Shown piece after piece: positions 1 to 64,000 of a stretch of 64,000 nt of DNA. Below the pieces are notes generated by a model, which did no database searches, had not been told where the DNA came from, and saw only the letters and a program-made list of their open reading frames with translations. A program made the position numbers and the translations under genes. Numbering within the stretch: position 1 is the first letter of the stretch; each line of letters opens with the position of its first letter. This DNA is from Streptacidiphilus albus JL83 (GTDB lineage Bacteria; Actinomycetota; Actinomycetes; Streptomycetales; Streptomycetaceae): assembly GCF_000744705.1 (NCBI RefSeq), contig NZ_JQML01000001.1, positions 5,094,017 to 5,158,016 of the forward strand. Reading direction: 5' to 3'.

Positions 1-3000
1 CAGCACCGGGACGCTGCCCTCCCCGGCCGCGGTGCGCAGCGACTGGAGGGCGGTCCGGGTGATCGGACCGGTCAGCGGGTCGACGAAGAGCGCGGCGGGG
101 TAGCCCTGGACCTGGGCGTCGACCTCTTCGCGGGAGCGCACGATGACCGGGCGGTAGCCCCGGTCCTTGAGCGCCTGACGGGTCGACGGATCGGGCTCGG
201 GCCACACCAGCAGCCGACGCGGGTTGCCGTCGGCGGCGGGCGCGACCATCGTCGGGTAGTCCGCCCCGGCGATGAACTCCAGCCGGTTCTCGGTGCCGGG
301 GGCGTCGCTCGACGCCCGGGGCGCGGGCAGGGCGGTGCCGGTCGGCGGCGTGGTCGGCCCGGCCCCGGCCGGCAGCGCGCGTGCGACCGGGCCGATCGCC
401 GCCGGTCCGCCGCCGGGTGTGCCCGGCTCGGCCCGGCCGCCCGGCCGACCGCCGTCCTGACCGCCGTCCTGACTGCCGTCCTGGCCACCGCCGTTGCCCC
501 GGCTGCCGGTGCTGAGGGCCTGGGCGAGACCCATGACCCCGCTGCCGTTGCTGCCGTCGCTCGGCACCGGGACGTTCACCCCGGAGACGTTCACGCCGGG
601 CCCGAAGCGCCCGCCGAAGGGCTCGGAGGGTCGGCTCGGCAGCGCGGCCGGCCGGCCGGACAGGGCGGGCGGACCGCTCGGAACCGGCTGGAGCTCGGCC
701 GGGCCCAGCGCTATGGCCTGCTGCGGCCCCTGCTGTCGGTCGCGCTGGTCGGCCCCCTGGCCCTGACCCCGGTCCTGGTGCGGCTGCTGCTGGTCGGCGC
801 CGCGCGGCCGGGCCGGCTCCAGCTCCCCGATGGCTCCGGAGGAAGAGGGCGTGGACCCGCTCTCGGCCGGCGGGATGGCCAGTCGCCGCCGCCGACCGCT
901 GGGCGAGACCGGGTCGAGCGGCGCCGGAGGCGTATCGATTCGGCTCCCCGCCGGGGGGAGGGCGTGCTCCAGCCCCGGGTAGACCGGTCCGCCGATCAGC
1001 CCGGGGAAGCCGCCGGACGCCTGGCCCGCAGTCCCGTCCTGACCCTGCAGCCCGTCCTGGCCCTGCCGTTCGTGCAGTGCCTGCTCCGCCCGGCGGCCGG
1101 CCTCGCGCGCCTGGGCCTCCTGGGCGGCCTCCTGCGCCTCCTGGCGGGCCTCCATCACCGCCCGCGGCGGGCGGACGACCTCGGGCGCGGGCAACGCCCG
1201 TCGCCGACGGGAGCGGTCGGTGCCCTCGGCCGGGGTCTCCGGCCGGCGCGCCTGCGGCACGGAGGCCGACCCCGCCGCAGCTCCGGCTGCGGACCCGGAC
1301 GCGGAATTAGTCGTGGAGCGCTCGTCGGCGGACAGCGCCGGGCCGCCCCGGCCGCCGTGCTCGGCCGAGTCGTTGCCGCTCTTCGCGCCGCCGCTGTCGT
1401 TGCCGCCGCTGCCGTTGCCGCCGCGCTCGCGGCCGGAGCCGCGCGCCTCCCGGCCCTCGTCCCCGCCGTCCAGGCCGGGCAGCTCGGGCAGCAGCGAGGT
1501 GTCCGTCTCCTTCGCCCGGTCCGCCTCCCGGGCCGCCGCAGCGGCCCGTTCCGCGGCCTCGCGCGCCGTCGCCGGGTCCAGCGGCAGCTCGACCACATAG
1601 GTCCGGCCCAACTTGCCGGGCAGCTCGTGCGACTGGAGCACCCCGCCGTGCCGCTCCACCATGCCCCGCGCCATCGGCAGATGCACCGGACTGCCGCCCG
1701 CGCTCGGTCCGCGCACCTCGATCCGGGCCACGGATCCGCGCTGCGCCGCCGCTATCATCACCGTCGGCTCGGCCGAGGGCGCGCCGGTCAGCCCGGAGGC
1801 GACGCCGACCGCCATCCCGTACAGCGGGACCTTGCCCGCCTCCGAGCCCCCGTCACCGCCACTGCCGCGCACGGGCGTCGCCACGTCCGCGATCAGATGG
1901 CCCAGCGCCTGTGCCAGCCGCTCCGGGTCGGCGATCACCTCGACGTCGGACGGGTGCACCGCGAACCGCACCCGGTCCTCGCCGATCAGCTCGGTCGCGG
2001 CCTCCACCGCGCCCCGGACGATCTCGTCCAGACCGACCGGCTGCCGCTCCAGGTGCTCGCGCCCGGCGTCCAGCGCGGTGTCGAAGCGCTGGTACGCCAG
2101 TACGCCGTCGACCAGCCGCGCGGTCTGCGCGCACTCGGCGGCCAGCCGCCGCAGCACCCAGTTCGCCTCCGGCCAGAGCTGGCCGGCCGGGTCGCGGGCC
2201 AACTGGTCCAGGGTCTCCTGGAGCCGGGTCAGCGGGGAGTGCAGCTCCTCCGAGAGCAGCGCGGTCAGATGGTCGTTGCGCGCGGTCAGCGCCAGCTGTG
2301 CGGTCCGGTCGGTGAACGTGACCACCGCGCCGACCAGCTGGTCCCCGTCGCGGACCGGAGCGGTCGACAGCTCCGCGCTGACCGGGCGTCCGTCCTTGCG
2401 CCAAAGCGTCGCCGACTTCACCCGGTGCTTGCGGCCGGAGGCCAGGGTGTCCGCCAGCGGGGACTCCTCGGGCGGCAGCAGCGTCCCGTCCGCGCGGGAG
2501 TGCAGTACCAGCGACAGCAGCTCCTGGCCGCCCAGCTCGCTCGCCCGGAAGCCCAGGATGTGCGCGGCGGCCGGGTTGACCAGCACCACCTTGCCGTCCA
2601 TGTCCACGCCGACCACGCCCTCGGCGGCGGCCCGCAGGATCATCTCGGTCTGCTTGTGCTGGCGGCGCAGCTCGGCCTCGACCTCCAGCCGGGCGGACAG
2701 GTCGCGCACCACGATCAGCAGCAGGTCCCGGTCCGAGGGCGAGGGGGTGGGCCGGGCGGCGCCGCCGGTGCCGTAGCCGTAGCGGGACACCCCGCCGAAG
2801 GAGTCGTACGAGGAGGACCCGCCGAACCCCTCCCGGCCCTCGGCCTCGTCCTCGAACTCGTTGCCGGCCACCTCGACCGGGAAGGTCGTGCCGTCGGTCC
2901 GCCGGGCGGTCATCCGCACCGGCTTGGCCTCGTCCTCGGCACCGGCGTCGGTCGCGCGCGGCCGCATCGAGCCCGGGATCCGGCTCGGGTCGAACTCGGG

Positions 3001-3177
3001 GAGGAGGTCGAGGACGCCCATCCCGACCAGTGAGGTCCCGGGAGCCTGCAGGCTGCGGACGGCGGCGGCGTTGGCATCCACCACGGTGCCGTTGCTGTTC
3101 ACCAGCAGTAGGGCATCCGGAAGAGCGTCGAGTATCGCTGCGAGGCGAGCAGTGCCTCGAGTCGGCCTGCTGCTCAC
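1..3177 (-). CDS. Large PAS-domain pseudo-histidine kinase with receiver-like C-terminus (3' end cut by window)
   Basis: Soluble signalling protein read from a GTG at 3177 (GGGAGG nine bases upstream) in one open frame to the window edge, so about 1,059 codons are seen and the C-terminus is missing. Order: PAS-like segment (residues ~10-60, LVNSNGTVVDANAA), second PAS (~175-285, LVNPAAAHILGF), dimerisation helix (~300-345), ATPase-like segment (~395-530), Ala/Arg helix, a long Gly/Gln/Pro-rich linker (~555-980), then the start of a receiver-like fold (LLVWPEPDPSTRQ, candidate Asp in FVDPLTG). The H-box reads SEELHSPLT where active kinases read SHELRTPLT, so the phospho-acceptor His is Glu310; the N-box is GHLIAD and no DxGxG is visible. 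I infer a non-catalytic scaffold or sensor rather than an active kinase. The family is known from Streptomyces genomes; its partner is not evident here. Confidence 0.75.
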   Translation of the reverse strand, partial: MSSRPTRGTARLAAILDALPDALLLVNSNGTVVDANAAAVRSLQAPGTSLVGMGVLDLLPEFDPSRIPGSMRPRATDAGAEDEAKPVRMTARRTDGTTFPVEVAGNEFEDEAEGREGFGGSSSYDSFGGVSRYGYGTGGAARPTPSPSDRDLLLIVVRDLSARLEVEAELRRQHKQTEMILRAAAEGVVGVDMDGKVVLVNPAAAHILGFRASELGGQELLSLVLHSRADGTLLPPEESPLADTLASGRKHRVKSATLWRKDGRPVSAELSTAPVRDGDQLVGAVVTFTDRTAQLALTARNDHLTALLSEELHSPLTRLQETLDQLARDPAGQLWPEANWVLRRLAAECAQTARLVDGVLAYQRFDTALDAGREHLERQPVGLDEIVRGAVEAATELIGEDRVRFAVHPSDVEVIADPERLAQALGHLIADVATPVRGSGGDGGSEAGKVPLYGMAVGVASGLTGAPSAEPTVMIAAAQRGSVARIEVRGPSAGGSPVHLPMARGMVERHGGVLQSHELPGKLGRTYVVELPLDPATAREAAERAAAAAREADRAKETDTSLLPELPGLDGGDEGREARGSGRERGGNGSGGNDSGGAKSGNDSAEHGGRGGPALSADERSTTNSASGSAAGAAAGSASVPQARRPETPAEGTDRSRRRRALPAPEVVRPPRAVMEARQEAQEAAQEAQAREAGRRAEQALHERQGQDGLQGQDGTAGQASGGFPGLIGGPVYPGLEHALPPAGSRIDTPPAPLDPVSPSGRRRRLAIPPAESGSTPSSSGAIGELEPARPRGADQQQPHQDRGQGQGADQRDRQQGPQQAIALGPAELQPVPSGPPALSGRPAALPSRPSEPFGGRFGPGVNVSGVNVPVPSDGSNGSGVMGLAQALSTGSRGNGGGQDGSQDGGQDGGRPGGRAEPGTPGGGPAAIGPVARALPAGAGPTTPPTGTALPAPRASSDAPGTENRLEFIAGADYPTMVAPAADGNPRRLLVWPEPDPSTRQALKDRGYRPVIVRSREEVDAQVQGYPAALFVDPLTGPITRTALQSLRTAAGEGSVPVL

Positions 3178-3409
3178 GACGAGCGTCCTCCCTTGCCTGA
3201 CTGCGCTTCCGCGGACCGGCCTGGCCTCGGACCGCCGCGGTGGCGGGCCTCCGTCCCCCAGGCGCGCCAGCAAGCACTATCCCACACTGTTTTTGCATAC
3301 GCGGCGACCTGCCTAGTAACGTGGATACCAGTTGGCCGCAACCCTGCGGGTTGTGGCATCATCCATGCAGAGGTTGTGATCGCCGGTCGGCGAACGCAGT
3401 TCTCAGCAG

Positions 3410-3500
3410 GGAGGCTTCGCCTAGTCCGGTCTATGGCGCCGCACTGCTAATGCGGTTTGGGTCTTACCACCCATCCGGGGTTCAAATCCCCGAGCCTCCG
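3410..3500 (+). tRNA. tRNA-Ser (anticodon GCT)
   Basis: Cloverleaf folds by eye: acceptor GGAGGCT/AGCCTCC with discriminator G, D-stem GCC/GGC, anticodon stem CCGCA/TGCGG around loop CTGCTAA (anticodon GCT), long class II variable arm, and T-arm CGGGG-TTCAAAT-CCCCG. CCA is not encoded. It reads serine AGC/AGU codons. Confidence 0.96.
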
Positions 3501-3507
3501 CGTGATC

Positions 3508-3535
3508 AGGGTCCCTCGCTTCGGCGAGGGGCCCT
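3508..3535 (+). terminator. Terminator hairpin after tRNA-Ser(GCT)
   Basis: AGGGTCCCTCGC and GCGAGGGGCCCT form a 12-bp stem (one G-T wobble) closed by a TTCG tetraloop, starting 8 bases after the tRNA. There is no long T-run, as is usual in actinobacteria. Confidence 0.7.
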
Positions 3536-4068
3536 GTCGTGTTTTCCGGGGCGGACGGGTTGGCTTCGGGGCGGCTCGAAACCGAGGGGCCGGGTCGGCC
3601 GTCGGACTTCCTCAAGGCCCTCGGGCCGGTCGGCGGGTCCGCACAGGAGACGTTGCTGCGGCAGGAGTTGGAGTGCCTGGCGCATCCCCGCTGCGGGCGG
3701 CGGCCGCCGAGCTGACCCGGCAGGCCGGGCGGCTGCGGGCCTGATTCACGTGAAACCCTGCGTTCGGGCGCTGCGGTGGACCGTCAGGTTCCGGTGGCCG
3801 GTGGATTCCCTCGGGTACGGCGTCCGCGTACTGTCCGGGCGCTGTCACGGTCCTGCAACATGATCTTGTAGCCGCTGCTCCGCAGCTCCCTCGCCGATGC
3901 GTCTCTGACCTGCTGTCAGGCGGTTTTCGGGGGCGGGTGCGGTCGGAATCGGGTCCGGTTGGCCGGTTGGCGGACACAACGGTTCCTGGTGTTCCATCGA
4001 GAGACGTCTTCGCCCGGATCCCCTCCGGCGTGGCAGGGGCGCGGCGGGACGTGGCAAGGAGCAGTGCA
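3536..4068. other. Intergenic stretch, no gene recognised
   Basis: Open frames exist in all directions but none shows a ribosome site, a known motif or a convincing composition. The last 15 bases carry the AAGGAG that serves the next gene. Confidence 0.5.
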
Positions 4069-5295
4069 TTGAACTCGATGAAGTCGTGGGTCTCAGGGGC
4101 CAGGACCGCAGGGTCGGCCGGGGTGCTGGCGCTGGTACTGGCGGGAGCGGCGGCCTGCTCGGGCTCCGGGGCCTCGGGCGGCCATGGAACGGCCGGGAGC
4201 GGCTCCTCCGCCGACGGGGCGCCCGCCGTCATCACCGTCACCCTGGCGAAGGACACGGCCGGGGACGTCGTTCCCGACCAGCCGGTCAGGATCGCGGTCA
4301 AGGGCGGGACGCTCGGCTCGGTCACCGTCGACGACTCCAAGGGCGACCCGGTGCCGGGCGCGCTGAACGCCGCCGCCGGGACCTGGACGCCCAGTGCGCC
4401 CTTCGCGGTCGGGGTGGCCTACACGCTCCGGGCCAGTGCCTCCCCGTCCGGGGGCGGCGGGAAGCCCAGCACCGACCAGGTCCCCTTCACGGTGGAGACG
4501 CCCAGCAGCGCCACCAGCATGCTGCTGGACTCGATCACGCCGGCGAAGGGCGCCGTGGTCGGTGTCGCCATGCCGGTCTCGGTGGTCTTCTCCAACCCGG
4601 TCGCCGACTCCGCGCGGGCGGCGGTGCAGAGCCGACTCAAGGTCACCACCAGCATCCCGGTCACCGGTGCCTGGCACTGGTTCAGCAGCACCCGGGTCGA
4701 CTGGCGGCCGGAGAACTTCTGGAAGCCCGGCACCTCGGTGACGGTCGACGCCGACCTGGACGGGGTGAGCAACGGCAACGGCCGCATCGGGATCCACGAC
4801 TACGTGCACACCTTCACCGTCGGCAGCGACGTCGAGACGGTGGTGGACGCGACCACCCACACCATGACCGTGTCCGAGAGCGGCAAGACCATCCGCACGC
4901 TCACCGTGGACACCGGCGGGCCCGGCTTCCAGACCTGGGGCGGCACCTTCGCGGTGATCGACAAGGAGGCCGAGGTCGAGATGACCTCCTGCAGCGTCGG
5001 CATCCAGTGCACCAAGGGCGCGCCGAACTACTACGACATCAAGCTGCCCTCGGACGTCCACCTGACCTTCTCCGGCACCTACGTCCACTTCTCGACCGGC
5101 GACACCGACCCGGGCGACAGCACCTCGCACGGCTGCGTCCACCTCTCGAAGGCCGACGCGCTGTGGTTCTTCAACACGGTCAAGGAGGGCGACCCGGTGA
5201 CGATCAACGGCGTGCCCAAGAACGCGGCCCCGGACAACGGCTACGCCGACTTCAACCTGAGCTGGGCCCAGTGGACGGCGGGCAGCGCCTCCTGA
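4069..5295 (+). CDS. Lipoprotein L,D-transpeptidase with Ig-like domains
   Basis: Predicted peptidoglycan 3-3 crosslinking enzyme anchored on the outer face of the membrane. A TTG start at 4069 sits 7 bases after AAGGAG; the ATG at 4078 is the alternative. A lipobox (LAGAAAC, Cys30) follows a short hydrophobic signal. Residues ~55-270 look like the two bacterial Ig-like domains of mycobacterial Ldt enzymes, and ~275-400 is the YkuD catalytic domain with YVHFSTG and the cysteine motif TSHGCVHL (Cys356). The Arg usual two residues after the catalytic Cys is His; actinobacterial Ldt proteins often vary here. A C-terminal tail with Trp residues (SWAQWTAG) follows. It stands alone, with a hairpin 12 bp after the stop. 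Confidence 0.88.
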   Translation: MNSMKSWVSGARTAGSAGVLALVLAGAAACSGSGASGGHGTAGSGSSADGAPAVITVTLAKDTAGDVVPDQPVRIAVKGGTLGSVTVDDSKGDPVPGALNAAAGTWTPSAPFAVGVAYTLRASASPSGGGGKPSTDQVPFTVETPSSATSMLLDSITPAKGAVVGVAMPVSVVFSNPVADSARAAVQSRLKVTTSIPVTGAWHWFSSTRVDWRPENFWKPGTSVTVDADLDGVSNGNGRIGIHDYVHTFTVGSDVETVVDATTHTMTVSESGKTIRTLTVDTGGPGFQTWGGTFAVIDKEAEVEMTSCSVGIQCTKGAPNYYDIKLPSDVHLTFSGTYVHFSTGDTDPGDSTSHGCVHLSKADALWFFNTVKEGDPVTINGVPKNAAPDNGYADFNLSWAQWTAGSAS

Positions 5296-5306
5296 CCGCC
5301 CGGCGT

Positions 5307-5334
5307 GGTCCCCGGCGGCGCCGCGCCGGGGACC
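5307..5334 (+). terminator. Hairpin terminator after the L,D-transpeptidase
   Basis: GGTCCCCGGC and GCCGGGGACC are perfect 10-bp arms around an 8-base GC centre, 12 bp past the stop codon. Confidence 0.6.
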
Positions 5335-5365
5335 GCGCCCCTGCTCAGAGGGCACGGAAACTCGA

Positions 5366-5395
5366 TTTCACCCGGAGCTGGTGCTCGTGTAATGT
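5366..5395 (+). promoter_or_regulatory. Candidate promoter of the first tRNA-Arg gene
   Basis: TTTCAC at 5366-5371 and TAATGT at 5390-5395 are spaced by 18 bp, giving a predicted start about 45 bases before the tRNA. Assigned by eye from a vegetative -35/-10 pattern. Confidence 0.35.
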
Positions 5396-5446
5396 AGTTC
5401 TCGCAAGGCAGCGGGGCGAGTGCAAAACGTCCGGAAGCCGAGCAGA

Positions 5447-5519
5447 GCGCTCATAGCTCAACGGATAGAGCACTTGACTACGGATCAAGAGGTTGCAGGT
5501 TCGAATCCTGCTGAGCGCA
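5447..5519 (+). tRNA. tRNA-Arg (anticodon ACG), copy 1
   Basis: Acceptor GCGCTCA/TGAGCGC with discriminator A, D-arm GCTC/GAGC, anticodon stem CTTGA/TCAAG around loop CTACGGA (anticodon ACG), T-arm GCAGG-TTCGAAT-CCTGC. CCA is not encoded. A34 of this tRNA is the known substrate of TadA, encoded at 32970-33494. Identical to the copy at 6767. Confidence 0.97.
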
Positions 5520-5529
5520 CAGCAAGTCG

Positions 5530-5557
5530 AAGGCCCCCACGGAAACGTGGGGGCCTT
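5530..5557. terminator. Bidirectional terminator, tRNA-Arg copy 1 / deacetylase
   Basis: AAGGCCCCCACG and CGTGGGGGCCTT form a perfect 12-bp stem with a GAAA loop, 10 bases after the tRNA and 7 bases before the stop codon of the facing deacetylase gene, so it can serve both. Confidence 0.75.
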
Positions 5558-5563
5558 CGCCGT

Positions 5564-6595
5564 TCAGGCGCCGACCAGTTCGTCGACGGTCACCAGCCGG
5601 TAGCCGTCGTCCAGCAGCCCGCCGATCAGCACCGGCAGCGCGGCGACGGTCTGGCTCCGGTCGCCGCCGCCGTCGTGCATCAGCACGATCGAGCCGTCAC
5701 GGGCCTGTTGCCGGGCGTTGGCCACGATCTGCTCCGCCCCGGGGGCGGCCCAGTCCTGGGTGTCGGTGTCCCACAGCACGGTGGTCATCCCGTGCTCGGC
5801 CGTCCAGCGCAGGGTGTCCGGCGTGCGGGAGCCGTAGGGCGTGCGGAGGTGGCCGGGCCTGACCCCGGTCACCGCTTCGAGCGCGGCGTTGGTCGCGTCG
5901 AGCTGGAACAGCAGGTCGTCCCGGGACAGGTCGGGCAGGAACGGGTGCGACCAGGTGTGGTTGCCGATGCCGTGGCCCTCGGCGGCGATCCTGGCGACCG
6001 TGCCGGGGGATGCGGCGGCGTGCAGCCCGACGCAGAAGAAGGTGCCGGGTACGCCGTGGTCCCGCAGGATGTCGAGGACCCGGTCGGTGTAGGGGGCGGT
6101 CGGGCCGTCGTCGAAGGTGAGCGCGATCCGCCGGCCGTGCCCTGCGCCGCCCCCGTCGCCGCGCAGCAGGTACCGCCCCTGCCCGGCCAGGTCGGCCGCC
6201 GTCTCCGCGCTGCGCTCCGCGTGCGCCGCCAGCTCGGCGACGCGGCCGCTCAGCGTGCCCGCGTCGTCGTCGGTCGCGACCAGCCGTCCGGGACGGGCCA
6301 GCGCGCACGCCGCCAGCTCGGCGGCGGTGACCGATGCGTCGGACGGCCGGGCCGGGAGGTCCCAGGGGTCGGCCCGCAGCACGGTCAGTCCGAACACCCG
6401 CAGCGGGCCGTCCAGCAGCCCGTTGGTGCTGTCCACGACCACGGTCGCGCCGGGGCCGCAGACGGTGCGCACATGCGCCGCGATCCGGGCGACCTCATCG
6501 GCCCCGAACCGCGCGCCCGGCCCGGCCGTCCCGTCGCTGCGGACACAGGCCACCGTGTAGCCGGCCCGGTCCCAGGCGATTCCAGCTGACCACAT
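5564..6595 (-). CDS. NodB-type polysaccharide deacetylase with an unusual N-terminal domain
   Basis: 343 residues. Residues ~150-340 are a NodB homology domain with all five motifs visible: TFDDGP, NHTWSHPF (metal-binding HxxxH type), RTPYG, DTDTQDW and VLMHDGGG, so a metal-dependent N- or O-deacetylase of chitin- or peptidoglycan-like polymers is expected. The first ~145 residues are not a signal peptide: they read as an alternating beta/alpha domain (AGIAWDRAGYTVACV, ATVVVDSTNGLLDG) reminiscent of an RNase H-like fold. No secretion signal or membrane segment is visible, which is odd for this family. The ATG at 6595 opens the frame. The gene lies on the opposite strand between the two identical tRNA-Arg genes. 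Confidence 0.82.
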   Translation of the reverse strand: MWSAGIAWDRAGYTVACVRSDGTAGPGARFGADEVARIAAHVRTVCGPGATVVVDSTNGLLDGPLRVFGLTVLRADPWDLPARPSDASVTAAELAACALARPGRLVATDDDAGTLSGRVAELAAHAERSAETAADLAGQGRYLLRGDGGGAGHGRRIALTFDDGPTAPYTDRVLDILRDHGVPGTFFCVGLHAAASPGTVARIAAEGHGIGNHTWSHPFLPDLSRDDLLFQLDATNAALEAVTGVRPGHLRTPYGSRTPDTLRWTAEHGMTTVLWDTDTQDWAAPGAEQIVANARQQARDGSIVLMHDGGGDRSQTVAALPVLIGGLLDDGYRLVTVDELVGA

Positions 6596-6766
6596 TTCAG
6601 CTCCCGTCTCGTTCGTCCACCGGACGAATGATCACAGCCCCGCCGAAAGCTGTCACCCGCCGCCGGCGGAGGCGGCCGGGCGGGGAGGGCCCGCTCCGGT
6701 GCGCTAGAGTTGTCGACTGGAAGCGCACGAATCCGGCGAAAGCAGCCGGTATGCAGCGGACCGAGC

Positions 6767-6839
6767 GCGCTCATAGCTCAACGGATAGAGCACTTGACTA
6801 CGGATCAAGAGGTTGCAGGTTCGAATCCTGCTGAGCGCA
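6767..6839 (+). tRNA. tRNA-Arg (anticodon ACG), copy 2
   Basis: Base-for-base identical to the gene at 5447, exactly 1,320 bp downstream. The upstream sequences differ, and the downstream 40 bp (including the terminator) are nearly the same, so the duplication included the tRNA and its terminator. Confidence 0.97.
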
Positions 6840-6849
6840 CAGCAGGTCG

Positions 6850-6877
6850 AAGGCCCCCACGAAACCGTGGGGGCCTT
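6850..6877 (+). terminator. Terminator of tRNA-Arg copy 2
   Basis: AAGGCCCCCACG and CGTGGGGGCCTT form a 12-bp stem with an AAAC loop; a near-copy of the hairpin at 5530, differing only in the loop. Confidence 0.7.
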
Positions 6878-6939
6878 CGTCGTCCGCACGGGCGAAACAG
6901 GAGGGGCGGCGCCCGGCCCGGATCGGGCAGGCTGGCCGG

Positions 6940-7815
6940 ATGAACATCGCCGAACCGTTTCCGCAGAGCCTGCAGGAGCTGCAGGACCGCTCCCCGATGG
7001 AACGCGCGCTGCGGCAGGTGGCCTCCGTCTCGTCCGGGCCGCCGCTCGATCCCGCGCTGCGGGTGACCCTGAACTTCCACCCGGACCGGGCGGCCGCCGA
7101 CGGCCGCCCGATCCTGCGGGCGATGGCGGAGGACGGCGGCTACCGCTCCCAGTTCGTGACCGGTACCAGCAACGGCGGACTGACCGCCTTTCCCGGCGGG
7201 GACCGCTGGCGCTGGGAGGCCCGGATCTTCGGCGGGGCCTACGACGGGGCGCCGGCCTCCGCGCGTCCGGTCTACGGCGCGCTGGACTTCCGGGGCGGGG
7301 CGCTCGGGGCCGCGCCGCGCTTCGGCTCGGCCTTCTTCCGGCTGGCGGCGCCCACCCTAGCCAGGACCACCTTCTGCTACCCGGACAGCGTCCAGGAGCC
7401 GGCGCACTTCGGGGTCGCCGCCGCGATGCCGCTGATCGCGGTGGCCGAGGCCGACCGGCAGGACGCGCTGGACGACTACATCGAGGCGCAGGTGCACGGC
7501 CCGGTGCTACTGGGGCGCGACGTCGAGGCCCTGGTCCTCGACCCCTGCTACCGGGGGACGGCGGTCGAGGACGCGGCGCGGGCGCTGCCGTGCCGGCTGG
7601 AGTGGCACCCGGGGGTGGTCCTCACCGTCGACGAACTGCGTCGGCACCCGGGCTACCGGGGGCAGGAGTTCGTCGACCTGGGTGCGGAGATCGCCGTCGA
7701 CGGGCGGCTCGACCCCGCCCTCATCGGGGCCGCCGCAGCCACCGGACGCCATGACGCACAGGCGTTGAAGCGGGTCTGGCACTACCTGGCCAGGTACGGC
7801 GTGCCCGGCAAGTAG
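6940..7815 (+). CDS. DUF3626 family protein
   Basis: 291-residue cytoplasmic protein of unknown function; no signal or membrane segment. Family-typical segments are visible: VTLNFHPDR near residue 45, GDRWRWEARIFGG, RPVYGALDFRGG, GSAFFRL, and YIEAQVHGPVLL, followed by a conserved DPCYRGT and WHPGVV. These match the DUF3626 family, which occurs scattered in bacteria and has no assigned reaction. The ATG at 6940 lies 63 bases after the tRNA-Arg terminator; the ribosome site is weak. The gene stands alone ahead of the MarR/MFS pair, with its stop just 8 bases before the MarR operator. Confidence 0.75.
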   Translation: MNIAEPFPQSLQELQDRSPMERALRQVASVSSGPPLDPALRVTLNFHPDRAAADGRPILRAMAEDGGYRSQFVTGTSNGGLTAFPGGDRWRWEARIFGGAYDGAPASARPVYGALDFRGGALGAAPRFGSAFFRLAAPTLARTTFCYPDSVQEPAHFGVAAAMPLIAVAEADRQDALDDYIEAQVHGPVLLGRDVEALVLDPCYRGTAVEDAARALPCRLEWHPGVVLTVDELRRHPGYRGQEFVDLGAEIAVDGRLDPALIGAAAATGRHDAQALKRVWHYLARYGVPGK

Positions 7816-7822
7816 TGTGGTG

Positions 7823-7855
7823 TACATTTAGTTGCTAGACGCAAGCAACAATGTA
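7823..7855. promoter_or_regulatory. Candidate MarR operator
   Basis: An interrupted palindrome: TACATT-TA-GTTGCT, seven bases, AGCAAC-A-ATGTA. It ends 24 bases before the MarR start, the usual place for an autoregulatory MarR site controlling its own gene and the efflux pump behind it. AT-rich compared with its surroundings. Confidence 0.6.
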
Positions 7856-7879
7856 AGCAGTACGTGACGGAGAGTAACC

Positions 7880-8365
7880 ATGGGCGGCACGGCGACGGCA
7901 GCCGAGGCGGCCAACGCACTGGGCGACGAGATCGCTCGCTTCGTGCGATTGGTGACCGCGTGGAAGCAACGGGCCAAGGACGACCCGGCCGGCGGTGACC
8001 GGCTGCTGCTCAGCCGGCTCGCCCGCTGCGGCCCCCGGCGCGCGACCGACCTGGCCGCCGACACCTACCTCGACCTCTCCACGGTGAGCCGGCAGATCCG
8101 CTCCCTGGTCGACCGGGGCCTGGTGGAGCGCAGCCCCGACCCCGAGGACCGGCGCGGCACCCTGCTGTCCGCGACCGCCGACGGGATCGCCGCCTTCGAG
8201 CACTACCGTGCGCAGCGCACCGACCAGTTGGCGGCCATCCTCGACGTCTGGCCGGATCAGGACCGCCATGAGCTGGTCCGCCTCTTCACCCGCCTCAACG
8301 ACGACCTCGCAGAGAACCACGCCCAGCTCTTCGGCGGCACCGGGCAGCACCAAGGAGACAAGTAA
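7880..8365 (+). CDS. MarR-family transcriptional regulator
   Basis: 161 residues with a winged helix: recognition region TYLDLSTVSRQIRSLVDRGLVERSPDPEDRR, ending in the wing, with flanking dimerisation helices (ARFVRLVTAWKQRAK and the C-terminal DDLAENHAQLF). Such proteins repress by dimeric binding to palindromes and are released by small aromatic or drug ligands. The stop codon TAA directly abuts the GTG of the MFS exporter, so the two are one transcription unit and probably translationally coupled. A palindromic site lies upstream (7823-7855). The most likely role is ligand-responsive repression of the pump. Confidence 0.9.
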   Translation: MGGTATAAEAANALGDEIARFVRLVTAWKQRAKDDPAGGDRLLLSRLARCGPRRATDLAADTYLDLSTVSRQIRSLVDRGLVERSPDPEDRRGTLLSATADGIAAFEHYRAQRTDQLAAILDVWPDQDRHELVRLFTRLNDDLAENHAQLFGGTGQHQGDK

Positions 8366-10120
8366 GTGAGCAGCAGTCCGTCCGCGGCCACCGCCGGTAA
8401 ACAGATACCCGAGTCCGGGGGCGGGCTGAGCCACCGCCAGATCCTGACCATTCTCAGCGGTCTGATGATGGGCATGTTCCTGGCGTCGCTGGACCAGACG
8501 ATCGTCAGCACCGCGATCCGCACCATCGCCGACGACCTGCACGGGCTGAGCGAGCAGGCGTGGACCACCACCGCCTATCTGATCACCTCCACCATCGCCA
8601 CGCCGCTCTACGGCAAGCTCTCCGACCTCTACGGCCGCAAGCCCTTCTTCCTCGCCGCGATCAGCATCTTCATCGTCGGCTCGATGGCCTGCACGTTCTC
8701 CACCTCGATGATCGAGCTGGCCGGGTTCCGCGCCTTCCAGGGCATCGGCGCCGGTGGTCTGATGTCGCTGGCGCTGGCGATCATCGGCGACATCGTCCCG
8801 CCGCGCGAGCGTGCCCGCTACCAGGGCTACATCCTGGCGGTCTTCGCCACCTCCAGCGTGCTGGGCCCGCTGGTCGGCGGCTTCCTGGCGGGACAGTCGA
8901 CGATCCTCGGGATCGCCGGCTGGCGCTGGGTGTTCCTGGTCAACGTCCCGATCGGGATCGCGGCGCTGGTCGTCGTCGCCAAGGTGCTGAACGTCCCGCA
9001 CAAGCGCCGCGAGCACCGGATCGACTGGCTCGGCGCGGTCCTGATCGCCGTCGGCGTGGTCCCGCTGCTGCTCGTCGCCGAGCAGGGGCAGGGCTGGGGC
9101 TGGAGCTCGACCCGTTCGCTGGCCTGCTTCGCGGTCGGCATCGTCGGCGTGATCGCCTGGATCCTGGTCGAGCGCCGGATGGGCGACGACGCGCTGATCC
9201 CGATGCGGCTCTTCGGCAGCAAGGTCTTCAGTCAGACCAGCATGCTGTCGGTCCTGGTCGGCGCGGGCATGTTCGGCGGGATGCTGATGATCCCGCAGTA
9301 CCTGCAGATCGTGAAGGGCGCCAGCCCGACCGAGTCCGGTCTGATGATGCTGCCGCTGATGCTCGGCATGATGACCGCGTCCATCGCCACCGGCCAGCTG
9401 ATCGCCCGCACCGGGCACTACAAGATCTTCCCGGTGATCGGCACGGCGTTGATGACCGTGGCGATGGTGCTGTTCCAGCAGCTGGTGCAGTGGAACACCC
9501 CGCTGCCCGAGACCATGGCCTTCATGCTGCTGCTCGGCGTCGGCCTCGGCTTCACCATGCAGACGCTGACGCTCGCGGTGCAGAACGCGGTCCGGCCGCA
9601 GGACATGGGCGTGGCCACGGCCTCCGCCACCTTCTTCCGGCAGCTGGGCGCGACCGCGGGCACCGCGGTCTTCCTCTCGGTGCTGTTCAGCAGCGTCGGC
9701 GGGAAGATCCAGACCGCTTTCACCGGAGCCGCGAAGACCGCCCAGTTCCAGGCGGCGCTGCACGACCCGGCGGTGGTCGCCGACCCGAACAACGCTCCGG
9801 TGATCGAGATGCTCAAGCACCCGGCGGCGGCCCGGAGCGGCGCCTCCTCCGTGCTCAGCGACTCCTCGTTCATCCAGAAGCTGACCGAGGTCTTCGCCGA
9901 CCCGTTCAAGCAGGGCTTCGCCGACTCGATGCACACGGTGTTCCTGCTCGGCGGCATCGTCACCGCCGTCGCCTTCGTGCTGGTGCTCTTCATCAAGGAG
10001 GTGCCGCTGCGCAAGGTGTCCGCCATGCAGGCCCGGGCACAGGACGCCGCCGCGGCCGACAGGCAGCAGCTGAAGGACGAGCTGGCGGCCGAGTGGGTCC
10101 CGGAGGAGCCGGCCCTCTGA
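8366..10120 (+). CDS. DHA2-type (14-TM) MFS multidrug exporter
   Basis: 584 residues from a GTG at 8366, AAGGAG 8 bases upstream, no gap after the MarR stop. Hydrophobic segments suggest 14 membrane helices. Family motifs: LDQTIVSTAIRTI in helix 1 (motif D1), GKLSDLYGRKPFF (motif A) after helix 2, RAFQGIGAGG (motif B), and VLGPLVGGFL (motif C, the antiporter signature). A longer extracytoplasmic stretch lies before the last helix (FTGAAKTAQF region). The C-terminal tail is cytoplasmic and acidic. Proton-coupled drug efflux at the cytoplasmic membrane is expected; the substrate cannot be read from the sequence. Confidence 0.92.
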   Translation: MSSSPSAATAGKQIPESGGGLSHRQILTILSGLMMGMFLASLDQTIVSTAIRTIADDLHGLSEQAWTTTAYLITSTIATPLYGKLSDLYGRKPFFLAAISIFIVGSMACTFSTSMIELAGFRAFQGIGAGGLMSLALAIIGDIVPPRERARYQGYILAVFATSSVLGPLVGGFLAGQSTILGIAGWRWVFLVNVPIGIAALVVVAKVLNVPHKRREHRIDWLGAVLIAVGVVPLLLVAEQGQGWGWSSTRSLACFAVGIVGVIAWILVERRMGDDALIPMRLFGSKVFSQTSMLSVLVGAGMFGGMLMIPQYLQIVKGASPTESGLMMLPLMLGMMTASIATGQLIARTGHYKIFPVIGTALMTVAMVLFQQLVQWNTPLPETMAFMLLLGVGLGFTMQTLTLAVQNAVRPQDMGVATASATFFRQLGATAGTAVFLSVLFSSVGGKIQTAFTGAAKTAQFQAALHDPAVVADPNNAPVIEMLKHPAAARSGASSVLSDSSFIQKLTEVFADPFKQGFADSMHTVFLLGGIVTAVAFVLVLFIKEVPLRKVSAMQARAQDAAAADRQQLKDELAAEWVPEEPAL

Positions 10121-10141
10121 CGACCGCTCGGACACGTGACC

Positions 10142-10168
10142 GGCCCCGCCCCCGAAAGGGGCGGGGCC
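10142..10168 (+). terminator. Terminator of the MarR/MFS operon
   Basis: GGCCCCGCCCC and GGGGCGGGGCC pair over 11 bp around CGAAA, 21 bases after the MFS stop codon. Confidence 0.65.
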
Positions 10169-10245
10169 GGTGGCGCTGGTGGTGCTCCAACTGGGAGGGT
10201 GTTGCCGCGCCGGTCCGGGCGCATGAACAGTCTGGAGAGCACATC

Positions 10246-10686
10246 GTGAAGGGCTTCCGCGGCTTCCTGCTGCGCGGCAACGTCGTCGACCTCGCGGTCG
10301 GTATCGTCATCGGCGCGGCGTTCACCGCCATCGTCACCGGCTTCGTCGCCGCCTTCCTCACCCCGATCATCGGTCTGATCAGCGGTACCAAGGGTGAGTT
10401 CGGCTCGGCGGTCTTCACCGTCGACGGGGTGAAGTTCCCCTACGGCACCTTCGTCCAGGCCGTGATCAGCTTCGTGCTGGTCGCCGCGTTCATCTACTTC
10501 TGCGTGGTGCTGCCGGTGAACAAGCTGACGGAGCGCTTCACCCCGAAGAAGGAGCCCGCGGTCACCACCAAGGACTGCCCCGAGTGCCTGAGCGCGGTGC
10601 CGCTCGCGGCCACCCGCTGCGCCTTCTGCACGGTGCAGCTCGCGCCGCCGCAGGGCCTGCCGCTGCAGAAGCCGGTCCACCACTGA
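10246..10686 (+). CDS. mscL: Large-conductance mechanosensitive channel MscL with a zinc-ribbon-like tail
   Basis: 146 residues from a GTG at 10246. The N-terminal amphipathic helix and TM1 are classical (KGFRGFLLRGNVVDLAVG, then GAAFTAIVTGFV), followed by a short periplasmic loop with FTVDG and TM2 (FVQAVISFVLVAAFIYF). Homopentameric channel that opens at near-lytic membrane tension to release solutes on osmotic downshock. The C-terminal cytoplasmic part carries two Cys pairs (CPECLSAVP and TRCAFC), a small metal-binding knuckle seen in many actinobacterial MscL proteins. Single gene between the MFS terminator and the convergent kinase-like gene. Confidence 0.95.
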   Translation: MKGFRGFLLRGNVVDLAVGIVIGAAFTAIVTGFVAAFLTPIIGLISGTKGEFGSAVFTVDGVKFPYGTFVQAVISFVLVAAFIYFCVVLPVNKLTERFTPKKEPAVTTKDCPECLSAVPLAATRCAFCTVQLAPPQGLPLQKPVHH

Positions 10687-10693
10687 TCTCGGG

Positions 10694-11326
10694 TCAGCCG
10701 ACCACCAGCGCCGGGCGGGCCGGGTCGTCGGCCCGGACGACCAGGTCGGCCGCCTCGGCCGGGCGCGCCTCCTGCTCGTAGCGGGCGAAGGCCGGCAGCG
10801 TCCACTGCTGGTCGGCGGGGGTGCGCCGGGCCAGCGCGGCCGGGCCGAGCCGCAGATGGACGGTCAGGTCCAGTGGGAACCAGCGGCCCAGCAGCAGCGG
10901 CCCGTCGAGTACCAGGACGCCGCCGGGCGGCAGCTCCACCGGCACGGCCCGCTTGGCCCGGTCCGCGCTCGCGTCGCGCAGCGCCGGCAGTACCCGGCCG
11001 CTGCCGCCCGGCTCCAGCGGGTCGAAGACCTCGCGGAACAGGGCGTTGGCGTCCAGCCAGCCGTCGTAGTAGGCGTCGGCGTCCCGGTGGCCGTACTCCA
11101 GCCGCAGCGAGGCGGGCCGGAGGAAGTCGCCGGCGTCGATCCGCAGCGCCGGGCGGCCGAGCAGCCGCAGCCGCTCGGCCACGGCATCGGCCAGTACGGC
11201 GGTGCGGGCGGCCGGGGCCCCGTCCACGGCGATGCGGAGCCGCCCGCCCTCGGGCAGCGGCAGCCCGGCGACGCGCTCGCCGACGGTGTCGGCGAGCGCG
11301 TCCGGGGTCAGCGGTCGGACCTGCAC
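10694..11326 (-). CDS. Uridine kinase-like P-loop protein with altered Walker A
   Basis: 210 residues from a GTG at 11326 with GGAG close upstream, 32 bases after the aldo/keto reductase stop, so possibly co-transcribed with it. The layout matches actinobacterial uridine/nucleoside kinase-like proteins: LRIAVDGAPAARTAVLA (Walker A position), LRIDAGDFLRPASLR (substrate site after strand 2), DADAYYDGWLD, then GGVLVLDGPLLLG and the DLTVHLRLG strand. The Walker A reads GAPAART, with Arg where the catalytic Lys of GxxxxGK[ST] belongs and Ala where the preceding Gly belongs. Either the family tolerates this change or the protein has lost phosphotransfer. The substrate is unknown. Confidence 0.65.
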   Translation of the reverse strand: MQVRPLTPDALADTVGERVAGLPLPEGGRLRIAVDGAPAARTAVLADAVAERLRLLGRPALRIDAGDFLRPASLRLEYGHRDADAYYDGWLDANALFREVFDPLEPGGSGRVLPALRDASADRAKRAVPVELPPGGVLVLDGPLLLGRWFPLDLTVHLRLGPAALARRTPADQQWTLPAFARYEQEARPAEAADLVVRADDPARPALVVG

Positions 11327-11358
11327 GTCACTCCAGTGCGCCCGGTGTGGACGGGTGA

Positions 11359-12312
11359 TCAGGCCGAGGCGTCGTTCAGCAGCGCCAGCTCGTCCGCGGT
11401 CAGTTCCAGCTCGGCCACCGCGACCAGGGCCGGCAGCTGCTCCACGTTCCGGGCGCTGGCGATCGGCGCGGCGACGGTGGGCTGTGCGGCGAGCCAGGCC
11501 AGGGCCACGGTGGCGACCTCCGCCCGGTGTGCGGCGGCGACGGTGTCCAGGGCCGTGAGCACCTTCTTGCCGCGCTCCGAGGCCAGGTGCTTGGCGGCGC
11601 CGCCGGCGCGGACGCTGTCCACGGCCGGGCCGCCCTCCCGGTACTTGCCGGTGAGGAAGCCGGCCGCCAGCCCGTAGTAGGGGACCGCCGAGAGCCCGAA
11701 CTTCGCGGCGACCTCCGCGAGTTCGCCCTCGTAGCGGTCGCGGGCGACCAGGTTGTACTCGGGCTGGAGGGCCACGTACGCGGCCAGGCCCTCGGCCCGG
11801 GCGAACTCCAGCGAGGCGGTCAGCCGGGCGGGGGAGATGTTGGAGGCGGCGACCTGCCGCACCTTGCCGGCCCGGACCAGGCCGTCCAGCGCCGTGACGA
11901 TCTCCTCGACCGGGGTGCTCTCGTCGTCGAAGTGGGTGTAGAGCAGGTCGATGCTGTCGGTGCCGAGACGGCGCAGCGACTGCTCGGTGGCGGCGGTGAT
12001 GTTGGCGGCCCGCAGCCCCTTGTACTCGGGGTGGGCGCCGACCTTGGTGGCGATGACGACCTGGTCGCGGTTGCCGCGCGCGGCCACCCACCGGCCCAGG
12101 ATGGTCTCGGACTCGCCGCCCTTGTTGCCCGGGGCCCAGGCCGAGTAGGCGTCGGCGGTGTCGACGAAGTTGCCGCCGGCCGCAGCGTAGGCGTCGAGCA
12201 CGGCGAAGGAGGTGGATTCGTCGGCCGTCCAGCCGAAGACGTTGCCGCCCAGGGCCAGCGGGAAGACCTGCAGGTCGCTGGAGCCGAGCGGGGTGCGGTG
12301 AGAGGTCGTCAT
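11359..12312 (-). CDS. Aldo/keto reductase
   Basis: 317-residue NAD(P)H-dependent oxidoreductase with the (beta/alpha)8 fold: start MTTSHRTPLGSSDLQVFPLA, catalytic Asp/Tyr region FVDTADAYSAW, active-site Lys in VVIATKVGAHPE, His at the IDLLYTHFDDE strand, and the cofactor-binding C-terminus (APIASARNVEQLPAL). Reduces carbonyls of sugars or aldehydes; substrate not predictable. The ATG at 12312 diverges from the glucarate operon across a 169-bp spacer holding a perfect palindrome (12409-12423), so a role in the same sugar-acid metabolism is possible but only inferred. Confidence 0.88.
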   Translation of the reverse strand: MTTSHRTPLGSSDLQVFPLALGGNVFGWTADESTSFAVLDAYAAAGGNFVDTADAYSAWAPGNKGGESETILGRWVAARGNRDQVVIATKVGAHPEYKGLRAANITAATEQSLRRLGTDSIDLLYTHFDDESTPVEEIVTALDGLVRAGKVRQVAASNISPARLTASLEFARAEGLAAYVALQPEYNLVARDRYEGELAEVAAKFGLSAVPYYGLAAGFLTGKYREGGPAVDSVRAGGAAKHLASERGKKVLTALDTVAAAHRAEVATVALAWLAAQPTVAAPIASARNVEQLPALVAVAELELTADELALLNDASA

Positions 12313-12408
12313 GTGTCGGCACAACACCGGGGGTCGACCGGGTATTTCCGGCCGGGGCTCGGAGGCGGGCCGAGGGGGGTCTCCCCTGATCTTCCGATGT
12401 TCAGTACA

Positions 12409-12423
12409 GTGAATTGCATTCAC
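12409..12423. promoter_or_regulatory. Palindromic operator in the reductase/glucarate divergent region
   Basis: GTGAAT-TGC-ATTCAC is a perfect 6-3-6 palindrome in an AT-richer patch, 97 bases from the reductase start and 58 bases before the dehydratase start. Fits a sugar-acid regulator site of GntR or IclR type; no such regulator is adjacent. Confidence 0.45.
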
Positions 12424-12481
12424 GAACATGAACACTGTCGTGAGTGCCGTCGCTCTGCCGTCACCCAAGTCGAGGAGCCCC

Positions 12482-13423
12482 ATGGATCTGCACGCTGCCC
12501 TGGTCCCGCCGCTCTCCTTCCCGCTCACCCCGTTCACCGACGACGACCGCCTCGACGGCGAGGTCTTCGCCGCCCATGTCGACCAGCAGATCGCGGCCGG
12601 CACCACCGCCGTCTTCGTCGCCTGCGGGACCGGCGAGTTCACCGCCCTCGGCCGCGAGGAGTACCGCCAGGTCGTCGCCATCGCGGTGAAGACCTCGGCC
12701 GGACGGGTCCCGGTCCTCGCCGGAGCGGGCGGCGGCCCCGCCATCGCCCGGGAGCACCTCGCCGACGCCACCGCGGCCGGCGCCGACGGCATCCTGCTGC
12801 TGCCGCCCTACCTGGTCGGCTCCACCCCCGAGGGGGTGCTCGACCACATCCGCTACGTCGTCCGCGACAGCGCGCTGCCGGTGATCGTCTACCAGCGCGC
12901 CAACGCCCGGCTCAGCCCCGCCACCGCGCTGGCCCTGCTCGACCTGGAGCCGGTGATCGGCCTCAAGGACGGCATCGGCGACATCGAGCAGATGCAGCGC
13001 ATCGTCGCCACCGTCCGTACCAGCGACCATCCCCGGGCGGGCGGGTTCCACTTCCTCAACGGCCTGCCCACCGCCGAGCTCTCCGCCCGCGCCTACCGGG
13101 CCATCGGCGTCGGCAGCTACTCCTCGGCGGTGCACGCCTTCGCCCCCGACCTCGCCCACGCCTTCGCCCGCGCCCTCGACAACGGCGACGACGCCCTGGT
13201 GGACGCGCTGCTGGCGGCCTTCCTGCTGCCGCTGGCCGACCTCCGCGACCAGGTCCCCGGCTACGCCGTCGCGCTGATCAAGGCCGCCGCCCGGCTCGAA
13301 GGGATTCCGGTCGGCCCGGTCCGTCCGCCGCTGGTCGAGCCCCGGCCCGAACACGTCGCGGAGCTGGCCCGGATCGTCGCGGCCGGCCGGGCGGTCCTGG
13401 CCGAGCGGGCGGCCAGGGGATGA
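12482..13423 (+). CDS. kdgD: 5-dehydro-4-deoxyglucarate dehydratase (DHDPS superfamily)
   Basis: 313 residues. Converts 5-keto-4-deoxyglucarate to 2,5-dioxopentanoate (alpha-ketoglutarate semialdehyde) with loss of water and CO2. It has the DapA-like TIM barrel: PPLSFPLTPFT at the N-terminus, GTGEFTAL (the phosphate/carboxylate loop), LLLPPYLVG, the tyrosine in LPVIVYQRAN and the Schiff-base lysine in VIGLKDGIGD. GEFT and the length separate it from true dihydrodipicolinate synthase. The ATG at 12482 follows GAGGAGCCCC. Its stop overlaps the start of the glucarate dehydratase (ATGA), giving a coupled two-step pathway. Confidence 0.9.
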   Translation: MDLHAALVPPLSFPLTPFTDDDRLDGEVFAAHVDQQIAAGTTAVFVACGTGEFTALGREEYRQVVAIAVKTSAGRVPVLAGAGGGPAIAREHLADATAAGADGILLLPPYLVGSTPEGVLDHIRYVVRDSALPVIVYQRANARLSPATALALLDLEPVIGLKDGIGDIEQMQRIVATVRTSDHPRAGGFHFLNGLPTAELSARAYRAIGVGSYSSAVHAFAPDLAHAFARALDNGDDALVDALLAAFLLPLADLRDQVPGYAVALIKAAARLEGIPVGPVRPPLVEPRPEHVAELARIVAAGRAVLAERAARG

Positions 13424-14715
13424 GGATCCGCCGGATCACCGTCACGCCCGTCGCCTTCCACGATCCCGCGCTGCTCAACGCCGTCGGCGTGCACGAGCCC
13501 TACGCGCTGCGCAGCGTCGTCCAACTGCACTGCGAGGGACCGGAGGGCGCCGTCGTCGGGCTCGGGGAGTCCTACGGGGACGACGCCTTCCTGGAACTGC
13601 TCCGCACCTCGGCCGAGGCCGTCATCGGCCTGGACGTGTTCCACCTCGGCCGGATCGAGCAGGCCGTCGCGGCCGCGCTCGGCGGCGGCGCCTTCGCCGA
13701 CCGGCACGGACTCACCGGCGCCGGGTCCACCAGCAAGACCCTGCTGTCGGTCTTCGCCGCCTTCGAGGTCGCCTGCCTGGACGCCCAGGGCCGGACCGTC
13801 GGCCGTTCCGTCGCCGACCTGCTCGGCGGCCCGGTCAGGGACAGCGTGCCCTTCTCCGCCTACCTCTTCTACAAGTGGGCCGGGCACCCCGGGGCGGGGT
13901 GCCCGACCGGCGTCGAAGAGGGCGGGGACGAGTGGGGCGAGGCGCTGGACGCCGACGCCGTCGTCCGTCAGGCCCGGCGCATGATCGACCGCTACGGCTT
14001 CGGCGCGGTCAAGCTCAAGGGCGGGGTCCTCCCCCCGGAGGAGGAGGTGGAGGCGGTGCTCGCACTGCGGGCCGCCTTCCCCCGGCTGCCGCTCCGGCTC
14101 GACCCCAACGCCGCCTGGACCGTCCCGACCGCGCTGCAGGTGGCCGAACGGCTCGACGGGGTGCTGGAGTACCTGGAGGACCCGGTGGCCGGCATCGACG
14201 CCATGGCCGAGGTCGCCCGCAGCGCGCCGATGCCGCTCGCCACCAACATGTGCGTGGTCGCCCCCGAGCACCTCGCCCCGGCCCTGCGGGCGCGGGCGAT
14301 CGGGGTGCTGCTCTCCGACCACCACTACTGGGGCGGCCTCCGGCACACCCGCGAACTCGCGGGACTGTGCGCGGACTTCGGCGTCGGGATGTCCATGCAC
14401 TCCAACAGCCATCTCGGGATCAGCCTGGCCGCCATGGTCCAGGTCGCCGCGGCGACCCCGCAGCTCGACTACGCCTGCGACACCCACTGGCCCTGGAAGC
14501 GCGCGGACGAGGATGTCGTCCGGCCCGGTGCGCTGCGCTTCGTCGACGGTGCGGTGCCGCTGCCGTCGGGGCCCGGCCTCGGCGTCGAGCTGGACCCGGA
14601 CGGCCTGGCCCGGCTGCACGAGCTCTACCTGCGCTGCGGGCTGCGCCGCCGCGACGACACCGGCTACCGGCAGCGGGTGGAGCCCGGCTTCCGCCCCCGG
14701 CAGCCCGGCTGGTGA
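13420..14715 (+). CDS. gudD: Glucarate dehydratase (enolase superfamily)
   Basis: 431 residues. First step of D-glucarate breakdown: dehydration to 5-keto-4-deoxyglucarate, the substrate of the enzyme encoded just upstream. Features of the enolase/mandelate-racemase superfamily: N-terminal capping domain (GLGESYGDDAF), KLKGGVLPP holding the catalytic lysine of the KxK type, LRLDPNAAW and YLEDPVAG as metal-ligand strands, and SDHHYWGGLR, then MHSNSHLGIS with the catalytic His region typical of GlucD. The ATG overlaps the previous stop. The third enzyme of the pathway, an alpha-ketoglutarate semialdehyde dehydrogenase, is not in the window. Confidence 0.92.
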   Translation: MRIRRITVTPVAFHDPALLNAVGVHEPYALRSVVQLHCEGPEGAVVGLGESYGDDAFLELLRTSAEAVIGLDVFHLGRIEQAVAAALGGGAFADRHGLTGAGSTSKTLLSVFAAFEVACLDAQGRTVGRSVADLLGGPVRDSVPFSAYLFYKWAGHPGAGCPTGVEEGGDEWGEALDADAVVRQARRMIDRYGFGAVKLKGGVLPPEEEVEAVLALRAAFPRLPLRLDPNAAWTVPTALQVAERLDGVLEYLEDPVAGIDAMAEVARSAPMPLATNMCVVAPEHLAPALRARAIGVLLSDHHYWGGLRHTRELAGLCADFGVGMSMHSNSHLGISLAAMVQVAAATPQLDYACDTHWPWKRADEDVVRPGALRFVDGAVPLPSGPGLGVELDPDGLARLHELYLRCGLRRRDDTGYRQRVEPGFRPRQPGW

Positions 14716-14819
14716 GCACGGAGACGGACCGTCCGGGCAACCGGTCCGGCCACTCTGGTACAGGACTGCGACACGTCGAAGTGACTACTGTTCGTCCGGA
14801 TTGGCTAGAGTCCTCTGCC

Positions 14820-15011
14820 ATGGCCGACTACCAGAACACCCCCGTCGAGGATCCGTCCGCGAGCACCCAGATGTTCCGTGCCTTCGTCGACGATCCCCAG
14901 CCCCAGCCCGCCACCGCCGTCAGCGGCGGCAGCCGCACCGGAATGATCACTCTTGGCGTGATCGTCGCGCTCGTGGTCGTGATCGGCGTCGTCTACCTCG
15001 CGATCAAGTAG
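14820..15011 (+). CDS. Small single-pass membrane protein
   Basis: 63 residues, not assigned to a family. The N-terminal 40 residues are hydrophilic (VEDPSASTQMFRAFVDDP) and the rest is one strong membrane helix (GMITLGVIVALVVVIGVVYLAIK) ending with Lys at the C-terminus, so the tail-anchored orientation with a cytoplasmic N-terminus is likely. ATG at 14820; no clear ribosome site, with TAGAGT 9 bases upstream that could be a -10 box for an almost leaderless mRNA. Followed by a long hairpin. Confidence 0.65.
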   Translation: MADYQNTPVEDPSASTQMFRAFVDDPQPQPATAVSGGSRTGMITLGVIVALVVVIGVVYLAIK

Positions 15012-15071
15012 TCGCGGGGGCGGACGTACCGCGCCCTTCCCGTCCCCCGTTCACCACGGCTCCCGTCCGTT

Positions 15072-15127
15072 CACCACGGCCCCGCAGCCGACCGTCGCCC
15101 CCGGCGGTCCGCTGCGGGGCCGTGGTG
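15072..15127 (+). terminator. Long inverted repeat after the small membrane protein
   Basis: CACCACGGCCCCGCAGC (15072-15088) and GCTGCGGGGCCGTGGTG (15111-15127) are perfect 17-bp arms around a 22-base GC loop. A second copy of CCGTTCACCACGGC lies 20 bp upstream (15047) and could compete for the distal arm. Likely terminator. Confidence 0.55.
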
Positions 15128-15270
15128 CGCCCCGGCCGCGACGCCCGGCGGCCGGTACGCGACCTCGGGCACCGGTACCGGCCCCGGCGCTGTTCGCGGG
15201 CCTGCCTAGACTGGCCGGGCACTGCCCACACGCTAGCTCGGACCGGTTCGAGCAGGGGAGAGAGGCCGAC

Positions 15271-16173
15271 GTGAGCGAGCCGCAGACGATCCACCCGCAG
15301 GCACCCGTCCCGGCCCGCAGCCTGGGCCTGAACACCGCCGCCAACGCCCGTGACCTCGGCGGCTACCGCACCGCCGAGGGGCGGACCGTGCGCAGCGGGG
15401 TCGCCCTCAGGGCCGAGGCACTGGTCCGGCTCGACGACGCCGACCTGGAGACGCTGACCGCGATCGGCGTCCGCCAGGTCGTCGACCTGCGCGGCCTCAA
15501 CGAGGTCCAGGAGAACGGCAGCGACCGGCTGCCGGGGCTGGACCCGGTCGACATCGCCACGGTGGAGCTGACCGACGGCGTCGCCGTGGTCGAGGGCGAC
15601 GCGATCCGGCTGCTGCACCTGCCGGTGTACTCGCCCGACCACGACATCTACGTCGAGCTGCGGGAGGTCCTCGGCAGCCAGGACGCGGCGGCGCAGCGCG
15701 CGCTGCTCGGCGACGGCGGGGGCGAGCGGATCATGACGGAGATGTACCGCTGGTTCGTGACCGACCCGGTGATCCGTACGCGCTTCGCGGAGACGGTTCG
15801 GCTGCTGGCCGACCAGGCGGGCACGCCGGTGCTGTTCCACTGCACGGCCGGCAAGGACCGGACCGGCTGGGTGGCGGCGATCGTGCTGACGGCGCTCGGA
15901 GTGGACCGGGACACGGTCTACGCGGACTACCTGCTCACCAACGAGCGCTCGGCGGCGGTGGTGGAGCGGATCATGGAGTCCTTCACCCGGCACAAGGTAC
16001 TGGAGGACCCCTCGCTGATCCTCCCGGTGCTCCGGGCCGACGCGGCCTACCTGGACGCCGCCTTCGCGGCCGTGGCGGAGGGGTGGACGGACTTCGAGAG
16101 CTTCCTCACCGACGGGCTCGACCTGGATGCGGCCGAGCTGGCCGCGCTCCGAGCCAACCTGCTGACGGACTGA
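15271..16173 (+). CDS. Tyrosine-protein phosphatase (PtpB/IphP type)
   Basis: 300 residues from a GTG at 15271. The active-site loop HCTAGKDRTG (nucleophile Cys191, Arg in the P-loop) matches the CX5R signature of the atypical dual-specificity/lipid phosphatases related to mycobacterial PtpB. The N-terminal signature NARDLGGYRTAEG is the usual opening of this family, followed by a conserved strand VRQVVDLRG. No signal peptide is visible (PtpB of mycobacteria is exported without one). Dephosphorylates phosphotyrosine, Ser/Thr or phosphoinositides; the substrate is unknown. The gene converges with the sigma factor gene, and its stop codon lies in the first unit of a six-fold tandem repeat. Confidence 0.9.
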   Translation: MSEPQTIHPQAPVPARSLGLNTAANARDLGGYRTAEGRTVRSGVALRAEALVRLDDADLETLTAIGVRQVVDLRGLNEVQENGSDRLPGLDPVDIATVELTDGVAVVEGDAIRLLHLPVYSPDHDIYVELREVLGSQDAAAQRALLGDGGGERIMTEMYRWFVTDPVIRTRFAETVRLLADQAGTPVLFHCTAGKDRTGWVAAIVLTALGVDRDTVYADYLLTNERSAAVVERIMESFTRHKVLEDPSLILPVLRADAAYLDAAFAAVAEGWTDFESFLTDGLDLDAAELAALRANLLTD

Positions 16174-16269
16174 CTCCGGCGCTCTACTGACCCCGGCGCT
16201 CACTGACCCCGGCGCTCTGCTGACCCGGGCGTTCTGCTGACTCCGGCGTTCTGCTGACTCCGGTGCTTC
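16170..16269. repeat. Tandem repeat, 6 units of 16-17 bp, starting at a stop codon
   Basis: Units resembling CTGACTCCGGCGCTCTG run without interruption from 16170. The TGA stop of the phosphatase (16171-16173) is inside the first unit. Units start at 16170, 16187, 16203, 16220, 16237 and 16254; the second is one base shorter. Confidence 0.9.
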
Positions 16270-16333
16270 GCGCGCGGGGCGGTGGCTCGGGCCGCCCCGC
16301 TCGGCGAATTCCTGTGCTTCCACGACCGTGCGA

Positions 16334-17368
16334 TCAGGCCTCCGAGATCAGGCCCTCGCGGAGCGTGGCCAGGGTGCGGGTGAGCAGCCGGGAGACGTGC
16401 ATCTGCGAGATGCCGATCTCGTCGCCGATCTGCGACTGGGTCATGTTGCCGAAGAAGCGCAGCATGATGATCCGCCGCTCCCGGGCGGGCAGCCGGGCCA
16501 GCAGCGGCTTCAGCGACTCCCGGTACTCCACGCCCTCCATGGCGGCGTCCTCGTAGCCGAGGCGCTCGGCCAGCGGTCCGTCGCCGTCCTCGTCGGTCGG
16601 GGCGGTGTCCAGCGAGCTGGCGGTGTAGGCGTTGCCGACGGCGAGGCCCTCCACCACGTCCTCCTCGCTGACGCCCAGGCAGGCGGCCAACTCGGCGACG
16701 GTGGGCGAGCGGTCCAGCTTCTGCGAGAGCTCGTCGCCGGCCCGGGTGAGCGAGAGCCGCAGCTCCTGCAGCCGCCGGGGGACGCGGACGGACCAGCTGG
16801 TGTCGCGGAAGAAGCGCTTGATCTCGCCGATGATGGTGGGCATGGCGAAGGTCGGGAACTCGACGCCGCGCTCGTTGTCGAAGCGGTCGATGGCCTTGAT
16901 CAGACCGATGGTGCCGACCTGGATGATGTCCTCCATCGGCTCGTTGCGGCTGCGGAACCGGGCCGCGGCGTAGCGCACGAGCGGGAGGTTGAGTTCGATC
17001 AGGGTGTCGCGGACGTAGGTGTAGTCGCGGCACTCGGGCGTCAGCGTGGCGAAGCGCTGGAACAGCGAGCGGGAGAGGGTGCGGGTGTCGAGCCCGTCCC
17101 TCTCGACGACCGGGTCGCCGCCGTCGGCCGCCGCGGCGTCCGCCGGGGCGGCCTCCGTCAGCAGCACCGTCGGCGGGATGACGGTGCGTGAGATCACTGA
17201 CCGGTCCGCGACGGTCGGCACGGCGGCGGCCTTGACTGCGGTTTTGGAGAGGACGACGACCTCCGACAGCACGATGTCGGGCACCGCGTGCTCCGGTCCG
17301 ACCGCCCGGGGGGCGGGCAGGACCGACGTGGTGGAGTGAACCTCAGGGCTGCCCAGGTTTACGGACAC
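16334..17368 (-). CDS. RNA polymerase sigma factor, SigB/SigF/SigG group
   Basis: 344 residues. Region 2 is intact ([28 protein letters not shown] is the core of 2.1-2.2; FDNERGVEFPTFAMPTI is 2.3-2.4), region 3 reads [15 protein letters not shown], and region 4 ends [21 protein letters not shown], the helix-turn-helix for the -35 box. The ~100-residue N-terminal extension before RTLSRSLF is long and poorly ordered; a later start is possible. Streptomycetes use such sigma factors in sporulation and stress. It lies downstream of, and parallel to, a second sigma gene of the same group. No anti-sigma (RsbW-like) gene accompanies it. Confidence 0.92.
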   Translation of the reverse strand: MSVNLGSPEVHSTTSVLPAPRAVGPEHAVPDIVLSEVVVLSKTAVKAAAVPTVADRSVISRTVIPPTVLLTEAAPADAAAADGGDPVVERDGLDTRTLSRSLFQRFATLTPECRDYTYVRDTLIELNLPLVRYAAARFRSRNEPMEDIIQVGTIGLIKAIDRFDNERGVEFPTFAMPTIIGEIKRFFRDTSWSVRVPRRLQELRLSLTRAGDELSQKLDRSPTVAELAACLGVSEEDVVEGLAVGNAYTASSLDTAPTDEDGDGPLAERLGYEDAAMEGVEYRESLKPLLARLPARERRIIMLRFFGNMTQSQIGDEIGISQMHVSRLLTRTLATLREGLISEA

Positions 17369-17437
17369 GCTACCCCCTCATGTCTGCACAACTGTCGAAG
17401 AGTCGACAAGACGACGACTCGATGTACCTCCACTGGG

Positions 17438-17464
17438 ATACCGGCACAGCATCCCCTGCAAACC
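17438..17464 (-). promoter_or_regulatory. Candidate SigB/SigF-type promoter of the sigma factor gene
   Basis: On the minus strand GGTTT (17460-17464) is followed 17 bp later by GGTAT (17438-17442), resembling the GTTT and GGGTAT elements read by this sigma group. It lies about 70 bp before the start at 17368, which would allow autoregulation. Weak by-eye match. Confidence 0.3.
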
Positions 17465-17574
17465 CGAACAGGACCAGATGTCACGCGGCGGTAACGTGTC
17501 GTCAGGCCTGGTTTGGCTTGGAGTGCGAGGGAAAACGGCTGCTTCTGGGCCGGTCACGGGTGCTGCGGGGGAGG

Positions 17575-18408
17575 CTAGTGTTCCCAGGAGTTGCTGTTGC
17601 GCAACCGCGTGAAGATCCTTGCCAGCAGCCGGGATACGTGCATTTGCGACATTCCGAGCTCGGTGCTGATCTGCGACTGCGTCAGATTGCCGAAGAAGCG
17701 CAGCATCACGATCTGCCGCTCCCGCTCGGGCAGCTGGACCAGCAGGTGCCGGACCATGTCCCGATGCTCCACATGGGTGAGGGTCGCGTCCTCGTAGCCG
17801 AGGCGGTCGAGCAGGGCGAGCCCGCCGTCGTGCTCCTGTGCCGCCTCCAGCGAGGTGGCGTTGTAGGCCCGTCCGGCGTCCAGGCAGGCCCGGACGTCCT
17901 CCTCCGGGATCCGCAGGTTGGCGGCGATCTCCGGAATCTTGGGCATCCGGCCGTGGGCGACCGTCAGGTCCTCCATCGCGGCGCTGACCTGGACCCACAG
18001 CTCCTGGAGCCGGCGCGGCACGTGCATGGTGCGGACGTTGTCGCGGAAGTACCGCTTGATCTCGCCGAGGATGGTCGGCAGGGCGTAGGTGGGGAACTGG
18101 ACGCCGCGGGTCGGGTCGAACCGGTCGATCGCGTTGATCAGCCCGATGGTGCCGACCTGGACCACGTCCTCCATCGGCTCGCTGCGGCCCCGGAAGCGGG
18201 CGGCGGCGTAGCGGACCAGCGGCAGGTTGACCTCGATCAGTGCGGCCCTGACCCGCTCGCGCTCGGGGGCCCCGGGCGGCAGCTCGGCCAGCCGTTCGAA
18301 CAGGACCCGAGTGAGGGTGCGCACATCCACCCGTGACTGGTCCACGGGGACGGCGGCCGCGGGTGCGTCACCCTCGTCCTTCGCGCTCCCCTGTGTCTGC
18401 ACCGACAC
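17575..18408 (-). CDS. Second RNA polymerase sigma factor of the SigB/SigF group
   Basis: 277 residues from a GTG at 18408, with GAGGGG five bases upstream; an ATG at 18459 in frame is the alternative. Regions 2-4 are complete: [57 protein letters not shown] and [22 protein letters not shown]. It is a clear paralogue of the gene at 16334 but differs in region 3 (VRTMHVPRR against WSVRVPRR) and has a much shorter N-terminus. Tandem sigF/sigN-type genes at this place are known in streptomycetes. Upstream lies an inverted repeat at 18474. Confidence 0.92.
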
Positions 18409-18473
18409 GCCGCCCCTCGCGAGCTCCCAAGAGGCGCAACGCGTGCCCCAGTCCACCATCCGGCAAACCGGTC

Positions 18474-18497
18474 ATAGCATCACAAGACACATGCTAT
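18474..18497. promoter_or_regulatory. Inverted repeat upstream of the second sigma factor gene
   Basis: ATAGCAT and ATGCTAT are perfect 7-bp arms separated by 10 bases, half-sites 17 bp apart, 15 bp before the upstream start option at 18459. AT-richer than its surroundings, so a regulator site is plausible. Confidence 0.4.
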
Positions 18498-18615
18498 CGG
18501 GGCAAGCACCGCATACAGGTGTGTTGGTGGGAACTGTTCGGGGGAGTGAACGAAAGCCGCCGTCCGGCGGTGCCGCGGCCGATCCGGCCGCCCGTTCGGC
18601 CACCCCCCGGCCCGG

Positions 18616-18909
18616 TCAGACCTCGATGTCCGCGATCACCCAGGTCGCGAAGGCCTTCCACAGGGAGACGCCGGCCTGGTGCGCGGGGTGGACCAGGTAC
18701 GCCTGGAGCGCGGCGGCGTCGTCGACGAGGCTGTTGATCGCGAAGTCGTAGGCGATGTCACGGTCGGTGACGTTCCACCCGCACTCCCATTCGCGCAGTT
18801 CGATGATCTTCGTGCCCAGCTCGGCGAAGACCTCGGCGCCTTCGACGACTCGCGGGTCGTCCCTGGTGACGCCCTCGTTGAGCTTGAAAAGGACCAGGTG
18901 GCGGATCAT
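18616..18909 (-). CDS. Dabb-family stress-responsive alpha/beta barrel protein
   Basis: 97 residues, start ATG at 18909 after GAGGAGC. Opens MIRHLVLFKLNEGV, the hallmark first strand of the Dabb (stress-responsive A/B barrel) fold, then LREWECGWNVTDRDIAYDF and a C-terminal YLVHPAHQAG segment whose His residues are conserved in the family. These small dimeric proteins form a ferredoxin-like barrel; a few are enzymes (polyketide cyclase or decarboxylase type), most are unassigned. It lies between the sigma pair and a tiny membrane protein gene, both on the same strand. Confidence 0.85.
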   Translation of the reverse strand: MIRHLVLFKLNEGVTRDDPRVVEGAEVFAELGTKIIELREWECGWNVTDRDIAYDFAINSLVDDAAALQAYLVHPAHQAGVSLWKAFATWVIADIEV

Positions 18910-18947
18910 CGGGCGCTCCTCGGACGGTTGATCGAGATCTCCCGAGA

Positions 18948-19112
18948 CTACTTCACCAGGCTGGTCATGAAGGTGCCCACCGACTTGGCCGCGTTCGATA
19001 TCCCGGTGAAGCCGACCTGGACCAGCGAGGCCGCGCGTACGGGCGAGGTGATGATCGTGTAGAGCACAAAGATGACCAGTAGATACATCGCGATCTTCCT
19101 TGCCTGCCCCAT
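18948..19112 (-). CDS. 54-residue membrane protein
   Basis: Not a recognised family; resembles a small protein conserved beside this sigma locus in streptomycetes. The ATG at 19112 opens MGQARKIAMYLLVIFVLYTI, one membrane helix with a positively charged cytoplasmic N-terminus, followed by an amphipathic, small-residue C-terminus (GFTGISNAAKSVGTFM). A GGGAGG lies 11 bases upstream. It is 38 bp ahead of the Dabb gene, so they may be co-transcribed. Confidence 0.7.
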   Translation of the reverse strand: MGQARKIAMYLLVIFVLYTIITSPVRAASLVQVGFTGISNAAKSVGTFMTSLVK

Positions 19113-19404
19113 GACCCCGTCCGCCTCCCTGGTGCACCCGCCGTGCCACCCCTGCCGCGCTACCCCTGTTGGCCGAAGCCTAGCGCCGAAGGCCGTTCAT
19201 ATGACCGGTCTGCCGGGCATCGGGTGTTCCGGTGCCCCTGCGGTCCCAGGGGTAACGAGCGTGTCAGGACGGTGGGTCATAAGTCCTGCCAAATCGGGTC
19301 CAATGCCGGATGCGCGACGCATGTTCGTGTAGCAGAGTTGGTGGTGTACCGAGCGGGTCTGGCAGGAACCTCCCGGTATGAGGATCCGGAACCCCCGCTG
19401 TGGG
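19113..19404. other. Intergenic region before the structured RNA
   Basis: No coding sequence stands out. It must hold the promoter for the 54-residue protein (reading left; a TAGGCT lies about 70 bp upstream of its start) and that of the structured element (reading right). Neither can be fixed with confidence. Confidence 0.45.
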
Positions 19405-19565
19405 ACCGGCGCCGCGACTTCCCCCGACGCGGCCCGGTTGTGGGGTTCCGCCCAGGGGGGCGGCTTGTCCCCCCGCAACCGCCCCCCTGCCAACCTCAGG
19501 TCCGCAAGGACCGTGAGCCTCTTCCCCGGGCAGATGGTGGTCAACCCGAGGAAGGGGCCCTTTTG
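19405..19565 (+). ncRNA. Candidate structured RNA with C-rich hairpin loops (6C-like)
   Basis: Four successive hairpins on the + strand. H1 (19405-19438): ACCGG/CCGGT plus GCCGCG/CGCGGC with one bulge, loop holding CCCCC. H2 (19453-19489): perfect 11-bp CAGGGGGGCGG/CCGCCCCCCTG, 15-base loop holding CCCCCC. H3 (19495-19517): GGTCC/GGACC closed by GCAA and extended by CTCA/TGAG. H4 (19521-19554): CTTCCCCGGG/CCCGAGGAAG with one mismatch, followed by GGGGCCCTTTT, a plausible terminator. Two hairpins with C-run loops are the description of the actinobacterial 6C RNA; the H3/H4 tail is not part of that model as I know it. Strand chosen from the terminal T-run. Confidence 0.45.
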
Positions 19566-19654
19566 CGTTCCCGGCCGCCCGCCCGGCCGCCCGCCCGGCT
19601 GCTAACCGCCCCCGACTTCCGCCCGCCCCGACTGCCGCCGGCCCCGACCGGGGC

Positions 19655-20815
19655 TCAGGCTGCCGACCCGCTGTCTGGTGACAGCGCCGTCGTCGCCGCC
19701 CCGGCGGGCGTCAGCCGCTGCGCGGGGTCGGCCGGGCCGGTGGGCGCGAACCGCACCAGCAACATGGCCGCGTCGTCGTCGAGCGGGCCGGAGGTGTGCG
19801 CGGTGAGTGCCCGGCGCAGGCCGTCCAGGCCGTCGTGCAGGTCGTCCGCGTCGAGCAGGTGCGCGTGGTCGGGGACCGGGAAGAACTCGCCGGCCGCGTC
19901 CCTGGCCTCGGCCGCGCCGTCGGTGTAGAGCAGCACCCGGTCGCCCGGCCGCAGCACCGCCGTGCAGCGCCCGGGCTCGGAGTCGCCCAGCGAGCCGAGG
20001 CCCAGCGGCAGGCCGGGCACGGCAGGCTCGGCGAACTCGGTGGTGCCCTCGGCCCGGCGGATCAGCGGCGCCGGGTGGCCGTAGTTCAGCACGGTGACCT
20101 CACCGTCGTCGCGGCACTCGACCAGGACGGCGGTGACGAACTCCTCGCTGTCGCTCCGGCGTCCCAGCGCCCGTTCGAGCCGCGCGCCCACCTGCTCCAG
20201 CGTGGCGGCCTCCGGTGCGGCCTCGCGGAACGCGCCCAGGACGGTGGCCGCGCTGCGCACCCCGTCCAGCCCCTTGCCCTGGACGTCCCCGACCACCGCG
20301 CGCAGGCCGCCCGGGATCGGCACGGCCTCGTAGAGGTCGCCGCCGATCGTGGCCGTGGCGGCGGCCGAGGTGTAGGAGAAGGCGAGGTCGAGACCGCCGA
20401 TGCGGGCCGGCACCGGGCGGAGGATGACCTGCTGGGCGACGTCCGCGACCATCCGCACCTCGGCGAGTTCGCGTTCGGCGTTCTGCCGCTCCTGCTCGGA
20501 CCTGGTGCGCATCGAGGCGGCGTAGGCCGCCGCGGCGGTGACGGCGGCGACCGCCACATAGGCGACCACGCCCCGGGCCTGGAACTCCAGGCCGTTGGCG
20601 GTCGCCATCACGAAGCAGACCAGCAGCGCGACGACGCCCGACAGCAGCACCCGGAGCAGGCTGCGGTTGGCCGAGGCCAGGGCGGGGCCGATCGAGCAGA
20701 GCGGGAGCAGAACGATGTCGTCGCCGGCCGCCAGGTCGCCCACGACCGCACCCGCGAGTGCGGCGTAGGGCAGAACGGTGGTGACCGTGTCCCGCAGCCT
20801 GCCGCGCGAATGCAT
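19655..20815 (-). CDS. Membrane-bound PP2C/SpoIIE-type serine phosphatase
   Basis: 386 residues from ATG 20815 (GGGAG upstream). The N-terminal ~110 residues hold three to four membrane helices (LPYAALAGAVVGDLAAG, LLSGVVALLVCFVMA, VVAYVAVAAVTAAAAYA), then a short coiled coil (SEQERQNAERELAEV), and from ~155 the SpoIIE phosphatase domain: GGDLYEAVPIPGGLRAVVGDVQGKG (split: GGDLYE and GDVQGKG are the metal-binding motifs), YGHPAPLI, LLYTDGAAEARD, and DDDAAMLLVRF. Enzymes of this kind dephosphorylate anti-anti-sigma factors. Two SigF-type sigma genes lie 1.2 kb away, so a link is tempting but inferred. Confidence 0.9.
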   Translation of the reverse strand: MHSRGRLRDTVTTVLPYAALAGAVVGDLAAGDDIVLLPLCSIGPALASANRSLLRVLLSGVVALLVCFVMATANGLEFQARGVVAYVAVAAVTAAAAYAASMRTRSEQERQNAERELAEVRMVADVAQQVILRPVPARIGGLDLAFSYTSAAATATIGGDLYEAVPIPGGLRAVVGDVQGKGLDGVRSAATVLGAFREAAPEAATLEQVGARLERALGRRSDSEEFVTAVLVECRDDGEVTVLNYGHPAPLIRRAEGTTEFAEPAVPGLPLGLGSLGDSEPGRCTAVLRPGDRVLLYTDGAAEARDAAGEFFPVPDHAHLLDADDLHDGLDGLRRALTAHTSGPLDDDAAMLLVRFAPTGPADPAQRLTPAGAATTALSPDSGSAA

Positions 20816-20966
20816 GTGGTGTCTCCCGTCTCCCTGGGGCCGGCCTGTCTCCGCTCCGTCGCCCGGCGTGGGGCAGACGGGCGTCAAGCCAAGGGTACCT
20901 AAACCGGGCAAAAGCCAGTTTTGCCCTTGTCTCGTCCTGACTGGCCCGTCGAGCGTCCGGTGCTGT

Positions 20967-21293
20967 TCAGCCGAGGAAGTCGACGCGATCGATCAGGCCC
21001 TCGCGAACCCGGTAGGCCACCAGGGTGCGGATCGGATCGGCGGCCACGCCGTGGGCCAGTTCGTGGTCGACCACCCAGTCGCCCTCGCCGAGCCGCCCCA
21101 GGATCTCGGCCCGGCAGCGGCCCTGGGCGAATTGCCCGGTGTAGTGGTCGCGCAGGGCCTGGCGGCCCTGCAGCAGACTGCCGTCACGCCGCTGGATGAG
21201 GACGTCCTCGGCATAGGCGGCGGCGAAGGCGTCGATGTCGTGGCTGTTGTAGGCGGTGAGCTGCTGCTCGACCACCGCGCGCGGATCGGTCAT
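20967..21293 (-). CDS. SnoaL/NTF2-like protein (steroid isomerase fold)
   Basis: 108 residues. VEQQLTAYNSHDIDAFAAAYAEDVLIQ is the first helix of the SnoaL-like/NTF2 fold; VDHELAHGVAADPIRTLVAYRVREGLIDRV gives the closing sheet. The nearest described group is the nuclear-transport-factor-2 family of small bacterial proteins (COG4538 type); activity unknown. Parallel to and 41 bp downstream of the M20 hydrolase gene, so likely in one operon. Confidence 0.8.
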   Translation of the reverse strand: MTDPRAVVEQQLTAYNSHDIDAFAAAYAEDVLIQRRDGSLLQGRQALRDHYTGQFAQGRCRAEILGRLGEGDWVVDHELAHGVAADPIRTLVAYRVREGLIDRVDFLG

Positions 21294-21334
21294 GTGCGTG
21301 ATCAGTCCTAACCCGGGTGAATCTGACGGATGGT

Positions 21335-22519
21335 TCAGAGGGCGAGACGGCGGGTGGCGAGTTCGGCGTAGAGCGCGGCGCCGTCGGAGAGCACCGCGTC
21401 GTCGAACTCCGCGTAGGGCGAGTGGTTGAGCGGCAGGTTGTCGAGGTCGGCCCCCTTCGGCGCGGCGCCGAGCCACGCGAACGAGCCCGGAACGGCCTCC
21501 AGTACCCGGGAGAAGTCCTCCGCCCCGGTCATCGGGTTCGGCATCGGCTGGTAGCGCTCCTCGCCGAAGACCTCCCGGACGGTGTCCGCCAGGAAGTCGG
21601 TCTCGGCCCCGTCGGTCACGGTCACCGGGTACCCGGGGAGGTACTCGACCTCGGCCCGTAGGCCGTGGGCGGCGGCGATGGCCCTGGCCAGCTCCACCAC
21701 GCTGTCGGCGACCTTGGCCCGCGCCTCGGCGGAGAAGGTGCGCACGGTCGCCTCGAACCGGGCGGTCTCGGGGATGATGTTGCGCTGGGTGCCCGCCTGG
21801 AGCAGCCCGACGGTGACCACCACCGGATCGAACACGTCGAAGCGGCGGGTCACCATGGTCTGCAGGGCGGTGACCATCTCGCAGGCCGCCGGGACGGGGT
21901 CCTTGGCCCGATGCGGCGCCGAGCCGTGGCCGCCGGCGCCGTGGACGGTGACGTTCAGCGCGTCGGAGGCGGCCAGGATCGGCCCGCGCCGGGACCTGAA
22001 CTCCCCCTGCGGCATGGCCGACGCCACGTGCAGGGCGTAGGCGGCGACCGGGCGTCGGCCCGCCGCGTCCAGCACGCCCTCGGCCAGCATGGCGCCGGCT
22101 CCGTCCCAACCCTCCTCGCCGGGCTGGAACATGAGGACCACGTCGCCGTGGAGCTGCTCCCGCCGTGCGGCCAGCAGGTGCGCGGCGCCCGCGAGCATGG
22201 CGGTGTGCAGGTCGTGTCCGCAGGCGTGCATGGCGCCGTTGCCGGCGGCGAACGGCAGGGGGGCCTTCTCGGCGATCGGCAGGCCGTCCATGTCGGCGCG
22301 CAGCAGCACCGCCGGACCCGGTCGGCCGCCGCGCAGCACGGCGGTGACCGAACTCAGCGCGGAGCCCAGGCTCACCTCCAGCGGCAGTCCGTCGAGGGCC
22401 TGCAGCACCCGCTCCTGGGTGCGCGGCAGGGCGAGGCCCAACTCGGGGATCCGGTGGAGGTCGTGGCGGAGCCGGATCAGGTCCGGGGCCAGCCCTAGAG
22501 CGTCGTCGTACAGGGACAC
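21335..22519 (-). CDS. M20 family amidohydrolase (N-acyl-amino-acid or peptide hydrolase)
   Basis: 394 residues from ATG 22519. Dizinc hydrolase: ADMDGLPI and MHACGHDLHTAML carry the metal ligands and catalytic Asp, FQPGEEGWDGA holds the catalytic Glu, and the dimerisation domain starts near GAGGHGSAPHRAKDP. GAEDFSRVL supplies the last ligand region. It matches the amidohydrolase (IAA-amino acid/hippurate hydrolase, AmhX) branch, not DapE. Divergent from an Lrp regulator across a spacer with a perfect palindrome, suggesting amino-acid-responsive control; the SnoaL-like gene follows it. Confidence 0.9.
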   Translation of the reverse strand: MSLYDDALGLAPDLIRLRHDLHRIPELGLALPRTQERVLQALDGLPLEVSLGSALSSVTAVLRGGRPGPAVLLRADMDGLPIAEKAPLPFAAGNGAMHACGHDLHTAMLAGAAHLLAARREQLHGDVVLMFQPGEEGWDGAGAMLAEGVLDAAGRRPVAAYALHVASAMPQGEFRSRRGPILAASDALNVTVHGAGGHGSAPHRAKDPVPAACEMVTALQTMVTRRFDVFDPVVVTVGLLQAGTQRNIIPETARFEATVRTFSAEARAKVADSVVELARAIAAAHGLRAEVEYLPGYPVTVTDGAETDFLADTVREVFGEERYQPMPNPMTGAEDFSRVLEAVPGSFAWLGAAPKGADLDNLPLNHSPYAEFDDAVLSDGAALYAELATRRLAL

Positions 22520-22593
22520 GGGTACCTCCGTCGAAACCGCCGGTGGCGGGAGTTTGCGCAGAGCGATCTTGTTCCGTGATTCTGGGTGTTACG

Positions 22594-22608
22594 GCGGGAA
22601 TCTCCCGC
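22594..22608. promoter_or_regulatory. Palindrome in the M20/Lrp divergent region
   Basis: GCGGGA-ATC-TCCCGC is a perfect 6-3-6 palindrome between the divergent starts at 22519 and 22628. Length and position fit an Lrp/AsnC operator for autoregulation and control of the hydrolase. Confidence 0.5.
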
Positions 22609-22627
22609 GATTTCGCAGGATCACACC

Positions 22628-23746
22628 ATGAAGAGGCCCTCCGATGAACGAATCCACCGGCGGTCGACGGTGACCGGCGCCGATGTGACCGTGGACGAGC
22701 TGGACCTCGCCCTGGTGAACGCGCTGCAGCTGCGGCCCCGGGCACCCTGGTCGCTGCTCGCCCAGACCCTCGGGATCAGCCCGGTCACCGCTGCCCGCCG
22801 CTGGCGACGGCTCTCGGAGGCCGGGATCGCCTGGGTGACCGCCTACGGCCTGCCGCACCCCGAGGACCGCGGCTGCGTCGCCTACCTCGACCTCGACTGC
22901 GCTCCCGACCGGCTCCGGCAGATCGCCGACGACCTGGCCGAGGACCCGCACGTGATGAGCATCGAGCACCACTCCCAGGGCTGCGACCTCGTCGTCACCG
23001 CGGCCTTCACCGACCTGGCGGCGGTCTCCCGGTACACCACCGAGCGGCTCGGCCGGCTCCCCGGGGTCAACGCCGTCCGCGTCCACCTGGCGACCGGCTT
23101 CTACGCCGAGGGGATTCGTTGGCGACTGGACTCACTGGACCCCGCCCAGCGCGTGGAGCTGCACGGCGATCACCCGTCGGGCGCCGGGCCACTGTCCGGA
23201 GCGCGAGCCGAAGTCCGGGAGGAGGACCGGGAGTTGCTGATCAGACTGGGCGTCGACGGCCGCCTCGACCAGGCCGAGCTGGCCGCCGCCACCGGGCTCA
23301 GCCCGTCCACGCTGCGCCGCCGCCTGGACCGGCTGGCCGCCACCGACACGATCCGCTTCCGCTGCGAGATCGCCGCCCGCGATGCCGGCCGACCGGTGAT
23401 GGCGACCTTCCGGGCCGACCTTCCCCCGGACCGGTTCGAGGAGGTCGGCCCCCAACTCGCCAGGCTCCCCGAGATCCGGCTGTGCGTGTCCGTCACCGGC
23501 GCCCACAACCTCATCCTCTCCGTCTGGCAGCGCTCGCTCGCCGACGTACAGCGACTGGAGTCCGCCCTCGCCCGGAGGTTCCCCGACCTGCGGGTGGCCG
23601 AGCGCCGCGTGTCACTGCGCACCGTGAAGCGGATGGGCCGGATCCTCGACGCGGACGGACGCGCGCTCCGCGCCGTCCCGATGGACATCTGGCGGGACCC
23701 GACCCCGGTCCCCGCGCCGCACCCCGGTCGGGACCGGAACGCGTGA
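22628..23746 (+). CDS. Lrp/AsnC regulator with two HTH and two ligand domains
   Basis: 372 residues, roughly twice the normal Lrp length. First half: HTH (VDELDLALVNALQLRPRAPW, then LAQTLGISPVTAARRWRRL) and an AsnC-type ligand domain (GCVAYLDLDC, VMSIEHHSQGCDLVV). Second half repeats the pattern: EDRELLIRLGVDGR, LAAATGLSPSTLRRRLDRL and VMATFRADLPPDRF to HNLILSVW. Such tandem double-Lrp proteins are common in streptomycetes. Divergent from the M20 hydrolase. The last codons and stop lie inside the first att-like repeat, whose terminator stem begins at 23742. Confidence 0.9.
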   Translation: MKRPSDERIHRRSTVTGADVTVDELDLALVNALQLRPRAPWSLLAQTLGISPVTAARRWRRLSEAGIAWVTAYGLPHPEDRGCVAYLDLDCAPDRLRQIADDLAEDPHVMSIEHHSQGCDLVVTAAFTDLAAVSRYTTERLGRLPGVNAVRVHLATGFYAEGIRWRLDSLDPAQRVELHGDHPSGAGPLSGARAEVREEDRELLIRLGVDGRLDQAELAAATGLSPSTLRRRLDRLAATDTIRFRCEIAARDAGRPVMATFRADLPPDRFEEVGPQLARLPEIRLCVSVTGAHNLILSVWQRSLADVQRLESALARRFPDLRVAERRVSLRTVKRMGRILDADGRALRAVPMDIWRDPTPVPAPHPGRDRNA

Positions 23747-23850
23747 GGCCCCGACCGTCACCGGTCGGGGCCTCACGTCTGTCCTGCTCAGAGCAGTAGC
23801 GGTGGGATTCGAACCCACGGTGAAGGTGCCCCACACACACGCTTTCGAGG
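23732..23850 (-). repeat. att-like repeat copy 1: tRNA-Ser(CGA) 3' half plus terminator (left edge of island)
   Basis: Direct copy of the 3' part of tRNA-Ser(CGA) at 32850 with its terminator. It contains the stem CGTGAGGCCCCGACCG/CGGTCGGGGCCTCACG, the acceptor 3' strand, T-arm and anticodon loop up to TTTCGAGG, and then departs from the tRNA. The remnant tRNA piece is 23794-23850. An acceptor base is changed (CAGTAGCG for CGGTAGCG) and the variable arm has drifted, so this is the most degenerate copy. Confidence 0.9.
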
Positions 23851-24343
23851 TCTGCACCTGGGTTCTGCGGGCGGTTCGCCATGATCCACAGCTGTTCGCC
23901 TCGGTTCATTACCGCAGGTCAGGCGGGCTCGGCTCGACATCAAGGCCGTAGCCGGACGAGCGCGGACAGCGGCGGATGAGACTGCAGACAGCCAAGACCG
24001 ACTCGGCTCAGCCGATCACTGCCTCGGGCCGCTGTTCACGACGGCCAGGTGGACCATCGCCACAGGATGTACGCCGCTGAGACGAAGAAGATCACCGCCT
24101 CGACGTCCACGGCGCGCATCCACTTCCAGATCCTCCTCAACGGTGCACCATTCCCTGCTGTCTGGCCGACTGTGCCAGCGGGGTCGCGGCACGGATTCCT
24201 CGGACGAGGACGCGCCCGCCGGCAAGGGGGGCGAACATGAATGCGACCGGGGCTGCGCCGGTCCGCCGCCGGGCCCGGTCCTGCGCGGACGCGGTGGGCG
24301 GCAACCGCGCACGCCTGCCGGGCTCCGGGCGTGGGCGGGGTGG
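23851..24343. other. Left end of unit A, no clear gene
   Basis: The first ~45 bases (TCTGCACCTGGGTTCTG onwards) are about 80-85% identical to the bases following copy 2 at 30993, so they are the left end shared by both integrated units. Beyond that there is decayed sequence and one doubtful small frame (24036-24119). No integrase, excisionase or replication gene is seen. Confidence 0.6.
24036..24119 (-). CDS. Possible 27-residue membrane peptide
   Basis: ATG at 24119 gives MRAVDVEAVIFFVSAAYILW and seven more residues: a single hydrophobic helix ending with Trp-rich residues. A GAGGAGG lies 12 bases upstream, a little far. It could be a real micro-protein or the end of a decayed membrane protein. 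Doubtful. Confidence 0.25.
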   Translation of the reverse strand: MRAVDVEAVIFFVSAAYILWRWSTWPS

Positions 24344-24520
24344 CTAGGACGCGTCCTTCTCGCCGCGCACCAGCCACAGGCCGACTCCGGTGGCGAGGGC
24401 GACCACGCCCGACACAGCCCGGCTGATGATCTCGGTGGTTCCGCTGAGGTCGGCGAAGTTGGTGAAGTAGACGGCCGCGCAGAGAGCGATGACGAACAGA
24501 ATCCAGAGCGTGGCCTTCAT
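24344..24520 (-). CDS. 58-residue two-helix membrane protein
   Basis: Unrecognised. ATG at 24520, with AGGAGG nine bases upstream, a strong ribosome site that supports it being real. Two hydrophobic segments: WILFVIALCAAVYFTNF and AVSGVVALATGVGLWLV, joined by a short polar loop (ADLSGTTEIISR), then a charged tail RGEKDAS. Divergent from the sensor kinase; the palindrome at 24647 lies between them, so it may belong to the same regulon. Confidence 0.6.
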   Translation of the reverse strand: MKATLWILFVIALCAAVYFTNFADLSGTTEIISRAVSGVVALATGVGLWLVRGEKDAS

Positions 24521-24646
24521 GGGGTGGTGCCTCCTGTGTTGAGCTGAAAAGTGATCGGCAGCTTTGGTCTGGGGGCTGCCTCCCTTACGTCATCCACTCT
24601 GCCCGTGCGCTCGGGCGCACACATCAGAGCAGTCCCCCCGATCAAT

Positions 24647-24664
24647 GGTGTAGCCCGCTACACC
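24647..24664. promoter_or_regulatory. Palindrome upstream of the sensor kinase, probable response-regulator site
   Basis: GGTGTAGC-CC-GCTACACC is a perfect 8-2-8 palindrome 34 bases before the kinase start. It shares the form GGTGnAGC-NN-GCTnCACC with the site at 30157 ahead of the ABC operon. A TAGCCT lies 7 bases before the kinase ATG, so the mRNA may be leaderless. Confidence 0.6.
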
Positions 24665-24698
24665 CCGCTCCCCGCGCGGGTCGCCTAGCCTGATCCGT

Positions 24699-25856
24699 AT
24701 GCGCGAACCGGTCCGTAGAGCGGGAAGGGCTTCGGTCCAGCTGCTGGTCGGAGCGGGAGTCAGCGTGGCCTGCTACCTGCTGCTCGGCATGCTGATGGTC
24801 ACCACGGTCCTCTCGCTGACCGTGATCGGCGCCGGTCTGCTGCCCGAGGGCGTACTCACGCTGCGCCGGCTGGCGGGCTTTCAGCGCCGCCGTACCTCCG
24901 AATGGACCGGGGAACCGCTGCCGGAGGCGTATCTGCCCCTGGCCGGCTCGCTGACAGCGCGGTTGCGGACAGCAGCCAGTGATCCCGGCACGGCGCGCGA
25001 CCTGTTGTGGATGGCTGCGGACCTCGTCTACGGCATGGCGCTGATGAGTGCGGCGCTGCTGCTGTGGGTGCCCGCGCTACTGGTCGACGCTGTCTGGTGC
25101 GGCGCGGCCAGGAACGATGCGGTGCTGCTGCCGGTGATCGGGCGGCTCGCCGACCTGGAGGCGTCCTGGTCGCACCTGCTGCTGCAGCCCTCCCCGGATG
25201 CCGGTACGGCCGACCGGATCGAGCAGCTGACCGTCACCAGGGCGGGAGCGGTGGCCGCCCACGGCGCGGAACTGCGCCGGATCGAGCGGGACCTGCACGA
25301 CGGGGCGCAGGCGCACCTGGTGGCGCTCTCCATGCGGCTGGGCCTGGCCCGTCGGGCGTACGACTCCGACCCGGCGACCGCGCGACGGCTGCTGGAGGAG
25401 GCACAGGACCAGGCCGAGACGGCCCTGACCGAGCTGCGCCATGTCGTGCGCGGCATTCACCCGCCGATCCTGACCGACCGCGGACTGGCCGGGGCCGTCC
25501 GTGCGCTGGCGGCGGGCAGCGGGCTGGCCGTCGACGTCGAGACCGGCGGCGTCGAGGACGGGCCGCGCGCACCCGCGGCGGTCGAGGCGGCGGCGTACTT
25601 CGCGGTGGCGGAGGCGCTGACCAATGCCGCCAAACACAGCGGCTCCGACCAGGCCCGGGTGGAACTGGTCCGGTCGCCCGGGATGCTCCGCATCTCGGTG
25701 CGGGACGAGGGGCGCGGCGGAGCCCTGGCGAGCGGTGACGGCTCGGGGCTGCTCGGATTGCGTCGCCGGGTGGCGGCGCTCGACGGAACCGTGGGCATCA
25801 CCAGCCCGGTGGGAGGCCCTACTGTGATCACTGTGGAGCTGCCGTGCGCGTGGTGA
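24699..25856 (+). CDS. NarL-type sensor histidine kinase
   Basis: 385 residues. N-terminal sensor with membrane helices (VSVACYLLLGMLMVTTVLSL and GMALMSAALLLWVPALLV) of the short 'putative sensor' type, then the HisKA_3 dimerisation helix with IERDLHDGAQAHLVAL (phospho-acceptor His200), and an HATPase domain: AEALTNAAKHSG (N-box), VRDEGRGG, and GSGLLGLRRRVAALDG. It should phosphorylate the response regulator encoded 42 bp downstream. The gene lies in unit A, 4.6 kb from the ABC exporter genes on the other strand with a matching palindrome, so the pair probably senses and answers membrane or cell-wall stress; the stimulus is not known. Confidence 0.9.
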   Translation: MREPVRRAGRASVQLLVGAGVSVACYLLLGMLMVTTVLSLTVIGAGLLPEGVLTLRRLAGFQRRRTSEWTGEPLPEAYLPLAGSLTARLRTAASDPGTARDLLWMAADLVYGMALMSAALLLWVPALLVDAVWCGAARNDAVLLPVIGRLADLEASWSHLLLQPSPDAGTADRIEQLTVTRAGAVAAHGAELRRIERDLHDGAQAHLVALSMRLGLARRAYDSDPATARRLLEEAQDQAETALTELRHVVRGIHPPILTDRGLAGAVRALAAGSGLAVDVETGGVEDGPRAPAAVEAAAYFAVAEALTNAAKHSGSDQARVELVRSPGMLRISVRDEGRGGALASGDGSGLLGLRRRVAALDGTVGITSPVGGPTVITVELPCAW

Positions 25857-25898
25857 CCACTCAGGCTCAGAGGTAGACCGTCTCCGAGGGGAACCGTC

Positions 25899-26540
25899 GT
25901 GCGGGTAGTGATCGCCGAGGACAACGTCCTGCTGCGGGAGGGGCTGCAACTGCTCCTCTCGTCCTCGGGGCACGAGGTGGTGGGTGTGGCCTCCACCGGT
26001 CCGGAGGTACTGCCACTGCTGCTGGAGCACCGTCCGGACGTCGCCGTGCTGGACGTCCGGATGCCGCCCGCCTTCCGCGACGAGGGGCTGCGGGCGGCCC
26101 TCGCCGCCCGCGAGCAGCTGCCGGACCTGCCGGTCCTGGTCCTGTCCCAGTACGTCGAGGAGACCTACGCCGCCGAGCTGCTCAGCGGCGGCGCCCGGGG
26201 TGTCGGCTATCTGCTGAAGGACCGGGTGGGCCGGGTCGACGAGTTCCTCGACGCATTGGAGCGGGTGGCGGCTGGCGGTACAGCGCTGGACCCGGAGGTG
26301 GTGACGGAACTGATGCAGCGCCGCCGCGACCATCCGCTGGACGGCCTCACTCCCAGGGAGCGCGAGGTCCTGGGCCTGATGGCACAGGGCCAGGACAACG
26401 CGTCGATCGCGAAGGCACTGGTGATCACGGAGCGCTCGGTGCACAAGCACATCAGCAACGTCTTCGCGAAGCTGGGCCTGCCACCGAGCGACACCGGGCA
26501 CCGCAGGGTGCTGGCGGTCCTCGCCTTCCTCAACTCCTGA
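25899..26540 (+). CDS. LuxR/NarL-family response regulator
   Basis: 213 residues from a GTG at 25899. Receiver: VVIAEDNVLLREGL (acidic pocket), phospho-acceptor Asp52 in AVLDVRMPP, and LLKDRVG with the conserved Lys. C-terminal LuxR HTH: LTPREREVLGLMAQGQDNASIA, then VHKHISNVFAKLGL. The predicted dimeric binding sites are the GGTGnAGC-type palindromes at 24647 and 30157. The stop codon lies in the first unit of a 16-bp tandem repeat. Confidence 0.92.
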   Translation: MRVVIAEDNVLLREGLQLLLSSSGHEVVGVASTGPEVLPLLLEHRPDVAVLDVRMPPAFRDEGLRAALAAREQLPDLPVLVLSQYVEETYAAELLSGGARGVGYLLKDRVGRVDEFLDALERVAAGGTALDPEVVTELMQRRRDHPLDGLTPREREVLGLMAQGQDNASIAKALVITERSVHKHISNVFAKLGLPPSDTGHRRVLAVLAFLNS

Positions 26541-26608
26541 GCCCCTGCATTCCTGAGCCCCTGCATTCCTGAGCCCCTGCATTCCTGAGCCCCTGCATTC
26601 CTGAGCCC
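26536..26608. repeat. Tandem repeat of CCTGAGCCCCTGCATT at a stop codon
   Basis: Four perfect 16-bp units (26536, 26552, 26568, 26584) and a 9-base partial. The response regulator's TGA stop (26538-26540) is in the first unit. The repeat fills the gap between this gene and the facing permease gene. Confidence 0.95.
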
Positions 26609-26615
26609 TTCCGGG

Positions 26616-29261
26616 TCAGGTGGTGCGGCGGCGCAGCACTCGGCGGGCCGGGGCGAGTACGCCCGCGAAGCCGGTGAGCACCGGGACCGCCACCATCAGG
26701 CCCAGCTCGGCCGGCGGCAGGTACGGCAGGCTGTGGGCGACCGTCAGGGTGAAGGCCAGCAGGGGGAACGCGGCGACGGCCGCGCCCACCACCAGGCCGG
26801 TCGCGGTGACCGCTGCCGCCTCCACCCGCAGCATCAGGCGCAGTTGCCCCCGGCTCGCGCCCAGGCGGCGCAGCAGGGCCAGTTCGGGACACCGGCCGAC
26901 CGTGATCAGCGCGAGTGTGCTGAACACCGCGATGACGGTGAGGGCGGCGATCGCGGCCATCAGCACCGTCGACATGGTGCTGTTCAGCTGCGCGCCCTCG
27001 ACGGTGAGCTGTATCGGCGCGGCGGGTGATTGGACCTGGGCTCCCGCGCCGGGGGCGAGACTCTGCAGGGCGTGCCGGACGCCGGTCGTGTTCACGCCCG
27101 GGTCCGTCGCGACCAGGACCTGTTCCGCTGCCGGCGCGGACATGTGCCGAGCCAGTTCGCCTTCGGCCAGCATGAAGTCGCCCAGGGCCAGCGAGCGGTC
27201 GTAGACCGCAACCACCCGCAACCGCTGCTGCTCCCCGTCGTCGAAGCGCAGGGTCACCGTCGAACCGACCCCGACGTCGAGGGACTTGGCGCGTTCGGCG
27301 CCCACCGCCACGGTGCCGGGCTGTCCGAGATCGGTGAGACTGCCGTCGGTCACCTCTGGGTCCAGGGTGCCGGTCAGTCCCCCGGGGGTGACCCCGAGTA
27401 CGGGCAGTCGGTCCAGCAGCGGGCTGCCCGCCGAGGTGTGCGGCAGGATCACCGTGCCCGGCAGGATGTCCGTGGCCGCCGCGACCCCCGGCACCCTGAG
27501 GGCCTGCTGCGCCGTGATTCCGGCACCCGACACCGAGAACTCGGCGCGCATCGCCCGATCGGCCTGCGCGGCCCCTGCGTGGACCATCGTGGCGCCCGCC
27601 GAGAACTGGACCGCGGCAAAGGCGATCACCAGCACGATCGGGGTGATCGCCGCGCCCAGTCGGCGGGTGTCCGACGCACAGGCAGCGGCCGCGAGCCTGC
27701 CGGACGCTCCGCCCAGATGCCGCATCGGTCCACCCAGGACGCGCAGCGCACCGCGAGCGATCCACGGGCCGAGCAGCGCGCAGGCGGCGACCATGGTCAC
27801 GGCCGCCGTCCCCGCCGCAGCCGCGGCGGTGTCACTGTTCTGCAGGGTCGCGGCACCCGCCGCGCTCACCCCGCAGAACAGCAGGGCCAGACCGGTGATC
27901 CGCCGGGCCGTCCCCGGTTCCGCCGGGCGCCCGGTGGGGCGGCCGCAGGCGAACGGGACGACCGCCCGCGCGGCACCGACCGTCAGCCCTGCCGTGACCA
28001 GGACCACGGTGAACAGCCAGGGCGGGGTGGGCAGTTCGAGGCCGTCCGGCAGCGCCCCCTGGGCCCGTAGCAGGTGCCACAGTCCCAGGAAGGCCGGGAC
28101 CGCGGCGACCGCGCCGACAAGTGCGGCCCACATGCCGATCCGCACGACCTCCCTCCCGACCGAGGAGCGGAGCTGGCGCGGCGTCATCCCGACCGCGCGC
28201 AGCAGGGCCAGTTCACCGGAGCGCTGTTGGAGTGCCTGGGCCACCAGGGAGGAGAGAACCAGCAGGGCGATCACGAGAACCAGCCCGGAGACCGTGGCCA
28301 GCATCCCCAACAGCTCGCCCTGGACGGGTGCGGTCGCCAGATACTCGGCATTCCCGCGACCGTCACCTGTCAGCACCCGCAGCGACGAGGAATCCCCAGG
28401 AGCCCGCCGGCCCGCACTCATGTCCTGCATGTGGGCGGCGTCCAGGGCGTGCCGCACCTCGGTGTACAGCTGCCGTGCCGAGACCCCGGAGGCGGGCAGC
28501 ACCCCGATGGCGTCGACCGAGGCCGGGTGACCCGCGAGCTCCTGCGCGCGGTCCTGGGTGAAGTAGAGCGCCGGCGGACCGTCCGCCACCCCGACGACCC
28601 GGTAGCTGCCCTCGGTCGCCGTCGTGACCTCCTGCCCGGTCCGAAGACCGAGGCCGAAGCCCGCGACCACCTCGTCGGGCCGCTGCGGGGCCCGTCCGTC
28701 ACGAAGCCCGTACGGCGCCAAAGCGGCGGCCGGCCAGGGCCGTCCGGCCACCGGCTGCACCTGGACCTGGTTCTGCACCTGGTTCTGCACCTGGCTCTGG
28801 TCCACCGTTTCCGAGGTCGCCGTCCGGCTGTCCACGCGTACCCCGGGAACGGTGAAGACGTCGTCCGCGACCACGGACCCCACCACCGGCAGCGAGCGCA
28901 ACAGCTCGACAGCGCCGATCGGCACGCCCACCCTTTCGGTGAGCGGTGCCGTCGCCGTCGTGGGCGGGTCGCCCCAGGGCTTCGTCGTGTACCGGGTGGA
29001 CTGGTTACCGGTCACCACCACCGGTGCCGCGGCGTACCGGTCCACCGAGGCGTGGCCGAGTGCGGCCGAGCCGATGGCCAGGCCCACGCCGCCGAGCAGC
29101 GCCGAGACCATCGCGAGCGCCACGAACAGGGACGCCCATGCCCTGCGGTGGGTCTTCAGCGCACGCGAGGCGAGCAGGCGCGTGGCCGCGCGGCCCTCCC
29201 GCCACCGCACCCGCGGCCTGTCGACGCGCTTGTCCGCCGTGCGCTTCCCCGCCGTGTTCAT
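26616..29261 (-). CDS. ABC transporter permease, FtsX/MacB type
   Basis: 881 residues. Large permease with one N-terminal helix ([25 protein letters not shown]), a long extracytoplasmic domain, and two FtsX bundles: [39 protein letters not shown], where the ELALLRAVG motif is seen, and again near the C-terminus ([18 protein letters not shown]) with [16 protein letters not shown]. Type VII ABC exporters of this form act mechanically on peptides, lipids or lipoproteins rather than by classical translocation. Overlaps the ATPase stop by ATGA. Its start is directly coupled to it. Confidence 0.9.
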
Positions 29262-30031
29262 CGCTGCCGTCCCAGTCCGCGAAGTGCTTGTCGGACGTCG
29301 CCGGCCTGCGGATGCGCCAGACGGCCCGCGATCCTGCCCGAGTCGAGGAAGATCGCCTCATCGGCCCACTGCGCGGCCATGGGGTCGTGGGTGACCAGGA
29401 CGACCGTTCGGCCCCGCTGGTCCACCGCCGATCGCAGCAGCGCCAGGACCTCGTCGGCGGTCACCGGGTCGAGCGCGGCCGTCGGCTCGTCAGCGAAGAT
29501 CACCTCCGGTTCGGTGACCAGGGCCCGCGCGATCGCCACCCGCTGCTGCTGCCCACCGGACAGCCTGGCCGGGATGTCCTGCGCGCGGTCGGCCAGGCCC
29601 ACCGACGCCAGCGCGGCCAGCCCCCGCTCCAGCCGCGCCGCTCCCGCCAGCATCAGCGGCAGCACGGTGTTCTCCAGCACCGTCAACGACGGCACCAGGT
29701 TGAGGGACTGGAAGACGAAGCCGATCCGGTCCCGCCGCAGCCGACTGAGCGCGGTCTCCTTGAGCCCCGCGAGATCGGTCCCCCCGAGCCGCACCGTTCC
29801 GCTGGTGGGCCGTTCGAGACCGGCGGCGCACTGCAGCAGCGTGGACTTGCCCGAACCCGACCGGCCCATCACCGCGAGAAAGCCGCCGCGCGGCACATTC
29901 AGGCTCACCTCGTCCAGCGCGGGCGCGACCTTCCCGTACCTCCGGCTGACCCTGTCGAGGGTCAATGCGTCCCCCGACTCGGCCGTGACCGCCACGGCGG
30001 GGCCGCCGCTCCGCCACTTGATCTCTCCCAT
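29258..30031 (-). CDS. ABC transporter ATP-binding protein (LolD/MacB type)
   Basis: 257 residues from ATG 30031 with GAGGG upstream; an ATG at 30142 gives 37 more residues of poor composition. Walker [13 protein letters not shown]-loop [21 protein letters not shown], signature [15 protein letters not shown], Walker [14 protein letters not shown], and H-loop VLVTHDP are all intact. Partner of the FtsX permease that follows. The promoter region holds the palindrome at 30157. Confidence 0.93.
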
Positions 30032-30156
30032 AGCTCCCTCGCTCACTCTCACCCACGTCAGGCGGCCGAAACCGCCACCCATGACGCTAGGGAAGGCAGG
30101 AATGAGCGAGGAGCCTGCCAGTACCCGTCGTTGAGACAGCACAGGTACCTAGGAAC

Positions 30157-30176
30157 AGGTGGAGCCAGCTCCACCT
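30157..30176. promoter_or_regulatory. Palindrome upstream of the ABC operon, probable response-regulator site
   Basis: AGGTGGAGC-CA-GCTCCACCT is a perfect 9-2-9 palindrome 126 bases before the ATPase start. Same architecture as the site at 24647 (GGTGnAGC-NN-GCTnCACC). A TAGGTA on the minus strand (30146-30151) lies directly downstream and could be the -10 box. Confidence 0.6.
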
Positions 30177-30872
30177 CAAGGTCCGAAGCGGAGGCGGTGG
30201 AGCGTAGTAGCCGCGCTGAGGAACTGAGGACCACCGGAGTAAAAAGCACCCGGTGCTCATCCCGGTGGCTGCCAGCGGACCTGGCTGCGGCTTGGTGACG
30301 CGCTGCTCGACATCGAAGCTGATACGCCTCTCGGCCGGTGATTCAGAGCGCCGTCGTGATCTTGACCCCGGGCGCCAGGTGGCGCACGTACCCGCCGCCC
30401 AGATTTTTGAACACTGTGACTCGGGCGATCAGGTCGGCGCGCAGGCCACCGGCCGTGTCGTCCAGCCGCTCGGCGGTCTGTGGGCGCCGTGGCCGACCAT
30501 CGCTGCCCGCAGCTGGACGAGGGCGGTTTGGGGAGACATCTTCCGGAATCACCAAAGTGAGATTGTTGATTTGTTTGGAGATTTGCTGCGAACTGCGGCT
30601 TGAGCGAGCGGCAGGCCCAGTACGCCCTGGAACTGCTGCGCGAGGAAGGGCGTGCCGAGCTGCTCGGGGGACGGGGAGTTACAAGCAAGTACCGAACCTG
30701 GAAAGAGGACTGATGTTGCTTTGGTCGGGGTCGACTCCGGAGCGACGGCAGCGCAGTCACACACGCCGCAGGAGCGTGTTCCTCGCCCCCCGGACGGTCA
30801 CTGAACCGCCCTTGACCAGCTGATTTGTGGCCGGGGCAGGGCTTTCACGGAACCTCGATCGAGACTGCAGAT
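30177..30872. other. Right part of unit A, decayed coding remnants
   Basis: No intact gene. On the + strand a frame from 30570 to 30713 encodes a plausible protein tail (GLSERQAQYALELLREEG, then GVTSKYRTWKED) with no start. On the minus strand, 30343-30555 ends VFKNLGGGYVRHLAPGVKI. Both look like remnants; neither can be assigned. Confidence 0.4.
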
Positions 30873-30992
30873 GAGACCGGAACGCGTGAGGCCCCGACCG
30901 TTGCCGGTCGGGGCCTCACGTCTGTCCTGCTCAGAGCGGTAGCGGTGGGATTCGAACCCACGGTGAAGTTGCCCCCACACACGCTTTCGAGG
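30873..30992 (-). repeat. att-like repeat copy 2: tRNA-Ser(CGA) 3' half plus terminator (junction of units A and B)
   Basis: 120 bp nearly identical to 32786-32905 (one base different), including the terminator stem (30885-30920) and the tRNA 3' half 30937-30992, ending after the anticodon loop at TTTCGAGG. The next bases (TCTGCACCTGGGTTCTG) equal those after copy 1 and not the tRNA. Confidence 0.93.
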
Positions 30993-31123
30993 TCTGCACC
31001 TGGGTTCTGGGGGCGGCTCAGCATGATCCACGGTTGCTTGTCAGCGTTCGTCTCTGCCGGTCAGCGCCGGTGTAGCAGGGGCCGAGGCCATCCGCGAATC
31101 TGGGCGAATCATGGTGGATGAGA

Positions 31124-32068
31124 CTAGGAACGCGGGGCGCTCGGCGGCGGCGAGGGATCAGGTCCCTGCGACCATGTGCCCGCACTCGCGCTCCAGCGGA
31201 GCTTCTCCACGCCATCGGCGGAGAGGACCGGGTCGGCGAAGGCTGTCACGTGCTGGACCACCTCATCGAATTCCTCGGGATAGCCGACTGCGGCAGGTCC
31301 TTGTCGTCGGCGCCACGCGGTGTAGGAGGACTGGCGGCGGACTCCGAGGTCTGTGATCGAGGTGCTGAGCCGTTGCAAGGGGATGCCGCGATGCTCGGCG
31401 GTCGCGACCACGGCCGCCGTAAGCTCGTCCCCGTCGAGGTCGTTGAGGGTGAGTAGACGATAGAGGTCCGCGTAGTCCCGGTCGCGGGTGTTGAGGTCCC
31501 CGAGGGAAACCGCAGTCGTGAGCTTCTCGGCGATGACGGTGGCCAGCGGATAGCCGAAGAGCTGGAAGCTCTCCGCGGCGAGATGCTGGGGGTAGTCGAC
31601 GACTTGCGGTTCGGGTGTGACCGGGTCGCCGAAGCTGACGTCGAGTTGGAGCTTGAGCCGAGCGCGGGCAATCGTCGCCGCCATGACCAGGCGCAGGCCG
31701 TGGTACTCGTCCTCCTCGCGGATCGGTACGGCTTTGAGAGTCGCGGGGTCGAAGGTGACGCCATCGTCGACCTCGGCCGCCGCGATCGCTGTGATCCGGC
31801 GAACGATCTCGGCTTCCTCGCCGAGGAAGCCACAGCCGAGGATGTCGATGTCTCGCGTCATCCGACGAGCACCGAACCTGGCCAGCAACAGGCCGCCCTT
31901 GAGGATGAAGTGCCGGCCTCCGAGCGGTGACTGCGCCAACCGGTAGAGAAACCGCTCGAGTACGTACTCGACCATGATCTCGTCGGTCGAGCGGCCATCT
32001 CTCCGAGCCAGGTTGCGCAGGTCGTTGTAGACACGACCCGACTGGGTGTCACGGGTGGGATTCGGCAT
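31124..32068 (-). CDS. AbiEii/AbiGii-type nucleotidyltransferase toxin
   Basis: 314 residues. Type IV toxin-antitoxin / abortive infection nucleotidyltransferase: FILKGGLLLARFGARRMTRD then IDILG carries the GG[S/L] and DxD-like motif I-II of the DNA polymerase beta fold, and AEKLTTAVSLGDLNTRDRDYADL holds the family's conserved EK and RxxDxxDL motif. Known AbiEii enzymes inactivate tRNA or other targets by nucleotide transfer in phage-infected cells; the target here is inferred. Start ATG 32068 overlaps the antitoxin stop (TGATG). The Pro/Ser-rich C-terminal tail after WSASAGTW is poorly conserved. Confidence 0.88.
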   Translation of the reverse strand: MPNPTRDTQSGRVYNDLRNLARRDGRSTDEIMVEYVLERFLYRLAQSPLGGRHFILKGGLLLARFGARRMTRDIDILGCGFLGEEAEIVRRITAIAAAEVDDGVTFDPATLKAVPIREEDEYHGLRLVMAATIARARLKLQLDVSFGDPVTPEPQVVDYPQHLAAESFQLFGYPLATVIAEKLTTAVSLGDLNTRDRDYADLYRLLTLNDLDGDELTAAVVATAEHRGIPLQRLSTSITDLGVRRQSSYTAWRRRQGPAAVGYPEEFDEVVQHVTAFADPVLSADGVEKLRWSASAGTWSQGPDPSPPPSAPRS

Positions 32069-32682
32069 CAGGCAAGGACCGCCTCAACTGCGGGACGAAT
32101 GACGGACAGTGCCCCGAGTTCACGGGCGATGCGCTGTAGTTCGCCCACCCCGGGGCGTCCGCTTGTCCGCAGGTACCGACCCAGTGCGGACAGGGCGAGT
32201 GATTCGCCGATCTGCTTGCGGTGGCGCATGGCATCAACCACGCTCCGAGCGGCGCTGTATAGCGGGATCCACTCGTTCTGGGCTGCCTCGAAGCGCTCGA
32301 TACCCAGGGCGAAGGTTTCGGCGGAGTACTGGGTGACCACGACGGGTGGATAGGCGATCACTGGTCGGTGGGTACCCCGAGGCACCGCTATGTGGACAGC
32401 CGCAGGGATGTCGTCGATCAGTTCGTGGAGCGCCAGCGCGGACTCGCCGCACACTACGGCTCTCGGTGCCCGCGTGCAGACGGCGAGGAGATCCAGGTGC
32501 GCGGTCTCTGGGGCCGTCGCGCGGCGGTAGACGCCGTAGGACAGCTCGTCGATCTCTGCAGCCGCGGCCAAGGTCGCCATATCGCGCGGGGAGAGCCCCG
32601 ACCGACGGGCCTGTCCCGTGGTGAAGGTGGGGGGGAGCGCGGCGAGGCGCTGCTCAAGCCGCGAGGCTTCCAGAGCACTCAT
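32068..32682 (-). CDS. AbiEi-type antitoxin
   Basis: 204 residues from ATG 32682. N-terminal winged helix (PPTFTTGQARRSGLSPRDMATLAA, then IDELSYGVYRRA) followed by the AbiEi C-terminal domain (VVCGESALALHELIDDIPAAVHIAVPRGTH). In known AbiE pairs this protein binds inverted repeats in its promoter and represses the operon; it does not bind the toxin directly. The order antitoxin-toxin with a 1-2 base overlap is standard. A TAGGAT lies 7 bases before the ATG, suggesting a near-leaderless mRNA. Confidence 0.87.
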   Translation of the reverse strand: MSALEASRLEQRLAALPPTFTTGQARRSGLSPRDMATLAAAAEIDELSYGVYRRATAPETAHLDLLAVCTRAPRAVVCGESALALHELIDDIPAAVHIAVPRGTHRPVIAYPPVVVTQYSAETFALGIERFEAAQNEWIPLYSAARSVVDAMRHRKQIGESLALSALGRYLRTSGRPGVGELQRIARELGALSVIRPAVEAVLA

Positions 32683-32785
32683 GTATTGAATCCTACCCCT
32701 CCGATGGCCACAGGGGATGGATTCGATACAGGCTGATCTTTCGATGGAAGTAATGTCCCATTTTTCGCCCGTATCGGAATCTGCT

Positions 32786-32905
32786 GAGACTGGAACGCGT
32801 GAGGCCCCGACCGTTGCCGGTCGGGGCCTCACGTCTGTCCTGCTCAGAGCGGTAGCGGTGGGATTCGAACCCACGGTGAAGTTGCCCCCACACACGCTTT
32901 CGAGG
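32786..32905 (-). repeat. att-like repeat copy 3, within the intact tRNA-Ser(CGA) locus (right edge of island)
   Basis: The 120-bp block shared with copy 2 and, less exactly, copy 1. Here it continues at 32906 into the true anticodon stem and 5' half of the tRNA, so this is the reconstituted tRNA end of the integration site. Identity stops just 5' of the anticodon in tRNA sense, placing the crossover in the anticodon arm. Confidence 0.92.
32798..32833 (-). terminator. Terminator of tRNA-Ser(CGA)
   Basis: CGTGAGGCCCCGACCG and CGGTCGGGGCCTCACG form a perfect 16-bp stem around TTGC, 17 bases after the tRNA 3' end. It has been copied with the tRNA half at 23742 and 30885. Confidence 0.8.
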
Positions 32906-32936
32906 CGTGCTCCTTTGGCCGCTCGGACACGCTACC
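32850..32936 (-). tRNA. tRNA-Ser (anticodon CGA), integration target
   Basis: Acceptor GGTAGCG/CGCTACC with discriminator G, anticodon stem CACGC/GCGTG around loop CTCGAAA (anticodon CGA), class II long variable arm, T-arm GTGGG-TTCGAAT-CCCAC. CCA is not encoded. It reads serine UCG codons, very common in this genome type. Its 3' half occurs twice more at 23794-23850 and 30937-30992. Confidence 0.96.
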
Positions 32937-32969
32937 GTGGGACAGCCTACCGGATGCCGGGCAGTGCTC

Positions 32970-33494
32970 CTAAACGGCTTTCGGGGAGGCCCCCGGAAGG
33001 CGCTGCCCGTCGAAGAAGGCGTGGAGGTCGGCGGCGCACTCGGCGGCCAGGACGCCCGCGACGACCTCCGGGCGGTGGTTCAGCCGGCGGTCGCGGACGA
33101 CGTCCCAGAGCGAGCCGGCCGCGCCGGCCTTGTCGTCCAGGGCGCCGTAGACCACCCGGTGCAGCCGGGAGAGGACGATCGCGCCCGCGCACATGGTGCA
33201 GGGCTCCAGCGTGACCACCAGGGTGCAGCCGGTCAGCCGCCAGCCGTCCGCCGCCGCGCGGGCGGCCTCGCGGATGGCCTGGATCTCCGCGTGGGCCGTG
33301 GGGTCGCCCACGGCCTCGCGCTCGTTGTGGCCGCGGCCGATGACCGTGCCGTCCGGGGCGAACACCAGCGCGCCGACCGGCACGTCGCCGCTCGGCAGCG
33401 CGTGCCGGGCCTCGGCCAGCGCCAGCCGCATGGCCGGGGCCCACTTGTCGCGGAGCGGATCGGTGCCGGTGCCGGTGTCGGTACGGGTGCGCAT
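32970..33494 (-). CDS. tadA: tRNA adenosine(34) deaminase TadA
   Basis: 174 residues. Zinc-dependent deaminase making inosine at the wobble position of tRNA-Arg(ACG): HAEIQAI (zinc His and catalytic Glu) and TLEPCTMCAGAI (two zinc Cys), with the C-terminal YGALDDKAGAAGSLWD and LNHRPEV segments that bind tRNA. The ATG at 33494 gives a ~20-residue Thr-rich N-terminus; the ATG at residue 22 is an alternative. Its substrate, tRNA-Arg(ACG), is encoded twice in the same window. Same strand as the acidic companion gene upstream. Confidence 0.95.
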   Translation of the reverse strand: MRTRTDTGTGTDPLRDKWAPAMRLALAEARHALPSGDVPVGALVFAPDGTVIGRGHNEREAVGDPTAHAEIQAIREAARAAADGWRLTGCTLVVTLEPCTMCAGAIVLSRLHRVVYGALDDKAGAAGSLWDVVRDRRLNHRPEVVAGVLAAECAADLHAFFDGQRLPGASPKAV

Positions 33495-33519
33495 GGACTC
33501 CAGTGTCCTGTACCGCCGC

Positions 33520-33558
33520 GTGTCCGGGTCCGGCCGGTACCCGGCCGGACCCGGACAC
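33520..33558. terminator. Perfect 18-bp hairpin between tadA and its companion gene
   Basis: GTGTCCGGGTCCGGCCGG and CCGGCCGGACCCGGACAC around a three-base centre. It sits 7 bases after the companion's stop codon and 25 bases before tadA, so it probably ends the first transcript or attenuates read-through into tadA. Confidence 0.65.
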
Positions 33559-33565
33559 GCTCGCG

Positions 33566-34114
33566 CTAGCGGACGGCCTCCAGCACCTCGCTGCAGCCCA
33601 GCGCATCCGCGATCTCGGACAGCGCGTCGCCGGGGATCGCACCCTCGACGCTCATGTCCATCAGCTCCTTGGCGCCGACGCCGTACTCGATCAGCAGCCC
33701 GGCATCGCCGAGCGGCCCGTTCGGCACCCCGTCGAGGTCGCCGGCCAGGGCGTCCTCGTCCTCGTCGTCGTCCTCGTCATCACTGTCCTCGTCCAGCTCG
33801 ACCACCAGGTCGTCGAGGTCGTCGTCCGACCCCCGACCGAGCAGCTCGTCGGTGAGGAGGATCTCCCCGTACGCGCTCCGCGAGGCAGCGGCGGCGTCGG
33901 AGACGAAGATCCTCGGGTCCTCCTCGCCGTCCACGCGGATGACGGAGAACCAGACGTCCTCCTGCTCGATGAGGACCAGGACGGTCTCTTCGTCCGTCGC
34001 GGCCTCTCGCGCCAGATCGGCCAGATCGGCGAGGGTCTCGACGTCATCAAGCTCGGTCCCGCTCACGTCCCACCCGTCCTCGGTGCGAGCGAGCAATGCA
34101 GCGAAGTACGCCAC
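33566..34114 (-). CDS. tRNA adenosine deaminase-associated protein (acidic)
   Basis: 182 residues, start ATG 34114. Matches the actinobacterial family found next to tadA: MAYFAALLARTEDGWDVSG at the N-terminus, FSVIRVDGEEDPRIFVSD, an extremely acidic middle (run of Asp/Glu, residues ~105-140), and EYGVGAKELMDMSV with GDALSEIADALGCSEVLE at the end. Function is not established; location suggests it assists TadA or tRNA handling. Separated from tadA by a strong hairpin. Confidence 0.9.
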   Translation of the reverse strand: MAYFAALLARTEDGWDVSGTELDDVETLADLADLAREAATDEETVLVLIEQEDVWFSVIRVDGEEDPRIFVSDAAAASRSAYGEILLTDELLGRGSDDDLDDLVVELDEDSDDEDDDEDEDALAGDLDGVPNGPLGDAGLLIEYGVGAKELMDMSVEGAIPGDALSEIADALGCSEVLEAVR

Positions 34115-34276
34115 CAGCGACTCTCCCAGGGTCTTGTGCGGCTAGGCCACGCCCGTCGTATCGGGGTGCCCGTGCGAACGCCCCATCGGCATCGTGACAG
34201 AAACCGGAGCCTTGCGGGGAGTGTTCGGCAGCGCGTCTTCCCTGGTCGTGTCGTGAGCCGGGGGTGGCGCACGCAC

Positions 34277-34507
34277 TCATACCCGGAAGGTCCGCATTCG
34301 CACGGCTTGCCGGGCGCGTGCCGCTTTGGTGCGGCGCGGCTGCACCCGGGCCCGGAGTTCGCGGGCTTCGGTCAGTTCGCGCAGGAAGGCGGCCCGCCGG
34401 CGGCGGCGCTCGGCCGGAGTCTCTGATCGTGGCTGGGCGTGGCGTTCGGCGCCGGCCGGGTCCGTGCTGCCGGTCGGGGCGTCGGCGGCCCTCCGCTGGT
34501 CGGACAT
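34277..34507 (-). CDS. Small basic protein, hypothetical
   Basis: 76 residues from ATG 34507; an ATG at 34564 in frame adds 19. No known domain. Pro/Glu-rich first half, then a strongly basic helix (ETPAERRRRRAAFLRELTEA and RELRARVQPRRTKAARAR). The Arg-rich helix suggests nucleic-acid or acidic-protein contact. It diverges from upp across about 160 bp. Codon bias fits coding in this frame, but support is moderate. Confidence 0.5.
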   Translation of the reverse strand: MSDQRRAADAPTGSTDPAGAERHAQPRSETPAERRRRRAAFLRELTEARELRARVQPRRTKAARARQAVRMRTFRV

Positions 34508-34665
34508 GCCTGCTCCCGGGGAAGAATGGATGCGCTTCACGGTGCCCCTTCCCGTTGGCGGCACATTGACACCCGTGCCGCCGGAATCGAACGCTCCGGA
34601 CCGGAGTCCCGGCGTGGCGGAGGGGTGTGTCGTGCACCGCGTCCTGCTCGGTTAGGGTCACTGTC

Positions 34666-35304
34666 ATGCGCATTCACGTCCTGGACCACCCGCTGGTGGC
34701 GCACAAGCTCTCCACGCTGCGCGACGAGCGCACCGACTCGCCGACCTTCCGCCGTCTTGCGGACGAGCTGGTGACCCTGCTGGCGTACGAGGCGACCCGG
34801 GACGTCCGCACCGAGCCGGTGGAGATCACCACGCCGGTGGCGGTCACCACGGGTGTCCGGCTCAGCTACCCGCGTCCGCTGGTGGTGCCGATCCTGCGGG
34901 CCGGGCTCGGGATGCTGGACGGGATGACCCGGCTGCTGCCGACCGCCGAGGTGGGCTTCCTCGGGATGGTGCGCAACGAGGAGACCCTGGTCCCCGAGAC
35001 CTACGCCACGCGGATGCCGGAGGACCTCTCGGGCCGTCAGGTCTACGTGCTGGACCCGATGCTGGCGACCGGCGGCACGCTGGTGGCGGCGATCCGGCTG
35101 CTGATCGGGCGTGGCGCGGACGACGTCACCGCGATCTGCCTGCTGTCCGCCCCGGAGGGGGTCGCAGTACTGGAGCGGGAGCTGGCCGGTCTGCCGGTCA
35201 CCCTGGTCACGGCGGCGGTGGACGACCACCTGAACGAGCACGGCTACATCGTCCCCGGCCTGGGCGATGCCGGGGACCGGCTCTACGGGACGGCCGGGGA
35301 CTGA
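34666..35304 (+). CDS. upp: Uracil phosphoribosyltransferase
   Basis: 212 residues. Pyrimidine salvage: uracil plus PRPP to UMP. PRPP loop [17 protein letters not shown], uracil-binding C-terminus [25 protein letters not shown], and N-terminal [19 protein letters not shown] are all diagnostic. ATG at 34666 is chosen because it starts the conserved MRIHVLDHP; no ribosome site precedes it, and TAGGGT 8 bases upstream could be a -10 box, so the mRNA is probably leaderless. Confidence 0.97.
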
Positions 35305-35338
35305 TCCCCGGCCCGGCCCCACGGCCCCCGGGCGGCGC

Positions 35339-36097
35339 TCAGCAGCGCGCGGTGGCCGCGGGGGTCGGCTTGGTCGCCAGCGTCAGCGCCTGCGCGGCCT
35401 GGGCCGGGGTGGCCAGGGCGGTGAAGGTGTTGCCGATCACCAGGTCGACCGAGCCGTCCTTGCGCGTGTCGGTCACCGGTTTGGCCCCGGTCACCTCGGA
35501 GCCGAGGACCAGCATGGCCTTGGCGCCGGCCGCCCCGCCGGTGACCTGCGCCGGTCCGGCGATCTTGCTCTGCAGCGGCGCCGGGGCGTTGCCCACCGTG
35601 CCGATGGTGAAGCCACGCTGCTTCAGCAGGGCGGCGGTGCGTCCGGCCAGGCCCACCTGGTTGGTCGCGTTGTAGACGTTGACGGTGATCCCGGCGCCCG
35701 GGCCGGTGCCCGCAGCCGCCGCGCCCTTGGCCCCGGCGGAGGCCCCAGCCCCCGCCGAAGCCCCGGCGGAGGCTGAAGTCCGAGTGGCCGCGGATGCCCT
35801 GCCGGACGGCGCGGAGACGCTGTCGGCGGCATCGCCGGAGGCCGTGTGCACGCAGCCGGCGGTACCGGCGGCGGTGGTCCGTCGCCCGCCGCCGAAGATG
35901 CCGACGAGCTGCACGGTGCCCCAGGCCAGGACCGAGAGCGTGAGCACTCCGGCGATGGCGATCAGGATGCGCCGACGGCGCTGGTGCGGACGACGTAGCC
36001 GGGGATAAGCAGTACCGGTGATGCGGTACTGCTTTCCCTTGAGGCCAGGGGGAGTCAACATGCTCACCGCGGGATGCCCCTTGCGCCGGACGGTCAT
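35339..36097 (-). CDS. Membrane-anchored LytR C-terminal domain protein
   Basis: 252 residues, ATG 36097 (a later ATG at 36061 starts MLTPPGLKGK and may be the true one). Basic N-terminus (PRLRRPHQRRRRI), one membrane helix (LIAIAGVLTLSVLAWGTVQL), an Ala/Ser/Gly-rich linker, then LytR_C domain (GITVNVYNATNQVGLAGRTAALLKQRGF, IGTVGNAPAPL, VDLVIGNTFTAL). Extracytoplasmic; the domain is found in LytR-CpsA-Psr cell-wall ligases and stand-alone proteins like this one. Stop is 34 bp from the upp stop, genes convergent. Confidence 0.88.
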   Translation of the reverse strand: MTVRRKGHPAVSMLTPPGLKGKQYRITGTAYPRLRRPHQRRRRILIAIAGVLTLSVLAWGTVQLVGIFGGGRRTTAAGTAGCVHTASGDAADSVSAPSGRASAATRTSASAGASAGAGASAGAKGAAAAGTGPGAGITVNVYNATNQVGLAGRTAALLKQRGFTIGTVGNAPAPLQSKIAGPAQVTGGAAGAKAMLVLGSEVTGAKPVTDTRKDGSVDLVIGNTFTALATPAQAAQALTLATKPTPAATARC

Positions 36098-36241
36098 TGC
36101 TGGTGATTGAGCGACTACTGGGTGCTGCTGTCGCCAGCCTAATGCCGAAATCGGACGATGCGCACTAAAGGATCATCATCTGGGTTATTGGGGCACTCGA
36201 AAGTGTGTCCTGAGGGCCGATCAGTCCATCGCCGGCAGCCG

Positions 36242-36538
36242 TCAGTCCATCTCCAGCACGCGCGCGTGCAGCACCTGACGCTGTTGCAGGGCGGCGCGGA
36301 CCGCCCGGTGCAGCCCGTCCTCCAGGTAGAGGTCGCCCCGCCACTTCACGACATGCGCGAAGAGGTCGCCGTAGAAGGTGGAGTCCTCGGCGAGCAGGGT
36401 CTCCAGGTCGAGCTGTCCCTTGGTGGTGACGAGCTGGTCCAGACGCACGGGCCGCGGGGCCACGTCCGCCCACTGTCGGGTGCTGACCCGGCCGTGATCC
36501 GGGTAGGGTCGCGCGTTACCGATACGCTTGAAGATCAC
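36242..36538 (-). CDS. Conserved 98-residue protein annotated as VapB-like in streptomycetes
   Basis: MIFKRIGNARPYPDHGRVST then RQWADVAPRPVRLDQLVTTK and GDLFAHVVKWRGDLYLEDGLHRAVRAAL. The last part resembles the ParB-like segment in which DGLHR binds a nucleotide in related proteins; databases often label homologues as VapB antitoxins. No VapC-like PIN-domain gene is adjacent, so an antitoxin role is doubtful. Monocistronic, near the LytR_C gene on the same strand. Confidence 0.75.
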   Translation of the reverse strand: MIFKRIGNARPYPDHGRVSTRQWADVAPRPVRLDQLVTTKGQLDLETLLAEDSTFYGDLFAHVVKWRGDLYLEDGLHRAVRAALQQRQVLHARVLEMD

Positions 36539-36690
36539 ACGGAAAGCCTACCGTTCCCGGAGGGTCGGCCGCAGCCAGGTCGGCCGGGAGCGGCGAAGGG
36601 CCCCGTTCCCACCTGCGCTTTTCCTGGCAGGCCGGGAGCGGTTGCGGCCGCGTTGTCACTCCGGAGTGGTGCGCGCCGCGAATTCGCACC

Positions 36691-36754
36691 CCTGATTCCG
36701 GACCCGCGAATCCGGAGCGCCGATTCCGGAGCGCCGATTCCGGACCCGCCGTCA
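36691..36754. repeat. Short tandem repeat abutting a stop codon
   Basis: Degenerate 13-15 bp units resembling CGCCGATTCCGGAG (36691-36704, 36705-36717, 36718-36731, 36732-36746, then a decayed unit) run up to the stop codon of the glycosidase-like gene (36752-36754, minus strand). Confidence 0.75.
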
Positions 36755-37921
36755 CCGGGACGACAGCGCGGCTCCGATCCGGTCCATCGAGGACAGCCGC
36801 ATCAGGCCGTAGTTGTAGAACTCGACCTCGGGCACGCCCAGCCCGGCCAGGACGCGGATCTTCTCGGCCAGGTTCTCCGGCCCTTCGCAGTCCTTGGACA
36901 TCGGCCGCAGGATCACGGCCAGGGCCTCCGGGGCGACGCCGTGCAGGGCGAAGGCGGCGACCTTCTCGCGGACCTCGGCGGCGGTGCGGGCGTAGCCGAG
37001 GGTCTCGATCTGCGGGACGGCCTTGGCGAGCGCGGGCAGGTCGACGCCGGAGAGCCAGCCCGCGCCGGGGCCGTCGGCATCCATGAAGGAGAGCCGGATG
37101 CCGTGCTCGGCCGCGACCGCGGCGGCCTCGGCGGCCAGCCCGGTGACGGTCGCGGCGGCGGCGTCGATGTAGGCGGCGAGTGCCCCGCCGGCCAGCGAGT
37201 CGAGCGCGGTGTCGTCCGCCGCCGCGTCCTCGTCGGCGAGGCGGCGGCGGATCTCCGCGCGGACCACGTCGCGGACCTCGTCGGCGGGGACGCCGAGCCG
37301 GTCGGCGTGGGCCCGGCAGTGGTCGCAGAAGCAGAGCCCGAGCAGGGCCTCGGTCAGCGGGCCCAGCTGTTCGAAGTAGCGCTCGTGGTGGTAGCCGTGC
37401 CGGAGGCCGTGGAAGTGCAGCGACTCGGCCCGGATGGCGTCCACGCCGTAGCGGCCGTGCTCGGCGACCAGGGCCAGCACATAGGCGCGGACGTCGGGGT
37501 TGGCCGGGCAGAGGTCGGTCAGCGAGCGGTCGCCGAAGGCGTTGGCGGGGGCGCAGTCGGGGTGCTGGAAGCCGAGCCGGTCGTTGTGCAGGAACACGGT
37601 CCAGGCGTGCAGCTTCATTCCGCGCCGGGTGGTCTCGGCGGCGGCCTCGGCGAAGGGGTCGCGCCCGTCGATGGCGGTGGACGGCACCGGCTGCAGTCGC
37701 AGGCCCTGCCAGCGGGCGGGGTCGGGGCGGAAGTAGGCCGCGCCGGGCTCCAGGTAGCGGACCACCCGCGCGGGGTTGTGCGGGAAGATGTCGCGCGCCT
37801 CGTGGTAGACGGAGGCGAGGGTGACCCCGTCGACCCCGGCGCGGTCGCGGAGGTTGCCGAAGAACCCGTCGGCGCCCTCGTCGATCAGGTCGGTGGCAAA
37901 GGCGAGGACGGACGACTGCAT
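36752..37921 (-). CDS. Probable TIM-barrel glycosidase-like protein
   Basis: 389 residues, cytoplasmic by absence of a signal. The segment order suits a (beta/alpha)8 sugar hydrolase of an unassigned family: VTLASVYHEARDIFPHNP, RGMKLHAWTVFLHNDRLGF, ALVAEHGRYGVDAIRAESLHF (candidate acid Glu), CFCDHCRAHAD (as in some GH-like proteins), RLSFMDADGPG, and VPEVEFYNYGLMRL at the C-terminus. I cannot name the substrate. A site resembling the DasR (GntR/HutC) operator lies 65 bp upstream. Its stop is joined to a short tandem repeat. Confidence 0.5.
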   Translation of the reverse strand: MQSSVLAFATDLIDEGADGFFGNLRDRAGVDGVTLASVYHEARDIFPHNPARVVRYLEPGAAYFRPDPARWQGLRLQPVPSTAIDGRDPFAEAAAETTRRGMKLHAWTVFLHNDRLGFQHPDCAPANAFGDRSLTDLCPANPDVRAYVLALVAEHGRYGVDAIRAESLHFHGLRHGYHHERYFEQLGPLTEALLGLCFCDHCRAHADRLGVPADEVRDVVRAEIRRRLADEDAAADDTALDSLAGGALAAYIDAAAATVTGLAAEAAAVAAEHGIRLSFMDADGPGAGWLSGVDLPALAKAVPQIETLGYARTAAEVREKVAAFALHGVAPEALAVILRPMSKDCEGPENLAEKIRVLAGLGVPEVEFYNYGLMRLSSMDRIGAALSSR

Positions 37922-37985
37922 GGGGGGACTCCGGCAGGTCAGGGGCGGGTGCGCTGCCCGGCCAGGGTATCCGGATCGCCCGGAT

Positions 37986-38009
37986 TGGTATAGACCTAAT
38001 GGGGTCTAT
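37986..38009. promoter_or_regulatory. GntR/HutC (DasR-like) operator candidate
   Basis: TGGTATAGACC resembles the core TGGTCTAGACC of the streptomycete dre site bound by DasR, with one base changed. It is also part of a perfect inverted repeat ATAGACC-TAATGG-GGTCTAT (37990-38009), 65 bp before the glycosidase-like start. Confidence 0.45.
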
Positions 38010-38100
38010 CGGGACTGGTCGGGAGCGGCCGGATCGGCCGTTGCAGCGCTCCGGCCCGCGGTGCCGGGCCCTGCCCAGGGGCGGATCGGGCCGGGGTGGT

Positions 38101-39075
38101 TCAGATCCAGTCCTTGTGGCGGAAGGTCAGGTAGAGCACCACCGACAGGACGATCATCAGGGCGCTGGAGGTGTAGAAGCCGGTGTGGCCGCCGAAGCCG
38201 GGGAAGGGGACGTTCTGGCCGTAGAAACCGGTGACGGCGGTGGGCACGGCGATGATCGAGGCCCAGCTGGTGACCTTCTTCATGATCATGTTCATCCGGT
38301 TGCCCTGGACCGTCAGATGGGTCTCCATCACCGAGGTGACCAGGTCGCGCAGCGACTCGGTCCACTCGGTGGCACGCAGGACGTGGTCGTAGACGTCCTG
38401 GTAGTAGGGCATCAGCGGTTCGGTGACCAGGTGCAGGTCGCGCCGGAGCAGGGAGTTGACGACCTCGCGCATCGGCAGCACCACCCGGCGCAGCCGCACC
38501 AGGTTCTTCCGCAGCTCGTAGGTCTGCCGCTGGAGGGCCTGCGCCTCGGTCCGGCCGTCCTCGAACAGCAGTTCCTCCAACTCCTCGATCCGCTCGTCGA
38601 GTTCCTGGACGGCGGCGAAGTGACCGTCCACCAGGAAGTCGAGCAGGCCGTGGAGCAGGAAGCCGACGCCCTGCTTGGCCAGGTCGGGGGAGTTGTCCCA
38701 GCGGTCGACCACGCCGTCCATGGTGAAGCGGTCGTCGGTGCGGACGGTGATCAGGGCGTTGGCGGTGACGAAGACCGAGAGCTCGACGGTGTCGAGGTTG
38801 TTGGCGGACTGGTCGGAGCAGACCGCGTAGGCGCTCATGAAGAGGTGGTCGCGGTAGCGGTCCAGCTTGGGGCGCTGGTGCTCGTGGCCGGCGTCCTCGA
38901 CGGCGAGCTCGTGCAGCCCGAACTCCTCGCGGATCATGTCGAAGTCGGCGGCGGTGGGAGCGCACAGATCCAGCCACACCATGGCGCCGGCTTCGCCGAG
39001 GTGGGTCGATATCTCCTGGCAGGAGAAGTTCTCGGCGGAGAGGACGCCGTCGCGGTACAGCCGGGTTCGAGCCAT
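38101..39075 (-). CDS. corA: CorA-family divalent cation channel
   Basis: 324 residues from ATG 39075. Cytoplasmic funnel (residues ~1-260; LDLCAPTAADFDMIREEFGL, HQRPKLDRYRDHLFM) with the long stalk helix LRKNLVRLRRVVLPMREVVNSL, and two C-terminal membrane helices separated by the pore loop. The signature GMN is replaced: FYGQNVPFPG. The helix before it (SIIAVPTAVTGFYG) and the basic C-terminus FRHKDWI are as expected. Magnesium or another divalent metal is transported. The variation may alter selectivity. Divergent from the phosphatase gene. Confidence 0.88.
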   Translation of the reverse strand: MARTRLYRDGVLSAENFSCQEISTHLGEAGAMVWLDLCAPTAADFDMIREEFGLHELAVEDAGHEHQRPKLDRYRDHLFMSAYAVCSDQSANNLDTVELSVFVTANALITVRTDDRFTMDGVVDRWDNSPDLAKQGVGFLLHGLLDFLVDGHFAAVQELDERIEELEELLFEDGRTEAQALQRQTYELRKNLVRLRRVVLPMREVVNSLLRRDLHLVTEPLMPYYQDVYDHVLRATEWTESLRDLVTSVMETHLTVQGNRMNMIMKKVTSWASIIAVPTAVTGFYGQNVPFPGFGGHTGFYTSSALMIVLSVVLYLTFRHKDWI

Positions 39076-39157
39076 GCGGGTCAGCGTAGCGAGGAGGTCG
39101 GCGCGCGGATCGGGCGGCCCTGGTCGACACGCGGGCCGGGGCCGGGAAGCAAGACTT

Positions 39158-39183
39158 ACCGGTATATGTCCTGGCATACCGGT
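39158..39183. promoter_or_regulatory. Inverted repeat in the corA/phosphatase divergent region
   Basis: ACCGGTAT and ATACCGGT are perfect 8-bp arms 10 bases apart; each contains the palindrome ACCGGT. It lies 83 bp from the corA start and 135 bp before the phosphatase start and is a good candidate for a shared regulator, possibly of metal or phosphate response. Confidence 0.45.
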
Positions 39184-39317
39184 GTCTGTGCCCAGGCCAC
39201 GGCCCGTTCCCCGGCTGTTCATGCGCCGTCCCCGCAACCCGGGGGCGGCGGTCGTCCATGGCTGTGACTCTTCGGGCGATTCCCGAGGATCGCTGGAACA
39301 TGCCCATGGAGGCCGCA

Positions 39318-40898
39318 GTGCCAAACCCCTCGCGCAGAACCGTGCTCCGTGGTGCGGCAACGGCCGGTGTCGCCGCCGCCGTTCCGCTCTCGCCCGTCTT
39401 CTGGGCGCAGCCCGCCATCGCCGACGCCCCGGCGCCGGACCAGATCCACCTCCAGTACGGCAACCGCCCGTACGAGCAGATGACGGTCTCCTGGTCGACG
39501 GCGGCCGGCGTCCACAAGCCGCAGGTGCGGATCGGCACGGTCGAGGGCGGACTCGGGCACACGGTCCAGGCGGAGACGCTGACCTATGTCGACGGGCTCA
39601 ACAAGGTCGAGACCTACACCCACCACGCCCGGCTGAACGGGCTGCGCCCCGACACCACCTATGTGTACGAGGTGACCCACAACGGCGCCTCGCCGGTGCG
39701 GGGCACCTTCCGCACCGCGCCCGACAAGGACCGCGCCGCGTTCCGCTTCACCAGCTTCGGCGACCTGAGCACCGGCGACGCCTCCTTCGCCAAGTCCTCG
39801 GTCAACGCCCGGACCGCGGTGCACCAGGTCGAGCAGTTCGACCCGCTGTTCCACCTGCTCAACGGCGACCTGGCCTACGCCAACAACAACACCGCCCAGC
39901 AGCCGCAGTGCTGGGACGCCTTCATGAACAACATGCAGGTGTCGGCGGCCAACCGGCCGTGGATGCCGGCGCCCGGCAACCACGAGGTCGAGGCCGGCAA
40001 CGGCACCCTCGGCTACAACTCGTACCACACCCGCTTCCAGCTGCCGGACAACGGCAGCCGCGACTACGCCGGCAACTGGTACAGCTTCCAGGTCGGTTCG
40101 GTGCTGTTCGTCTCCATCGACGGCAACGACATCGTGGTCGAGGACGATTCGAGCATCGACCCGACGACCGGTCAGTCGATCTACATCCACGGCTACAGCC
40201 AGGGTGCGCAGGTCGCCTGGCTGGAGCGGACCCTGTCGCGGGCCCGGTCCGGCCGGGACGTGGACTGGATCGTGGTCTCCATGCACCAGTTCGCCATGTC
40301 CTCCTCCGCCACCAGCCACGGCGGCGACATGGGCATCCGGGAGACGCTGCTGCCGCTGTTCGACAAGTACACGGTGGACCTGGTGCTGGCCGGCCACGAC
40401 CACGACTACGAGCGCACCCACCCGGTGCACGGCACCGACCCGGGCACGCTGCTCCGGCCGACGGTGGTCAGCGACGACCTGTTGGAGATCGACAGCTCCA
40501 AGGGCGCCGTCCACATGATCCTCGGCGGCGGCGGCACCGCCTCGGCCGACGACGTCTTCCTGCCGGACGACGCCAACGGCATCCCCACCGCCTTCGTCCG
40601 CACCCAGCGGCTGACCTTCAAGGCCAACCCGGACGCGACCGAGGAGGCCACCTGGTCGGCGGTGCGCGACCCCAACACCGCCTACCCGTACGGGGTCGCG
40701 GTCTTCGACGTCGACCCGGGCACGCTGCCCGGCGGCCGGACCACGATCACCGTGAACTACTACCACACCCCCGTCGCGACGGCCGCGCAGCCGTTCCCGG
40801 CGCCGGTGCTGTTCGACAGCTTCACCCTCTACCGCGACCGCTCCGACGGCTGGGGCCTGCACCGCCACGGCGGCAGCCTGGTCGGCGCGACGGCCTGA
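39318..40898 (+). CDS. Tat-exported purple acid phosphatase-type metallophosphoesterase
   Basis: 526 residues from a GTG at 39318, GGAGG five bases upstream; in-frame ATGs at 39300 and 39306 are alternatives. Tat signal SRRTVLRGAATAGVAAAVPL then cleavage after AQPAIADA. A fibronectin-like N-terminal domain (DQIHLQYGNRPYEQMTVSW) precedes the metallophosphoesterase domain: FTSFGDLST, LLNGDLAYANNN, MPAPGNHEVEAG, VVSMHQFAMSS and LVLAGHDHDYERTHP give the five metal motifs. Releases phosphate from organic esters outside the cell. Confidence 0.92.
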   Translation: MPNPSRRTVLRGAATAGVAAAVPLSPVFWAQPAIADAPAPDQIHLQYGNRPYEQMTVSWSTAAGVHKPQVRIGTVEGGLGHTVQAETLTYVDGLNKVETYTHHARLNGLRPDTTYVYEVTHNGASPVRGTFRTAPDKDRAAFRFTSFGDLSTGDASFAKSSVNARTAVHQVEQFDPLFHLLNGDLAYANNNTAQQPQCWDAFMNNMQVSAANRPWMPAPGNHEVEAGNGTLGYNSYHTRFQLPDNGSRDYAGNWYSFQVGSVLFVSIDGNDIVVEDDSSIDPTTGQSIYIHGYSQGAQVAWLERTLSRARSGRDVDWIVVSMHQFAMSSSATSHGGDMGIRETLLPLFDKYTVDLVLAGHDHDYERTHPVHGTDPGTLLRPTVVSDDLLEIDSSKGAVHMILGGGGTASADDVFLPDDANGIPTAFVRTQRLTFKANPDATEEATWSAVRDPNTAYPYGVAVFDVDPGTLPGGRTTITVNYYHTPVATAAQPFPAPVLFDSFTLYRDRSDGWGLHRHGGSLVGATA

Positions 40899-40994
40899 TC
40901 CACGCCGGAAGAGGGGGCGGTCCACCGGCGGTCGGGCCGCCCCCTGCGAATCCATACCCGATCCATGCGGGAATGACTGGCCTCGACGGTCCTA

Positions 40995-41008
40995 TGAGAA
41001 TATTTTCA
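40995..41008. promoter_or_regulatory. AT-rich quasi-palindrome upstream of the DUF2079 gene
   Basis: TGAGAATATTTTCA is a palindrome apart from one pair, 60 bp before the predicted start, and it stands out in GC-rich DNA. Possible regulator site or part of a promoter. Confidence 0.35.
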
Positions 41009-41067
41009 GCTGCTGCCATGTGCGGATGCCATGGACCGCATTCACCCAGGCCAGGAGCCCGATCCCG

Positions 41068-42585
41068 TTGTCGCTGACCGAGTCGTCCGAGCACGAGACC
41101 GCAGCTTCACCCTCGTCGGCGGAGGCGGAGGAGGCACCCGACCTTCCGCAGCGGCTGCGCGCCGCCCTGCGGCGGGCGGTGCGCTCGCCCTGCAGCTGGC
41201 TGGTGGCGATAGCCGTCGCCGTCTACGGCACCTTCGGGTACCACCAGTACACCCAGCTCAAGACGGGCGCCTGCGACCTGGGGATCTTCTACCAGGCCAC
41301 CGAGGGCTGGGCGTTCCACGGCTTCCCGACCGACCCGATCAAGGGCTTCCCGCAGATCGGCGACCACTTCTCGCCGATCTTCATGCTGCTCGCCCCGGCG
41401 CTGTGGGTCTACAACTCGCCGCTGACGCTGGTCTTCGCCCAGGTGCTGCTGCTCTGCTCGGCGGCGGTCCCGGTCTACCTGGTGGCCCGACGGGCCTGGG
41501 GGCGGCCGGTCGCCTCGGTGATCACCGCCGCCTTCCTCTCCAGCATGGGCATCCAGGGCTCCGTCGCCTTCCCGGTGCACGAGGTGATGTTCGGCGCTCC
41601 ACTGATCGGCTGGGCGCTGGAGCGGGCGCTGTCGAAGAAGTGGACCGCCGCCTCACTGATCATGGCCTGCGGCGTCTTCGTCAAGGAGGACATGGGCGCC
41701 ATGGTCGTCATGTTCGGCCTCTGGGCGCTGCTGAACCGCAAGTGGCGGCACGCCCTGGCGCTCTTCGTCTGGGGCGCCGGGATGTTCGTGCTGACCATCG
41801 ACGTGATCATTCCGCACTACAACCCCAGCGGCTTCACCTACGCGGCCGACTACGCGGGCAACCTGCACGCGAACAACTTCAACCAGCTGATCGTCTCGCT
41901 GGTGAGCCACCCCGGGACGGGGCTGCACCTGCTGTTCGACGACCCGGTGAAGCAGCAGACCTGGCTGGACCTGCTGAGGCCGGTCGCCTTCATGTGCCTG
42001 GCCTCGCCGATCGCCCTGCTGGGCGCGCCGATGATGGTGACCCGGATGCTCTCCGCCCGGAACACCGAGTGGGGCGACCAGCTCTACTACGACATGCCGC
42101 TGATGGTCATCACGTTCATCGGCGCGATGGACGGGGTGCAGCGCGTCCTCCGGCTGGTGCGGCGGTTCCTGCCCCGGCTGGACCGGGCCTGGCTGCCCGC
42201 GCTGGCCGGCTGCTGCCTGGCCGCCGTCTCGCTGGTGACGACGGTGAACATGGACCGGCACCGGCAGATCTACGCCTGGCTCACCACCTCGACCTTCACC
42301 TCCCGGCCCAGCTGGGTCGCGGACGTCCACGCGGCGCTGGCGGTGGTGCCCTCCGGGGTGGAGGTGCGGGCCACCAACAACCTGGTGGTCCCGCTGGCCG
42401 CGCGGGACACCGTCACCCTGGTCGGCTCGAACGTCGACAAGGGGAGCTGGGCCGCGGTGGACACCAGCAACCCGCAGTGCCCGATCAGCGCCAGCGCGAT
42501 CCCGGCCTATCTGACGCAGCTGGAGTCGCAGGGCTTCCGGGTGGTCGCCCAGTACGGTCCGATCGAGATCCTGCACCAGGCCTGA
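41068..42585 (+). CDS. DUF2079 multi-pass membrane protein
   Basis: 505 residues from a TTG at 41068, AGGAG 10 bases upstream; a GTG at 41020 has no ribosome site. About ten to eleven membrane helices. Family-typical openings: GTFGYHQYTQLKTGACDLGIF, then GDHFSPIFMLLAPALW and VYLVARRAWGRP, and SMGIQGSVAFPVHEV. The layout, with an early acidic loop after helix 1 and a C-terminal soluble domain (ATNNLVVPLAARDTV), resembles GT-C fold glycosyltransferases such as Pmt and ArnT relatives. Substrate unknown; probably transfers a sugar from a lipid carrier outside the membrane. Confidence 0.78.
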   Translation: MSLTESSEHETAASPSSAEAEEAPDLPQRLRAALRRAVRSPCSWLVAIAVAVYGTFGYHQYTQLKTGACDLGIFYQATEGWAFHGFPTDPIKGFPQIGDHFSPIFMLLAPALWVYNSPLTLVFAQVLLLCSAAVPVYLVARRAWGRPVASVITAAFLSSMGIQGSVAFPVHEVMFGAPLIGWALERALSKKWTAASLIMACGVFVKEDMGAMVVMFGLWALLNRKWRHALALFVWGAGMFVLTIDVIIPHYNPSGFTYAADYAGNLHANNFNQLIVSLVSHPGTGLHLLFDDPVKQQTWLDLLRPVAFMCLASPIALLGAPMMVTRMLSARNTEWGDQLYYDMPLMVITFIGAMDGVQRVLRLVRRFLPRLDRAWLPALAGCCLAAVSLVTTVNMDRHRQIYAWLTTSTFTSRPSWVADVHAALAVVPSGVEVRATNNLVVPLAARDTVTLVGSNVDKGSWAAVDTSNPQCPISASAIPAYLTQLESQGFRVVAQYGPIEILHQA

Positions 42586-42632
42586 CCGGCGCGAAGAGCG
42601 CTCTTGACGTGCGGCGAAGGAGATGACAATTT

Positions 42633-42646
42633 AAGTTAGTCAACTT
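42633..42646. promoter_or_regulatory. Operator candidate upstream of the ROK regulator
   Basis: AAGTT-AGTC-AACTT inverted repeat in an AT-rich patch (TTTAAGTTAGTCAACTTTAC), typical of ROK-family repressor sites, 21 bp before the start codon. Suggests autoregulation. Confidence 0.55.
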
Positions 42647-42666
42647 TACGAACCAACGGGAACGGC

Positions 42667-43923
42667 GTGGCGATGGTGGAACAGCTCACTCGGCAGCTCA
42701 ACCTGCGCACGGTCATGGACCTGTTCGTGGCGGTGGGCCGGATCAGCAGAGCCGAGCTCGCCCGGCGCACCGGCCTCTCCAAGCAGACCGTCTCGGAGCT
42801 GGTCGGCGAGTTGGAGGAGGGCGGCTGGATCCGCTACACCGGCGACAGCGTGTCCTCCGGCGCCAGCGGACGCGCCGCCGCCCTCTACGAGCTGGACCCG
42901 AGCGCCGGCGCCATCGTCGGGGTCGACCTCGGCGGCACCAAGATCAACGCTGCCCTCGGCGACTTCAGCGGCGCCGTGCTGCGCGAGGCGACCGCCCCCA
43001 CCGACCCGCGCGGCGGCCGGTACGTCATCGCCCAGATCGTCGGCCTGGCCCGCGAGCTCGTCGCCGCCGAGGGCGTCGACCCGGCCCGGCTGCGGGTGCT
43101 CGCGCTCGGCAGCCCCGGCGCCCTGGACCGTGACACCGGCGTGATGGCCTTCGCCCCCAACATCCCCTCCTTCGGCGACCTGGACGTGGCCCGGGAGATC
43201 GCCGCCGAGCTCGGCACCGTCGTCGTCGTCGACAACGACGTCAATATCGCGGCCCTGGGCGAGCACTGGGCCGGGCACGGCCGGGGGCAGTCGGAGTTCG
43301 TCTTCATCGCCGTCGGCACCGGCATCGGGATGGGCCTGATCACCGGCGGGGTGCTGCGCACCGGCGCCACCGGCGCGGCCGGGGAGATCGCCTACCTGCC
43401 GCTCGGCACCGACCCCTTCGACCCGGCCAACCAGGTCAAGGGCCCGCTGGAGGAGGCCGTGGCCGGCGAGGGACTGGCCCGCCGCTACGCGGGCGGACCG
43501 GCCGGCCGGGGCAGCGTGCCGGAGATCTTCGCCGCCGCCGCGGCCGGGGAGCCGGCCGCGCTGGCCGCACTGGACGAGGAGGCCCGGCTGATCGCGCTGT
43601 CGATCTGCGCGGTCGCGGCCGTGCTCGATCCCGCGCTGGCCGTCATCGGCGGCGGCATCGGCTCCCGCCCGGAGCTGCTGGAGCCGGTCCGCGCCTGGCT
43701 GGCCCGGCTGATGCCGCGTCCGGTGCCGGTGCGGACCAGCGAGCTCGGCCCGCGGGCCGGCCTGCTCGGCGCCGTCGCCGTCGGCCTGCGGACCGCACAC
43801 CAGAGGCTGTTCCAGGCGCCGGGCCAGTCCACCGCCGCCGACCGGGGACCGGTCCCGGTCCCCGCCCCCGCACTCGACCGGGTCGTCACCGCCGCACCGG
43901 TGCCGGTCCCGGTCGGGGGCTGA
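42667..43923 (+). CDS. ROK-family transcriptional regulator
   Basis: 418 residues from GTG 42667 (ATG 42673 possible). N-terminal winged helix (ISRAELARRTGLSKQTVSELVGELEE) then a ROK sugar-kinase fold: VGVDLGGTKINAALGDF (phosphate 1), DNDVNIAALGEHWAGHG, FIAVGTGIGMGLITGG and GATGAAGEIAYLPLG. The CxCGxxGC zinc motif of glucokinase-type ROK proteins is missing in the expected place, so sugar-binding repressor rather than kinase is likely. The last ~45 residues are Pro/Val-rich. No sugar operon is adjacent; the DUF2079 gene lies upstream on the same strand. Confidence 0.88.
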   Translation: MAMVEQLTRQLNLRTVMDLFVAVGRISRAELARRTGLSKQTVSELVGELEEGGWIRYTGDSVSSGASGRAAALYELDPSAGAIVGVDLGGTKINAALGDFSGAVLREATAPTDPRGGRYVIAQIVGLARELVAAEGVDPARLRVLALGSPGALDRDTGVMAFAPNIPSFGDLDVAREIAAELGTVVVVDNDVNIAALGEHWAGHGRGQSEFVFIAVGTGIGMGLITGGVLRTGATGAAGEIAYLPLGTDPFDPANQVKGPLEEAVAGEGLARRYAGGPAGRGSVPEIFAAAAAGEPAALAALDEEARLIALSICAVAAVLDPALAVIGGGIGSRPELLEPVRAWLARLMPRPVPVRTSELGPRAGLLGAVAVGLRTAHQRLFQAPGQSTAADRGPVPVPAPALDRVVTAAPVPVPVGG

Positions 43924-43942
43924 CCCCAGGTCGGCCCCGACC

Positions 43943-43987
43943 GGAGCAGGGGGCGCCGCCGAGTACTTCGGCGGCGCCCCCTGCTCC
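43943..43987. terminator. Strong bidirectional terminator, ROK gene / beta-helix gene
   Basis: GGAGCAGGGGGCGCCGCCGA and TCGGCGGCGCCCCCTGCTCC are perfect 20-bp arms around five bases, between two convergent stop codons. Confidence 0.8.
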
Positions 43988-44020
43988 GTTCCGTACGTCG
44001 TTCAGTACCGGTTCGGCTCC

Positions 44021-46003
44021 TCAGTGCGCGGTCTCCAGCGTCCGGTCGTCCATCTTCGGGCGGATCTCCACGGCGGGCTTCGACGGCAGCGGCTGCTGGT
44101 TCTGGTACGGGTGGCGGCCGACGAAGGAGGTCCGCCTGCCCTGGGCCTTCAGCCTGCGGCGGGCGCCCCGGCCCTTCAGCCCGGCCAGTGCGATCAGCAG
44201 GAAGACGCCGAGCCAGATCAGCGTCATCGGCCGGGCCATCCGCTTGACCCGGGTCAGCATCGGGGTGGTGTTGTGCCAGGCGGCGGTGGAGTTGTGGCCG
44301 ACCACCACCGTGCCCTCGGCCCTGGAGGCCGAGACCGGGCTCGGGCCCGAACCGGTGAGGGTGTTGTCCGCGACCCGCGTCCCGCCGACCGTGCCGACCA
44401 GGGTGATGCCGTGCTCCTGGGCGCCCTTCACGGTGTTCCCGGAGATCCCGGCACTGGAGTCGCGCAGGTAGATGCCGGTCACCGCGCCCTGCACGGTGTT
44501 GCCGGTGACCACCGCGCCGGTGTCGCCGTCGCGCACCGATATGCCCTCGCGCTGCTGCGCGGTGAGGGTGTTGTCGACGACCGAGACGTGCGCGGCGCTG
44601 CGCCGGACCACGATGCCCATGGTGTTGCCGACCACGGAGTTGTGGTCGAGGTCGACGTTCTGCCCGCCGAGCACCTCGATGCCGTAGTGGCCGTTGTCCT
44701 GGGTGCTGCTGTGGGTGACGGTGTTGTTGCCGTAGGCGCCGACCGGCTCGCCGGAGGCCGAGGGGCCGGCGGACAGCGCCTGCCCGTTGATGGTGAAGCC
44801 GTTGCCGGAGTTGTCCATCGCGGTCGAGTTGCTGATCTCGACGTCCTGGGCGGCCCGGGCGATGTCGAAGCCGTCGCCGTGGTTGCTGTTGGAGCTGTCG
44901 TCGCTGAGCACCGCGTTGGTGGCGAAGCGGTGCAGCACGATGCCGGCGATCAGACTGCCGGTGACCTGGGTGCCACTGATCTCGATGCCCTGGGCGCTGG
45001 AGATGAAGATGCCGTAGGCGTTGCCCTGGATCACCGAGTCGGAGATCTTGGCCGAGACGTAGGACAGGCCGCTGACGTCGTACTGGTTGCCGGTGCCGTT
45101 CAGGGCGCCGGTCGGCAGGCTGGCCACGCCGTTGGCGCCGAGGTTGCCGCTGGGCTGGGCGATGGTGGTGCTGTCGCCCGAGGTCGCGGTCGTCTCCTTC
45201 TTGTGCGCCTGGTTGGCCTTGCCGTGCAGGTGGCTCGCGTGCACATGGACATAGGTCGAACTGCCGGTCGCGGCGCCGGTGGTGGGGCGGTCGCTGCCGG
45301 TGAGGCTGATCCCGCCGGTGCGCCCGCTCCAGAAGCCGAGGTCGTAGACGTCCACATGGCTCATGCTGAAGTGCCCGCCGATGGCCCGGATGTAGGCACG
45401 GCCGTCGCTCGGGTCGGTGTCCGGCGCGTTGTTCTGGGTGTCCCAGCTGGTGACCGTCATCGGGTGCTTGGCGGTGCCGGACAGGTTGATGGTGCCGTCG
45501 AAGGAGACGATGGTGACGAAGCCGGTCGGTGTGCTCGCCATCCGCAGCACCAGGCCGCCGGGGGTGTTCAGGTTCAGCGTCGCGCCCATGCCGACGTAGA
45601 CGTTCTCCAGCAGCAGGTAGGAGCCGTCGGTCAGCCGGAGGAAGGTCTGCGGGGCCAGCTGCAGCAGGTCGGCGACGGTGTACGGGGCGGACCGCTGCGG
45701 CAGCACCAGGGTGTAGCCGGAACCGGTGGCCAGCCGGTACGGGGTGTTGCCCTGGGTGGCGTGGAGGGTGGCGTTGGCGCTGACCGCGCGGACCTCCAGC
45801 AGCCGGTGGTCCTCGGCGGCCACGTCGGCGGCCTCGCGGGCGGCGGTGGCGGAGTCCACGGTCGGGGCCGGGGCGACCGGGCCGCCGGGCGCGGCGGCCT
45901 GCGCGGTGGCCGGTGCGAGCAGGCCGGCGCCCAGCAGCGTCAGCAGGGCGAGCGCGGGGGCCCCGACCCGGCTGCGGGTCCGGGCGGGACGGGGGGACGT
46001 CAT
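44021..46003 (-). CDS. Secreted right-handed beta-helix protein with C-terminal membrane anchor
   Basis: 660 residues from ATG 46003. Signal peptide (LALLTLLGAGLLAPATAQA), a ~170-residue leading region, then a long parallel beta-helix (residues ~290-560) with typical turns: GNAYGIFISSAQGIEISGT, VVGNTMGIVVRRSAAHVSVV, GNTVQGAVTGIYLRDS, GNTVKGAQEHGITLVG. Near the end a membrane helix (MTLIWLGVFLLIALAGL) and a basic cytoplasmic tail. This architecture resembles NosD-like and mannuronan C5-epimerase-like (AlgG) folds. Overlaps the synthase gene stop by ATGA, so they act on one polymer. Confidence 0.85.
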   Translation of the reverse strand: MTSPRPARTRSRVGAPALALLTLLGAGLLAPATAQAAAPGGPVAPAPTVDSATAAREAADVAAEDHRLLEVRAVSANATLHATQGNTPYRLATGSGYTLVLPQRSAPYTVADLLQLAPQTFLRLTDGSYLLLENVYVGMGATLNLNTPGGLVLRMASTPTGFVTIVSFDGTINLSGTAKHPMTVTSWDTQNNAPDTDPSDGRAYIRAIGGHFSMSHVDVYDLGFWSGRTGGISLTGSDRPTTGAATGSSTYVHVHASHLHGKANQAHKKETTATSGDSTTIAQPSGNLGANGVASLPTGALNGTGNQYDVSGLSYVSAKISDSVIQGNAYGIFISSAQGIEISGTQVTGSLIAGIVLHRFATNAVLSDDSSNSNHGDGFDIARAAQDVEISNSTAMDNSGNGFTINGQALSAGPSASGEPVGAYGNNTVTHSSTQDNGHYGIEVLGGQNVDLDHNSVVGNTMGIVVRRSAAHVSVVDNTLTAQQREGISVRDGDTGAVVTGNTVQGAVTGIYLRDSSAGISGNTVKGAQEHGITLVGTVGGTRVADNTLTGSGPSPVSASRAEGTVVVGHNSTAAWHNTTPMLTRVKRMARPMTLIWLGVFLLIALAGLKGRGARRRLKAQGRRTSFVGRHPYQNQQPLPSKPAVEIRPKMDDRTLETAH

Positions 46004-47268
46004 CGGGCAGCCTCCGGGGAAAGGGTCGCCGCACTCTGGCCCGCGCCGCCGATCTGGTCCGAACTGCGGGTCAGCCAGCCCTGCTTGTTCATGGTGAAGA
46101 AGGCGTACATCTTGATCGGGAGCGAGATCATGATCACGGTCAGCGCGGTGAGCGGCAGCAGCAGGATCTCCCAGGGGTGGCGGCGCAGGTGCGAGTACCC
46201 GCGGACGCCGCGGCCTATCAGCAGCCAGGCGGCGGCCAGCAGGTAGCCGCGCGGGGTGTAGTCCAGCCGGTCGAAGAGGAGGAAACCGATGGTCAGGCCC
46301 ATGGTGATCGGGGTGATCAGGATCTGCAGCACGGTGATCCGGGAGATCAGCGGGGTGCGCCAGAGCCAGCCCTTCCAGATGGCCGTCAGGTAGCAGCGGT
46401 AGGAGTTGCGGCTCCAGCGCACCCGCTGCTTGACGAAGGCCGAGAAGGAGTCCGGGAACATGGAGATGGCACGGGCGTTGGACTGGTGCACGGTCTTGTA
46501 GCCGGCCGCGAGGGTCAGCCAGGTCATCCGTCCGTCGTCGCCGGCGATGCAGCGACGGCCGAGGAAGAACTCGTCCTCCAGGTTCTTCACGGTCGGCAGG
46601 ATCACCGAGCGCCGGTACGCGGCGGTGCGTCCGGACAGGCAGATCACGCCGCCCTTGCGGCTCATCGCCGGGACGTAGTCGTAGTACCGCAGGTTGACCA
46701 GCCAGTCGGCGATCCGCCGCCAGACGCTGGTGGTCCGCTGGTACACGTTCTGCTGCGTGCCCACGCCGCCGACCTGCGGGTCCACGAAGGGCATCTGCAC
46801 GGCGTCGAGGAGGCCGGGCTCCCATGCGGTGTCCGAGTCGGCGAAGACCAGGATCTCGTTCCGGGCCGCGCGGATTCCCACGCCCAGCGCCGAGCGCTTG
46901 CCGGTGTGGTCGAAGACCAGCACCCGCAGCCGGGCGTCGCTGACGGCGGCGAGCCGGCGCTGCGCCTCGACGTCGGCGGTGTCGATCACGATGATGACCT
47001 CGCCCGGGTCCTGGGCGAGCCAGGTCCACAGGCAGCGCATCAGGATCTCCGGGTCCTCCCGGTAGGAGGGGACGACGACCGAGGTGGTGGTGCGGAAGTC
47101 GTTCACCACCGGATGCGCGAAGCGGGAGACCACCGCCCGGTAGAGCCAGAGCAGCCAGACCAGGACGCCGGCCATGCCGAGCGGCACCACCTGGCGCCAG
47201 TCGTCGCCGGCCACCAACTGGTTCAGGAAACTCGATACGTCATGGAGCGGGCCAGACAAACCGGACAT
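46000..47268 (-). CDS. Processive family 2 glycosyltransferase (hyaluronan/alginate synthase-like)
   Basis: 422 residues from the ATG at 47268 (AGGA upstream); an ATG at 47286 is the alternative. Membrane helix (MAGVLVWLLWLYRAVV), then GT-A domain: TTSVVVPSYREDPEILMRC, VIIVIDTADV, ILVFADSDTAWEPG (DxD), LEDEFFLGRR, and QRVRWSRNSYRC, the Q/RxxRW motif of processive beta-glycan synthases. Three or more C-terminal helices follow (LQILITPITMGLTIGFLLF, LTALTVIMISLPIKMYAFF). The beta-helix partner resembles alginate-type epimerases. Product polymer unknown. Confidence 0.9.
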   Translation of the reverse strand: MSGLSGPLHDVSSFLNQLVAGDDWRQVVPLGMAGVLVWLLWLYRAVVSRFAHPVVNDFRTTTSVVVPSYREDPEILMRCLWTWLAQDPGEVIIVIDTADVEAQRRLAAVSDARLRVLVFDHTGKRSALGVGIRAARNEILVFADSDTAWEPGLLDAVQMPFVDPQVGGVGTQQNVYQRTTSVWRRIADWLVNLRYYDYVPAMSRKGGVICLSGRTAAYRRSVILPTVKNLEDEFFLGRRCIAGDDGRMTWLTLAAGYKTVHQSNARAISMFPDSFSAFVKQRVRWSRNSYRCYLTAIWKGWLWRTPLISRITVLQILITPITMGLTIGFLLFDRLDYTPRGYLLAAAWLLIGRGVRGYSHLRRHPWEILLLPLTALTVIMISLPIKMYAFFTMNKQGWLTRSSDQIGGAGQSAATLSPEAAR

Positions 47269-47520
47269 GGGGATCCTAGGGGTCATGCTGAAGCAGGCGT
47301 GGCTCAAGAGCACAGAGTGATGGGGGTGCCGGACCGCACGTGCGGCAACGGGGTGATCCTAGTGATGCACTACATCCCCAGAAGCTGGCTGAGCCAGTTG
47401 TTTACCTGATGGCATCAAACTGTTGATCGAACTGTCTGATATGTCGGAGTCTCAATGGCCTTGGTAAGAAGGTCATGCAGTGGAGTAAGTGTGAAGGCCC
47501 AGTGAAACGCGCTGGTCCTG

Positions 47521-48117
47521 GTGTACGCATGGAACGTGCGCTTTGACGCGGTTCCGATGCCGCCCACCGTTCAGGACCGCCCCCGGGACGCCCGGGGCTA
47601 CCCCGTGCCGGCCATCACCCCGTGGGTGGAGGAGCAGCCGCAGTTCGCCCTCACCGACTACGGGCGCAGCGCCGCCTGCGCCCGGGAGCGGCTGTGCTCG
47701 GTCTGCGGGCGGCTCATGGCCAGGGGCAGCGTCTGGCGGGTGGTGGGCGCGGCGGAGTGCGCCGCGATCGGCGAGGCGCTGGCCGCAGGGCGGCCCTACC
47801 GCAACCTGGCTCCCACGCTGGAGGGCCCGGGCCACCGGGCGTGCATGCTCTACGCCTCGATGGTCTGCCCCTACCTGGCCCGCCCCAACGCCCGGCGCGG
47901 CACCTCGGCCGGTCGGCCGGACGAGCTGACCGCGCACGTCGTCCGGGGCGCGGTCCGGGGGACGATGGGCGCGGTGGTCGGCTTCGCCGACTACGAGTTC
48001 GCGGTGACCGCCACCCAGGTGCTGTTCCGCTTCGTCGACGTGGTGGAGTTCCTGCCGCACGACACCGCCGACGCCCACGCCGAGGAGCTGCGGGCCGAGT
48101 TGGCTCAGGACCGGTAG
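47521..48117 (+). CDS. Hypothetical protein with CxxC motif
   Basis: 198 residues from GTG 47521 (start uncertain; GTG 47536 and ATG 47557 also in frame). PPTVQDRPRDARGYPVPAITP opens, then CARERLCSVCGRLMARG, a likely metal site (CSVCGR plus a nearby Cys), GHRACMLYASMVCPYLAR with more Cys, and a conserved VVGFADYEFAVTA. No domain I can name. It overlaps the convergent lipoprotein gene by 13 bp. Confidence 0.6.
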   Translation: MYAWNVRFDAVPMPPTVQDRPRDARGYPVPAITPWVEEQPQFALTDYGRSAACARERLCSVCGRLMARGSVWRVVGAAECAAIGEALAAGRPYRNLAPTLEGPGHRACMLYASMVCPYLARPNARRGTSAGRPDELTAHVVRGAVRGTMGAVVGFADYEFAVTATQVLFRFVDVVEFLPHDTADAHAEELRAELAQDR

Positions 48118-49118
48118 GCCGGCAGCCCGACGTGGCCGGAGACCTGCACCGCCGCGCCGCCGCCGACCGCGACGGTGTCGATGCCGGCCGGGGTGCGGAA
48201 GGCGATGGTGCTGCCGTCCGGGGACCAGGTCGGCTCGGTGTCGTCGGCGGTCGCGTCCGGGGTCAGGTCCCGCGCCGTCCGGGCGTAGGCGGTCTCCTCG
48301 AAGATGTGGTCGTGCCCGTCCACCGAGCGGACGAAGACGACGTCCTGGCCGTCCGGCGAGAGCGCCGGCTCGGAGCCCTGCGCCAGGGCGCCGCCCATCT
48401 GCCGCAGGTAGTCGTCGCGGATGTAGACCTCGCCGGTGCCCGTGTTCTCGTACACGGTGGTCCCGGTGGCGGCGGTCCCGCCCCCGTTCGGCCAGGTGTT
48501 GCCGGTCTGCGGCAGCGGCTGGACGTTCTGTCCGGCGCCGGCGTTCAACGGCAGGACGGTCGGCGTGCCGTCGACGGCGGTCGCGGACACCCGCTCCAGC
48601 CGGGTGCTGCCGTTGACCGCGGCGGCGAAGAAGAGGTTGTCCTTCGGGACGATCCCCTCCGGGTCGCCCTCGGTGACCTGCCAGGCCGGGTGGGACCAGA
48701 CCTGGTCGCCGGGGTTCCTGGCGACGACGGTCCGCCCGCTGCCGTCGGGGTTGCTGACGACCAGGTCGCCGGCGCCGTCGATGAAGGCGGCCTTGGCGCC
48801 GCCCGGGCTCCAGGCGAGGTCGCGGACGACGGCGCCGAAGTCGACGGTGGTCCCGTCCATCACCACCGTCCCGGTCCCGTTGCTGATGGTCAGCCCGTTG
48901 CCCGCGGTGCCGTTGAGCGTGGTGCCGTTGCCCGTGCTGCCCGGCGCGGGGGACTTCACGGGCGCCGCGGCGGAACCGGACGCGCGGCCGGACGCGCTGC
49001 CCGACGGGGAGCCGGGGTCGGGGTCGCAACCGGTCAGCAGCAGGGCGGTGCCTGCGGTGAGGGCGGCGGCGAGGGTGATGGCGGCGGCGGTTCTGGAGCG
49101 ACGGTCGCGAACGGACAT
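48105..49118 (-). CDS. Lipoprotein with TolB/WD40-like beta-propeller
   Basis: 337 residues from ATG 49118, GGGAG 8 bases upstream. Lipobox LLLTGCDPDP, Ser/Gly-rich linker, then propeller blades: VRDLAWSPGGAKAAFIDGAGDL, EPALSPDGQDVVFVRSVDG, TEPTWSPDGSTIAFRTPAG, the SPDG turns being typical of PD40/TolB-like repeats. Outer membrane-side surface protein; ligand or partner unknown. Confidence 0.85.
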   Translation of the reverse strand: MSVRDRRSRTAAAITLAAALTAGTALLLTGCDPDPGSPSGSASGRASGSAAAPVKSPAPGSTGNGTTLNGTAGNGLTISNGTGTVVMDGTTVDFGAVVRDLAWSPGGAKAAFIDGAGDLVVSNPDGSGRTVVARNPGDQVWSHPAWQVTEGDPEGIVPKDNLFFAAAVNGSTRLERVSATAVDGTPTVLPLNAGAGQNVQPLPQTGNTWPNGGGTAATGTTVYENTGTGEVYIRDDYLRQMGGALAQGSEPALSPDGQDVVFVRSVDGHDHIFEETAYARTARDLTPDATADDTEPTWSPDGSTIAFRTPAGIDTVAVGGGAAVQVSGHVGLPAYRS

Positions 49119-49305
49119 CTCGGACTCTCCCACGGCGGGTGACGGGTGCTCGGCGGGCGTCGGCCGGAGTCCCCGCGCTGCGACGGCTCGACTGCCCCGC
49201 GGTTCCGGCGTGCTGAGTGAAGCGTGGCAGCGCCGGATGCCGAAGCCGTGCGCACCCGGTCACAGTCCTGCAACAGAGCGTGGCCGAAGGGTGGTTGGCG
49301 ACGGC

Positions 49306-49559
49306 TCAGGAAAGAGCTGGGTATGAATCCGGTGATGCTGCTCTCGGGGACCCGCTTCCGCCGCCCGGGGACCGGACCGCCCGGTCCAGGGTGAACCGCA
49401 CGGCGACCACACCGGCCGCGCCCAGCGCACCCGCGCCGGCCACCACCTCGTGCACCGGCAGCAGCTCCGCCACCGCCCCGCCGACGGACATGCCCAGGCC
49501 CTGGGCCGTCATCAGGCCCCCACCATGAAGGCCATCGCCCCCGTCCGCCGGCCGAAGGC
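49306..49559 (-). pseudogene. C-terminal remnant of an MFS transporter
   Basis: The minus-strand frame ends MTAQGLGMSVGGAVAELLPV, then EVVAGAGALGAAGVVAVRF, the usual last two helices of 12-TM MFS exporters. In the next frame upstream RRTGAMAFMVGA is the preceding family sequence but runs into a stop (TGATGA), so a frameshift separates the two. The front of the protein is missing; upstream lies the flotillin terminator. Confidence 0.7.
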
Positions 49560-49560
49560 C

Positions 49561-49598
49561 GAGCGGGGCCGGGGGAGTGCGCTCCCCCGGCCCCGCTC
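49561..49598 (-). terminator. Terminator after the flotillin gene
   Basis: GAGCGGGGCCGGGGGAG and CTCCCCCGGCCCCGCTC are perfect 17-bp arms around TGCG, 28 bp after the flotillin stop. Confidence 0.75.
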
Positions 49599-49625
49599 GG
49601 GTCGTGCCGACTGGTGCTACCGCTG

Positions 49626-50774
49626 CTACTCGATCTCGATCGGGCCCTGGCCGACCACGCGCCGCCCGTGCTCCTTCTCCGCCGAACGGGCCTGCGGGGA
49701 ACCGAGGTTCTGCCGGACCGAGTCCAGGATGGTCAGCCCCTGGCCGACCAGCCCGGCGGCGATCTCGCCCAGTCCGTCGGCGCCGTTGAGGACGTTGACA
49801 TTGGCGCCGGCCAGTCCGGCCGCCGCCTCCTTGACGATCTGCGGCAGCTGGTCGATCAGCATCCGGTCCAGCGCCACCCGGTCGTAGGACGCGGCGGCCT
49901 CGGCCTGGACCTTCATCCGGTTGGCCTCGGCCGTGGCCAGCACCCGGATCCGCTCGGCCTCCGCCTCGGCCGGCTTCACGATCTCGGCCACCAGCTGCTG
50001 CTGCCGCAGCTCGGCGGCCCGCTGGGCCAGCTCGGTCTGGGCGATCAGCACCTCCTGGGTGGCGTGGGCCTGGGCCAGCGGACCGGCCTGGGCGGCCTGC
50101 GCCTGGGCCCGGTCGACCTCCGCCGAGTACTCGGCCCGGACCACGGCGGTCTGCCGGGCGTACTCCGCCTGGTTCCGCTCGGCCTCCTGCTGCGCCTGGA
50201 CCGAGGCCTGGGTGGCCTGGGCCTGGGCGATCTGGGCCTGCCGCTGGATCGCGGCCTTGTGCGGGGCGGCCATGGCGGCGATGTAGCCGGTCTGGCCGTC
50301 GTCGATGGACTGGATCTGCAGCGAGTCGACCGTCAGCCCGATCGTCGCCATCTCGGCCTTCGAGGTCTCCAGGACCTCGGTGGCCAGCTTCTGCCGCTCG
50401 GTGACGATCTCCTCGACCGTCATCGAGCCGATGATGGAGCGCAGATGGCCGGCGAAGATCCGGCCGGTCAGGATCGACATCTGGTCCTGGTCGGAGAGGA
50501 ACCGCTGACCGGCGTTGACGATGCTCTCGGTGTCGTTGCCGACCTTGAACGCGATCACCGCGCGCACCGTCAGCGCGATCCCCTGCTTGGTCACACAGGT
50601 CTCGTCGACCTCGGCCTCGCACATGGCCAGCGTCAGGAACCGGGTCTTGCGGAAGACCGGCAGGACGAACGCGCCATGGCCGGTCACCACCCGGAACGGC
50701 GCGGTCCCCATCCCGCGCTTGCCCCCGGAGATCAGCATGGCCTCGTCAGGGGCAGGAACTCGGTAACCGAACAT
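49626..50774 (-). CDS. Flotillin/SPFH (band 7) protein
   Basis: 382 residues, start ATG 50774 (MFGYRVPAPDEAMLISGGK). SPFH domain to about residue 200 (AEVDETCVTKQGIALTVRA, GRIFAGHLRSIIGSMTVEEI, LGLTVDSLQIQSI-type strand), then a long Ala/Gln/Glu-rich coiled coil (AQIAQAQATQASVQAQQEAE, AEAEAERIRVLATAEA) and a C-terminal flotillin tail (QLPQIVKEAAAGLAGA). Oligomerises on membranes into microdomains. No membrane helix is obvious, so attachment is peripheral or via the partner gene upstream. Confidence 0.92.
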   Translation of the reverse strand: MFGYRVPAPDEAMLISGGKRGMGTAPFRVVTGHGAFVLPVFRKTRFLTLAMCEAEVDETCVTKQGIALTVRAVIAFKVGNDTESIVNAGQRFLSDQDQMSILTGRIFAGHLRSIIGSMTVEEIVTERQKLATEVLETSKAEMATIGLTVDSLQIQSIDDGQTGYIAAMAAPHKAAIQRQAQIAQAQATQASVQAQQEAERNQAEYARQTAVVRAEYSAEVDRAQAQAAQAGPLAQAHATQEVLIAQTELAQRAAELRQQQLVAEIVKPAEAEAERIRVLATAEANRMKVQAEAAASYDRVALDRMLIDQLPQIVKEAAAGLAGANVNVLNGADGLGEIAAGLVGQGLTILDSVRQNLGSPQARSAEKEHGRRVVGQGPIEIE

Positions 50775-50785
50775 CCTTCTTCTCC

Positions 50786-51037
50786 TCAACCTGCGTTGTC
50801 CGGCTCCCCGGACAACGCTTCCAACGGATCGGCCCACTCGATGACCTCGACCTGGCGTGAGCCCCGGGAGTTGATCACGAGCACGGGCGCCCCCTTCGGC
50901 AGGGGCTCTTCGGACCAGGCGAGGAAGGTCTCCGTACCACCTCTGACCCGCACCAGAGCCTCTCCCGGACCCGCACTACCACGCGTGCCGAGCAGCAGCA
51001 CTCCGGTACAACCGATCACGGCTTCGTCCGATGCCAT
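50786..51037 (-). CDS. NfeD-like OB-fold protein (soluble)
   Basis: 83 residues, ATG 51037. VIGCTGVLLLGTRGSAGPGEALVRV then TFLAWSEEPLPKGAPVLVINSRG and a C-terminal VEVIEW make the small OB barrel of NfeD C-terminal domains, which partner flotillins. The protease and membrane parts of full NfeD proteins are absent. Only 11 bp upstream of the flotillin start, so co-transcribed and probably co-functioning. Confidence 0.75.
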   Translation of the reverse strand: MASDEAVIGCTGVLLLGTRGSAGPGEALVRVRGGTETFLAWSEEPLPKGAPVLVINSRGSRQVEVIEWADPLEALSGEPDNAG

Positions 51038-51119
51038 CGAAGGCCGTCCCCCCAACGTTCTGTTCCTGGAGGCAGACACTAGTACCAGCGGCCCTCCCGG
51101 CCCATCCCCCACGCAGGTT

Positions 51120-51839
51120 CTAACGGATCTCGGCCGCTCCGCCGCCCGCGGAACCGGGCGTGACGGTCACCCCCAGCAGCTCCCGCAGGGCCCCCGCGCC
51201 GTCCGGGGTGACCCGCAGCGCGCGTCCGGTGCCGATGCGTTGGACCCAGCCCAGCTCGAAGGAGCGTCGGCAGAGCGCCGCGCCCACCGCTCCGGCCAGG
51301 TGCGGTCGGCGCACCGTCCAGTCCAGGCAGCTGCGGAGGGCCGGGCGGCTGCGCGGCATCGCGCCGACGTCGATGCCGAGCCCGGCGAGCCAGTCGACGC
51401 CGGTCCCGGTGACCGCCAACCCGGCCTCGTCGGAGACCAGTCCGCGTTCCAGCGCCGCGTCGGCGACGGCCACGCCCAGGTCGCCGGCCAGGTGGTCGTA
51501 GCAGAGCCGGGCCCGGGCCTCGGCGCTGCGCCGGACCGAGGCGCGCAGGTTCTCCGGCGGCGAGGCGGCGTCGCCGGCCAGCGGATGGCCGGACAGCTCC
51601 TCGATCAGCGTGGCCGTCCGGGCGTCGGCCAGGCGGACGTAGCGGTGCCGGCCCTGGCGCTCCTCGACCAGCAGACCGGCGGCGACCAGCCGGGACAGGT
51701 GCTCGCTCGCGGTGGACGGCGAGACGCCGGCGTGCCGGGCGAGCTCGCCCGCGGTCCAGGCCCGGCCGTCGAGCAGGGCCAGGCAGAAGGAGGCACGGGT
51801 GTGGTCGGCGAGCAGGGCGGCGATCTCGGCGAGGGGCAT
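51120..51839 (-). CDS. ArsR-family transcriptional regulator
   Basis: 239 residues, ATG 51839. MPLAEIAALLADHTRASFCL and WTAGELARHAGVSPSTASEHLSRLVAAGLLVEERQGRHRYVRL form an ArsR winged helix. The C-terminal ~140 residues are an added effector region (RARLCYDHLAGDLGVAVADA, LCRRSFELGWVQR, then ALRVTPDGAGALRELLG) without known ligand motif. The CxxC metal site of SmtB-type sensors is not seen in the HTH. Stands alone before the S53 peptidase. Confidence 0.87.
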   Translation of the reverse strand: MPLAEIAALLADHTRASFCLALLDGRAWTAGELARHAGVSPSTASEHLSRLVAAGLLVEERQGRHRYVRLADARTATLIEELSGHPLAGDAASPPENLRASVRRSAEARARLCYDHLAGDLGVAVADAALERGLVSDEAGLAVTGTGVDWLAGLGIDVGAMPRSRPALRSCLDWTVRRPHLAGAVGAALCRRSFELGWVQRIGTGRALRVTPDGAGALRELLGVTVTPGSAGGGAAEIR

Positions 51840-51975
51840 GACACCAGGATGCCCCCGGCACGGTTCGGCGCCGGCCGAACCGTGCCGGGGGCGGTCTGGG
51901 TGCCCGGCAGTGGAGCGTGTGCTGGGTGGTGCGGTCGAGCTCGTGCGGGCAGGGTGGTGCGTACTGGGTCGCGGG

Positions 51976-53352
51976 TCAGCGCGAGTGCGCCGCCAGCGCC
52001 TTCACGAAGAGCGTGGCGTTGATGGTGCCCCAGCCGGTGGCCAGGTCGTAGCCGTGGCCGGCCGAGTAGCCCTTGACGCCCTGGAAGCTGTTGTTGCCGG
52101 TGGTGATGTCGACGATGCCGTCGGCGGCCGGCCGGCTCTCGCCCATGGCGTACAGCTCGGGGTTGATCAGGCCGAGGCGGTGGCCCGCCTTCTGGTCGGC
52201 GAGGGCGACGATGCCGGAGAAGATCGGCGTCGCCTCACTGGTGCCGCCGACGATCCCCCAGCCCTGGCCGGGCAGGTAGGACGAGTAGACCCAGGCGCCG
52301 CCGTTGACCGCGGCGCTCATGCTGATGTCCGGGGTGCCGCGGTGGTTGCCGACGACCTTGGCGACGCCGTTCTGGTACGAGGGACGGCCGAACACGGCGG
52401 ACAGGCCGCCGCCGCCGGCGCCGTAGCCGTCGTTCCAGGTGGTGTCGGGCGCGGTGCGGGCGCCGGCGTTGTTCAGCGTCAGCTGGGAGCCGCCGACCGA
52501 GGTCACCAGCGGGTCCGAGGACGGCCAGGAGTTGGCCGGGTCCTTGTAGAGGCCGCCGCTGTTGTTGTCGCTCGCGGCGCCCTCGTCGCCGGCCGCACCG
52601 AGCACGGTGACGTTGTGCCGGGCGGCGTCGGTGAAGGCGTAGCGGAGGTCGGTCAGCGAGGGCGTGCCCTTCTTCCCGAAGCCGGGGAAGGTGTTCTCGG
52701 TCGCGCCGAAGCTCTGCGAGATGACGTCGCCGACACCGTGGTTGATCAGGTACGTCTCGGCGTCCATCATCTGCGGCAGGCCGCTGGTGCCCTCGTTCTC
52801 GTTCACCGCGGTCTCGACCAGCACGATCCGCGCGCCGGGGGCGACGGCGTGGGCGTACTCGACGTCCAGGGTGGTCTCGCCGGCCCAGCCGGTCTGGTTG
52901 GTGTCCTTCGGGTTCCAGGCGGGGACCTTCCCCCACTTGACCACGTTCACGGTGGTGTTCGGCAGGCCCCAGGCCTTGTCGAAGACACTGAGGTCGTGCT
53001 GGATGGTCGGCGAGCCGTAGGAGTCCACGATCACGATGGTCCGGCCCTTGCCGGTGATCCCGGCGCGGTACAGCGGGTTGAGGTTGTAGGCGTCCCGGTA
53101 CTGCAGCGGCGAGTAGCAGCGGACCTTGAACTTCGCCAGGCAGGCGGTGGTGGAGATCGGCGAGGTCGCGCCGGATATCAGGGTGTGGCCGGCCACGGCC
53201 GGCACGACCTGGACGGACGGCGTCGCGGTCGGCGCGGCGCCCGCGACGGCACCGAAGGGTGCGGCACCCGAGAACGCCGCCACGGCCGCAGCAGAGGCCG
53301 TGAGGGCGGCGGCGGTCCTGGCGGTGCGAGCACGAACGGTGGAGCGGTCCAT
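51976..53352 (-). CDS. Secreted S53 (sedolisin) serine-carboxyl peptidase
   Basis: 458 residues from ATG 53352 with GAGGAG four bases upstream. Signal peptide (AAALTASAAAVAAFSGAA) and no long pro-domain are seen. Catalytic set: Glu159 and Asp163 in AGETTLDVEYAHAV, oxyanion Asp in LGAAGDEGAA and Ser372 in GGTSEATPIFSG; the calcium-site end is GYDLATGWGTIN. Acid-active endopeptidase expected to be exported. Most family members carry an N-terminal inhibitory pro-domain of ~180 residues, which is short here (~60 residues before the catalytic part). Its upstream region holds GTGAT-A-ATCAC. Confidence 0.92.
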   Translation of the reverse strand: MDRSTVRARTARTAAALTASAAAVAAFSGAAPFGAVAGAAPTATPSVQVVPAVAGHTLISGATSPISTTACLAKFKVRCYSPLQYRDAYNLNPLYRAGITGKGRTIVIVDSYGSPTIQHDLSVFDKAWGLPNTTVNVVKWGKVPAWNPKDTNQTGWAGETTLDVEYAHAVAPGARIVLVETAVNENEGTSGLPQMMDAETYLINHGVGDVISQSFGATENTFPGFGKKGTPSLTDLRYAFTDAARHNVTVLGAAGDEGAASDNNSGGLYKDPANSWPSSDPLVTSVGGSQLTLNNAGARTAPDTTWNDGYGAGGGGLSAVFGRPSYQNGVAKVVGNHRGTPDISMSAAVNGGAWVYSSYLPGQGWGIVGGTSEATPIFSGIVALADQKAGHRLGLINPELYAMGESRPAADGIVDITTGNNSFQGVKGYSAGHGYDLATGWGTINATLFVKALAAHSR

Positions 53353-53470
53353 GGATCTCCTCAGGCAGTGGGCAGTGGGCGGCGTCCTGCGGGTGCGCGG
53401 GCGGCCCCGTCGGAGCGCGTCGGAGCGCGACGGAACCCGTCGGGGCGCGGCAGGAGCGCCCCCGACCGAA

Positions 53471-53481
53471 GTGATAATCAC
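53471..53481. promoter_or_regulatory. Palindrome upstream of the S53 peptidase
   Basis: GTGAT-A-ATCAC, perfect 5-1-5, 119 bp before the start codon. Weak evidence for a regulator site. Confidence 0.3.
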
Positions 53482-53622
53482 CCACCGCATCCCCGCTGTG
53501 ACACCCCCGATCGGGGGGACCTGGCAGCCGACCGGCGACTTGCCACTGCCGGACCACCCAACATCAGGCGTCATGTCTGGTATTGACGGTATGTCAGTGA
53601 CAGGAGAGCAGTCCGGTCCGGT

Positions 53623-54435
53623 TCAGGGGGCGCGGAAGAAGGCGGGGAAGGCCGGCGCCAGCAGCGGCCGCCGCCCCCAGGCCGTGATCCTGCCGCGGGC
53701 GATGGCGCTCCACGGGTTGCACCGGCCCAGGGCGATCAGCAGGAAGGTGACCGGCTCGGTGACGATGGTGCAGTCCGGCCGGGGCGAGCTGCCGGGGGTC
53801 ACGCTGAGGACGCCCCGCTCGAAGGCGGCGGTGAAGCGCGGCCCGCCGCGCAGGCCCAGGGTGAAGCGGGCGGTGAGGCCGTCCACGGCCTGCCGGTCGA
53901 CCACCCGGGGCATCGCCGTGGTGAGGAAGGGCAGGCACAGCTCGGCCCGCTCGCGGTCGAGCATGTGCGGCCGGCGCAGTGCCCGGGCGAGGTCCCAGCC
54001 GTGGCCGAGGACATGGGTCAGCAGATAGGAGTCCAGGACCGACAGCTCCATCGGGCCCATCGGCGTCACGGTCGGGGTGGACGGCGGCAGCGCCGCGGAG
54101 GCGGCGACGAAGTCACGGGCGCCGGCGGTGATCGCGTCGGCCAGCGGGGCGGGGGCCCGCTCGGTGAACTCGGCCAGCGACACCGCGTTGGCGGCGGCCA
54201 GTCCGCCCGGCGTGCCGTCGCCGTACGGGGGCTCCAGGCCGGCCGCGAGGTCCGCCATCAGCCGGTTGGCGAGCGCGAGATGGGCCGCTGCCTCGCCGAC
54301 GCTCCACTCCGATCCGGGGACCCGGACCGCCGGGTCGACGCCGGTGCGCAGCAGCGCGGCGACGGACTCGGCGGTCGCCAGTATCGCCTCGTGCAGCGGT
54401 GCGCGCCCGTCGGGTCCGGGCAGGGGAGCAGTCAT
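53623..54435 (-). CDS. Maleylpyruvate isomerase-like (DinB/MDMPI) protein with SCP2 domain
   Basis: 270 residues, start 54435. N-terminal four-helix MDMPI domain (SEWSVGEAAAHLALANRLM with the conserved His ligand region, and LTHVLGHGWDLARAL) and a C-terminal SCP2-like sheet (LTARFTLGLRGGPRFTAAF, GRCNPWSAIARGRIT). This pairing is common for actinobacterial mycothiol-dependent or sterol-binding-like proteins. Substrate unknown. 71 bp before the kinase gene, same strand. Confidence 0.8.
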   Translation of the reverse strand: MTAPLPGPDGRAPLHEAILATAESVAALLRTGVDPAVRVPGSEWSVGEAAAHLALANRLMADLAAGLEPPYGDGTPGGLAAANAVSLAEFTERAPAPLADAITAGARDFVAASAALPPSTPTVTPMGPMELSVLDSYLLTHVLGHGWDLARALRRPHMLDRERAELCLPFLTTAMPRVVDRQAVDGLTARFTLGLRGGPRFTAAFERGVLSVTPGSSPRPDCTIVTEPVTFLLIALGRCNPWSAIARGRITAWGRRPLLAPAFPAFFRAP

Positions 54436-54506
54436 GGAGCCGAAGCGTGGCCCAACGGGGCCGGGCTGTCCAGGGGCGGCGCAGCGGGCGCTCCCCCGCC
54501 ACCGGG

Positions 54507-56429
54507 TCAGTACGGCGTCGTCCCGCAGTAGGAGGGCGTCCAGGCGGAGGCGCCGTAGGCGTTGGCCGCGCGGACGGAGACGCAGATGTTGTCACCGGAG
54601 TACGGTCCGTCGATGACGTAGCTGGTCCCGCCGGTGGAGTAGACGGTGTTCACATTGCCGTTGCTGTCGGTGTAGTGGATGTCGTAGCCGGTCGCGCCGG
54701 ACTCCGCCGACCAGGACACGGTGAGCGGCATGCTGCAGGCGCCGAAGCAGGACTCGTTGTACAGGGCGTTGAAGCCGGTCATGTTCCCCGGCGGCCGTCC
54801 GGCCGCGGGGGTGGTCGGTGCGCTGTGCGTCGGCGCGCTGCCGTGCGTCGGCGTGGACGAGCCCGGCGCGCCGCCGCTGGTCGAGCCGTTCGACGACCCG
54901 CCGGAGGACCCGGCGGTTCCGCCGGCGGACCCGTTGTTCGCTCCGCCGTTCGTACCGCTGTTCGCTCCGCCGTTCGTACCGCTGTTCGTTCCGCCGTTCG
55001 TACCCGCCGACGACCCCGGGTTCGATCCTCCGGTCGTGCCCCCCGGCGGCGTCGCCCCGGCCGATCTGCCCGGGGAGCCGCCGGACGACGCCGACGGACG
55101 GCTCGGAGCGGGGCTGCCGGAACTCCCGCTCGTGGTGCCGCCGGTAGCGGTCGGGGTGCTGCCGGTGGAGGCACTCGACCGGGGCGTCCCCTGGCTGCCC
55201 GGGCTCTGGGCGGCGGCGTGGTTCCCGCCGTCGTCGAGGGTGACCGCGAGCAGCACGACGAGGGCCACCGCTCCGGCTGCGGCGGAGGCTGCCAGTATTC
55301 GGCGCCGGGGCCCGCGTTCGGGCTCGTGCCCGCCTTCGTGGCCTGCGGGCAGGAGCCTCGGCCGGACGGTGGTCCCGTCCCGGGTCTCGCCCCCGGCCGC
55401 CGGAACGTCACCCCCGGCCGGCGCCGCCGGGCCCGGCGGGTTCGCCGGCGCCGCCGGGGCGAGCGGGGCCACCGGGTCCGCCGGGTCCGTGACCACGGCC
55501 ACCACCGCGCCGGCGTCCGAAGGCGCCTTGTCCTCCTCGTCCCTCTTCTGCTCCTCCTCGGCAGCTGCGCCGCCCTCCGGCAGGGGCTCCGGGCGCGTCG
55601 CCGGGACCGGGCCCAGGCACGAGCCGGCCTCCTCGCGGAGCGCTGCGGCCAGCTCCTCCGGCGTCGGCCGGTCCTCGGGCTGCTTGGCCAGACAGTGCCT
55701 GATGATCCGGGCCAGGTCGTCCGGGACGAGGTCGAGTTGGGGCTCCTCGTAGACGATCCGGAAGCCGATCCCGTAGGAGTCGTCCTGACCGAAGGGGTGC
55801 TCGCCGGTGACCGCGAAGGCCAGCACCAGGCCCAGGGCGAAGACGTCCGCGGCAGGTCCCACCCGGGACCTGCCGCGCAGTTGCTCCGGTGCCATGTACT
55901 GGGGCGTGCCCAGCACCGCGCCGGTCTGGGTCAGGGTGGTGACCGCCGTGCCCCGGGCGATGCCGAAGTCGATCAGCCTGGGACCCTCGCCCGACAGCAG
56001 GATGTTCCCCGGCTTGACGTCCCGGTGCACCAGGCCGGCGGCGTGGATCGCCGCCAGGGCCTCGGCCAGGTGGGCCCCGGTGCTCCTGACCGACGCGGCG
56101 TCCAGCGGCCCGCGCTTGACGATCACCGTGTGCAGCGACGGGGCCGGCACGTACTCGGTGGCGAGCCACGGCTGTTCGGACTCGACGTCGTAGTCGATGA
56201 CGGCCGCGACATGACGCCCGGTCACCGCCTTCGTGGCGAGGACCTCCCGCCGGAATCGCTCACGGAAGGCCGCGTCCTGGGCCAGCTCCTCGTTGATGAC
56301 CTTCACGGCCGCGGTGACGCCGTCGTCCCGGTGCCCCAGGTAGACCCGGCCCATGCCGCCCGCTCCGAGCAGCCCGATCACCCGGTAGGGACCGATGTGT
56401 TCCGGGTCCCCGTCCTGCACCGGCTTCAA
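54507..56429 (-). CDS. Membrane Ser/Thr protein kinase with extracytoplasmic Fn3-like sensor
   Basis: 640 residues from a TTG at 56429 (MKPVQDGDPEHIGPYRVIG; GGGGTGGGG upstream); an ATG at 56546 opens the frame but the extra residues look non-coding. Kinase ~10-275: GAGGMGRVYLGHR, AAVKVINEEL, HRDVKPGNILL, DFGIA, YMAPEQL. A charged linker, a membrane helix (~380-400, AASAAAGAVALVVLLAVTL), a long Ser/Gly/Thr-rich repeat with GGTNSGTNGGANSGTNGG (~405-545), then an Fn3-like domain with four Cys (CFGACSMPLTVSWSAESG). PknB-type signalling topology; the repeat may span the cell wall. Confidence 0.93.
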   Translation of the reverse strand: MKPVQDGDPEHIGPYRVIGLLGAGGMGRVYLGHRDDGVTAAVKVINEELAQDAAFRERFRREVLATKAVTGRHVAAVIDYDVESEQPWLATEYVPAPSLHTVIVKRGPLDAASVRSTGAHLAEALAAIHAAGLVHRDVKPGNILLSGEGPRLIDFGIARGTAVTTLTQTGAVLGTPQYMAPEQLRGRSRVGPAADVFALGLVLAFAVTGEHPFGQDDSYGIGFRIVYEEPQLDLVPDDLARIIRHCLAKQPEDRPTPEELAAALREEAGSCLGPVPATRPEPLPEGGAAAEEEQKRDEEDKAPSDAGAVVAVVTDPADPVAPLAPAAPANPPGPAAPAGGDVPAAGGETRDGTTVRPRLLPAGHEGGHEPERGPRRRILAASAAAGAVALVVLLAVTLDDGGNHAAAQSPGSQGTPRSSASTGSTPTATGGTTSGSSGSPAPSRPSASSGGSPGRSAGATPPGGTTGGSNPGSSAGTNGGTNSGTNGGANSGTNGGANNGSAGGTAGSSGGSSNGSTSGGAPGSSTPTHGSAPTHSAPTTPAAGRPPGNMTGFNALYNESCFGACSMPLTVSWSAESGATGYDIHYTDSNGNVNTVYSTGGTSYVIDGPYSGDNICVSVRAANAYGASAWTPSYCGTTPY

Positions 56430-56517
56430 TGCCCCACCCCCGTTGTCGGCCCCCGCCAGGCTTGCACCGGCGACATTGAACCACAGCGTGTCGAACGGCT
56501 CGCGTCCCGCGCTCCGG

Positions 56518-57477
56518 CTACGCCACCCCGGCGCCGACCGCCTCACGGGCGTCCGCCGCCGGGAGCCAGTCCGCTCCGGGCCGGTACTCCAACCACCGGT
56601 CGGCGCGGCCGGATTCGGTGAAGGCCGCGACCAGCGCGGACCGGTCGGGGTGCCGGTCGGCCGACCGCCACAGCAGCGACCAGGCGTACAGCGGAGTGGG
56701 CTGCACCAGCGGCACGGCCCGGACCCGGGCGCCCTCGGGCAGCGGTGCGTCGGCCGGGAAGAGGGTGAAGCCGCCGGGCAGTGCGGCGACCCGGGCCATC
56801 AGGTGCTCCGGCCCCAGGTTGGCCCCGCCGTCCACCGCCGGACCGAAGCGCTCGGCGAAGCGCTGGAGGAACTCCAGCCGGTCGATCGCGGCCGGCGACA
56901 CCAGGGTGCCGTCGGCCAGCTGGTCCGGACGCAGGGCGTCGCGGCCCGCCAGCGGATGGTCCAACCCGAGCACGGCGTCCATCGGTTCGAGCCGGACCAG
57001 CCGGTGCGTCAGCGCCGCGTCCCAGTCCGGGCCGAGGGCGTGGACCCGGCCGAACCCGAGGTCGGCCTCCCCGCGCACCAGCGCCGCGATCGCGGTCGGC
57101 AGGTCGCGGGCGGCGCCGACCTCGGGGGCGGGCCCGGTGAAGTGTTCGAGGGCCCGGCCGACGGTCCGCATCGGCGCGAACAGGTGCCCCCAGGCGTCCA
57201 GTCGCAGCGGCTGTCCGCCCTGGCGCACCGCGCGTACCGCGACCTCCGCGGCGGCGATGGCGGCGATGGCGGGTTCGAGGAACCGGCGGCCCGCGTCGGT
57301 GGGTTCGACGGTCCGGCCGTCCCGGAGCACCAGGGCGGCGCCGAGTGCCTCCTCCAGCCTGGCCAGTCGCTTCGACAGCGCCTGCTGGCTGACCATCAGC
57401 TCCTCGGCGGCCCGCCCGAAATGGCGGTGCTCGCAGATCGCGACGAATGCGCGGGCCTGCCCGAGATCCAGTTCCAT
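56518..57477 (-). CDS. LysR-family transcriptional regulator
   Basis: 319 residues, ATG 57477. N-terminal HTH (LGQARAFVAICEHRHFGRAA, then LMVSQQALSKRLARLEEALG) and a two-lobed effector domain (LVRGEADLGFGRV, LVRLEPMDAVLGLDHPLAG). Divergent from the quinone reductase gene; the promoter region has GACAA-ccgttgc-TTGTC, a T-N11-A-type LysR site. It likely activates the reductase/SnoaL pair. Confidence 0.9.
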   Translation of the reverse strand: MELDLGQARAFVAICEHRHFGRAAEELMVSQQALSKRLARLEEALGAALVLRDGRTVEPTDAGRRFLEPAIAAIAAAEVAVRAVRQGGQPLRLDAWGHLFAPMRTVGRALEHFTGPAPEVGAARDLPTAIAALVRGEADLGFGRVHALGPDWDAALTHRLVRLEPMDAVLGLDHPLAGRDALRPDQLADGTLVSPAAIDRLEFLQRFAERFGPAVDGGANLGPEHLMARVAALPGGFTLFPADAPLPEGARVRAVPLVQPTPLYAWSLLWRSADRHPDRSALVAAFTESGRADRWLEYRPGADWLPAADAREAVGAGVA

Positions 57478-57493
57478 GGCTCCCAGCTTGGGC

Positions 57494-57510
57494 GACAACC
57501 GTTGCTTGTC
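57494..57510. promoter_or_regulatory. LysR-type operator candidate
   Basis: GACAA (57494-57498) and TTGTC (57506-57510) invert around seven bases in the 141-bp divergent region, directly upstream of the LysR start. Fits the T-N11-A pattern. Confidence 0.45.
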
Positions 57511-57618
57511 AAACCGTCCGAACGGCTGTTGGAACGGGGGACCCGGCCGCGCTTGGCTGGTCGCAGCGAAAGGGGCCGCCGGGAATCCGGCGGAACGCGG
57601 AAGCGGAGGAGTCGACCA

Positions 57619-58539
57619 ATGAAGGTACTGCTGCCCACCGGTGGGCCTGCGGCGAACGTGGTGGCCGGGCAGGCGCCCGAGCCGGTCCCGCGCCCCGACG
57701 AGGTGCTGCTGAAGGTCGAGGCCTTCTCGGTGAACCGGGGCGAGACCTTCCTGCTGGAGGACCCGCAGCCGGGCTGGCGGCCCGGCAAGGACGTGGCCGG
57801 GCTGGTCGTCCAGGCGGCCGCGGACGGCACCGGACCGGCGGTGGGCAGCCGGGTGGTGGGGCATCCGCCGCAGGACGGCTGGGCCGAGTACGTCGCCGTC
57901 CCGGTCGGCTCGCTGACCGAACTGCCCGACTCGGTCTCCACGCTGGAGGCGGCCGCGCTGCCGTTGGCCGGACTCACCGCGCTGCGGCTGCTGCGCACCG
58001 CCGGGGATGTGACCGGGCGGCGGATCCTGATCACCGGGGCCTCCGGCGGGGTCGGCCACTACTTCACCGAACTCGCCGCGGGTGCGGGCGCGGTGGTGAC
58101 CGCCGTCAGCCGGGACGCGCAGCGCGGCGGACGGCTGGCCGAGCTCGGCGCGGCCGAGGTCGTCCACGACGTGGCCGAGGCCGTCGGCCCGTTCGACATC
58201 GTGCTGGAGTCCACCGGTGGCAAGGCCTTCGCCCAGGCGGTGGCCCGGCTGGCGCCGCGCGGCACCCTGGTCTGGTTCGGCCAGGCCAGCCGCGAGCCGG
58301 TCACGGTCGACTTCTTCGACCTGCTCGCCGGGGCCCGGTCGGCCACCATCCGGCACTTCGCCTACGTCGACTCCGACACCCCCTACGGCGAGGACCTCGC
58401 CACCCTGGTCCGGCTGACCGCCGCCGGACGGCTGCACCCGGAGCTCGGCCTGGTGGCGGACTGGTCGGCCACCGCCGAGGCCATCACCGCCCTGCGCGAG
58501 CGCCGGGTGCGCGGCAACATCGTCCTCACCCTGTCCTGA
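57619..58539 (+). CDS. Zinc-independent medium-chain (quinone reductase-type) oxidoreductase
   Basis: 306 residues, ATG 57619. Substrate domain (LLKVEAFSVNRGETFLLED, GKDVAGLVVQAA) and Rossmann NAD(P)H domain (RILITGASGGVGHYFTELAAG), then LESTGGKAFAQAVARLAPRG. Lacks the catalytic zinc Cys-His of alcohol dehydrogenases, which places it with quinone oxidoreductases (NADPH:quinone or enone). Divergent from LysR; the stop is in the first unit of a 17-bp tandem repeat. Followed by a SnoaL-like gene. Confidence 0.88.
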   Translation: MKVLLPTGGPAANVVAGQAPEPVPRPDEVLLKVEAFSVNRGETFLLEDPQPGWRPGKDVAGLVVQAAADGTGPAVGSRVVGHPPQDGWAEYVAVPVGSLTELPDSVSTLEAAALPLAGLTALRLLRTAGDVTGRRILITGASGGVGHYFTELAAGAGAVVTAVSRDAQRGGRLAELGAAEVVHDVAEAVGPFDIVLESTGGKAFAQAVARLAPRGTLVWFGQASREPVTVDFFDLLAGARSATIRHFAYVDSDTPYGEDLATLVRLTAAGRLHPELGLVADWSATAEAITALRERRVRGNIVLTLS

Positions 58540-58618
58540 CCACCACAGCGTCCCGAACGTCACAGCGTCCTGACCACCACAGCGTCCTGACCACCACAGC
58601 GTCCCCGAACACCAGCGT
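58535..58618. repeat. Tandem repeat of about 17 bp at a stop codon
   Basis: Units like CCTGACCACCACAGCGT at 58535, 58552 (diverged), 58569, 58586, and a degenerate 58603. The TGA stop of the reductase (58537-58539) is in the first unit. Confidence 0.92.
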
Positions 58619-58636
58619 CCTTGGGAGTCGTCCACC

Positions 58637-59065
58637 ATGAGCACCGACAGCAACGCCACCGACCCGAAGACCGTCGTCATCCGCTACGTCGAGGCCGTCC
58701 GCGACGGCGACCTCGCCCTCATCCGCGAGAGCTTCGCCGAGGACGCCAGCTGGACCTACCTCGGCGACGTCCCGGTCCTCGGCCGGGTCTGGCGGGGCCG
58801 GGACACCATCGTCGACGAGTTCCTCGGCGGTGCCGGGGCGCTGTTCGCCCCGGGCACGGGGGCCGAGGTGGCGCTGGTCAACGCGTTCGCAGAGGGGGAG
58901 CAGGTGCTGGCCGAGTGGACGTCCAAGGCGACCGCGCGCAACGGCACGGCCTACGACAACCGCTGCGCCGGGATCTTCGCCGTCCGGGACGGCCGGATCG
59001 TCTCGGTCCGCGAGTACGCGGACACCCTCCACGTCGTCCGCAGCCTCTTCCCGGACGAGGCCTGA
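58637..59065 (+). CDS. SnoaL-like nuclear transport factor 2 family protein
   Basis: 142 residues, ATG 58637. PKTVVIRYVEAVRDGDLALIRESFAEDASWTYLG is the NTF2/SnoaL opening, followed by WRGRDTIVDEFLGG and EWTSKATARNGTAYDNRCAG, and VREYADTLHVVRSLF. Probable ketosteroid isomerase-type or detoxification accessory protein; activity unknown. Likely in one operon with the reductase, with a repeat in between. Confidence 0.85.
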   Translation: MSTDSNATDPKTVVIRYVEAVRDGDLALIRESFAEDASWTYLGDVPVLGRVWRGRDTIVDEFLGGAGALFAPGTGAEVALVNAFAEGEQVLAEWTSKATARNGTAYDNRCAGIFAVRDGRIVSVREYADTLHVVRSLFPDEA

Positions 59066-59089
59066 CCCGCCGCCCTGCGGGGAGCCGGG

Positions 59090-59247
59090 CGCGTCCGGGT
59101 GGGGCCAGCGGCCCAGGGCCTTGCCGTAGGCGCTGATGCCGGTGGTCTCGGTGGGCAGGTGGCTGCCGGGCGCGGAGAGGGCGGTCACCCGGTCGAACAG
59201 GGCGAGCATGTCGGCCTCCTGGAGGTACTGCCGCAGGCCCTCCCGAC
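59090..59247 (-). pseudogene. C-terminal remnant of a TIGR00027-type SAM-dependent methyltransferase
   Basis: Minus-strand REGLRQYLQEADMLALFDRV then TALSAPGSHLPTETTGISAY is the family's characteristic EGL..YL....L.L..RVTALSAPGS segment. The upstream nucleotide-binding part is absent, and downstream the sequence becomes unrelated. The remnant abuts another gene fragment. Confidence 0.6.
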
Positions 59248-59321
59248 AGCCAGCAGGTCGGCAGCTCCGGCCGGAGACCGGCGGCGAGCAGCCCCGAGGG
59301 TCGGGCCGCCGTCCCCGACTC

Positions 59322-59552
59322 GGCGCGGTGGCCGACGCGCTGGCGGGGCATGCCGAGGTCGCGTACGCGGCGGCGACCACCGGGCCCGGCAACCTCGCGG
59401 CCATGGTGGTGCGCCGGGACGCCGACGCGCTGTACGAGTACCTCGCCCGCCGACTGGGCGGGCGCCAGGGGGTGTTGAGCGCCGAGGCGACCCCGGTCAC
59501 CCGCCACATCAAGCGGTCCGGCGCTCTGCTCGGCCCGGTCCGTAGCGTCTGA
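59322..59552 (+). pseudogene. C-terminal remnant of an Lrp/AsnC-type regulator
   Basis: GAVADALAGHAEVAYAAATTG then GNLAAMVVRRDADALYEYLA is the Lrp ligand-binding domain; it ends ATPVTRHIKRSGALL. The HTH half and first strands are gone; the open frame extends left only through unrelated sequence. Not homologous in position to the intact double-Lrp gene at 22628. Confidence 0.7.
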
Positions 59553-59579
59553 GCAGCGCTTTCGTCCGGCCGCCTTTGA

Positions 59580-59602
59580 CATGCTCAGAAAATATGAGCA
59601 TG
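59580..59602. promoter_or_regulatory. Inverted repeat upstream of the lipase gene
   Basis: CATGCTCA and TGAGCATG are perfect 8-bp arms around seven AT-rich bases, just upstream of the promoter candidate at 59607. Candidate operator for the lipase. Confidence 0.5.
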
Positions 59603-59606
59603 CCTC

Positions 59607-59635
59607 TTGTTTTGTTACTTGTCGGTACCTAGCAT
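59607..59635 (+). promoter_or_regulatory. Promoter candidate of the lipase gene
   Basis: TTGTTT (59607-59612), 17 bp, TAGCAT (59630-59635). Fits a vegetative sigma promoter 80 bp before the start; the only AT-rich stretch of this length nearby. Confidence 0.45.
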
Positions 59636-59716
59636 CTGCCCGATCGACGCTGCTCTCCCGCTCCGAACCGCCCGGCCCATCCGCCGGGTGGTTTCCCTCC
59701 TCAACAGGAGCCACGC

Positions 59717-61381
59717 GTGACCAGACCAGCACTTGCCAGGACCGCCGTGCTAGCGGCGGCCGCACTGATCGGCGCCCTCGGGATGACCGGTACACCCGCC
59801 TTCGCCGGGGCTCCGGCGACCGCCGCCTCGACCACGTCGAGTGTGTCGGCCGCCTCGGCCCGCACCCCCGCCATCGTCGCCCTCGGCGACAGTGCGATCT
59901 CCGGCGAGGGGGCGGGCACGGACACCGACGACGCCTATGTCCCCGGGACCGACGGTCCGACCAACTTCTGCCACCGCAGCACCGAGTCGGAGATCTTCGA
60001 CACCGGGCTGTCCGGCACCACCGGAGTCGACCTCGCCTGTTCCGGCGCGCAGACCGGCGACCTGGTGAGCGATCCCACGCTCGCCAAGATCACCGGCGCG
60101 GGCAGCGGCGACTTCGGAGAGCCCAAGCAGGACGTCGAGTTGGCGCAGACCGCGGCGACGTACCAGGTGAAGATGGTGGTCGTCACCATCGGCGCCAACG
60201 ACGACTTCGACTTCAGCGGGATCATGGAGAGCTGCCTCGGGCAGTACTTCCCGATTCCGCAGTCGGAGGGCTGCCGCGACACCATCGGCAGCGCCGCCAT
60301 CACCGCCCGCGCCCAGGCGGTCATCCCCAAGATCGAGGCAGCGCTCACCGACGTCCGCGAGACCATGCGCAACGCCGGGTACGCCGACGGCTCGTACCAG
60401 CTGGTGATGCAGTCCTACTTCACCCCGATCACCCCCGACATCCGGACCAACACCTATGCGGGCAAGGTCGCCGACGGCTGCCCGGCCTACCCGGAGGACC
60501 TGGCCTGGGGCCACAACTGGGTGGTCCCGCAGCTCGACGACGCGCTCCGGACGGCGGCCGAGGCGGTGCCCGGCGTGCGCTTCCTCGACCAGCGCCGGGT
60601 CAGCTACGGTCACGAGGTCTGCGCCGAGATGACCACGTCGCCCTACGAGTACACCAACGGTGACGTGATCGACGTCAGCGAGCTCACCCGCAACGGCTGC
60701 GACTACTCCATCGGCATCCTCGGCCTGTGCGAGGACGAGATCCGGCAGTCCTTCCACCTGCGCGTCGCCGGCTACAAGGGCGAGGGCGCCTGCCTCGGGG
60801 AGTTCTTCGACGCCCCCTCCCAGCAGGAGGCCTACTGCACCCTGGACCAGGGCGACGGCACCACCATCGAGCCGCTGACGGTCGGTCAGCCCTTCGACGA
60901 CGCGCCCCAGGACGGCGCCTGGTTCCAGCTCACCAACCACGCCACCGGCCAGGTCCTGGACTTCTCCGGCGGCGGCACCTACGGCGACAGCACCAACGGC
61001 CGCCCGGCGATCACCTATCCGGCGGACGGCGGACTCAACCAGTCCTTCGTCTTCGAGGCCAAGTCCGACGGCAGCTACGAGCTCGACTTCAGCGGTAACC
61101 GCGACATGTGCCTGGACGCCACCGGCGCCTCCACCGCCGCCGGCACCCCGCTGGAGCAGTGGGGTTGCAACGGCAACGGCAACCAGCACTGGATGCTGGA
61201 GTCCGCGGGCAACGGCCTGTACAAGGTGGCCGACTCGCAGAACACCGACATGGTGGCCACCCTCGGCACCTCCGGCCTGACCGACTCCTCCGGGAACCCG
61301 GTCACCGTCCTCCAGCCCGACACCGGCGCGTCCGGCCAGCTGTGGCAGCTGACCCTGCTCGGGATCGTCTACCTCGGCTGA
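59717..61381 (+). CDS. Secreted SGNH/GDSL hydrolase with ricin-type lectin domain
   Basis: 554 residues from GTG 59717. Signal peptide (AVLAAAALIGALGMTGTPAFA). SEST-type SGNH domain: ALGDSAISGEGAG (nucleophile Ser59), TIGANDDFDF (block III Asn), and a His in SFHLRVAGYKGEG (His347) with several Cys for disulphides (FCHRSTES, VDLACSGAQ, NGCDYSIG). C-terminal ricin B-like lectin repeats (WFQLTNHATGQVLDFSGGG, NRDMCLDATGASTAAG, GNGLYKVADSQNTDM). Hydrolyses lipids or carbohydrate esters at surfaces bound by the lectin. Preceded by a promoter and palindrome. Confidence 0.9.
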   Translation: MTRPALARTAVLAAAALIGALGMTGTPAFAGAPATAASTTSSVSAASARTPAIVALGDSAISGEGAGTDTDDAYVPGTDGPTNFCHRSTESEIFDTGLSGTTGVDLACSGAQTGDLVSDPTLAKITGAGSGDFGEPKQDVELAQTAATYQVKMVVVTIGANDDFDFSGIMESCLGQYFPIPQSEGCRDTIGSAAITARAQAVIPKIEAALTDVRETMRNAGYADGSYQLVMQSYFTPITPDIRTNTYAGKVADGCPAYPEDLAWGHNWVVPQLDDALRTAAEAVPGVRFLDQRRVSYGHEVCAEMTTSPYEYTNGDVIDVSELTRNGCDYSIGILGLCEDEIRQSFHLRVAGYKGEGACLGEFFDAPSQQEAYCTLDQGDGTTIEPLTVGQPFDDAPQDGAWFQLTNHATGQVLDFSGGGTYGDSTNGRPAITYPADGGLNQSFVFEAKSDGSYELDFSGNRDMCLDATGASTAAGTPLEQWGCNGNGNQHWMLESAGNGLYKVADSQNTDMVATLGTSGLTDSSGNPVTVLQPDTGASGQLWQLTLLGIVYLG

Positions 61382-61468
61382 TCCCCGTCCGACCGTCGCC
61401 CGACCGGGGCGGAGGCGAGGCGGCTGCGGCTGCCGGGCCTCCGCCCCGCTCCACGGCGGGCGAAGGGG

Positions 61469-62146
61469 TCAGCGGTCGCCCGGGGTGACCAGGCCCGACT
61501 CGTAGGCGAAGACGACCGCCTGGGCCCGGTCGCGCAGGGCGAGCTTGGCCAGCACCCGGCCGACGTGGGTCTTCACGGTCTGCTCGGCGACGACGAGGGC
61601 GTCGGCGATCTCGGTGTTGGACAGGCCCCGCGCGATGAGCTCCAGCACCTCGGTCTCGCGCGGGGTCAGCCCGTTCAGGCGCAGCGCCGGATCGCGGCGC
61701 CGGACCGGCCGCTGCCGGGCGAAGTCCGCGATCAGCCGACGGGTGACCGAGGGGGCCAGCAGCGCGTCACCGGCGGCCACCACCCGGACCGCCTGGATCA
61801 GGTCGGTGATCGGGGCGTCCTTGAGCAGGAAGCCGCTGGCGCCGATGCGCAGCGCCTCGTAGACGTAGTCGTCCAGGTCGAAGGTGGTCAGCATCAGCAC
61901 CTTGGGGCGGTGGACGACGCCGGGCGGCGGGTCCAGCAGCTGCCGGGCTGCCTCCAGGCCGTTCAGCTCCGGCATCCGCACGTCCATCAGCACCACGTCC
62001 GGATGGGTGCGGCGGCTGACCGCGACGCCCTGGAGGCCGTCGGCGGCGTCGCCCACCACGTCGATGTCGCTCTGCGCGGAGAGCAGCGCGGCGAAGCCGG
62101 AGCGGACCATGGCCTGGTCGTCGACGACGACCACCCGGATCGTCAT
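61469..62146 (-). CDS. LuxR/NarL-family response regulator
   Basis: 225 residues, ATG 62146. Receiver IRVVVVDDQAMVRSGFAALL, phospho-acceptor Asp55 in VVLMDVRMPELNG, FLLKDAPI; LuxR HTH LTPRETEVLELIARGLSNTEIADAL then VKTHVGRVLAKL. Start overlaps the kinase stop (ATGA), so it is made in fixed ratio. Targets unknown; the ABC permease gene upstream is the obvious candidate. Confidence 0.93.
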   Translation of the reverse strand: MTIRVVVVDDQAMVRSGFAALLSAQSDIDVVGDAADGLQGVAVSRRTHPDVVLMDVRMPELNGLEAARQLLDPPPGVVHRPKVLMLTTFDLDDYVYEALRIGASGFLLKDAPITDLIQAVRVVAAGDALLAPSVTRRLIADFARQRPVRRRDPALRLNGLTPRETEVLELIARGLSNTEIADALVVAEQTVKTHVGRVLAKLALRDRAQAVVFAYESGLVTPGDR

Positions 62147-63456
62147 CTGCTGTCGTCCTTGTCCTCGGTGTCCTCGGTGTCCTCGGCGGGGACCGCCGGG
62201 GCGGTGAGCGGAATGCGGGCGGCGACCCGGAAGCCGCCGCCCGGCAGCGGACCGGTCTCCAGGGTGCCGCCGACCAGTCGGACCCGCTCGCCCATGCCGA
62301 CCAGGCCGTGCCCGGTGCCGACGCGCTCCAGCGGCTCGGCGGGCCGCGCCGGGGCGCCGTTGACGACCAGGACGGTCAGTTGGGAGCGGTCCTCGGAGAC
62401 GGTGACCGAGACCCGGGTGGGCGCGCCGGGTGCGTGCCGCACCACGTTGGCGAGCGCCTCCTGGACGATCCGGTACCCCGACAGCTCCACGGCCTGCGGC
62501 AAGTCGCCCAGGGCACCGCCCGGACCGTCCAGCCGCAGCTCGGCCGGGAGGCCGGCCCGCACGGTCGCCGCCACCAGCAGCGGCACCCGGGCCAGCGCCG
62601 GCTGGGGAGCCCGCTCGCCGTCGGCCTCCTCGCTCCGCAGCACGCCCAGCAGCCTGCGCATCTCGGTGAGCGACTCGCGTGCGGTGGCGGCGAGGGAGCC
62701 GAACTCCTCCCGGGCCTCGGGCGGCAGCCCGCCGATCCGGTAGGGGGCGCTGTCGGCCTGGACGGTGATCACCGACATGTGGTGGGCGACCACGTCGTGC
62801 AGCTCCCGGGCGATCCGGGTGCGTTCCTCCAGCAGGGTGCGCCGGGACCGCTCCTCCGCGCTGATGCGTTCCTGCGCGACCAGCCTCCGCAGTGCGTCGC
62901 CGCGCTCCCGCAGCGCCCCGCCGACCAGGAGCACCACCCCGCCGAACACGAACAGCGTGGTGTCGGTGCCGTCCCGGTCATGGGGGTGGATCAGTCCCAG
63001 GGCGAAGCCGGCCGCCCCGATCGTCAGCCATGCGGCGAGCAGGGTGCGGCGCGACGCGCGGCGGGTGAGCGCCAGCAGCAGGACCAGCTGTCCGACCAGG
63101 ACGGTCGACGGCCAGGGCCAGCTGTTCCCGGCGAGGCCCGGGGCCGACGCCAGGACCAGCGAGCCGACCGCGTCGGCGGCCGTCATCAGCAACCAGGCCG
63201 CCATCGGCCGGGCGACTCCCAGCAGCAGCGGCGCGGCCTGGGCGACGGCCAGCCCCACGGCGAGCGCGCCGCCCAGGCCGTAGGAGTGGGTCAGCAGCCG
63301 GGTGCCGACCAGCGCCAGCAGCAGGGTGAGCAGCAGTGCGCCGGCGTAGGGCAGCGCCCGCCGCCGGCGGTGCTCGGGATCGGCGAGCAGCGACCCCGGA
63401 CCCGGCCGACGCGGGGCCGGAGGTCCGCTGGCCCCGGTCCCGGCGCGATCGTCCAT
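62143..63456 (-). CDS. NarL/DesK-type sensor histidine kinase
   Basis: 437 residues, ATG 63456. Four to five membrane helices (ALPYAGALLLTLLLALVGTRL, AVGLAVAQAAPLLLGVA, STVLVGQLVLLLALT, LFVFGGVVLLVGGAL), then HisKA_3 with IARELHDVVAHHMSVIT (His220) and HATPase VQEALANVVRHAPGA, GTGHGLVGMGERVRLVGG. The C-terminus is an acidic repeat (EDTEDTEDKDD). Cognate of the response regulator that overlaps it. Confidence 0.92.
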   Translation of the reverse strand: MDDRAGTGASGPPAPRRPGPGSLLADPEHRRRRALPYAGALLLTLLLALVGTRLLTHSYGLGGALAVGLAVAQAAPLLLGVARPMAAWLLMTAADAVGSLVLASAPGLAGNSWPWPSTVLVGQLVLLLALTRRASRRTLLAAWLTIGAAGFALGLIHPHDRDGTDTTLFVFGGVVLLVGGALRERGDALRRLVAQERISAEERSRRTLLEERTRIARELHDVVAHHMSVITVQADSAPYRIGGLPPEAREEFGSLAATARESLTEMRRLLGVLRSEEADGERAPQPALARVPLLVAATVRAGLPAELRLDGPGGALGDLPQAVELSGYRIVQEALANVVRHAPGAPTRVSVTVSEDRSQLTVLVVNGAPARPAEPLERVGTGHGLVGMGERVRLVGGTLETGPLPGGGFRVAARIPLTAPAVPAEDTEDTEDKDDSR

Positions 63457-63510
63457 GGCGGGGCCAGCATAGGCGGACGTGCGGAGCGGTGCTGTCCGGC
63501 GGCGCACCGG

Positions 63511-64000
63511 TCAGGCGTCCCTGCGGCGCAGTTGCCGGGCCGCGAGCCCCAGAGCGGCGGCGGGGTAGAGGAAGCACAGGCCGAGACCGCTCCACGGCCC
63601 GAGCGCGGTCGGGTCGGGCAGCACATCGGTGATGGCGGTGCCGGCCGCCATCGGCAGGTACTTGTTGAGCTGCTCCGACCAGTCGCCCGGCAGGAACCCC
63701 ACGGTGATCGGGAGCACGAACAGCAGGCCGAACAGCGCGGAGACCGCCCCGGCGGTGTTGCGCAGCAGGGCGCCGAGGCCCAGCCCGAGCAGGCCCACGG
63801 CGGTGAGGAACAGCGCGCCGCCGAGCACCGCCCGGGCCGCGCCCGGATGGCCCAGGGTGGTGCCGAGGTGCTGGGCGGACAGGACCGACTGGCCGAGCAG
63901 GAAGGCCGCGACGGTTGCCGGCAGGCAGAGCGCCGTCGTGGTCAGCGCGAACACCGCGGCCTTGGCCCACAGCACCGGCAGCCGCCGGGGGACCGCCGCC
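63511..64000 (-). CDS. ABC-2-type transporter permease (5' end cut by window)
   Basis: The visible 163 residues are the C-terminal half of an ABC-2 permease: helices ALTTTALCLPATVAAFLLG, ALFLTAVGLLGLGLGALLR, and SALFGLLFVLPITVGF, then a conserved extracytoplasmic LPMAAGTAITDV and a last helix (LGLCFLYPAAALGLAARQL) with a basic tail. The frame runs to the window edge. Partner ATPase expected beyond. Next to a two-component system on the same strand, an arrangement common for peptide-antibiotic exporters. Confidence 0.8.
   Translation of the reverse strand, partial: AAVPRRLPVLWAKAAVFALTTTALCLPATVAAFLLGQSVLSAQHLGTTLGHPGAARAVLGGALFLTAVGLLGLGLGALLRNTAGAVSALFGLLFVLPITVGFLPGDWSEQLNKYLPMAAGTAITDVLPDPTALGPWSGLGLCFLYPAAALGLAARQLRRRDA

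Follow-up and report, generated by a model that had tools for sequence, protein, structure and literature searches.

A hyaluronan-synthase-like glycosyltransferase and an overlapping AlgG-like beta-helix protein as the probable membrane core of an actinobacterial polyuronate system

Alginate production in Pseudomonas and Azotobacter relies on a system that includes the synthase Alg8, the epimerase AlgG, the lyase AlgL and the dehydrogenase AlgD, while hyaluronan synthases, which draw on UDP-GlcA, offer a second point of comparison for the locus described here. Some of the alginate gene names and roles are given in PMC4444821. Few synthase-dependent exopolysaccharides have been characterised in Gram-positive bacteria. 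According to a 2020 survey, PNAG was the only one of the operons known at the time to have been characterised both genetically and structurally in such bacteria, and most alginate operons were found in Pseudomonas (PMC7112194); two further papers report Gram-positive Pel (PMC7112168) and clostridial cellulose (PMC7710045), since or alongside. Among the literature matches listed (titles and abstract openings, with subscription journals mostly outside), we find no description of a locus of the kind reported below.

The stretch of DNA analysed (64,000 nucleotides, hereafter the window) comes from Streptacidiphilus albus JL83, with a G+C content of 72%. A gene close to the pair (49626-50837) fits an actinobacterial origin too, its sole two plasmid matches at 1e-40 being from Streptomyces (89%) and Mycobacterium (66%). 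The relevant features of the window are the following:
46000-47268, minus strand: processive family-2 glycosyltransferase (GT2), hyaluronan-synthase-like, 422 aa if translation begins with ATG at 47268
46000-46003, minus strand: ATGA overlap between the GT2 stop and the beta-helix ATG, read from the sequence
44021-46003, minus strand: right-handed beta-helix protein with AlgG-like fold, 660 aa
44930-44932, minus strand: H358 codon; in alignments this residue falls on the catalytic His of the AlgG DPHD motif
44855-44857, minus strand: R383 codon; in alignments this residue falls on the Arg by which AlgG neutralises the carboxylate
43942-43988, no strand assigned: 21-bp perfect hairpin directly 3' of the beta-helix gene

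The initial annotation described the first gene as a processive GT2, and this is borne out by a Pfam match (Glyco_tranf_2_3, PF13641, 4.4e-30) and by the motifs DSD (residues 144-146), GDD (243-245) and QRVRW (281-285). With the C-terminal helices of its AlphaFold model (307-334, 339-356 and 365-391; mean pLDDT 82.9), the protein shows the complete set by which we recognised processive GT2 enzymes, namely DxD, GDD or TED, QxxRW and C-terminal TM helices, and the string KQR(V/I/M)RWSRN is common to all 35 clade-A GT2 members. An alternative in-frame GTG start at 47313 is possible. Cellulose-type and PNAG-type assignments were rejected, as the NCBIfam equivalog scores lay far under cut-off, and a plasmid search with the GT2 at 1e-60 gave no match. 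The ATGA overlap is present as annotated. It is not a chance arrangement, because a start codon sits exactly at -4 in 7/7 loci of the family set (the window and six relatives) and in 13 of 26 further loci (where the start codon nearest -4 was taken, the second beta-helix copies of L099, L100 and L102 being left unjudged); judging from the sequence, we read the two proteins as translationally coupled through it. In the window the two-gene unit probably ends at the hairpin, which is terminator-like, albeit with no T run, and the RNA fold of 43924-44020 (-65.4 kcal/mol, z -6.2) was equalled by 0/200 shuffles. The neighbouring genes are a hypothetical (47521-48117), a PD40 protein (48105-49133) and a ROK gene (42667-43923); a functional link to these was rejected, given that their relatives occur only in L019 of the six family neighbourhoods compared.

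The second gene was held to encode an anchored beta-helix protein of the epimerase or lyase kind, a description that our structural comparison upholds. Hydrophobic segments at 13-31 and 593-611 (simple hydropathy scan) indicate a protein that is apparently secreted and anchored to the membrane at its C-terminus, and Pfam recognises Beta_helix (3.9e-21). The model (mean pLDDT 70.4, with most of the helix core above 80 and low values at 238-313 and both ends) forms a right-handed beta-helix of the AlgG/AlgE kind, and is closest to AlgG (4ozz/4nk6; Z 35, with 350-352 residues aligned at 2.4-2.6 A), followed by AlgE6/AlgE4 (Z 32) and the alginate epimerase/lyase 8ja4 (Z 30), while other beta-helices also score Z 24-29. 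A sugar-binding groove, the other point on which the initial annotation had staked its proposal, is indicated indirectly by this AlgG/AlgE fold. Additionally, an hhalign comparison of a 36-member family alignment with three AlgG-like proteins gave an E of 1.1e-18 (single comparison) and a probability of 99. The window protein had no match to the NCBIfam AlgG model NF038177 (equivalog cut-off 700 bits) at E 0.01. A NosD function was discarded (TIGR04247, 29.2 bits of a required 300); the protein does exceed the cut-off of Pfam NosD PF05048, which we take to be a general beta-helix repeat model. A scan of genome contigs with the beta-helix protein returned one weak Phycisphaerae match only.

Using the beta-helix protein as bait, we recovered the locus from 7 genomes in a set of 200 from the family and from 28 in a set of 394 from the class (26 of them new), giving 33 distinct loci; within the family its distribution is patchy. 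Gene content, gene linkage, families, predicted folds and active-site residues were established by computation, with Pfam, NCBIfam and PDB tests applied to representative neighbours and tblastn or blastp similarity to the remainder. Co-occurrence in relatives, on which the initial annotation had staked its proposal beforehand, is complete, for the GT2 adjoins the beta-helix gene in 33/33 loci. Conversely, the GT2 as bait found 30 of 394 class genomes, 28 of which are the beta-helix-positive ones; this bait also led to L124, with a more diverged beta-helix (25%) and a lyase, and to L123, whose contig stops 179 bases behind the GT2. Of the 200 family genomes, 26 had a GT2 match at 1e-40, 7 at identities of at least 71% and 19 at 39% or below, the latter being excluded as not the same gene. 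The idea of a self-contained two-gene system did not survive this comparison, since in the relatives the pair mostly shares its locus with genes for a lyase and for a UDP-glucose 6-dehydrogenase (UGD)-like enzyme. A PsAly-type lyase gene is present in 31 of the 33, a UGD-like gene of at least 60% identity in 25 (counting L097 and L121, whose matches fall into two pieces, whether or not the gene is intact), and a PL14-like lyase gene in 13, all of one family; the Pfam assignment to PL14 is for the copy in L025, a locus of the second type described below. The UGD-like gene was absent at 60% from the stretch read in the other 8; because neighbourhoods covered ~11-19 kb, a gene called missing is missing in that stretch only.

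By its match to 6kfn (1.2e-48), the third gene of the full loci falls into the family of the alginate lyase PsAly (PL31), and its product carries an N-terminal hydrophobic segment by eye. PMC6796002 names Tyr184 and Lys221 of PsAly as catalytic. Both are conserved in 34/34 lyase copies, as is the whole set E181, Y184, E216, D219 and K221 (the catalytic pair and first-site cation ligands), and all nine checked active-site positions are kept apart from D250, which is N in two copies. Although the family is shared with Paenibacillus PsAly, the lyase here sits in a biosynthetic-looking locus.

At the window locus itself neither a uronate-forming dehydrogenase nor a lyase accompanies the pair, and PsAly-type lyase, PL14 and UGD queries found no match at 1e-3 in the whole 64,000 nucleotides. 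Compared with the larger locus, the window copy is pared down. That it is a degenerate, non-functional remnant, the lyase and dehydrogenase lost and the pair on its way out, accords with these absences and with the same-genus relative G054, which has kept the lyase at a locus where no UGD was seen. We nevertheless regard this as improbable: both frames are intact, the GT2 motifs are present, and the two proteins are 93% (GT2) and 76% (beta-helix) identical to those of G054, while L101 likewise consists of GT2 and beta-helix only, and elsewhere in the window genome there are five genes for nucleotide-sugar dehydrogenases that score over cut-off, along with a single PsAly-type lyase gene whose product has all nine of the active-site residues checked.

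Comparison with known systems bears on the polymer. As in alginate synthesis, a processive GT2 synthase is combined with an extracytoplasmic protein of AlgG fold, and in the relatives a lyase and a nucleotide-sugar 6-dehydrogenase are in the cluster. However, the dehydrogenase is of the UDP-glucose rather than GDP-mannose type (for the L022 representative, the match to UDP-glucose dehydrogenase 4a7p stands at 7.6e-100 and that to GDP-mannose dehydrogenase at 5.7e-53), PsAly-type and PL14-like lyases replace AlgL, and the beta-helix protein is membrane-anchored and devoid of DPHD. As for class I hyaluronan synthases, they are the top structural matches of the GT2: a PDB search gave 8smm (7.8e-17), and the 13 top Foldseek matches of the model are all hyaluronan synthases (9yq4, 8smn and others, from 9e-23), though at identities of 17-22%. 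The earlier remark that hyaluronan-type partners are lacking consequently holds for the window, but neither for the relatives, given their UGD-like neighbours, nor for the GT2 itself, given its fold.

These matches also suit a GT2 that makes a hyaluronan-like alternating GlcNAc-GlcA chain or another heteropolymer, on which the beta-helix protein acts as C5-epimerase or lyase, as do the UGD-like genes and the identity of the top NCBIfam match of the GT2, NodC, a UDP-GlcNAc enzyme (the score being far below the NodC cut-off). UDP-GlcNAc may thus be the sole or second donor. Yet the loci differ from hyaluronan loci in their constant beta-helix partner and alginate-lyase-type neighbours, and the linked lyases, among the types searched (PsAly and PL14 only), belong to families known for homopolyuronates; we therefore consider a heteropolymer unlikely. 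Our preferred reading, which we hold to be likely, is that the pair forms the membrane core of a synthase-dependent polyuronate system of alginate-like logic, probably fed by UDP-glucuronate. Epimerase-like exopolysaccharide synthesis, as initially proposed, is supported to this extent.

Whether the anchored beta-helix protein would itself epimerise such a chain depends on its active site. The YGxDPHD of AlgG reads AGIVLHR in the window protein, with the His alone aligning. Among 36 aligned members (7 proteins of the family set plus a further 29 that come from 26 class loci, with L124, L125 and L126 left out), His is found at the H358 position in 32, in the same register by hhalign, and Arg at the R383 position in 34 by sequence alignment, although register within beta-helix repeats can slip by one coil. 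DPHD and the AlgG Tyr are absent at the aligned place in 36/36, the string DPH occurring in two rows (L110, L117) within the C-terminal tail, away from that place. These losses, together with the exchange of His in L113, L114, L119 and L121 and of Arg in L111 and L113, would fit a uronate polymer for which the anchored protein is a catalytically dead scaffold or guide, keeping hold of the chain on the outer side of the membrane, with epimerisation left to another protein or to none. A second type of locus points the same way: L025-L027, from the same family, combine a GT2, an anchored beta-helix protein (recognised by eye in L025, with additional weak matches of 1e-10 and 4e-8 in the case of L026 and L027), PL14 and a short UGD, and because L025 and L026 carry nearby a separate AlgG-like protein with DPHD (that of L025 scoring 88 bits against NF038177, under the 700-bit cut-off), the anchored beta-helix may not be the epimerase. 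A further type, L029-L031 of the same family, pairs a GT2 with GH26, with UGD in L029 and L031. The GT2s of both types are 36-39% identical to that of the window and mostly adjoin UGD-type genes, but their outer enzymes are different and they form separate tree groups.

Against a dead scaffold stand the widely kept His and Arg, and a GT2-linked beta-helix that does possess DPH. In the distant genome G588, a single 814-aa protein fuses an AlgG-like beta-helix (AlgG 2.4e-17; YGIDPHT and HGII kept) to a GT2 46% identical to that of the window, with a UGD-like gene adjoining. The fusion was found in 1/27 genomes of its order and 1/396 of its phylum, G588 both times; a TGA in one search's match is explained by an alignment that ran past the stop codon of the gene itself, and none appears in two later searches. 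It may be a rare arrangement or an assembly effect, which are indistinguishable because the same single genome is involved each time. On balance, we view the scaffold as a serious possibility, if short of an even chance. More tentatively, we suggest an actinobacterial alginate-like pathway in which the hyaluronan-synthase-like GT2 makes polyglucuronate and the AlgG-fold beta-helix, coupled to it and in some cases fused, converts this to iduronate at the cell surface by C5-epimerisation. The beta-helix would do so with a rearranged active site that retains His and Arg but no other part of DPHD, and PsAly-type and PL14 lyases would act as housekeepers.

For the polyuronate system as a whole, we infer donor sugar, polymer identity, linkage, epimerase activity and lyase role along the following lines. 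The substrate that the GT2 would polymerise is a uronic acid in nucleotide-activated form, UDP-glucuronic acid being the most likely; like hyaluronan synthase, the GT2 would itself provide the membrane channel by which the growing chain leaves the cell. The beta-helix protein, its translation coupled to that of the GT2 and its C-terminal helix anchoring it outside, would take the chain into its groove for C5-epimerisation, as AlgG does on mannuronan, or at least for guidance or protection. In the complete loci of relatives, UDP-glucose 6-dehydrogenase would provide the precursor, and the PsAly-type (PL31) lyase, joined in one family by the PL14-like enzyme, would trim or clear misplaced polymer in the manner of AlgL; in the window genome the core would stand alone at its locus, with dehydrogenases and one PsAly-type lyase gene encoded elsewhere.

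If this reading is correct, a conserved polyuronate locus points to an actinobacterial surface polymer, and may be a source of bacterial enzymes with which to make materials of the glucuronan or iduronan type. Moreover, the synthase-epimerase-lyase plan of alginate would then exist in bacteria without an outer membrane.

Searching 200 genomes of the family with the window beta-helix protein (P0002) as bait returned seven matches. The window GT2, a processive synthase, matched 26 of the same genomes at 1e-40, yet GT2s of at least 71% identity occur only in the same seven, and the next-best reach at most 39%. Among 394 class genomes, the beta-helix protein P0006 gave 28 matches, 26 of them new, and a GT2 gene (57-75% identity) adjoins the beta-helix gene in all 26 new loci. 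As bait in the same 394 genomes the GT2 found 30, the two additional matches being L124, where a diverged beta-helix gene and a lyase gene are present, and L123, where the sequence stops 179 bases past the GT2. The GT2/beta-helix pair put forward in the initial annotation is thus real. In the window it consists of:

46000-47268, minus strand, GT2 gene, 422 aa
44021-46003, minus strand, beta-helix gene, 660 aa

The two genes share ATGA, and this -4 overlap of start codon with GT2 stop recurs in 7/7 family loci and 13/26 class loci. A 21-bp hairpin lacking a T run lies 3' of the beta-helix stop codon, so the two-gene unit probably terminates there. Elsewhere in the window, a gene for a 532-aa peptidase (51976-53574) with an S8-type domain (Pfam Peptidase_S8, 2e-11) shares a stretch with a flotillin-like gene (49626-50837). 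In three genomes of family f17 (L099, L100, L102), two tandem beta-helix genes lie between GT2 and lyase.

Across 33 loci (the window, six family relatives and 26 class loci), a lyase of the PsAly type is encoded in 31 (the exceptions being the window and L101), and a UDP-glucose 6-dehydrogenase (UGD)-like gene of at least 60% identity in 25; the window, L019, L101, L103, L104, L111, L113 and L114 (UGD match of 29%) are without the latter. A PL14-like gene is present in 13/33, all in family f18. The third gene of the relatives' loci matches the Paenibacillus alginate lyase PsAly (6kfn) at 1.2e-48. According to PMC6796002, which already drew attention to uncharacterised Streptomyces homologues, the proposed acid of PsAly is Tyr184 and the proposed base Lys221. 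Nine PsAly active-site positions are conserved in 34/34 lyase copies, except that D250 is N in two. The one UGD tested, from L022, is closest to UDP-glucose dehydrogenases. Outside the locus, the window genome holds five nucleotide-sugar dehydrogenase genes above the family cut-off and, at a distance of 1.9 Mb, a single gene of the PsAly type:

L071:9426-10319, about 7.015 Mb, PsAly-type lyase gene, window genome

Its product (45% identity) has the same nine active-site residues and its surroundings appear, by eye, unrelated; it could act in trans for the window system or be catabolic.

The beta-helix protein has a hydrophobic segment at its N-terminus and another at 593-611, near the C-terminus. 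Pfam reports Beta_helix and NosD-type repeats, and a PDB sequence search gave no match at 0.1. For the predicted model, which has a mean pLDDT of 70.4 and values above 80 through most of the helix core, the top structural alignment is to the alginate epimerase AlgG (Z 35.0, 2.4 A, 350 residues), followed by AlgE6/AlgE4 (Z 32), an alginate epimerase/lyase (Z 30) and many other beta-helices, including NosD and phage tailspikes (Z 24-29). The AlgG margin is clear, though the fold is common to all. A single comparison of a 36-member beta-helix profile with three AlgG-like proteins gave E 1.1e-18. For AlgG, PMC4444821 proposes the DPHD His as the base, an Arg as the residue that neutralises the carboxylate and Tyr314 as the one that holds a water. 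The His position is conserved in 32/36 family members and the Arg position in 34/36. The Tyr, Asp, Pro and second Asp are not conserved, and we therefore do not name the protein AlgG; it may act like AlgG by way of an altered active site, or serve as a guide that has no activity.

Outside the class, a fusion of both parts was seen in one genome alone (G588; same phylum):

L127:7320-9764, beta-helix-GT2 fusion, single open frame of 814 codons

A hydrophobic N-terminal segment is followed by an AlgG-like beta-helix (YGIDPHT...HGIILADR; AlgG 4nk6 match 2.4e-17); past a further hydrophobic stretch comes a GT2 with 46% identity to that of the window. A UGD-like gene adjoins. This candidate one-polypeptide synthase-epimerase argues that synthase and beta-helix work on the same chain, and fits a beta-helix located outside. 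Again outside the class, two further genomes have the unfused locus (L125 with GT2, beta-helix and lyase; L126 with these plus a 45% UGD), and a fourth (L133) has a second locus type.

That second type (L025-L027, same family as the window) combines a short UGD, a GT2 (38-39% to the window GT2), an anchored beta-helix and a PL14 lyase; an AlgG-like protein with DPHD is present in L025 and L026, and none was found in L027. L133, from another lineage, has a GT2 63% identical to that of L025, a beta-helix, PL14, a short UGD and a weak PsAly-type match. A third type (L029-L031) pairs a GT2 (36-38% to the window GT2) with GH26-like genes, one in L029 and two or more in L030 and L031, with UGD also adjacent in L029 and L031. 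In the GT2 tree, both types and L028 fall outside the branch uniting the GT2s of beta-helix loci, L123 and L124 included (35 rows, support 92/93).

The window GT2 matches Pfam PF13641 (4.4e-30) and, in PDB sequence searches, hyaluronan synthases. A model of it, at mean pLDDT 82.9, is likewise nearest to hyaluronan synthases, which fill the 13 top Foldseek rows with E from 9e-23 and TM-scores, relative to query length, of 0.70-0.80. Families, gene order, linkage, residues and predicted folds were established by computation. From these we infer that the GT2 would polymerise and extrude UDP-GlcA, that the anchored beta-helix would receive the chain, and that the lyase would remove misplaced polymer, a role that PMC4444821 proposes for AlgL. 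The polymer would then be polyglucuronate, possibly partly epimerised; it may instead be a hyaluronan-like alternating polymer. The changed epimerase motif counts against the polyglucuronate mechanism. Alginate synthesis follows the same working plan, but we do not assign the locus to that system because the dehydrogenase class differs, the DPHD of AlgG is missing from the window beta-helix, and both the lyase and the dehydrogenase are lacking at the window locus. Our open-access literature search found no description of such a locus, nor is it mentioned in the sections consulted of a 2020 survey (PMC7112194). Within that literature, we rate the locus as a previously undescribed variant among synthase-dependent exopolysaccharide systems.
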